A stretch of 25,238 nucleotides of DNA from a virus: IMG/VR virus record IMGVR_UViG_3300046012_000449, positions 1-25,238 of that record; one strand, 5' to 3'. Shown here piece by piece: positions 1 through 25,238 of the stretch. Below the pieces are notes generated by a model. The model was given only the letters and a program-made list of their open reading frames with translations. It was not told the origin of the DNA and searched no databases. Positions within the stretch are counted from its first letter, which is position 1, and every line of letters begins with the position of its first letter. A program made the position numbers and the translations under genes.

Positions 1-291
1 GTCGCGTCTTTCTCAGCGCGATCGCTTCAGGACTACGAGAACGGCGTCACGATCCCGTACCGGCACCTCGCGGAGCTCTCGCGGCTCCTGAACCGGCCGA
101 CCGAATGGTTCCTCTACGGCAACGAGGAAGCCGTCGGTTCGGACGAGAGGCTCAATCGGCTGGAGGCAACAGCCGAAGAATCCCTCTCGCTGCTGATCCG
201 GATCGCGCACGCCGTTGGTGTTGAACACCTGGAGGATGACTCTGGCGATGCTGGCGAATCTGGCTCTCAAGCGCCCGGACAAGCAGCCTAA
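1..291 (+). CDS. XRE/Cro-CI family regulator, C-terminal part (5' truncated by window edge)
   Basis: The plus strand is open from the first base and reads 96 residues to a TAA at 289-291. The first 40 residues match the second half of a helix-turn-helix of the Cro/CI (HTH_3) family: a recognition-helix stretch (SARSLQDYENGVTIPY) followed by RHLAELSRLLNRPTEWFLYG, the usual closing helix and 'W-[FL]-x-x-G' end. The rest is acidic and contains a short possible helix. The start lies outside the window. It is likely a DNA-binding repressor or regulator of phage gene expression, which fits its position at the edge of the late region and its orientation opposite to the late genes. Whether it is the lysogeny repressor cannot be told from this fragment. 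Confidence 0.85.
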   Translation, partial: VASFSARSLQDYENGVTIPYRHLAELSRLLNRPTEWFLYGNEEAVGSDERLNRLEATAEESLSLLIRIAHAVGVEHLEDDSGDAGESGSQAPGQAA

Positions 292-475
292 GACTCGCGA
301 CTTCGGTCTCGAGCAGGGCGCTGCGGTCGATTCGGCCGCCGCCAATCACGAAGAGGCCGCAGCGGTCGCAGACAACGATGGATGCGGCCGCGGTCAGGTG
401 GCGACGCGGCTGCGGGATCTCGCAGCCGCACGCGAGATCGGCGATCGTCGCCCTGAGCTCGTCGGCGCTGGGCAC
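152..475 (-). CDS. small Cys-containing hypothetical protein, antisense to the regulator's 3' end
   Basis: A GTG start at 475 is preceded by GGAAG about nine bases upstream, and the frame reads 107 residues. The first ~65 residues look coding: G/C-rich third positions, a CGC pair (residues 16-18), a CDRCG pair (around residues 36-40) that could bind a metal, then a Leu/Glu-rich helix. The last ~45 residues lie opposite the regulator gene, are basic and low in complexity, and have lost the codon bias. This suggests a real N-terminus running into an antisense overlap of about 140 bases. Either the overlap is genuine, or recombination joined two unrelated ends here. No family is recognised. Confidence 0.45.
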   Translation of the reverse strand: MPSADELRATIADLACGCEIPQPRRHLTAAASIVVCDRCGLFVIGGGRIDRSALLETEVASLRLLVRALESQIRQHRQSHPPGVQHQRRARSGSAARGILRLLPPAD

Positions 476-511
476 CCGAACATTCTTCCATCCGAGATAA
501 GGGAGCGAACC

Positions 512-553
512 GTGAAACGCATGGCATTGGTGACCGTAAGGCGTCGAGCATGA
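512..553 (+). CDS. 13-residue leader ORF coupled to the downstream membrane protein gene
   Basis: A GTG at 512 follows a good Shine-Dalgarno sequence (AAGGGAG, 499-505) and reads MKRMALVTVRRRA. Its TGA overlaps the ATG of the next gene as ATGA at 550-553. The next gene has no clear ribosome binding site of its own, so translation of the leader could deliver ribosomes to it. It may equally be a chance reading frame; its length gives no coding statistics. Confidence 0.35.
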   Translation: MKRMALVTVRRRA

Positions 554-744
554 TCATCTACGCTGGCCCTCTGTGGGGGATCGGGCTGCTGCTCTGCTGG
601 ATCCCGTGGCTGATCGCGAAAGACAAGGGCGGCCCCGTGTGGGGGTGGCTGCTGTTCGGGATCTTCTGCCTGCCGCTCGCCGTCCTGTTCGCCGTGCTCG
701 AGAAGCCGCCCGCCGAGCGGAAGTCCTACTTCACGTCGCGGTAG
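550..744 (+). CDS. small two-helix membrane protein
   Basis: A 64-residue protein with two hydrophobic segments (about residues 3-23 and 29-49) separated by a short charged loop (AKDKGGPVW), followed by a basic tail ending SYFTSR. This is a hairpin inner-membrane topology with a short cytoplasmic or periplasmic loop. Third codon positions are strongly G/C, which supports a real gene despite its size. The start overlaps the stop of a 13-codon leader. Its 3' end overlaps the convergent tailspike-like gene by 19 bases (726-744). A holin-like, superinfection-related or host-derived role is possible, but none is shown by the sequence. Confidence 0.7.
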   Translation: MIIYAGPLWGIGLLLCWIPWLIAKDKGGPVWGWLLFGIFCLPLAVLFAVLEKPPAERKSYFTSR

Positions 745-1982
745 ACGATGCCGCCCGCCTGCCGGTAGCTGCTGCCGGAGAGGCGCGGGTTCTGCACCGT
801 GTTCGTCGCCCGCCCGTACTCGACTGTGACGCCCGAGAACGGCCCCTCGAGGTCGGCGGCTTCGACGGCGCGGCCTTGCGCGTCGGCCACCTCGAGGTAG
901 TGGACGGTGCAGCCGTCGGTGGTCATCGACGGCGAACCCCAGAACTGCAGCCCGTTGCCCGACACCTGCGACTGCGCCGGCTGATGCAGCCCCTTCGCAC
1001 GCACCCACATCTCGCAGCCCGTGCCGAGCGCGCCTTTGCGGAGGTTCGACAACTCGATCCCCGCACCCGTCCACGCGTCCTGAATGTCGAGGATGAACTT
1101 CGAGTCCTCCACCCAGAAGTGCGAGTCGCCGATGTTCGCGGCATGGATGCCCGTGCCCTTCTCGGCGTGCGGGTCCGCCGCGAGCACGTCCGGGGTGATG
1201 AAGTACGCGCCGCCGGCGACGGGATGGCAGCCGTAGCTCGAATCCTCGACGCGGCCGCGGAACACGCAGTTCTTCGGAGGGCTCTTGATCCCGAACGCGG
1301 TGAGTCCGCCGGCGCGGGGCTTCTGCAGCAGCCAGTCCATGACGTCGCAGTTGACGAGGTCGTAGGTGATGATCTGGGCGCCCGAGCAGCGCGGCCCGTA
1401 CAGGTGGACGTTCGTGTTGTAGGCGAAGTAGATCGAGCCGAGCGCCTGGTTCGATGCCCCCTCGAACGCGCAGTCGTCTGACAGGTCGATCTCTGCGTAG
1501 CCGGACAGCGTCTTGCCGGTCAGAGCGACCTGGCCGGTGTTGCGGATGCCGTGGCCGCGGATCGAGTCGCCGGGACGGATGTCGGCCCATGCTGCGAGGA
1601 GCGCCGCCACGGTCGACACGTCCTTCACGCGTGTCGGTGTGCCGATGCCGCGCCGTTGGATCGCCTGCCCGTACTCCCACGAGTTGATCGACCCGGACGG
1701 AGGAGGCGTCGGTGCAGGCGGCGGAGGCGGCGCCGGGGCCGGGGAGACGACGGAGCCGCGGTCGGTGACCGTCAGCGCCTCGACCCCGTAGGCGTGCGGT
1801 TTACCGTCCTGCGGCCTCCCGATCTTCACCGACGTCCTCGTGCCGTCGATCGTGAAGTGGCGTTTCGCGTCAGCGAGGATCTCCTCTCCGTCGACGGTGA
1901 AGATGAACCCCGCCGCGCCGGGGACGGCATCCCAGCCGAGCGTGATCGCGAGGTCGGTCTCGGATGCGACGCGGATCTTCAC
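726..1982 (-). CDS. tailspike-like protein: fibronectin III-like domain plus right-handed beta-helix
   Basis: A 418-residue protein starting at GTG 1982, which overlaps the stop of the preceding gene as GTGA; no alternative start gives a better N-terminus. Residues 1-85 resemble a fibronectin type III / Ig-like domain (ITLGWDAVPGAAGFIFTVDG, later HAYGVEAL). A proline-rich linker (PAPAPPPPPAPTPPP) at about residues 90-107 leads to about 310 residues of short strands with recurring Asn/Asp/Gly turns (NTNVHLYG, NCDVMDWL, EDSSYG, NLRKGALG), typical of pectate-lyase-like beta-helices. Such proteins serve as phage tailspikes or polysaccharide depolymerases. No catalytic residues can be assigned by eye. 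It is the last gene of the late operon, beyond the lysis genes, which is an unusual place for a tailspike. Confidence 0.75.
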   Translation of the reverse strand: MKIRVASETDLAITLGWDAVPGAAGFIFTVDGEEILADAKRHFTIDGTRTSVKIGRPQDGKPHAYGVEALTVTDRGSVVSPAPAPPPPPAPTPPPSGSINSWEYGQAIQRRGIGTPTRVKDVSTVAALLAAWADIRPGDSIRGHGIRNTGQVALTGKTLSGYAEIDLSDDCAFEGASNQALGSIYFAYNTNVHLYGPRCSGAQIITYDLVNCDVMDWLLQKPRAGGLTAFGIKSPPKNCVFRGRVEDSSYGCHPVAGGAYFITPDVLAADPHAEKGTGIHAANIGDSHFWVEDSKFILDIQDAWTGAGIELSNLRKGALGTGCEMWVRAKGLHQPAQSQVSGNGLQFWGSPSMTTDGCTVHYLEVADAQGRAVEAADLEGPFSGVTVEYGRATNTVQNPRLSGSSYRQAGGIVYRDVK

Positions 1983-2080
1983 AGCGTCTTCCCGAAGACG
2001 AGGAGGACGGCGCAGACCGCGATCAGCACGATCAGCACCTCGACGATCGTCACGCCGCGGCTGTCGATCAGCCGCCTCAT
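1979..2080 (-). CDS. 33-residue membrane microprotein with a prepilin-like N-terminus
   Basis: ATG at 2080 overlaps the upstream stop (ATGA), and its own TGA overlaps the GTG of the tailspike gene (GTGA). This double coupling supports it as a real gene. The sequence is a short basic leader MRRLIDSRG followed by VTIVEVLIVLIAVCAVLL and a short GKTL tail. The pattern Gly, hydrophobic, Thr, two hydrophobics, Glu at +5 and then a long hydrophobic helix is the class III (type IV prepilin) signal pattern, with cleavage expected after Gly9. The helix has one Cys. Known prepilins are far longer, so this may instead be a small holin/spanin-type membrane peptide that resembles one. Confidence 0.65.
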   Translation of the reverse strand: MRRLIDSRGVTIVEVLIVLIAVCAVLLVFGKTL

Positions 2081-2346
2081 TCCTGCACCGCCGGCGGCTC
2101 CTGCGGCTGCACGGTCTTCTCGCCGGCGACGGTCTGGGCGGCACCGGTCCAGATGCTCTTCAGCATCGGCCAGACGCCGCGGCGGCCGATGTAGAGGACG
2201 GCGGTGATGATCGCGCCGGCGACGAGCAGCGACGTCGCGGACGACATGCGCAGCCACTCGTAGTGGAGCGAGACGCGGTAGACGGCGTAGGCGAGGCCGG
2301 TCGTGAAGAGCGACGCGGTCGCGTTCGGATGTCCCTGCGTGGGCAT
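2077..2346 (-). CDS. holin-like small membrane protein
   Basis: An 89-residue protein whose ATG is preceded by a strong AAGGAG six bases upstream (2352-2357). A weak amphipathic or hydrophobic stretch at residues 10-27 (TASLFTTGLAYAVYRVSL) and a clear membrane helix at about 37-53 (SATSLLVAGAIITAVLY) are followed by a basic turn (IGRRGVW) and a polar tail ending EPPAVQE. Size, topology and position just after the endolysin and a membrane coiled-coil protein fit a phage holin that would release or permit the endolysin's action at the membrane. No holin family signature is visible, so the call rests on context. Confidence 0.6.
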   Translation of the reverse strand: MPTQGHPNATASLFTTGLAYAVYRVSLHYEWLRMSSATSLLVAGAIITAVLYIGRRGVWPMLKSIWTGAAQTVAGEKTVQPQEPPAVQE

Positions 2347-2349
2347 GGC

Positions 2350-2365
2350 TTCTCCTTCGTCTAGG
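2350..2365 (-). promoter_or_regulatory. strong ribosome binding element CCTAGaCGAAGGAGAA before the holin-like gene
   Basis: On the minus strand the bases read CCTAGACGAAGGAGAA immediately before GCC-ATG. The same element, one base shorter, precedes the protease-capsid gene (17798-17812). Here TAG is also the stop codon of the upstream gene. The strong site marks an independently initiated gene in an operon where most starts are coupled. Confidence 0.6.
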
Positions 2366-2906
2366 TGGTGGAGCTTGCGACGAGCTGGTCGCGGATCTCG
2401 GTGAGGAGCTGCGACTGCTGTGCGATGCCGGCGACGAGCTTGTCGAATAGCCGGGCGCGGCTGTCGATCGCCTGCTCGAGCCCGTCGAGGCGCGCGATGA
2501 CGGCCGACAGGTCGTGCTTTGCCTCTTCGAGCTTCAGCTTCCCCTCGAGCTCGGCGAGCTTGCCTTTCAGTGCGTGGCGTATCTCGCGCTGTTCCTCCGC
2601 GAACTCGGCCATCTGGCCGGTGTGCGTCAGCTGCGCGTCGACGAGCTGCTGCGCCTTGTTCTTCAGATCGTCTTCGAGCACCTTGACCTGGGCGCCGCGC
2701 TCCTCGGCGAGCTCTTTCCAGAACGACTTGAGGTTGTTGCGGAGGGTGAAGACGCCGGCGACGATCACGACGACCGCGGCGACGACGATCGAGCCGAGCC
2801 CGACGGTGTCGTTGAACGTGACGCCGTACACCGCGGACCCGAGCACTCCGGCGCCGGTTGTGATCCCGACGGTCAGCTTCGGGATGAAGAGGTGCAGGTC
2901 ACTCAT
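2361..2906 (-). CDS. membrane-anchored coiled-coil protein of the lysis region
   Basis: A 181-residue protein. Two hydrophobic segments (about residues 10-28 and 36-54, the second GLGSIVVAAVVVIVAGVF) are followed from about residue 58 to 172 by a long Glu/Lys/Leu/Gln-rich helix with few helix breakers (ELAEERGAQVKVLEDDLKN and onward), a predicted coiled coil. Its start overlaps the endolysin stop by one base (TGATG). Phage proteins with an N-terminal membrane anchor and a coiled coil next to the endolysin can act in lysis (spanin-like or holin-associated), but an actinobacterial host would normally not need an outer-membrane spanin. The function is therefore open. Confidence 0.65.
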   Translation of the reverse strand: MSDLHLFIPKLTVGITTGAGVLGSAVYGVTFNDTVGLGSIVVAAVVVIVAGVFTLRNNLKSFWKELAEERGAQVKVLEDDLKNKAQQLVDAQLTHTGQMAEFAEEQREIRHALKGKLAELEGKLKLEEAKHDLSAVIARLDGLEQAIDSRARLFDKLVAGIAQQSQLLTEIRDQLVASSTT

Positions 2907-3712
2907 CAGTAGCCGGCGTGCACGTGGTTTTCGTGCTCGCGCATCGTGGTTGCCCCGTAGAACGCGGCGGACGGGATCGTGAGGGCGGCGATCGCGGCGT
3001 CTGGCCGGTTGGCGTAGCCGCCGCAGATCAGCTGGCGGGGCCGGTAGCTCGCAGGCGCCTGGTGAAGGGCGGTCGCGACCGCGAGCGTTTTCTCGCGGCC
3101 GGCGGCGGCGGCGACGGAGATCCCGTCGATCGAGGAGATGTCGACGGCGAGCCCGCCCGCGTGTCCGTGCGGGCCGTCGTTGGAGTGGTCGGAGCAGATC
3201 GCGAACGTGCCGAGCGTGAAGCCTTTGTCTTCGATGAGGAAGATGAGCGCGCGGAGCGGGGCGGGGTTGATGTGGATCCAGCAGCCGGCGTGCGACCAGA
3301 CGGGTTTGCCGGCGGCGGTCGCTTGGATGTCTGCGAGGTCGCCGGGGTTGTCGGCCCGGTAGCGGCCGGCGGCGTGCAACGTGAGCAGCGCCTTCGCTGC
3401 CAGCACGGCGGTCGCGGGGATCGGCGGCGGCGGAGGGTTCCGGATCGCCGCGGCCTTGTAGAGCGAGATCCCGTAGAGGTCGAACGCGGGCGCGACGACC
3501 TTGTGTGTGGCGGGCCCGTACACGCCGTCTGCGGGCAGATGGTGCTGCCGCTGGACTGTGCGGATGCAGGCGCCGAACGAGACGCCCGCGTTCTTGGAGA
3601 GGACGAGTGCGCCGGAGCCCGCGATGTGGAGTTTGCGGAGTGCGCGTTTGACGGCGAGGACGTCGGCGCCGGTCTGGCCGGGCCGGATCGGCTGACGGTA
3701 GGGCGTCGTCAT
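2906..3712 (-). CDS. endolysin: peptidoglycan-binding domain plus M15-like metallopeptidase
   Basis: A 268-residue protein. Residues 8-80 match a PG_binding_1 domain (GQTGADVLAVKRALRKL, then TVQRQHHLPADGVYGPATH). After a proline linker (residues 93-98), the C-terminal half carries the zinc-peptidase pattern of the M15/extensin-like fold: H184-AGGLAV-D191 in HGHAGGLAVDIS, and H263-V-H265 in the terminal NHVHAGY. Such enzymes cut peptide bonds in cell-wall stems or cross-bridges. No signal peptide is visible, so export needs the holin-like neighbours. The ATG overlaps the stop of a 15-codon leader (ATGA, 3709-3712) and has no strong ribosome binding site of its own. No amidase or lysozyme motif is seen. 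Confidence 0.8.
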   Translation of the reverse strand: MTTPYRQPIRPGQTGADVLAVKRALRKLHIAGSGALVLSKNAGVSFGACIRTVQRQHHLPADGVYGPATHKVVAPAFDLYGISLYKAAAIRNPPPPPIPATAVLAAKALLTLHAAGRYRADNPGDLADIQATAAGKPVWSHAGCWIHINPAPLRALIFLIEDKGFTLGTFAICSDHSNDGPHGHAGGLAVDISSIDGISVAAAAGREKTLAVATALHQAPASYRPRQLICGGYANRPDAAIAALTIPSAAFYGATTMREHENHVHAGY

Positions 3713-3756
3713 GGCGTTGTGGCCCCAGGCTTGCGCCCCGGCTCGCTGGTCGGCAT
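3709..3756 (-). CDS. 15-residue leader ORF coupled to the endolysin gene
   Basis: An ATG at 3756 sits about seven bases after a strong GAGGAG and reads MPTSEPGRKPGATTP. Its TGA overlaps the endolysin ATG (ATGA). The endolysin start itself is preceded by no good Shine-Dalgarno sequence, so expression of the lytic enzyme may depend on translating this leader. The peptide is Pro/Gly/Thr-rich and resembles no known family. A wrongly chosen endolysin start is less likely, because the frames differ and the PG-binding domain begins directly after the endolysin ATG. Confidence 0.45.
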   Translation of the reverse strand: MPTSEPGRKPGATTP

Positions 3757-3778
3757 CTGTGTGTCTCCTCGGATTCGG

Positions 3779-3955
3779 TTAGGTCTTCTTGCGGCTCTTC
3801 GGCTGTTCGAGCTCGGCGATCCGGGCGTCGCGCTCCGCGATCAACGCGTCTTTCCAGGCGAGGTTGCCGACCGCCTGCGCGAGCTCGAGCTCCGCGCGGT
3901 GGAGGCGCGCTGCGAGATGGCGGAGCGAGGCCTCGTTCGCTGCCGGGTGGATCAC
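3779..3955 (-). CDS. small coiled-coil protein
   Basis: A 58-residue protein starting at GTG 3955, which overlaps the preceding stop (GTGA); upstream extension in the same frame gives a basic sequence opposite another gene, so this start is preferred. Nearly the whole chain is a charged helix with Ala/Leu/Glu periodicity (RAELELAQAVGNLAWKDALI, then AERDARIAELEQ) ending in a basic KSRKKT. It lies between the appendage gene and the endolysin leader. No family is recognised. It may be a small tail-associated or regulatory protein. Confidence 0.6.
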   Translation of the reverse strand: MIHPAANEASLRHLAARLHRAELELAQAVGNLAWKDALIAERDARIAELEQPKSRKKT

Positions 3956-4512
3956 GGCGACACCGACACGACGCCGCTGTTGTTCCAGAGCGCGCCGGAG
4001 ACGCCGGGGTCGGTGTTCGGAAGCGTGATAAACACGCCTGTCGGGAGCGTATGAAACGCGCCCACGTTCACTTCGCCGCCGCCGACCGAACCGACATTCA
4101 CGTCCCTGTACGCGCTGATATTCACATCGCGGCCGGTTCTGCCCCACGGGTCGGTGCGTGTCGCATTGAGGTTGATGTCCTCCGACACGTCCACGTTGAA
4201 GTCACGGTCACCGCGAAAGGTGTAATCCGCCTGCGCGCCGTTCGCCTGGAAGTCGAACTCGCCGAGCTCGCCCGTCCCGAGGTCGTCGGTCTTGAAGAAC
4301 ATCGACGTGAAACCGCCGAGCGCCTCGAACTTGATCCCTGCCCCATCGGTCCCACCGGTCGAGTTAGTCGTGACGGACAGCCAGTCGCCGGACTGGTCGA
4401 CGTCGAACTGGATGCCGTCGCCGCCGTCGAGTCTTTTCTGGAGGTTCGTCGCGCGGCCGCCGACGCGCACGACCTTGCCGAGCGTCGTCTGCCCTTTCAG
4501 CGGGCGGGCCAT
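3952..4512 (-). CDS. minor tail/fiber-like virion protein
   Basis: A 186-residue protein. The ATG at 4512 (MARPLKGQTTLGKVV) overlaps the previous stop (TGATG), and longer readings run into the neighbouring gene. The body is rich in Gly, Asn, Asp and Thr in alternating strand patterns (DRDFNVDVSEDINLNAT, DVNISAYRDVNVGSVGGGEV), suggesting a stacked beta structure. It ends GALWNNSGVVSVSP, a phrase of the type common at the ends of phage tail-fiber and appendage proteins ('G-x-L-W-x-[ND]-x-G'). Position directly after the gp37-like baseplate gene fits a receptor-facing tail-tip protein. Host specificity cannot be inferred. Confidence 0.7.
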   Translation of the reverse strand: MARPLKGQTTLGKVVRVGGRATNLQKRLDGGDGIQFDVDQSGDWLSVTTNSTGGTDGAGIKFEALGGFTSMFFKTDDLGTGELGEFDFQANGAQADYTFRGDRDFNVDVSEDINLNATRTDPWGRTGRDVNISAYRDVNVGSVGGGEVNVGAFHTLPTGVFITLPNTDPGVSGALWNNSGVVSVSP

Positions 4513-5798
4513 CAGGCTGCGTCCGCCGAGGTCAGGAGCTCCGACACCGATGCGACGTTCTCGCGGCTCCACGTCTTCGTGTAGCCGTACACCCGCTGCG
4601 TGTCGGCGAGCGCGAGCCCGAAGTCCGCGCCGACGTTGATCGCGATCAGGTCGCCGACGTCGAAGTCAGCCGGCGGCTGGTAGAGCGCTTTCGCGTCGTC
4701 AGCCGGGGTGATGTAGAGCAGGTCGCGCGGGAAGATCCGGTAGCCCTGCTCGGCGTTCCAGTCGGCGATGTAGAGCGGCCGCGAGCTCGACTCGGTGCCG
4801 GTCGTGTCCTTGATCCGGATCTGATGAAAGACGCCGTAGCGGGTGCGGCTGTCGGTCGGGTCGACCGTCGTGCCGGGCGAGCCCGGGGTGATGTTGCCCG
4901 TCCAACGTGTGCCGCCTGCCTTGGGCGGGCCGAGGTAGTCGTAGAGCTTGTTGCAGATCGTCTGGAAGTCGTCGACGTGGCGGCATCCCTTCGCGTTCTT
5001 CGACCCGGTGAAGTAGTCGAAGTGCACGGTCGCGCTGCGGTCGGTGCCGGACGCGGAGACCGCGGAGACTGCGACCATCGCGTACGGGTCGAGGCCCTCG
5101 GACGGGTCGATCGGCCGCATCACGATGTCGACGACGCCGGTCTGCACGAGCTGGTTCATCAGGTCGCCGATCGCGAGCGGCCAGCTCATCGTCTCCGACG
5201 GCATCAGATCGATCGCCGGCCCGACGTCGACGTCGAAGGTGCCGGTCGTCAGGTCGATCGGCAGCGGCCCCTCGCCAGGGGTGGGGTCGGATTCGGCGCC
5301 GGTGTTCTGGCTGTTCGTGAGCGCCTGGAGCAGCCAGTCAGGGCCGCTGAGGACGTCGGCGCCGCCGGTGCCTGTCCCGGCGAACTTCGGGTTGATGAAG
5401 TTGCCGTCGTAGGTGCCGGCGACGGTGCCGCCGCGCACGTAGCGGCCTGCGCGGTCGTCGCCGTCGTAGCCGGCCTCGGCCCAGAAGTCCATGCCGGTGA
5501 TCGTCGCGAGATTCTGTGTGCCGTCTCCGTTGCGCTCGACGATTTGGATCCGGCCGTGGAACACCGGGTTCGTGACGCCGTCCTCCCACACGATCAGCTT
5601 CCGGTCGCCTTTCTGCAGGTTCGGGAAACCGTCGCCCGCGACCACCGAGGTGAGAAGCGAATGGCCGGCCGGCGCGGTGATCACGAACGTCCGCAGCCCG
5701 TTGTGAGCAACCGCCAGCGACTTCTCGAGCGCGATCGCGGAGATGTCGGCGAGCTCGTTCGACTGCAGGTCGTAGATCTTCGCGACGACGGCACCCAT
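4512..5798 (-). CDS. ReqiPepy6 gp37-like minor tail (baseplate) protein
   Basis: A 428-residue protein starting at ATG 5798 (TGATG overlap). The N-terminal ~120 residues have the layout of the siphovirus ReqiPepy6 Gp37-like family and related tail-hub proteins: an initial strand pair (KIYDLQSNELADIS), a Phe-rich strand (NGLRTFVITAPAG), a KLIVWEDG strand, FHGRIQIVERNGDG and then ITGMDFWAEA, equivalent to 'G-x-D'. A central region predicts mixed alpha/beta structure, and the C-terminus returns to strands (FDVGDLIAINVGADFG). This family sits at the tail tip and links the tube to receptor-binding parts. Family assignment is from memory of its pattern rather than an alignment. Confidence 0.75.
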   Translation of the reverse strand: MGAVVAKIYDLQSNELADISAIALEKSLAVAHNGLRTFVITAPAGHSLLTSVVAGDGFPNLQKGDRKLIVWEDGVTNPVFHGRIQIVERNGDGTQNLATITGMDFWAEAGYDGDDRAGRYVRGGTVAGTYDGNFINPKFAGTGTGGADVLSGPDWLLQALTNSQNTGAESDPTPGEGPLPIDLTTGTFDVDVGPAIDLMPSETMSWPLAIGDLMNQLVQTGVVDIVMRPIDPSEGLDPYAMVAVSAVSASGTDRSATVHFDYFTGSKNAKGCRHVDDFQTICNKLYDYLGPPKAGGTRWTGNITPGSPGTTVDPTDSRTRYGVFHQIRIKDTTGTESSSRPLYIADWNAEQGYRIFPRDLLYITPADDAKALYQPPADFDVGDLIAINVGADFGLALADTQRVYGYTKTWSRENVASVSELLTSADAA

Positions 5799-6223
5799 CA
5801 GGCGAACACGTCCACGACGAGGCCGAAGGTGACCGACATCGTGATGCCCGCCCACGACGTTTCGAGCGGCGCCTGCTTCCAGACTTTCAGCGTGCCGCCG
5901 GAGTGGACGAGGTCGTCGGGTGCCGCCTTCAGGGCGTCGAGCGCTGCCTTCAGAGACGCGAGGAGCGTGTCGAGCGCGGCGAAGTAGCCTGCGTCGGATC
6001 CGTCGGAGGTGATGGTCAGGTCGCCGGCGAGCGTGATGATCTGCGCGTCGTCGAACGGAGCGAAGATGAGGGCGCCGTCGGCGCCCGGCGCCGGCTCTAT
6101 CGTCGTGCGCAGTGGCGCGTCGGCGCCGCCGCTGCACCGGTTCGCGTCGAGCGCGAGGTAGTCGGGGGTCGCGGAGGTGAGCGCCGAGAAGCCGCCGATC
6201 GCGCTGATCGTGGAGTACCTCAC
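5798..6223 (-). CDS. minor tail protein in the distal-tail position
   Basis: A 141-residue protein starting at GTG 6223, overlapping the tape measure stop (GTGA) and followed by a TGATG junction. It has short strands around small loops (ALIFAPFDDAQIITLAGDLTIT), one Ala/Leu helix (ALDTLLASLKAALDALKAAP), and a C-terminal strand series ending TMSVTFGLVVDVFA. The place between tape measure and gp37-like hub is where siphoviruses encode the distal tail protein, so a role in the tail tip is inferred. It is shorter than usual distal tail proteins (about 250 residues or more), and no direct family match was recognised. Confidence 0.65.
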   Translation of the reverse strand: MRYSTISAIGGFSALTSATPDYLALDANRCSGGADAPLRTTIEPAPGADGALIFAPFDDAQIITLAGDLTITSDGSDAGYFAALDTLLASLKAALDALKAAPDDLVHSGGTLKVWKQAPLETSWAGITMSVTFGLVVDVFA

Positions 6224-8679
6224 CCTGCCACCGAGATGGCCGAGTCGCGCCCGAACCTCGAGGCCGGGAACGCGTCCGTCCGGCCGATCTTCGCGAGCTG
6301 CCCGTTGATCTGGCGGAGCTCGTGCACCGTGTTGTAGCCGTGCGTCGCGATCTTCCCGGTGTGGGGGTCCGGGAGGGCGTTCGGCGCGAACGCGGTCGTG
6401 AAGTTGTGGAGGTCGGCGAGGAGCTGCGCCTGGTCTGCGGCAGCCCCGCCGGAGGTCGTCTTCTTCTTGTCGAGGTCGGCGAGCTGCTTCTTCGCCGCGA
6501 GCTCCTTCGCGACATACGTCTGCCGCTCCTTGAGCGTCAGCTGCTGGTTGGTCGACTCGAGCTTGTCGAACGCGATCAGCGCCGCGTACGCTTTCCGGTC
6601 GTCGGCGAGCGTGCCGTCGGTCAGCTTCGCCGCCGCGACCGCGTTCGTGAGCCGCAGCGCACGCACGGCGAGACGGTCGTGCAGCTGCTTCGCCGCGAGC
6701 CGCGCTCGCTTCTCGGCGGCGGCCTTCTCCTCCTTCGCAGCTTTCTCCGCGGCGGCCGCTGCCTTGTCGTGGGCGGCTTTCCGTTTCGCCGCGGCGGCGG
6801 ACTCGATCGAGGTGATCTGGTCGAGGGCGCCCTGCTCGTCCGACCGGAGGCTCGCCAGGGTCGTCGCGTGCTGCTTGGAGTCGCCGACGCCGCGACGGAT
6901 CAGATCCTCCTGCTTCTTCTCGTAGTCGCGGTCGTAGTCGATCTGGTCTTTCAGCGCGGCCACGAGCTGCGTCTGGCTGCCCTTGTCGCCGCGCGCGACG
7001 GCGAGCTGGGCGGCGGACACGGCGAGGTTGATCTTCGTCAGCCGGTCGAGCGGCCTCCGCGCCGGCGCCGCGGCCGAGCTCGAGCCGGCGGTGATCGGCG
7101 GGTTGCCGGCAATGTTGCCGCGGCGCAGACGATGGTCGCTGTGGTCCGGCGCCGAGCTCTTGCCGCCCCCGAAGATCGCGTCGCCGATCTGTTTCACGAT
7201 CCCTCGCCCGGCGACGCCACCGGTCGCGACGCTCTCGACGGCGCTAAACACGTCGCCGGCGACGCCCCCGAGTGCCGACTTGACCTTCGCCTCCTCGACC
7301 TTCTCGACATGGATCGCGATCGGGATCACGATCGGCGCGAGCTGCAGCGCCCCGAGGCCCGCCAGCGAGGTGCGCAGGCCGCCGACTTTCGTCTTCGCGA
7401 CCGTCGCCGACGTCCCGACCGCAGCGACGGATGTCGCGGCCTCGGCCTCCGACACGGCGGCGGTCGTCCCGACCTCGGCAGTCGCCACCTTCAGGAGACC
7501 GAGCTCGGTGATCGCGTGGCTGATCTTCGCGCCGGCGTACACCGCGAGCAGAGCCTCGGTCGCCTTCTTGGCGCCGCCGAGGAGCGTCACGATCGTCCGG
7601 AGCACGGGCGCGAGGTCGTGGTAGGCGCTCTCGACGCCATGCACGACGTTCGCGCCGGTCTTCATCGCCGCGTTGACGTCGTCCTGGATCTTCTGCTGCG
7701 TCGATGCTTTCCCGAGGTAGTCCGCGACGGCCGAGGCGAGCTTGTTCTCGACCGGCAGCAGATCGTTGCCGATCGTGATCTTCGTCCGCTCGAGCTGCGC
7801 GTTCGCCTTCGCGCGCGCGCCCGCCTCGGAGTTCGCATACGCGACCGCCCGGCCGGCGTACTTCCCCTGCACCGCGTCGAGCGCAGCCCACCCCTTCACA
7901 CCTGTCGCGAGGTCGACGCCGAGCGACTTGATCCCGCGCGACTGCCCGAGGAACCCCTTGATCACGAGCTGCGTCGCGCTGTAAAGGTCTGTCCCCTTCG
8001 CCCGCGCGACGTTCTGGGCGACCGCGAGCAGCCGTGTCGCGCCGGCGAGCGACCCCGTCGTCGTCACCCCGATCGTCAACGCCTTCGTCACGTCGCCCTC
8101 GCCGAACCCGAGCTGCGCGTTCGCAGCCACGAGCGCGGACACGTTGCCGCGAAGCTGCTCGACGACCTGGCCGCGGTTCTTCAACGCCGTCTCGAGCTGC
8201 CCCTCCGCCGCCTGCTGGCCGACGGCCGCGTCGGTCGCGGAACGGATCGCGAAGATCAGCCCTGCGCCGCCGAGGAACGTCGACGACGCGAATGCGATAG
8301 ATCTGCCGAAGTGCGACGCGAGCCCCGACCCCGACAGGAACCCGCGGCCGAGCCGGTTGACGGCCTGCTCTTCGCGACGAAGCGCCGACGACGACGCGTT
8401 CGCCGACCGGGCGACGCTCACGTTCGACTTCGACGCCTCCGACTGCACCCGCCGCAGGTTCAGCTCGGCCGAACGGACGCTCGCGGTGATCTTCCCGTTC
8501 GACGACCTCAGCGCCCGGTCGAGGCGGTCCTGCGCCGACGCGAACTTCAGCGCGTCATCGGACATCCCCGCGAACGCCGACCGCACCGTGCTGCGGAGCT
8601 GCTCGAGCTCGGCCGTCGCCCCGGCACGGTCGACCGACAGCTGGATGTCGCCGCCCGCGATCTTCGCCGAAGACGACAT
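6220..8679 (-). CDS. tail tape measure protein
   Basis: An 819-residue protein and the longest tail gene here. Residues 1-110 are helical and charged (GATAELEQLRSTVRSAF, LRRVQSEASKSNVSVARSA). Hydrophobic segments follow around 120-145 (SIAFASSTFLGGAGLIFAI) and 440-460 (LQLAPIVIPIAIHV). Residues about 610-680 form an Ala/Lys/Glu-rich coiled coil (AAAAAEKAAKEEKAAAEKRA). These are typical of tape measure proteins, which fix tail length and move through the membrane during DNA entry. At the usual ~1.5 angstrom per residue the tail would be about 120 nm (family rule, not measured). No lysozyme or peptidase domain was recognised. The Shine-Dalgarno GAGAGGGG lies about ten bases before ATG 8679. Confidence 0.9.
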   Translation of the reverse strand: MSSSAKIAGGDIQLSVDRAGATAELEQLRSTVRSAFAGMSDDALKFASAQDRLDRALRSSNGKITASVRSAELNLRRVQSEASKSNVSVARSANASSSALRREEQAVNRLGRGFLSGSGLASHFGRSIAFASSTFLGGAGLIFAIRSATDAAVGQQAAEGQLETALKNRGQVVEQLRGNVSALVAANAQLGFGEGDVTKALTIGVTTTGSLAGATRLLAVAQNVARAKGTDLYSATQLVIKGFLGQSRGIKSLGVDLATGVKGWAALDAVQGKYAGRAVAYANSEAGARAKANAQLERTKITIGNDLLPVENKLASAVADYLGKASTQQKIQDDVNAAMKTGANVVHGVESAYHDLAPVLRTIVTLLGGAKKATEALLAVYAGAKISHAITELGLLKVATAEVGTTAAVSEAEAATSVAAVGTSATVAKTKVGGLRTSLAGLGALQLAPIVIPIAIHVEKVEEAKVKSALGGVAGDVFSAVESVATGGVAGRGIVKQIGDAIFGGGKSSAPDHSDHRLRRGNIAGNPPITAGSSSAAAPARRPLDRLTKINLAVSAAQLAVARGDKGSQTQLVAALKDQIDYDRDYEKKQEDLIRRGVGDSKQHATTLASLRSDEQGALDQITSIESAAAAKRKAAHDKAAAAAEKAAKEEKAAAEKRARLAAKQLHDRLAVRALRLTNAVAAAKLTDGTLADDRKAYAALIAFDKLESTNQQLTLKERQTYVAKELAAKKQLADLDKKKTTSGGAAADQAQLLADLHNFTTAFAPNALPDPHTGKIATHGYNTVHELRQINGQLAKIGRTDAFPASRFGRDSAISVAG

Positions 8680-8695
8680 CAGACCACCGCCCCTC

Positions 8696-8788
8696 TCAGA
8701 GCGCCGCTAACGCCGCGCAGCCGCCGGACACCGTGCACATCGGCTTCTCCGTGGCGGAGGACGCCACGGGCGTTGCAAGACGTTGCAT
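8696..8788 (-). CDS. possible 30-residue microprotein between chaperone and tape measure
   Basis: An ATG at 8788 with a close GGAAG upstream reads MQRLATPVASSATEKPMCTV followed by SGGCAALAAL and TGA. It fills most of the only sizeable gap in this part of the operon, ending 16 bases before the tape measure start. It contains two Cys and a small hydrophobic end. Against it, the same bases form a perfect hairpin (8749-8769), and the ribosome binding site is closer to the ATG than usual. It may be a non-coding structured spacer. Confidence 0.3.
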   Translation of the reverse strand: MQRLATPVASSATEKPMCTVSGGCAALAAL

Positions 8789-8810
8789 CAGCTTCCAGCC
8801 GGGCCGATGT
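8738..8810 (-). other. nested inverted repeats (RNA structure) between chaperone and tape measure genes
   Basis: An inner perfect 8-bp stem, CCGTGGCG / CGCCACGG with a five-base loop (8749-8769), is enclosed by a second complementary pair, ACATCGGC (8738-8745) with GCCGATGT (8803-8810). The outer arm begins exactly at the stop codon of the frameshifted chaperone product. A direct repeat CGTTGCA occurs twice at 8771-8787. There is no U-run, so it is not a standard intrinsic terminator. It could tune expression of the tape measure relative to the chaperone, or stabilise mRNA. Confidence 0.5.
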
Positions 8811-9043
8811 CAATGCATGACCCCGCGGCGGACGTTCTCCATCACGGACCGCTCGACCGCCTTCACGCGCGCGTCGAGCTCCACGCGCTCCTGCTCCGCC
8901 CTCGCGCGCTCGTCGAGCTTGCGCATCAGCGCCTCCCGCAGCATGAAGTCGAGGACGGGGTCGTCGGTGAGAGCCGGCCAGAAGCCTGTCCGCTCCGCAA
9001 GCCGCGCGACACGGAGGCAGTCGTCACTGGCTACCAGCGCCCG
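8810..9043 (-). CDS. tail assembly chaperone, frameshifted C-terminal extension (gpT-like)
   Basis: This frame has no proper start of its own but has clear coding bias. From CGG 9043 it gives 77 residues (RALVASDDCLRVARLAERTG, a central DDPVLDFMLREALMRKLDE, ending NVRRGVMH), largely helical and charged. It overlaps the end of the preceding gene in the +1 frame and stops just before the tape measure region. This is the classic arrangement of phage tail assembly chaperones, where a minor fusion product (here about 227 residues, 8810-9494) bridges the chaperone and the tape measure protein during tail assembly. The frame is open only from 9112 downwards, so the shift must occur between 9112 and 9024. 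Confidence 0.85.
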   Translation of the reverse strand, partial: RALVASDDCLRVARLAERTGFWPALTDDPVLDFMLREALMRKLDERARAEQERVELDARVKAVERSVMENVRRGVMH

Positions 9044-9494
9044 GAAAGGTGGCGAGCGGGTCGACGAGCCTCCCGGCCTCGTCAACGACCAGCCGGTGCT
9101 GGGCGACCATCGCTATCTCGTCGAGGTCGTAGGGGTCGAGGTCGGCGAGGTCTTTCGGCTTCAGCTTCGGCGCCTGCACCGCTGCGAGCACGAGCCGGTT
9201 GCGGAGATCGACGAGGCCGCGCGACAGCCCCTGTGCTTCGACGAGCGAGGCCTTGTCGCCCTTCGCGAGCTTCTCGCCGATCTCGACCGTCAACGCCGAC
9301 TGTTCCCGCCCGACGCGGATGTTGTCGAGGAGCGCGATCCGGATCAGGTCGTCGGGCATCGCGTTCATCGAGAGCAGCTCGTCGAGCGTCATCGGCCGCA
9401 CCGCGTACCTCGTGCCGGAGGATGCGGTCATGTTGACGACCGCGTTGCGTTTCGCCTCCGCGAGCGACGAGGGCTTCCACGCCTGCTCAGGCAT
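9024..9494 (-). CDS. tail assembly chaperone (gpG-like)
   Basis: A 156-residue protein whose ATG lies inside the end of the tail tube gene (8-base overlap, 9487-9494). It contains a strand-rich start (RNAVVNMTASSGTRYAVRPM), a helical middle (DDLIRIALLDNIRV, EIGEKLAKGDKASLVEAQGL), and ends with PLATFPGAGSQ and TGA at 9024. Its place between the tail tube and tape measure genes, with an overlapping out-of-frame extension, identifies it as the abundant short form of the tail assembly chaperone. This protein keeps the tape measure soluble and is absent from the finished virion. The extended form is annotated separately. Confidence 0.87.
   Translation of the reverse strand: MPEQAWKPSSLAEAKRNAVVNMTASSGTRYAVRPMTLDELLSMNAMPDDLIRIALLDNIRVGREQSALTVEIGEKLAKGDKASLVEAQGLSRGLVDLRNRLVLAAVQAPKLKPKDLADLDPYDLDEIAMVAQHRLVVDEAGRLVDPLATFPGAGSQ
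9044..9050 (-). promoter_or_regulatory. predicted programmed frameshift site (ACC TTT C)
   Basis: In the chaperone frame the codons are ACC-TTT-CCG. Slipping one base forward at TTT gives TTC, which the same phenylalanine tRNA can read, and enters the extension frame at CGG 9043. The required change of frame is +1 (equivalently -2), not the commoner -1. This is the best slip sequence in the 9112-9024 window, but it is chosen by eye. Confidence 0.45.
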
Positions 9495-10485
9495 CCGGTG
9501 TGGCCTTCGCGTTCACGGTGACGATGACGAGGTTGTCGGCGAGGGCGGCCTGCGGTTCGGTGCGGAACCCGAGCACCTCGACGTACGGGTTGCCGTCGAG
9601 GTCGAGCGCCTCCTCACGGGTCGAGTAGCTGATCTCGGTGCCGGTGATCAGGAACGAGCGGAGGGTGCTGCCCGAGCCGCGCGTGTAGAGCACCGAGAAC
9701 GCCTCGGTGTAGATGTCGGCGGTCGCGGCGGTGCCGGTCTTCGAGCCGGTGTCGATCGCGCGCTGCATCGCGTTGTCCTGCGTGTACCTCGAGACGGACC
9801 CGTCGACGGCGAACTTGCCCGGTGTCGCGTCGATCGCGCGGAAGCCGGAGTCGCCCTGGCGGCGGCCGCCGTTGCGGTTGACGGTCACGGTCACCTGCTT
9901 GGTGAGGCCGAGGTGCACCGTCGCGTACTTGATCGCCGCCTCGGCGTGGATGAACGGCAGCTCGTCGGCCGGGGCGGGGATCGGGTCGGGGGCGGCGACG
10001 TTGTTCGTGACGCCGAGCGCGACCCACTGCAGGCCGGTGACGCGCAGCTCGGTGTCGGAGTCGTCCTGCGAGGTGAACTGGCCGCCGAAGAGCCGGCAGC
10101 CGTCCCAGAGGCGGCCGCCGCCGTACGGGACGACCTCGAGGATCGAGTAGTAGGGCTGGTCGTTCGACGGTGTCGCGGTGTGCGTGGTCGGGGTGACAGT
10201 CGAGGAGTCGGCGTCGTCTCCGAGCAGCGCTTCGGCGATCAGGTCGAGCTCGGACGGGCGGCCGTAGACGCCGAACGAGAGGCCGGGCCCGATCGCGGAG
10301 ACGTGCGAGCCGCCCTGCTGCGACGATGCGTCCGACTCGGACAGCTCGGTGATCGCCCTGGCGGGGTCGGTGCTGAACTCGTAGATGCGGAGCGCCATCG
10401 CGTCGGAGAAGTCCGAGACGGCGGTGTCTTTGTCGACCTGCTTCTTGACGAGGATCGTGCGGCTGTTGCCGGCGAAAAAGGTCAT
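9487..10485 (-). CDS. major tail (tube) protein
   Basis: A 332-residue protein with a strong GGGAGG (10493-10498) seven bases before the ATG, consistent with high expression of a structural protein. It begins MTFFAGNSRTILVKKQVDKD, and beta-rich segments run throughout (YYSILEVVPYGG, TELRVTGLQWVALG, KQVTVTVNRNGG, SFLITGTEISYSTREEALDL). The last ~50 residues (VEVLGFRTEPQAALADNLVI) form a strand-rich end. Position immediately before the chaperone pair is that of the tail tube subunit, which polymerises around the tape measure. The length is at the upper end for tube proteins, so an extra surface domain may be present around residues 170-260. Confidence 0.82.
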   Translation of the reverse strand: MTFFAGNSRTILVKKQVDKDTAVSDFSDAMALRIYEFSTDPARAITELSESDASSQQGGSHVSAIGPGLSFGVYGRPSELDLIAEALLGDDADSSTVTPTTHTATPSNDQPYYSILEVVPYGGGRLWDGCRLFGGQFTSQDDSDTELRVTGLQWVALGVTNNVAAPDPIPAPADELPFIHAEAAIKYATVHLGLTKQVTVTVNRNGGRRQGDSGFRAIDATPGKFAVDGSVSRYTQDNAMQRAIDTGSKTGTAATADIYTEAFSVLYTRGSGSTLRSFLITGTEISYSTREEALDLDGNPYVEVLGFRTEPQAALADNLVIVTVNAKATPDA

Positions 10486-10531
10486 TGCGTTGCCTCCCTA
10501 GGCGGGTTCGTTGTTCCGGTGGACGGAGGGG

Positions 10532-10963
10532 TTAGCGGCCTAGGGCCGCGCGGAGCGCTTTCAGGCCGGCGAGCTTCGCCGGGTTCGAGATGTTGCGGGC
10601 CTCGACACCGCCGGTGTCGAGGTGCTCGCGGTGGGCCTCGTAGCTCGTGCGGTTCGCCTGGCCGGGACGGACGGGCCAGGAGTCCTTCCGGCGGTCTGCC
10701 CCTTTGAGGTGGACGTGGCGTTTCCCGAGCGAGCCTTTGTCGAAGATCCGGAACTTCTTGTTCGTCGCCGACACGGCCGACGCCCAGCCCGACAGGGTGC
10801 GTCGGGCGGGCATGGGGTTGAACGACGAGACGTTTCCTGCTTTCTCGGTCGCGACGGCGGCCATCACGGCTGCGCCCTCGTCCAACGCCTCGAGGACGCG
10901 CCGTTCGATCTGCTCGTCGAGCCGGTCGAAGTGGTCCTCGAAGGTGACGTGGGCGTTGATCAT
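10532..10963 (-). CDS. HK97 gp10-like neck/tail-completion protein
   Basis: A 143-residue protein starting at ATG 10963 (ATGA overlap with the previous gene). The first helix (EDHFDRLDEQIERRVLEALD, then EGAAVMAAVATEKAG) and the following basic, strand-forming region (RIFDKGSLGKRHVHLKGADR) match the general form of HK97 gp10-like proteins, which act at the head-tail joint. The C-terminus is helical (PAKLAGLKALRAALGR). The stop is followed by a six-base stem with a TAG loop (10535-10549) within the end of the coding region. The order of this gene relative to the next is swapped compared with some HK97-like phages, so the exact neck role is uncertain. Confidence 0.68.
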   Translation of the reverse strand: MINAHVTFEDHFDRLDEQIERRVLEALDEGAAVMAAVATEKAGNVSSFNPMPARRTLSGWASAVSATNKKFRIFDKGSLGKRHVHLKGADRRKDSWPVRPGQANRTSYEAHREHLDTGGVEARNISNPAKLAGLKALRAALGR

Positions 10964-11394
10964 GCGGCTTGCTGCGCGATGTTCTGCATCAGGGCGGTCA
11001 GCGTCATCTCGACGTACCAGCGGTCAGCGTCGTCGTTCAGGACGCACGTTGTGACGGAGACGGCGACGTTCGCGACGAAGTCGCCGGCGCGGTTCTTGTC
11101 GGCGAACGCGGTGAGCAGGTCGACTTCTGCCTGCTCGAGCGCTTCCTGGTCGCGAGGCGTCGTCGCGGACGGCTGTTTCGAGAGCGGCGGGAAGTAGCGG
11201 AGGGTCAGCGTCGGCTTCGCGAGCGTTCTCGACGACGCCTGCGGGGCGTAGCTGGGATGCCAGATCCGGATCTTCGGGAACGGGTCGCGGTTGACGCCGT
11301 CGGCGCGGCCGCCGTCGATCGCGACCGGCGGCGGGAACGGTGTCGCGAGGTAGGTCTGGATCGCCTCACGCGTCTGTGTGATGACGTTGCTCAT
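10960..11394 (-). CDS. tail terminator-like protein
   Basis: A 144-residue protein with ATGA overlaps on both sides. An N-terminal helix (SNVITQTREAIQTYLATPF) is followed by a Pro-rich loop, then a strand-helix pattern (TLTLRYFPPL, DQEALEQAEVDLLTAFADK) and two closing strands (ANVAVSVTTCVLNDD, RWYVEMTLTALMQNI). This helix-strand-helix-strand layout and the size fit tail terminator proteins (gpU/DUF3168-like), which cap the tube and join it to the head. The family was judged from pattern and gene order, with no diagnostic motif. A head-closure role is the main alternative. Confidence 0.6.
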   Translation of the reverse strand: MSNVITQTREAIQTYLATPFPPPVAIDGGRADGVNRDPFPKIRIWHPSYAPQASSRTLAKPTLTLRYFPPLSKQPSATTPRDQEALEQAEVDLLTAFADKNRAGDFVANVAVSVTTCVLNDDADRWYVEMTLTALMQNIAQQAA

Positions 11395-12008
11395 CCGACG
11401 AACGGCGGCTGGAGCTGGGCGAGCGTCGCGAGCGCGTCTTCGCGGCGTGCGACGAGGCCGCGGATGTTGATGCTGTCGAGCGCGTCAGCGAGGGCGGTGC
11501 CTGCGCTTGCAACGTCGGAGACGTAGCGGAGGATGACCGATGCGGCGACGGCTTCAGTGACGAACGTCGGCACCTCGGGGAAGCCCCATGTGGCTGTCAC
11601 CTGCACCAGCTGCTCGCGCCTGGCATGGCGCGGGACCGCTCCTTGGAGCTCGAGTTCGGTGACCGGCTGCCACGCAGCGGTCGGGTTACGGCGTGGCCCG
11701 TAGAAGGTGGCGACGTCGCCGCTTGCGACAGCCGTCGTCGTTCCGTCGCTGTTGATGAGCTCGACCGAGAGCGTCTCACCGCCGTCGAGCGCACCGACAT
11801 AGACCCGGCCGCGCGCGTCGATCTCGAAGAGACGGGCGGCGGGCTGGGTCTCCTCCGTCGGGACGAACTCGGCGTGTGAGTCGGCGGCGAACTGCTCCGA
11901 TTCGGCGGTGATCAGCTTCACGATCTTCTCGTCGGTGTCGGTGTTGGCGCTGTAGCCGGGGAGGTAGGTGGTGACGTCGGCGTAGTCGCAGAGGTCGCCC
12001 GCTGCCAT
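11391..12008 (-). CDS. head-tail connector (gp6-like adaptor) protein
   Basis: A 205-residue protein with AGGAG six bases before the ATG. The start is typical of gp6-like adaptors (DLCDYADVTTYLPGYSANTD, then DEKIVKLITAESEQFAAD): helix-rich with a conserved 'T..dv..yl' opening. A middle beta segment (AARLFEIDARGRVYVGALDG, TLSVELINSDG, VQVTATWGF) looks like an inserted domain, and helices close the protein (TEAVAASVILRYVSDVAS). The motif 'VTATWGFPEVP' followed by a helix is common in phage connector proteins annotated in actinophages. It would form the ring below the portal. Confidence 0.72.
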   Translation of the reverse strand: MAAGDLCDYADVTTYLPGYSANTDTDEKIVKLITAESEQFAADSHAEFVPTEETQPAARLFEIDARGRVYVGALDGGETLSVELINSDGTTTAVASGDVATFYGPRRNPTAAWQPVTELELQGAVPRHARREQLVQVTATWGFPEVPTFVTEAVAASVILRYVSDVASAGTALADALDSINIRGLVARREDALATLAQLQPPFVG

Positions 12009-12063
12009 CAGCTTCTCCTATGGTCGGTGTAGGTCATGAAAACTCGATTCCAGTTCCGCCGTC

Positions 12064-12375
12064 TTAGTAGACGCGGAGGCCGCCTGATCGCAGGATCGGG
12101 ATCTCTGGGCTGTCGGTGACCTTCACCCAGACGGTGTAGGAGCCGACTGCCAGGTCGATGGTTCCGCCGGGGCCGACGAGGCAGCGTGCGTAGTAGCGGC
12201 CGCTGATCGTCTCCCAGCCGGCGGTCTTCCAGTCGCCGCTCACAGGGTCGACGCCGACCGCGGTGAACGCCATCTGGACGGTGTCGCTGGTCGGGTCGTA
12301 CGCGGCCCCGTCGACGACGGCGCTGACCGGGGCTTTGACGTACTGGAGCGAACCGTCTTGGACGGAGAGACTCAT
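12064..12375 (-). CDS. small beta-rich structural protein
   Basis: A 103-residue protein starting at ATG 12375 (ATGA overlap). Alternating strands (QYVKAPVSAVVDGAAYDPTS, TVQMAFTAVG, RYYARCLVGPGG, SYTVWVKVTDSPEI) with a terminal GGLRVY suggest an Ig-like or jelly-roll fold. The sequence 'DPTSDTVQMAFTAVGVDP' with 'GDWKTAGWE' is of a kind seen in small actinophage virion genes. It is the last gene of the block between capsid and connector. A role as an accessory capsid or fiber-associated protein is inferred only from place and fold type. Confidence 0.65.
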   Translation of the reverse strand: MSLSVQDGSLQYVKAPVSAVVDGAAYDPTSDTVQMAFTAVGVDPVSGDWKTAGWETISGRYYARCLVGPGGTIDLAVGSYTVWVKVTDSPEIPILRSGGLRVY

Positions 12376-13757
12376 GTGAGCGCACCTGCTTTCCAGCCCG
12401 ACGTTGAGGCGCCCGTCTTCCAACCCATGTTCGGCGCGCCGATGCGGAACGACACGGACGGCACGGTGACGGTGCCTGCGAGCGCGACGCCTACCGTCGC
12501 AGCCCCGGTCGATGTCGATGTGAGGGCGCGGTCTCGGACGAGCGTCGATGAGATGGTCGCTGTGCCGAGCGCCTGCGCGCCAAGGCTGCGAGCGCGGGTG
12601 AGGTTCGCGGAGACGGTCGCGGTCGCGGTGATGGCGGCGCCGCGGGCGCGGCTGCGGACGACGGCTGCCGTAACTGTGGCTGTGCCGTGGATCGTCGGTG
12701 TGAGAAGCCTGGTCTGGCCGCCGAGACCGGCGCTGACGGAGGCCGAGCCGGAGCTCGTCGCCGTGAGTGCGCGGAGACGGACGATGGCGGCGCTGACGGT
12801 GGCGGCCCCGGAGATCGCTGCGTTGCGCGAGCGGGTTCTGACGACGGTCGCGGAGACTGTCGCGCCGGCCGAGATGGACGCTCCCCTCGACCTGACGCGC
12901 ACGACCAAAGCGGAGACCGTCGCCGCGCCCGTGACTGTCGCTGTGCGGGCGCGGGTTCGTTTGACGCTCGCCGAGACCGTGGCGGCGCCGGACACAGAGG
13001 CCGCGCGCGCTCTCGTGCGAACGACGGAAGCCGCGACCGAAGCCGCCCCGGATATGGCGGCGGTCAGCGTCTTCACGGCGCCGCTGGCGATCGCGATCTC
13101 GAGGCCGACGATCGCCGCGCGCGCCGAGGTGGCCCAGCTCGCGCTTACCGTCGCATCAGCACCCGCCGCATCCGACCACTGGCACTCGTTGCCGCGGTTC
13201 GGGGTCAGCATATTGTTGTCGGAAAGCTCAGTCCACGAAGTCCTCGGCGTGGTTGCTTCGCCGGCGCCGTGCGACACGAACGCGATCCCGCGGTTGCCAG
13301 CGTTCGCGAACGCCGACATCGCCTGCGAGATCGACGTGGCCGCGTTCGCAGCGACCGGCAGCGCCTTGAACACGGCCTGGACGATCGCGCCGGCCCCGTT
13401 CGTCCCCGACGGATCCATGCCGCTCACCTCAACGACAGCCCACGACGTCCCCTGCTGAATCGACCCCCAAGCGAACGTGATCGCCCCGGAGCTCGGCGAG
13501 GCTGTGAGCGACCGGAAAACGTAGAGGTCGCTCTCGGATGCGGTGTCGGTCGACCAGTCGAGGTTCGACCCGATCTGCGTCCACGTCGCACCGCACCCAG
13601 ATACAGACGAAGGGGTGCCGGGGACGCCTCCGCTCTTCGCGCCCATCAGGAACAGCAGGATCAGCTTGTTCGCGCCGGGGCTGATCGAAGCCGTCGCATA
13701 CGACGTGGTGTCCGTCGAGTCGTTGCCGGCGTCGAGAAGAGTGAAGGTCAGAGCCAT
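12372..13757 (-). CDS. virion surface protein with ten 20-residue repeats
   Basis: A 461-residue protein starting at ATG 13757 (TAATG overlap). Residues 1-228 look like a jelly-roll/lectin-type beta domain (KLILLFLMGAKSGG, SDLYVFRSLTASPSSGAITF, WAVVEVSGMD, NRGIAFVSHGAG). Residues 229-431 are about ten tandem repeats of about 20 residues with consensus A-x-[IV]-S-G-A-A-T-V-S-A-x-V-V-R-T-R-[AS]-R. The end has a doubled GWK motif (GWKTGASTSGWKAG). The repeats alternate small/hydrophobic residues with regular arginines, which would suit a beta-solenoid or fibrous shaft with a basic face. The gene sits between capsid and connector genes, so a head fiber or decoration role is proposed. Known function: none recognised. 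Confidence 0.75.
   Translation of the reverse strand: MALTFTLLDAGNDSTDTTSYATASISPGANKLILLFLMGAKSGGVPGTPSSVSGCGATWTQIGSNLDWSTDTASESDLYVFRSLTASPSSGAITFAWGSIQQGTSWAVVEVSGMDPSGTNGAGAIVQAVFKALPVAANAATSISQAMSAFANAGNRGIAFVSHGAGEATTPRTSWTELSDNNMLTPNRGNECQWSDAAGADATVSASWATSARAAIVGLEIAIASGAVKTLTAAISGAASVAASVVRTRARAASVSGAATVSASVKRTRARTATVTGAATVSALVVRVRSRGASISAGATVSATVVRTRSRNAAISGAATVSAAIVRLRALTATSSGSASVSAGLGGQTRLLTPTIHGTATVTAAVVRSRARGAAITATATVSANLTRARSLGAQALGTATISSTLVRDRALTSTSTGAATVGVALAGTVTVPSVSFRIGAPNMGWKTGASTSGWKAGALT
12465..13073 (-). repeat. tandem array of ~60-base coding repeats
   Basis: About ten copies of a 60-base unit encode the 20-residue repeats of the surface protein. Copies are diverged at both DNA and protein level. 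One copy (the sixth) is atypical, with SAGLGGQTRL in place of the Arg-x-Arg end and one extra residue. Such in-frame arrays can change copy number by recombination. Confidence 0.8.
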
Positions 13758-14020
13758 TAGACCGTCGTCCAGGCCGTGGTGTCGCGGTAGCCGACGGGGT
13801 TCGACGGCCGGTCGTTGCGGATGAGCGAGCCAGCCGCACCCCATGCAAGGTCGGCGACGTTCACGTCGCTGACCGAGTTGCGGGCATTGCCGGGATCGTT
13901 CGCCTGGTGGCAGAAGACCGACCCCTGCTCGACGCCCGCTGGCCCAGCCGCGCCCGGAGCGCCGGGAGGCCCCTGAGGGAACTCGGCGATCTCCTCGGGT
14001 GAGAAGACGACTTCGGCCAT
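13757..14020 (-). CDS. short collagen-like virion protein
   Basis: An 87-residue protein. After MAEVVFSPEEIAEFPQ comes a short collagen-like run of Gly-x-y triplets (GPPGAPGAAGPAG, about residues 17-29), then a compact C-terminal region (SVFCHQANDPGNARNS, LAWGAAGSLIRNDRPSNPVG). Collagen-like segments occur in phage fibers, where they trimerise. Four triplets are too few for a long shaft, so this may be a trimerisation linker. It is coupled to the repeat-protein gene (TAATG), which suggests the two are made together. No family for the C-terminal part was recognised. Confidence 0.65.
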   Translation of the reverse strand: MAEVVFSPEEIAEFPQGPPGAPGAAGPAGVEQGSVFCHQANDPGNARNSVSDVNVADLAWGAAGSLIRNDRPSNPVGYRDTTAWTTV

Positions 14021-14024
14021 GTGC

Positions 14025-14038
14025 TCGGTCAGTCCTCG
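14025..14038 (-). repeat. 14-base junction repeat, copy 1
   Basis: CGAGGACTGACCGA on the minus strand carries the stop codon of one gene (GAC-TGA) just before the start of the next. An identical copy is at 14592-14605, at the neighbouring gene junction. Confidence 0.7.
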
Positions 14039-14592
14039 ACGATCGTCAGCGCAGACGCGTTGATCTTCGGCGTGTCACCCGAAGCGATCGCCGTCGACGT
14101 GACAGACGCCCAGTAGAGGACGTTCCCTGCGGAGCTGGCGTCGACGACTGCGATCCCGACGATCGGGTTCGTGGATGCGCCGGTGGCGGCCGGGAACGTG
14201 ACGGCGGCCTTGTTCGTGACGGTCGCGGTCGTCGTGCCGGTTGAGGCGTTCCAGGCGGTCGACTGGTCGTTCGCCGACCCGATCTCCGTCCTCGCGTACG
14301 AGGTGTAGTCGGTCTCTGTGAGCGTCGAGCCGGTCGAGGTGTCGTCCGGCAGCGTCGTGCAGAGCGCGACGTAGACGTGGCCGGGGGCGCTGTACGCCTG
14401 CCCGCCGGCGGCGAGCTCGGCGACCTTCTTCGCGAGGTAGTTCGACTTCGACCCCGAGAAGACGACGAAATCGTCGAGCTTGCGGCGCAGCCAGTCGCGC
14501 ATCTTCGACCGGCTGACGCGGATGAGCGGCCCGTCGAGCGTCAGCCCGAGCGGAGCGAGCGCATCCTCGATGCTGAGTGCCATTGCGTCCAT
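14029..14592 (-). CDS. phage tail-fiber-family domain protein (capsid-proximal)
   Basis: A 187-residue protein. The start at ATG 14592 is preferred over the ATG at 14583, because GAGGA lies seven bases before it. Residues 1-65 are basic and helical (KMRDWLRRKLDDFVVFSG, NYLAKKVAELAAGG). Residues 70-185 match a domain very common in phages and usually named tail fiber protein: YVALCTTLPDD, then a conserved 'Y.R..I', TVTNKAAVTFPAATG, IVGIAVVDASSAGNVLYWAS, and SGDTPKINASALTI. These are short strands forming a compact beta fold. The location immediately after the capsid gene rather than after the tape measure suggests it decorates the capsid; 'tail fiber' may be a misnomer here. Confidence 0.75.
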   Translation of the reverse strand: MDAMALSIEDALAPLGLTLDGPLIRVSRSKMRDWLRRKLDDFVVFSGSKSNYLAKKVAELAAGGQAYSAPGHVYVALCTTLPDDTSTGSTLTETDYTSYARTEIGSANDQSTAWNASTGTTTATVTNKAAVTFPAATGASTNPIVGIAVVDASSAGNVLYWASVTSTAIASGDTPKINASALTIVED

Positions 14593-14605
14593 CGGTCAGT
14601 CCTCG
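14592..14605 (-). repeat. 14-base junction repeat, copy 2
   Basis: An identical match to 14025-14038. It contains the stop of the 64-residue gene (GAC-TGA), the GAGGA ribosome binding site of the next gene and the first base of its start codon. Confidence 0.7.
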
Positions 14606-14790
14606 CTTCCGGGCTCGAGGTCGAGCGCCGACTCGTGGTGGATGTCGTTGTGGAGCGGCTCGCCGTCTTCCGCGTCGCGGTAGCTCGCGCCCTCCGACCA
14701 GCGCAACGGACGCGAAAGATCTGCTCCGTCGTCGCCGGCCGGGTAGTGGACGCCGTCGACGAAGACGACCGGCCCGTCGTAGATTTTCAT
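14596..14790 (-). CDS. small acidic hypothetical protein
   Basis: A 64-residue acidic protein with a strong AAGGAG six bases before its ATG, one of the better ribosome binding sites in the window, suggesting good expression. It begins with a short strand hairpin (MKIYDGPVVFVDGVHYPAG) and continues as a polar, probably disordered chain (SYRDAEDGEPLHNDIHHESA) ending LEPGSED. No family is recognised. Placed between capsid and decoration-like genes, it may be a minor virion part or assembly factor. Confidence 0.6.
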   Translation of the reverse strand: MKIYDGPVVFVDGVHYPAGDDGADLSRPLRWSEGASYRDAEDGEPLHNDIHHESALDLEPGSED

Positions 14791-14881
14791 CGTGTCTCCT
14801 TGAGGGTTGATGTTGCGAGGGCGGAACTGGAACCGCCAAGAGCGATCCGCAACTCGTGCCAGGCGAAGTCGATCGCAACAG

Positions 14882-15091
14882 TCACGCAGAGGCCTTACCG
14901 CGGCCGTGCTGGGGCACCGGGAAGTCGACGAGGAGAGGCTCGAACATGTGCTCGCGTCCCTTCAGGATCGAGTGGCCGACCTCGACCGTCGTTTCGCCCT
15001 TGATGATTCGCACGACCTGGCCGCCGTGCTCGAACTGTGCGGAGGTGTTGGCCCTGACGATCTGCCGCGCGCCCTTCTCCGTTTCGCCCAT
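14882..15091 (-). CDS. small capsid-adjacent protein
   Basis: A 69-residue basic protein with GAAGGAG seven bases before the ATG. The middle is a small beta hairpin set (AQFEHGGQVVRIIKGETTVE, VGHSILKG) and the end is flexible and basic (PQHGRGKASA). It lies directly after the capsid gene and its hairpin. Small genes of this kind next to the major capsid gene are common in actinophages and often encode head proteins. That role is inferred from place only. Between its stop and the next start (14791-14881) no gene is seen, only a weak five-base inverted repeat and the next ribosome binding site. Confidence 0.6.
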   Translation of the reverse strand: MGETEKGARQIVRANTSAQFEHGGQVVRIIKGETTVEVGHSILKGREHMFEPLLVDFPVPQHGRGKASA

Positions 15092-15121
15092 CGGGTCTCC
15101 TTCGTGTGTGGTGACGGTGAA

Positions 15122-15151
15122 CCGGGGGCGACGCCGTCGCGTCGCCCCCGG
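15122..15151 (-). terminator. strong hairpin after the capsid gene (terminator or mRNA stabiliser)
   Basis: A perfect 12-bp inverted repeat (CCGGGGGCGACG / CGTCGCCCCCGG) with a six-base loop lies 21 bases after the capsid stop. It is followed on the minus strand by TTCACC rather than a U-run, so it may act as a partial terminator, a processing or stability stem, or a regulator lowering expression of the genes beyond it relative to capsid. Confidence 0.7.
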
Positions 15152-15172
15152 AGCTTGGACAAGCGCAGCCGG

Positions 15173-17794
15173 TTAGCTGTGCTTGATGCGGAGCATCCGG
15201 AACGCGTTGGGCGTCCGGAGCTTCGAGGTGTTGCGGAAGTAGACGTAGAGCGCGCGCGCCCCGATCAGCTTCCCGTTCGAGTTGCGGACGAGCGGGTCGA
15301 GCTCGACGTTGAGGCCGACCCGGTCGACGATCACGAAGCCGCGGCCGAAGTCGCCGAGGACGAGCACCTTCTCGCTCCCGGTGGTGACGGCGCGCGACAT
15401 CTCGGACGCGACGTTCACGGGGTAGTCGATCAGGGTGTAGCCGGTCGTGCCGGTCGGGCGGTTCCGGAAGCCCTGCGCGAGCGGCACCCAGAAGTCGAGC
15501 CGGCTGCCGGCGAGCGCCCGCAGCGCCGAGAAGACGCCGCGATTGCCGATCCACTGCGCGTTCGCGTCGAAGCGCGGCGGCAGGTCGTCGACGAGCAGGT
15601 CGAGGTCGGAGATCGCGAGCGTGTTCACGGCCGCGGTGTCGACGATCGAGGTGCCGTCTGCGTTCAGGGCGTAGATCAGCCCTTCCGGCTCGTTCGTGCC
15701 GGTGCCGAAGAGGAACTTGTTCGCCTCTTTGGTGTCCTTGGCGTCCTGGAACATCAGCGCGAGCTCGGACCGGAGCGCGCCCCAGTCCTCGTCGGCCTCG
15801 ATCGAGAACTGCACCTCGGCCTGCGCCTTCTCGACCGTGACGTCCGGCGCGTCGAAGCTCGGCGTCTGCGCGGTGACCTCTGCGAGCTCTGCCGCGTAGT
15901 CGACCGTGACGCCGTCGGACGAGATGCCGCGCCAGGTGTTGCCGGTGATCGTGACGTTGCGGCTGATCGCCCGCATCGGGTTCGCAACCCCGTCGGAGGT
16001 CAGGAGCACTGTCGGGTCGATCTGCACCGGCACGGGCGTTTCGGCGCCGAGCCCGCCGATCGAGATCGCCTGGTTGATGAGCGACTGCTCGGCGTTCGAA
16101 AGCGGCCGGCCCATCACGAGCTTCCCGAACGCCTTGTCGTACGCCGGGTCCGACGTGACGATCATGCGCTGCGCGAAGTTCGCGTCCTTCGTGTCGGCAC
16201 CGAGGAGGCGCTCGACGAACGACTTCGGCAGGTCCTGCTTGTCGGTCTCGTACAGCACCGTCTCGTTCGCCCGCTTCGCGCCGTCTGCGTAGAGGCCCGC
16301 GAGCTCGTCGAGCGACCGTGCGTGCTTCTGGTAGCTCGCGATGTCCCACACGTTCCTCGGGCCCTTGCGGTCGACGTTCGTGCCGAACGGCTTTTCGGCG
16401 ACGTGGCCGTTGCCGCCCTCGGTGGCCCCCTCGTTCTTCGCGCGGGACGCGACGCGGGCCTGCTCGGCTTCGCGCTTCTCGATGTCCGCGATCGTGTTGT
16501 CGATGTGGTCGATGTCCTGCATCGCCTTGTCGTACTCGGCGCGCGCGTCGCCCTCGAGCAGCGTGCCCGAGTGCTCCGCGTTGATCTCCGCACTCCGCGC
16601 CGCGAGGGTTTCACGCTGCGCGATCAGCTCTTCCTTGGTCTTCACTTCGGCCTCCTTGGCCTTGGGGGTGGTTGCCGTCGCCGTCGCGCGGCTGGTGACC
16701 GCGGCTGCGGTCTCTTGCGTCGACGCCGGGGTGGCGTCGAGTCCTTTGCCCGGCTCGGTCGCCGCCGCGGCGGGCTGTACGACTGTCGCGCCAGCGGGGA
16801 GCCGGCCGAGGAGCGCCTCGCGGAGCTCTTCTGCGGGCATCGCGCGGAAGCTGGCGGACGCCGCCGCGACCTGTTCGCTCAGGCCGACGAGCTCCCGCTC
16901 GACAACTGTGCGGCCGTCGATGAACGCCGTCGAGTGGCCGAGTGACAGCGACCCGTTGCTCTTCAGCAGGCCGTTCACGACCTTCTCGAACGTGTCGACT
17001 CGGTCGACCATCCCGGCCGCGAGAGCGTCCTGCGCGGTCAGGAGACGGCCGTCGCCGTAGCTGTTGCGGACGTTCGCTTCGGTCGTGCCGCGCCCTTTTG
17101 CGATGTCGGCGACGAACCGCTCCTGGTACTGGTCGACCATCCGCTGGAGTGCCTGCTGGGCTTCCTCCGACAGCGAGACGAACGGTGCGAGCTCGGTCTT
17201 CGCCTCGCTCGACTGGACGGGCGTGATCTTCACGCCATCCGCCTCGAGCGCAGCGGTCATGTCCTGATGTAGGAAGTACGTGCCGACCGACCCGACCATC
17301 GCCGACGGTGACGCGACGAACTCGTCGGCCTGGGCGGCGAGCCCGAACGCGGCCGAAGCTGCCATCGTGTTCGCGACCGCGACGAGCGGCTTCGTCTTGC
17401 CCGAGCGGACGATCTGCGCGGTCTCGGTCAACATCGACGCTGAGCCGCCGGGCGAGTCGACGTCCATCACGACGGCCGCGATGTTCGGATCGGCCATCAT
17501 GCCGCGATAGACGGCCGCGAACGCGTCGAGCGACGTGCCGCCGCTGATCTCGGCCATCAGGTTCGACTTCGGGAAGATCGACCCGTACAGCGGCAGCACA
17601 CCGATCGAGCCAGCCGCGGGCCGCTGGCGGCGCTGCTGCGCGGCCGAGGTGATCTCCTCGAGCTCGGCGTCCGACAACACGTTGCCGCTGAGCACGCGAC
17701 CCCAGAACTGCTGGATCTCGTGCAGCTTGGACGGCAAGATCTGCCACGGCGTCTCAGAGACGAGCTGTCCGAGCAGCCGGTAGTCGTGCTTCAT
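15173..17794 (-). CDS. head maturation protease (S49-type) - scaffold - HK97 major capsid protein fusion
   Basis: An 873-residue single reading frame with AAGGAG (17800-17805) before the ATG. Residues ~60-280 are an S49/SppA-like serine protease: MDVDSPGGSA (110-119), the probable nucleophile Ser147 in MAASAAFGLAAQ, and the probable general-base Lys199 in SSEAKTELAPF. Residues ~340-380 form an Ala/Thr-rich linker. Residues ~383-453 are a charged coiled coil like the HK97 delta (scaffold) domain. Residues ~478-873 have the HK97 capsid pattern, including NVWDIASY, NVTITGNTWRGISSDG, QAEVQFSIEADEDWGAL, ANKFLFGTGTNEPEGLI, and QWIGNRGVFSAL. In HK97 these functions are separate proteins. Here self-cleavage would have to release the mature capsid, perhaps near residues 455-478. 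No stop or frame break separates the parts. Confidence 0.92.
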   Translation of the reverse strand: MKHDYRLLGQLVSETPWQILPSKLHEIQQFWGRVLSGNVLSDAELEEITSAAQQRRQRPAAGSIGVLPLYGSIFPKSNLMAEISGGTSLDAFAAVYRGMMADPNIAAVVMDVDSPGGSASMLTETAQIVRSGKTKPLVAVANTMAASAAFGLAAQADEFVASPSAMVGSVGTYFLHQDMTAALEADGVKITPVQSSEAKTELAPFVSLSEEAQQALQRMVDQYQERFVADIAKGRGTTEANVRNSYGDGRLLTAQDALAAGMVDRVDTFEKVVNGLLKSNGSLSLGHSTAFIDGRTVVERELVGLSEQVAAASASFRAMPAEELREALLGRLPAGATVVQPAAAATEPGKGLDATPASTQETAAAVTSRATATATTPKAKEAEVKTKEELIAQRETLAARSAEINAEHSGTLLEGDARAEYDKAMQDIDHIDNTIADIEKREAEQARVASRAKNEGATEGGNGHVAEKPFGTNVDRKGPRNVWDIASYQKHARSLDELAGLYADGAKRANETVLYETDKQDLPKSFVERLLGADTKDANFAQRMIVTSDPAYDKAFGKLVMGRPLSNAEQSLINQAISIGGLGAETPVPVQIDPTVLLTSDGVANPMRAISRNVTITGNTWRGISSDGVTVDYAAELAEVTAQTPSFDAPDVTVEKAQAEVQFSIEADEDWGALRSELALMFQDAKDTKEANKFLFGTGTNEPEGLIYALNADGTSIVDTAAVNTLAISDLDLLVDDLPPRFDANAQWIGNRGVFSALRALAGSRLDFWVPLAQGFRNRPTGTTGYTLIDYPVNVASEMSRAVTTGSEKVLVLGDFGRGFVIVDRVGLNVELDPLVRNSNGKLIGARALYVYFRNTSKLRTPNAFRMLRIKHS

Positions 17795-19272
17795 GATTTC
17801 TCCTTCGCTAGGACCGGCAACCGGTCGGAGTGGCCGTTCTGAGAAGACTCGACGGGACTGTCAGCGACGATCTGCCAGCCGGCGTCGACGAGTTGCACGA
17901 TCGCCGCCACGTCCCGCGTTGCGTGCAGCGTGATCGCGGCCTGGCCCGGCGCCGGCTGCAACTGCACCGACGGGGCACCGGTGTGCTCGAGCGTCGAGAT
18001 GTCGCCGGTGCGCAGCCACTCGATGATCGACTCCGGCACCCAGCCGGCCATGAACATCGTCGACATCGTCTCGGCGCGATCCTTGTCGGCGGTCGCAGCG
18101 TCGACCTGGCCGGGCGCAAGGAAAGCGACGTCACGGGCGTCGTACCAGAGCTCTTTGCCGTCGGGGACTGCGACGATCTTCGAGAGTGACCCGCACAGCT
18201 CGCGCCACCACGGCATCGCGTGCATGTCGCCGAAGTTGCGGCGGATCTCGGCGAAGTTACCGCGGTTGAGCGCCGAGCCCTGCAGCCCCTCGGAGAAGCC
18301 GCCGAGCGCAGGGTGGATTCCTGCGGCTGCCGCGATGCGCGACTCGCCGGCGCCTTGCACATTTTTGAAGTCGATCTCCTGCAGGTTCGAACCGATCACG
18401 TCGGCCTCGACGCCGGGTTGCAGGAAGAGCGTCTTGTATCTCTTCGAGACGCCGTCGTGCTCGGCCTTGAAGGCCTTTACCCACTGCTGGAACTTGGCGA
18501 GATCAGGCTCGTTGACCTTCATCACCATGTTCGAGGTGCCGCCGTGCTCGAGGAACGCGAGCTTGTGCTTCGTCATCGACTTGTCGGCCTCGATCTCACG
18601 GACGACCGGCGTCAGCCACGACATGCCGCGGAACCGCGCCTCGGGATCCGGCATCGGCGCGAAGTGCGCGACCTCGTCGGCGAGGAGGCTGAGCGGCTCG
18701 CGGCCGAGCATCGGGCCGCCTTCGTGGTACTGGAAGCCGACGATCTCGGCGTCGATCGACCACGGATCGTCGGTCTCGGGGTCGCCATCGACGATCCCGA
18801 TCACCATGTATGTCCAGTCGGGACGGAGCGCGCGGATCGTGCCGTTCGGGCGCCGAGCGGCGTAGAAGTTGCCGCCGATCGCGGTGTAGACCTCAGCGCG
18901 TGCGATCAGCTCACCGGTGGTGGCGCCCGACCACGGCGTGCGGAGGATGTCGAGCTCCGGGCCGGTGCTGAGCGGCCCGGGCCGGCCGTCGTCTTGGATG
19001 TCACGGAACGCGAACCGCGCCTCGCTGAGGATCTTCGCGCGGAGCGCGATGCAGGAGAAGACGATCGAGTCGCCCTTCATGGCGCCGCGTGCGAGCCCGA
19101 CGTAGTCGCCCTCGATCGGCTCGAGGTTCCCGATCAGCGACTGATTCAGGAACGGGAAGCCGAGGTTGTCGATCGCGAGGATGTTCGCGACGTCCTCGAT
19201 CGAGAGTGCGCCGGCGGTCTCCTGGCGCAGCCCGAGGCCGCGGCCGATCTGGGCGAGCAGCGGCTGGTTCAC
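17791..19272 (-). CDS. portal protein (HK97-type)
   Basis: A 493-residue protein starting at GTG 19272 (GTGA overlap) and ending ATGA into the protease-capsid gene. It has features of HK97-like portals: an N-terminal entry (SIVFSCIALRAKILSEARF), the wing region with GGNFYAARRPNGTIRALRPD, a conserved block MSWLTPVVREIEADKSMTKH, the crown-stem helix KFQQWVKAFKAEHDG, then PGVEADVIGSNLQEIDF and AAGIHPALGGFSEGLQGSA, which correspond to the usual 'fGVPp.llG' region. The portal dodecamer is the DNA entry ring and nucleates capsid assembly. The last ~70 residues (from DISTLEHTGAP) are likely flexible. The capsid gene's ribosome binding site lies within this gene's end. Confidence 0.93.
   Translation of the reverse strand: MNQPLLAQIGRGLGLRQETAGALSIEDVANILAIDNLGFPFLNQSLIGNLEPIEGDYVGLARGAMKGDSIVFSCIALRAKILSEARFAFRDIQDDGRPGPLSTGPELDILRTPWSGATTGELIARAEVYTAIGGNFYAARRPNGTIRALRPDWTYMVIGIVDGDPETDDPWSIDAEIVGFQYHEGGPMLGREPLSLLADEVAHFAPMPDPEARFRGMSWLTPVVREIEADKSMTKHKLAFLEHGGTSNMVMKVNEPDLAKFQQWVKAFKAEHDGVSKRYKTLFLQPGVEADVIGSNLQEIDFKNVQGAGESRIAAAAGIHPALGGFSEGLQGSALNRGNFAEIRRNFGDMHAMPWWRELCGSLSKIVAVPDGKELWYDARDVAFLAPGQVDAATADKDRAETMSTMFMAGWVPESIIEWLRTGDISTLEHTGAPSVQLQPAPGQAAITLHATRDVAAIVQLVDAGWQIVADSPVESSQNGHSDRLPVLAKEKS
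17798..17812 (-). promoter_or_regulatory. strong ribosome binding element CCTAGCGAAGGAGAA before the capsid gene
   Basis: On the minus strand CCTAGCGAAGGAGAA precedes the protease-capsid ATG, within the last codons of the portal gene. It is nearly identical to the element before the holin-like gene (2350-2365). CCTAG also occurs next to the GGGAGG of the tail tube gene (10493-10502). Confidence 0.6.
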
Positions 19273-19496
19273 GAGGTGCCGCCTCTCAGGTAGGCGCCGG
19301 CGAGGATCGCCTCGACTCCCGCGGCGATCAGTCCGGCCGGCGCGTAAGCGTGGCCGATCCCGACCGCGAGGGTGATCGCTCCGGCCACGAAAAAGACCGC
19401 CTGGGCGGCGGTCTCGATGCGGGCACGGGTGAAGAGCTGGGTTACGCGAACGCGAATCCTGTACCTCCGCTCACTGTGGGGTTGGCGTGGTGCCAT
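19269..19496 (-). CDS. small membrane protein between terminase and portal
   Basis: A 75-residue reading if the ATG at 19496 is used. The likely functional part is the last ~57 residues, which begin near the terminase stop but have no ATG, GTG or TTG of their own, so the 55-base overlap with the terminase gene is accepted. Two hydrophobic segments (AAQAVFFVAGAITLAVGIG and AGLIAAGVEAILAGAYL) make a helical hairpin with a basic N-terminal side. Its stop overlaps the portal start (GTGA). Small membrane proteins at this place occur in actinophage genomes, but the function is unknown. Confidence 0.6.
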   Translation of the reverse strand: MAPRQPHSERRYRIRVRVTQLFTRARIETAAQAVFFVAGAITLAVGIGHAYAPAGLIAAGVEAILAGAYLRGGTS

Positions 19497-21088
19497 TTCG
19501 CACGGTGGAACGCTCCGATCGCGCCGACGGCGAGGTCGATCTTGAGCGGCGAGTCGTCGGTCTCCTTCGTGACGAGGATCCAGCGGCCGCGCTTCTTCGC
19601 GACGCAATGCGAGATGTGCCGTGCGAGCCGCTCGTCGCCGTCATGGGTGAAGCCGCCCTCGGGCAGAACGCCTTCCTGATGCTCGCCGCTTCCGCGGAGC
19701 GCCTGCTCGAACTCGTCGCAGGCCGGCCCCATCCGTGATGGCTGGTTCGTCTCGAAGCGGACGACGGTCTCGCCGTAGGTCGCCTCGAGGTCTTCGACCT
19801 CGCGGACCCAGCCGGGCGGGTCGGGTGCGAGCTCGACCACGCGGTAGTCGGCCATCGCCTCGTCGATCGTTTCGAGCACCTCGTTGCGCGGGGTCCGCCA
19901 GCGTGTCGCGCCCGCGGGCCGCTCCCAGGCTTCGATCACGAAGATGTGCGGCTTCTCTTCGACGGTGGCGCCGACAAGCGCGGTCGAGTCGCGACTGTAG
20001 GAGCCGTCGAAGAAGACCACGATCTCGGAGCCGCGCGGCACCTCGCGCTGACGGTCCGCGCGGGCGGCCCACAGGTCGGGCGGGTAGGCGCGGCGGGCGA
20101 GCGAGCGGCGCTGGTTGCCCCAGAAGCGGCGGAAGCGGTTCTTGGCTCCCTCGTCACGGTTGGCGGCCGCCTCCCGGTACTGCGCCGCGATCCCTTCCAC
20201 GTCGGCCCACGCGATCGCGTCGCCGGAGGCCTCGACGATCGCCGCCACGAGCCCTTTGCGGGTGTCGAGGTCGTGTGTCTCGGAGGCCTGCCGGTGGTCG
20301 AAGAGCATCCTGGGGTCGTCGACGCGGCCGGCGCGGATCTCCTCCGCGTACAGGTGCGACAGTTCGGCCACGGATTCCTCGCCGGGCGCGTACATCGTCG
20401 TCGTCTCGAGCGACCACGCGTCGGCAAGCGACCGCTTCGGGATGTTGCGGAGCATCGTCGCGTGCGAGCTCTTCAGCCGCTCCGACACGAACAGGTGCGT
20501 CTCGTCGAAGTGCTGGAACGTCGTGCGTGCACCGTCTCGGGCGTTCGGCGCCTGCGCAAGCGCCTTCAGCTCGCCCGGCGCGTCGCGATGCATGATCCGC
20601 TCCTCGCCGATGTAGTAGCGGTTGCCGAGCTCGCAGTTCTCGAGGATCGCCTTCACCGCACCGTAGGCCAGGTCTTCCGACTGCTCCTCCGTCGTCGCGA
20701 CCATCGGGATGTACGGGTCGGTCACCGGGCCGCCGACCGGCACCATCACGCCGTCCTCGTCGCGCCAGCCGTGGCAGCGGACAGGCGCGGTCGGATCCAT
20801 CTCGGCGATCGCGATCCACGCAGCGAGCTCTGTCTTGCGGGTGCCTTTGCGGCGCGAGTAGACGGCACGCTTGAAGCGGCGACGGCCGGCCTGCGGGTCG
20901 CCGTGCGGGTACACCTCGTAGGCGCGGTACAGGAAGAGCCGCTCTTCGTCGGTCAGCTCGAGCCGCTGGCCGCGGACGTCGCCGGGGCCATGGACGAGGT
21001 TCTCTTCGATCCAGTCGGCGACGTCGGGCCCGAGCGTCGGCCACGGGACCGCGTCCATCGGCGGCAGCAGCAGGCGCGGCTCGTTCAT
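19442..21088 (-). CDS. terminase large subunit
   Basis: A 548-residue DNA packaging motor. The ATPase half has an atypical Walker A (SRRKGTRKTE, residues 78-87, Lys85-Thr86), preceded by the adenine-binding strand region, and a Walker B ending in acidic Asp195-Glu196 (FQHFDETHLF). The nuclease half starts with VVFFDGSYSRDSTAL (Asp361) and closes with SPLKIDLAVGAIGAFHRAKW, which supplies another conserved Asp. This order fits HK97-like terminases of the Terminase_1 type. It cuts concatemers and drives DNA into the prohead through the portal. The ATG overlaps the small subunit stop (ATGA). Confidence 0.95.
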   Translation of the reverse strand: MNEPRLLLPPMDAVPWPTLGPDVADWIEENLVHGPGDVRGQRLELTDEERLFLYRAYEVYPHGDPQAGRRRFKRAVYSRRKGTRKTELAAWIAIAEMDPTAPVRCHGWRDEDGVMVPVGGPVTDPYIPMVATTEEQSEDLAYGAVKAILENCELGNRYYIGEERIMHRDAPGELKALAQAPNARDGARTTFQHFDETHLFVSERLKSSHATMLRNIPKRSLADAWSLETTTMYAPGEESVAELSHLYAEEIRAGRVDDPRMLFDHRQASETHDLDTRKGLVAAIVEASGDAIAWADVEGIAAQYREAAANRDEGAKNRFRRFWGNQRRSLARRAYPPDLWAARADRQREVPRGSEIVVFFDGSYSRDSTALVGATVEEKPHIFVIEAWERPAGATRWRTPRNEVLETIDEAMADYRVVELAPDPPGWVREVEDLEATYGETVVRFETNQPSRMGPACDEFEQALRGSGEHQEGVLPEGGFTHDGDERLARHISHCVAKKRGRWILVTKETDDSPLKIDLAVGAIGAFHRAKWHHANPTVSGGTGFAFA

Positions 21089-21528
21089 GCGTCATCCCCG
21101 ACGAGCGTCAGACGCGGATCCTTGCGGCCGCGGGACGACTTCCGCACCGCGGCCGGACGCTCCTCGCCGCTCTTTGCCTCGGCGAGGCGCCAGCGGAGCC
21201 GCAGCCGGTCCTCGGTCGTCGCGCCGAGCTTCGCCTCGGTCAGCCGGATCTCGCCGGCGACACCCACGTCGCCGCGCTCGAACGCGTCCCAGAGCTTCGC
21301 GAGCCGCTCGAGCACGAGCCAGTCTGTCTCGAGGAACAGTGCGGCCTGCGGCGAGGTCGCCCACGTCCGCCACCGCCGCCGCGTCGCCGCGGTCAGCTTG
21401 CTCGCACCGGGCAGCGACCGGGCCTTCTTCGGCGCCTGGTCGTGGTTCAGCTCGACGGTCGGGAACGTCTCGGCGTTCGCGCGGGCGCGCTTCGACGCGT
21501 CCTTCGGCTTCGGGCCCGGGATCGCCAT
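21085..21528 (-). CDS. terminase small subunit (P27-like)
   Basis: A 147-residue protein starting at ATG 21528 (TGATG overlap with the HNH gene). The opening MAIPGPKPKDASKRARAN is the 'GP.PKP' pattern common in P27-family small terminases and their relatives. Helices follow (AATRRRWRTWATSPQAALF, DWLVLERLAKLWDAFERG, EIRLTEAKLGATTEDRLRLR), ending in a basic and flexible tail (AAVRKSSRGRKDPRL). It recognises viral DNA and regulates the large subunit encoded next. No helix-turn-helix was assigned by eye. Confidence 0.82.
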   Translation of the reverse strand: MAIPGPKPKDASKRARANAETFPTVELNHDQAPKKARSLPGASKLTAATRRRWRTWATSPQAALFLETDWLVLERLAKLWDAFERGDVGVAGEIRLTEAKLGATTEDRLRLRWRLAEAKSGEERPAAVRKSSRGRKDPRLTLVGDDA

Positions 21529-21869
21529 CAGACGGCCACCGTCTCGCGGGAGCGACGACCGTCGGTCACGCCGTGGCAGTGCGCACACGCGGCGTCGCAG
21601 TCGGCGACGGTCGCGATGTCGTGGTTGCCGGCGAGCTCGGGATGCAGATGCACCGTCGTTGCGGTGGTGGTGCAGCCGGGCAGCCGCAGCTCGCACAGTC
21701 CGCCGGTCGCGGCGAGCACCTCGCGGCGGACACGCTGGAAGTGGGCGCGCTTGACGCCGTGCGCGACGGTTTTCGCGTTGCGGCGCGCGTTATCGTCGGG
21801 CTGGTGGGCGGCACAGTAGGAGCCCGGGGCCGGGACGCCGCAGATCAGGCAGGGCCGTCTCGGGGTCAC
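21528..21869 (-). CDS. HNH endonuclease
   Basis: A 113-residue protein starting at GTG 21869 (GTGA overlap). It carries an N-terminal Cys/His cluster (PCLICGVPAPGSYCAAHQ), and a treble-clef-type core with CELRLPGC, then VHLHPELAGNHD, and the closing DCDAACAHCHGVTDG. The catalytic His is probably in the TTVHLHP stretch, and the final CxxCH pair would bind the structural zinc. The stretch before that His lacks the usual 'aDHi'. HNH proteins beside terminases assist packaging-related cutting in several HK97-like cos phages, which fits the location upstream of both terminase subunits. Confidence 0.85.
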   Translation of the reverse strand: MTPRRPCLICGVPAPGSYCAAHQPDDNARRNAKTVAHGVKRAHFQRVRREVLAATGGLCELRLPGCTTTATTVHLHPELAGNHDIATVADCDAACAHCHGVTDGRRSRETVAV

Positions 21870-22564
21870 GCTGCCGCCCAGTCCTCGAGATGCTCTGCGG
21901 TGCGGCGCCGGTAGTAGACGCTCCGTGCGCGGTGGCGGTCGGCCGGCCGCACGTCGACGGAGTGGCCGAACGTCAGCGCCGGCGACACGTCGAACGCGTC
22001 GACGAGCTCGACGTGCGCACGGTCGCCGGAAAGCCAGGAGCCGCCGGCGGTGCGGACGCCGTTGTGTGCTCGCTCGTATCGCGGCTGGGCGGCGGCGCGG
22101 AAGAGGCGGCGGACGCTGTAGGTGTTCGCGCGCATCTGGTCGAGCGGCCAGCGGGTCGTGAAGTTCGTCAGCAGCAGCTCGGCGACGTCGCCGGAAGCGG
22201 ATGCGAGTAGCCGTTCGAGGAGCTGCCGGTCGTGCGAGAAGACGTGCTCGTCGGCGTCGAGCACGAGCAGCCAGTCGGTCTCTGCGGGTGCGAGTGCGAT
22301 CTCGAACGCCGCGTTCCGTTTCACGACCTGCGACGGCCACGCGGCACCCGGCCGCACGATCACGCCTTCGAGGCCGATCGCGGCGGCGGTCTGCTCGATC
22401 GCGTCGCGCTGCTCGTCGGCGCTGATCGCCTGGTCGCCGGGGAACCCGTGCCAGCGGCCGTCGAGCGCGACGAGCCTGTCCGCGACGCCTGCGAGCGACA
22501 GCACCGCGCCGGCGAGCATGTGGGGCTCTTCGTCGTACCAGCAGAGGCAGGCCGTCACGACCAT
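21866..22564 (-). CDS. glycosyltransferase, family 2-like
   Basis: A 232-residue protein. It begins with a GT-A nucleotide-binding strand (MVVTACLCWYDEEPHML), a KRN motif (SQVVKRNAAFEIA) and the metal-binding DAD at residues 103-105 (WLLVLDADEHVF), the hallmarks of GT2-type sugar transferases. The C-terminal half has DRAHVELVDAFDVSPAL and a basic end. The cytosolic phage enzyme probably transfers a sugar to a protein, DNA base or glycan; the acceptor is not shown. GGAGG lies ten bases before the ATG. It is the last gene of the sugar cassette and overlaps the HNH gene by four bases. Confidence 0.82.
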   Translation of the reverse strand: MVVTACLCWYDEEPHMLAGAVLSLAGVADRLVALDGRWHGFPGDQAISADEQRDAIEQTAAAIGLEGVIVRPGAAWPSQVVKRNAAFEIALAPAETDWLLVLDADEHVFSHDRQLLERLLASASGDVAELLLTNFTTRWPLDQMRANTYSVRRLFRAAAQPRYERAHNGVRTAGGSWLSGDRAHVELVDAFDVSPALTFGHSVDVRPADRHRARSVYYRRRTAEHLEDWAAA

Positions 22565-22786
22565 CTAGCCGCGCCTCCAGAGGCTCGGGACGTCGGCGGC
22601 GTCGGCGAGCTCGCGCAGCTCGGTCGTCAGGCGCGCGTTGAAGTCGAGCTGCTCCCACTGGGCCTCGCCGGTCGCGAGGTAGGCGCGCGCGATCCGGTCG
22701 GAGAGCGTCTGCCTGGCCTGCTGCAGCGGCATCGCGAACAGCCGCACCGCTTCGACACGGACGGCGTGGTCGTTCGTCTTGTTCAT
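22565..22786 (-). CDS. small hypothetical protein of the sugar cassette
   Basis: A 73-residue protein. The ATG at 22786 is chosen because it forms a TGATG overlap with the previous stop; a TTG one codon upstream is also possible. It is largely helical and charged (DHAVRVEAVRLFAMPLQQAR, LSDRIARAYLATGEAQ, LTTELRELADAADVP) with no membrane segment. It ends TAG directly before the next gene's ATG. No family is recognised. Its steady placement inside the cassette suggests a partner or regulator of the neighbouring enzymes, but this is a guess from context. Confidence 0.6.
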   Translation of the reverse strand: MNKTNDHAVRVEAVRLFAMPLQQARQTLSDRIARAYLATGEAQWEQLDFNARLTTELRELADAADVPSLWRRG

Positions 22787-23775
22787 CAACGCTTCACGGC
22801 CTCGGCGTGGAAAACGTCGGGCGGGTCGCCGTAGTTGCGCTGGATCAGAGATCCGTCAGCGAAGAGCGTGCAGTCGGCGTCGATCTCGGAGGCCACGAGG
22901 CCGGCGGCGTGCATGTGGTCGAGCACGAGTGCCGGGGTCGTCGCGACGGCCGCGCCGGGACGGATCACGGGGCGGCTGCCGGCGGGGTTTCCGATGTCGT
23001 CTTCGGTGATCCGGACGACGCCGCCGGGTGCGAGGACGCGGGCGATCTCCTCGAACGCGAGCGGCCAGTGCTCCTGGTTGACGTACATCAGGACGTGGCT
23101 GACGGTGATCGCCTCGACGCTGCCGTCGCCCCACATCCCGAGGCCGTCCTCGAACTTCCAGCCGTAGGAGACGTCCATGTTGACGTAGCCGGGGATCTGG
23201 TTGATCTCGCCGCCGAGGTTCAGCCGCAGCGACGGCACCTCCCACTCGTCGAGCGGCTGGGCGAAGTGCATCGCGGTGCCGGAACGTTCGCTCTGCGACC
23301 GGTAGCAGGCGAGCGCAGCCGCCTTCAGGTCGCCCCAGCCGCTCTCGGCCGGGACCGGGCGGCCGTCGCGGGAGCGGTGGACGTCTTCGCCGTCGACGGT
23401 GTAGGTCGTGTAAAAGCTCACGCGGCCCGGCCACATCCGGGTCGCGAGCTCCGCGACGCGGTTGTGGTGGTCGTGCCCGTGCGGCTCCGGGAACGGCGCC
23501 CACACCCTTGAGGGGTCGACGCCGCGCAGCGCGATGCGGCGCTCGACGGACGCCTGCCAGTCTTCGTAGGCGAGCGGCACCCACAGGTGGTCGTAGTCGC
23601 AGCCGAGGATCTCCATCGCGGCCATGCTCTCCGCGACACGGTCGGCCGGCAGCGGAAAGTTGCTTTTCCGGCGGCCGTCGAGGCAGGTCAGAACGAGCGG
23701 CCGGTGCCGGAGAAGCGTGAACGACGCGAAGAGCGCTTCGTCGTCGTTGTGCGGCGACAGCAGCAGATCGGTCAT
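22786..23775 (-). CDS. PIG-L/LmbE deacetylase fused to a methyltransferase-like domain
   Basis: A 329-residue protein; ATG 23775 overlaps the previous stop (ATGA). Residues 1-180 are a PIG-L/LmbE-type zinc deacetylase: SPHNDDEAL (residues 7-15; family norm PHPDDE) and HGHDHHNR (99-106; the HxDH metal site). Such enzymes remove acetyl groups from N-acetylated sugars. Residues 183-329 resemble a class I SAM methyltransferase: LNLGGEINQIPGYVNMDV (motif I and acidic strand), the mid motif ITVSHVLMYVNQEHWPLAF, and EEIARVLAPGGVVRITEDD. Motif I has GGE rather than the usual GCG. The join is in one frame. It would deacetylate a sugar and then methylate it or its partner. Substrate unknown; context suggests phage glycan modification. 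Confidence 0.83.
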   Translation of the reverse strand: MTDLLLSPHNDDEALFASFTLLRHRPLVLTCLDGRRKSNFPLPADRVAESMAAMEILGCDYDHLWVPLAYEDWQASVERRIALRGVDPSRVWAPFPEPHGHDHHNRVAELATRMWPGRVSFYTTYTVDGEDVHRSRDGRPVPAESGWGDLKAAALACYRSQSERSGTAMHFAQPLDEWEVPSLRLNLGGEINQIPGYVNMDVSYGWKFEDGLGMWGDGSVEAITVSHVLMYVNQEHWPLAFEEIARVLAPGGVVRITEDDIGNPAGSRPVIRPGAAVATTPALVLDHMHAAGLVASEIDADCTLFADGSLIQRNYGDPPDVFHAEAVKR

Positions 23776-25187
23776 GCCGCCACCAGCCCCGGGTAGAGCC
23801 GGTCGGACGCGTCGGGGTTCATCATCGAGCGCTCGCCTGCGACGGGTGTCGCGAGCGACCGCTGCACCCGGTACATCCGCCGGCCGGCGGCGTGCAGCCG
23901 CAGCGACATCGCCCGGCCGACACCCGACGACGACGGCCCGCCCGGAAGACGCTCCGGCAGCCCGAAGTCGAAAAGCTCGAGCGTGTCGCGCTGGCACAGG
24001 TAGATCCCGTCGACGTGGAAGATCTCCCACGCCTCGCCCCGGTCGAGCGGGAACCGGCCGGTCCAGTTCATCAGGCCCTCGTGGTCGCGGAGCCGCCACA
24101 GCGTCAGCGTCGCCGGCTCGTCGAGCTGCGCCCATGTGTCGAGCGCCCGCGGGATCGCGTGCCGGACAAGCCGCACGTCGTCGGGCAGGAACACAAACCA
24201 GTCGGCGCCGCTCGTCGCGCAGTCGCCGAGCTCGCACGCGACGAGCCGCGCGTGGTTCTCCCTGCCCAGCCGCTGATCGAAGCGATGCCACGACCAGCCG
24301 TTCGCCTCGACGATCGCGCGCGCCGCCTGGTAGTCGCAGCCGGCCGGGTCCTCGTACACCGCGACGTCGAGATCGACGTAGCGCGCCTGCCGCTCCAGGT
24401 CGCGCAGCAGCTCCGGCAGCAGATGCGGCCGCCCGCACGTCGCGACCGACACCCTCACCCGCGGCCGCCGCGGCGTCTCGCTCCAGTCGACCGACTCGAG
24501 CGCCGCCCGCCGCGCCGCGCGCGTGTCGCGCACCGACCCGTCGCCCACCTGGTTGCTCTCATAGATGCTCTCCGACGCCGCCGGCTGGATGTCACGCAGC
24601 CACCCCTCGCGGTGCGCGAGCGCGACCATCGGGATCCCGAACCGCTGCGCGTGACACGCGAGATGAACATCCGCCATGTTCGCCGTCCGGAAAACGTCGC
24701 GCCACACCGGCACCTCCGCCGGCCGAAACCCGAGCGTCCCCGTCCCGAGCACATTCACGTCGACGTCATCAGTGGCGAGCTCGCCGAGGCAGCGGATCGA
24801 TCGGTGCGACGCCGCCTTGTGCGCACCGTTCCAGCCGAGTGTCCGGCCGCCGTGGAACCCGACCATCACCCCCGGCCCATACCGGTCGAGACCCGCCTCG
24901 ATCCGCGACACGTAGTCGGCCGGATACAACAGATCGTCGTCGCACGTCACGACGAGGCCGTCCCAGTCGTCGACGGCCGCGAACTTCTCGCCGTCACCGC
25001 CGCCACCGTCACGGATCACGACCGACGCGTGTGGGTAGCCGCCCAGAAACTCCGGGATCTCCTCGTGGCCGTTCAACGACACCGCGATCCGATCAACCTG
25101 CGACGCCAGCGACGCAACCGTCCGAGCAAGCGACCGCTCCCGGCCCGGCACCGATGCGACCCCAGCGAGAACCCGCTCACCGGTCAC
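23772..25187 (-). CDS. tandem two-domain glycosyltransferase
   Basis: A 471-residue protein starting at GTG 25187 with GGAGG six bases upstream; the start lies in the end of the upstream frame (11-base overlap). Domain 1 (about residues 5-200) has a GT-A opening (VLAGVASVPGRERSLARTVA), DDD at 83-85 (GLVVTCDDDLLYPADYVSRI) and a terminal AHREGWLRDIQ. Domain 2 (about 243-420) repeats the theme (VRVSVATCGRPHLLPELLRD, ADWFVFLPDDVRLVRHAI with DD at 336-337). It probably transfers two sugars, or one domain may be for binding. Both halves retain acidic motifs. The end is basic (SLRLHAAGRRMYRVQRSLA). Confidence 0.8.
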   Translation of the reverse strand: MTGERVLAGVASVPGRERSLARTVASLASQVDRIAVSLNGHEEIPEFLGGYPHASVVIRDGGGGDGEKFAAVDDWDGLVVTCDDDLLYPADYVSRIEAGLDRYGPGVMVGFHGGRTLGWNGAHKAASHRSIRCLGELATDDVDVNVLGTGTLGFRPAEVPVWRDVFRTANMADVHLACHAQRFGIPMVALAHREGWLRDIQPAASESIYESNQVGDGSVRDTRAARRAALESVDWSETPRRPRVRVSVATCGRPHLLPELLRDLERQARYVDLDVAVYEDPAGCDYQAARAIVEANGWSWHRFDQRLGRENHARLVACELGDCATSGADWFVFLPDDVRLVRHAIPRALDTWAQLDEPATLTLWRLRDHEGLMNWTGRFPLDRGEAWEIFHVDGIYLCQRDTLELFDFGLPERLPGGPSSSGVGRAMSLRLHAAGRRMYRVQRSLATPVAGERSMMNPDASDRLYPGLVAA

Positions 25188-25238
25188 GCGTGACCTCCAC
25201 GAACCCGTAGCCCGCTTTTTCGACCCCTAAGCGGTCCT
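25177..25238 (-). CDS. 3' end of an unidentified gene (truncated by window edge)
   Basis: From the right edge an open frame reads DRLGVEKAGYGFVEVTRDR to a TGA at 25177-25179. The codon use is like the neighbours, and the glycosyltransferase's GGAGG lies within it, so it is likely the tail end of the previous gene in the cassette, overlapping the next start. Too little remains to name it; an enzyme of the sugar pathway is plausible. Confidence 0.6.
   Translation of the reverse strand, partial: DRLGVEKAGYGFVEVTRDR

Follow-up and report, generated by a model that had tools for sequence, protein, structure and literature searches.

A prepilin-type signal among phage lysis genes

What does a 33-residue protein bearing the signal of a type IV prepilin do among the lysis genes of a phage? 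The window, i.e. the whole stretch of 25,238 bases that was analysed, corresponds to a complete IMG/VR record and has genes for terminase, portal, protease-capsid and tail; its lysis cassette runs in the order endolysin, membrane/coiled-coil protein, two-TM protein and microprotein (Table 1). An earlier note on this DNA had described a 33-residue peptide with the leader MRRLIDSRG, Gly-1, Thr+2 and Glu+5 (+1 being the residue after Gly), and minus-strand positions 2080-1979 translate as MRRLIDSRGVTIVEVLIVLIAVCAVLLVFGKTL, exactly as described. Direct reading and a regular expression both recovered the elements of a class III prepilin signal, with a basic leader of nine residues, Gly-1, a hydrophobic or neutral residue at +1, Thr+2, Glu+5 and an apolar helix of about 20 residues. 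Overlaps on both sides and its codon composition mark the ORF as a real gene. Its ATG shares bases with the stop codon of the 89-aa gene that precedes it (ATGA, 2077-2080), and its TGA runs into the GTG start of the gene that follows (GTGA). GC content by codon position (0.62/0.35/0.97) is like that of the genes for endolysin, capsid and terminase in the window, which indicates that the frame is coding.

The same overlaps confirm the tight coupling claimed for the two neighbours, which the earlier note had called holin-like and tailspike, while the names themselves hold less firmly: "holin-like" comes from the position and topology of the 89-aa protein and "tailspike" from position only. Neither the 89-aa nor the 33-aa protein has a significant match to holin families in PHROG or Pfam, and for the 420-aa downstream protein we found no family and no confident fold, the AlphaFold2 model being unusable (pLDDT 40). 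In its C-terminal part, the endolysin shares 41-42% identity with the C-terminal end of a 758-aa protein of L002. A reading of the microprotein as a frameshift signal anchor of the downstream gene was rejected, because the overlap CTGTGAAG lacks a slippery heptamer and because the counterpart in the relative G003 (see below) has its own N-terminal hydrophobic signal-like segment.

The terminase of the window most resembles terminases from actinobacteriophages and from Actinobacteria prophages; the nearest of the prophages, brought up by a genome scan with the terminase (59%), sits in an Actinobacteria metagenome-assembled genome (MAG). Judged by this similarity, the host of the uncultured phage probably belongs to the Actinobacteria. 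In the class of that MAG, the likely host's class, 57 of 61 genomes encode Peptidase_A24, and the MAG itself has four N_methyl proteins and two prepilin peptidases (Peptidase_A24); the prophage contig within it, on which no lysis region was recognised, shows no PF07963 match. No pilus-assembly or prepilin peptidase gene is present among the genes identified in the 25-kb record, which are structural, lysis and sugar genes. The DNA of the sugar cluster is about 80% identical in the relative G001, and its role is possibly virion or DNA modification; the protease-head ORF has near full-length matches in G001 and G003.

Table 1. Features of the window (first nine lines) and of related phages
Feature	Position	Strand	Basis or remark
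33-aa single-TM microprotein, prepilin-type motif	1979..2080, stop included	(-)	leader MRRLIDSRG, then VTIVEVLIVLIAVCAVLLVFGKTL
89-aa two-TM holin-like protein	2077..2346	(-)	position after endolysin; G..G....[IV]W.G motif common to relatives
181-aa membrane and coiled-coil lysis-cassette protein	2361..2906	(-)	weak holin/spanin-type matches; 31% identical to L017 homolog
Endolysin	2906..3712	(-)	N-terminal PG_binding_1 domain
420-aa protein	726..1988	(-)	GTG start overlaps microprotein stop; tail-fibre/depolymerase-like by position and proline-rich linker only
64-aa double-TM ORF	550-744	(+)	opposite strand, faces lysis cassette; phrog_8436 (E 2.7e-4), family of unknown function
873-aa ORF	15173-17794	(-)	one polypeptide joins phrog_53 (head maturation protease) to phrog_10 (major head protein)
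Sugar cluster	21866-25187	(-)	upstream of terminase; two weak family-2 glycosyltransferase matches
PIG-L deacetylase fused to methyltransferase domain	22786-23835		within sugar cluster
102-aa single ORF of G003, holin-like with C-terminal prepilin-type helix (DGLTLVEALVVLVIVAIVLILIFG)	L019:1483-1791	(-)	above Pfam N_methyl cut-off
Tiny membrane proteins of G001, 29 and 30 aa	L006:10974-11061 and 12445-12537	(+)	flank lysis cassette; no prepilin motif
Acyltransferase of G007	L017:14468-15493	(-)	PF01757, 97.5 bits; opposite strand, between tail and lysis genes; surface-sugar-modifying kind

Likeness to pilins exceeds chance controls

All five Pfam and NCBIfam matches of the microprotein are pilin families, every one of them under its curated cut-off. 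The best Pfam match by E-value (0.015) is Flp1_like (PF16982; 15.2 bits, cut-off 33.5), and the others are Pfam N_methyl (PF07963; 14.3 bits, cut-off 21.2) and the NCBIfam families TIGR02532 (13.5 bits, cut-off 16.3), ComGC (14.6 bits) and ComGD. Among 80 shuffles with the same leader and core composition, none matched a pilin family, and several reached E 0.005-0.05 to unrelated membrane families; E-values alone are thus not evidence, while the consistency of the pilin families is. The prepilin regular expression, run over 241 kb of phage DNA translated in six frames, matched two places, the microprotein ORF and its syntenic homolog in G003, and had no match in 200 Markov simulations of the window. 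Within the 25-kb record PF07963 matches the microprotein ORF alone (12 bits), and in ten further phage records no match appeared at E up to 10; a match in G004 was rejected as non-motif, its Gly being absent. A chance origin of the signature is disfavoured by the shuffle, Markov and regular-expression controls together with the syntenic homolog.

In a relative the segment is fused to the holin-like protein

Relatives were sought with tail, portal, terminase, major-tail-protein and endolysin queries, which gave G001 and G003 as close and G007 (L017) as more distant. In G003 (IMGVR_UViG_3300046012_000214), whose terminase is 79-81% identical to that of the window, a single ORF of 102 aa fills the slot; it follows the endolysin and coiled-coil genes and precedes a large gene whose product has a hydrophobic segment at its N-terminus. 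The first part of this ORF bears the G..G....IW.G motif of the two-TM family and the last part is AEDGLTLVEALVVLVIVAIVLILIFGLPH, so that the prepilin-type segment, N-terminal in the window, is here the C-terminal third membrane helix of a holin-like protein. The G003 segment passes the N_methyl cut-off with 22.7 bits in hmmscan and 25.1 in the six-frame search. The microprotein is identical to it at 13 of 25 residues, with Gly-1, Thr+2, Val+4 and Glu+5 in register, and the local alignment has a BLOSUM score of 59 against a shuffle mean of 31 (3 of 20,000 shuffles as high). The earlier note had named beforehand, as evidence against itself, homologs that fail to keep Gly and Glu+5; the one syntenic homolog keeps both, and Thr+2 as well. 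Where the codons of the two copies differ, the changes are not in excess at third positions, though GC3 saturation weakens this test.

The best matches of the G003 segment are pilins. With a pseudopilin of the Actinobacteria MAG that has the nearest related prophage terminase, it reaches a score of 70 and has EDG-x-TLVE in common; its scores with other TM helices from these phages are 20-31. The microprotein itself resembles the G003 segment more closely than any of the host pilins it was compared with. AlphaFold2 predicts for the fused protein helices at 4-25, 32-67 and 80-99, in a weak model (mean pLDDT 67.7) whose non-helical linker (68-79) spans the predicted cut site. The microprotein itself is predicted to be an inner-membrane protein with the N-terminus inside and the C-terminus outside; the positive-inside rule puts the leader inside and the C-terminus outside for the microprotein and the fused protein alike, as expected of a prepilin.

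The pilin-like element is carried by two sequences only, the window and G003. In G001 (IMGVR_UViG_3300036827_000072), the closest relative by terminase (93% identical), with genes largely collinear, a two-TM gene homologous to that of the 89-aa protein (27% identity, E 9e-6) runs straight into a glycosidase-like gene (GHL15, 22.9 bits, sub-cut-off) with no microprotein between them. G007 has at a comparable position a clear two-TM holin (phrog_9284, E 1.4e-11), whose homology to the 89-aa protein is weak, and no prepilin-type segment. These two relatives suggest that the element is dispensable for lysis. Of the tiny membrane proteins of G001, the 29-aa one precedes the two-TM gene and weakly matches phrog_1142. 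Searches of the phage collection by tblastn with the microprotein, the fused segment and a canonical prepilin all gave no match; they are uninformative, since even the canonical prepilin was missed, probably through masking of these sequences by the low-complexity filter of BLAST. When the alignment of holin plus microprotein was searched across the whole class, one match came back, in a membrane-bound acyltransferase-like ORF, and was judged unrelated.

A pilin-like helix that may serve the holin

The microprotein does not qualify as a pilin: a head domain is lacking, no pilus locus surrounds it and its fused copy is not N-terminal. Neither a C-terminal globular domain nor an extended stalk follows the apolar helix, and both copies stop 3-4 residues past it. 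The prepilin interpretation of the earlier note is thus upheld for the signature, which is real and kept in G003, but the G003 arrangement recasts the microprotein as a detached third holin-like helix. The microprotein lies in the lysis cassette and is co-translated with a small multi-TM protein near the endolysin, as looked for in a holin partner. Gene position, the overlap and the fusion in G003 all speak for joint action of the segment with the two-TM holin-like protein, and the place of the segment as third helix in G003, together with its absence from the nearest relative by terminase, points first to a holin or lysis component; partnership and lysis role are, on these grounds, probable. 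We therefore favour, with a probability of about 0.5, the view that the microprotein is an optional third TM element of the group's two-TM holin-like protein, acting in lysis. The element would be made in two ways, as a separate, translationally coupled polypeptide in the window or as an in-frame fusion to the holin-like protein in G003, and its prepilin-type sequence probably derives from a host type IV pilin or arose by convergence on one. The microprotein would most likely be made together with the holin-like protein and packed against it in the membrane, where it would tune lysis. In pilins, the membrane-embedded Glu and Thr serve packing during assembly and Gly-1 is a requirement for cleavage; that Gly, Thr and Glu are all kept here suggests more than a bare anchor, and the three residues may give helix-helix contacts of the pilin kind. 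Within this holin-element model, we put cleavage by the host prepilin peptidase after Gly9 at about one in three.

How much of the pilin likeness has to do with pili is where the alternatives part. The homologous third helix could be an ordinary holin TM helix, with G-x-T-x-x-E serving holin packing and the likeness arising by convergence, free of any pilus or peptidase link. The sub-cut-off scores of the window copy agree with this, as does the ease with which hydrophobic helices reach low E-values (0.005-0.05) to unrelated membrane families; compared with individual host pilins, moreover, the microprotein lies modestly above shuffles (fraction at or above the observed score 0.004-0.13). The G003 copy, however, exceeds the N_methyl cut-off and finds its best matches among pilins, down to the motif in common with the host-group pseudopilin, and we hold an ordinary helix to be doubtful. 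A holin gated by the prepilin peptidase would explain the conservation of Gly-1 and Glu+5 in both forms: cleavage after Gly-1 at the cytoplasmic face would time or license lysis, freeing the pilin-like helix from its leader in the window or from the holin in the fused form. The cut site would fall in a cytoplasmic linker in both predicted topologies, and the peptidase is encoded in nearly all genomes of the host class, twice in the nearest prophage-bearing MAG. Yet the signal of the fused form is internal, unlike that of ordinary prepilins, and the two relatives without the element presumably lyse anyway, which leaves gating unlikely. The wider proposal, that a prepilin-type helix was added to a holin and that lysis uses or is licensed by the host prepilin peptidase or pilus machinery, with cleavage at Gly9 (or at the matching Gly77 of the fused form) as part of the lysis programme, is in our estimate a shade more unlikely still. 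Were the prepilin reading true, lysis timing would be linked to a host peptidase present in most genomes of the presumed host class.

Alternatively, the helix might be a headless pilin decoy that enters and poisons host type IV pilus assembly and so blocks pilus-dependent superinfection, its lysis-gene neighbourhood being incidental, as for other morons. Such a role would account for the retention of Glu+5 and Thr+2, which serve packing in pilins, besides the cleavage Gly. Short prepilin-like PHROGs (phrog_10597, 13280 and 3433) are matched by real pilins, and two of them are weakly matched by the microprotein; small anti-pilus proteins, namely Tip, Aqs1 and Zip, are known from phages (PMC11656802). 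These proteins, however, are not described as pilin-like, and in the fused form the helix belongs to a holin-like protein, probably one expressed late, so that we find a decoy improbable; if true, it would mean a pilin decoy hidden within a lysis cassette. Finally, a non-functional or unrelated microORF with an accidental likeness to prepilins was already disfavoured and appears very improbable. The microprotein is indeed short, of low complexity and sub-cut-off when taken alone, and the non-motif match that arose by chance in G004 reaches 11 bits against its 12; the synteny with G003, the coding-type codon bias, the tight overlaps, the shuffle and Markov controls and the ten other phage records unmatched by PF07963 all speak against accident.

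Comparison with known systems

Use of the type IV pilin processing pathway is, to our knowledge, not known from any holin, and a search of the open-access literature brought up no holin with a prepilin motif, whether in the holin itself or in a coupled protein. The microprotein is like the N-termini of type IV pilins and pseudopilins (PF07963, TIGR02532, ComGC) in its basic leader, Gly-1, Thr+2, Glu+5 and apolar helix of about 20 residues; unlike them, it is headless, ending at residue 33, and is phage-encoded beside a holin-like gene with no pilus locus, its fused copy being C-terminal and its window copy under the cut-offs. Flp1-like Tad pilins (PF16982) are likewise small one-helix prepilins, but the microprotein falls well short of their cut-off and has no Tad locus. 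Phage-encoded prepilin-like proteins as such are not new: phrog_10597, phrog_13280 and phrog_3433 (annotated pilin) are phage-encoded with a prepilin-type N-terminus, and real pilins match these three as well as phrog_11263, phrog_27437 and phrog_11596. The three weak PHROG matches of the microprotein include phrog_10597 and phrog_13280, at E 0.3-0.4, too weak for membership. Tip, Aqs1 and Zip are also small phage proteins, acting on type IV pili, but their targets are PilB or PilZ-PilB, and mimicry of a pilin is not described for any of the three (PMC11656802).

On the side of lysis, the known one-TM partners LysF1b and LysZ are far larger than the microprotein or of opposite topology. LysF1b, at 124 aa, is oriented N-out/C-in, has a charged domain in the cytoplasm and is not reported to carry a prepilin motif, whereas the microprotein has 33 aa and is predicted N-in/C-out. 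The arrangement of the genes is nevertheless alike: in F1 mycobacteriophages, a two-TM N-in/C-in protein (LysF1a) is followed by a one-TM gene (LysF1b) with an ATGA overlap, adjoining the endolysin genes, and both proteins are needed for efficient lysis (PMC13056207).
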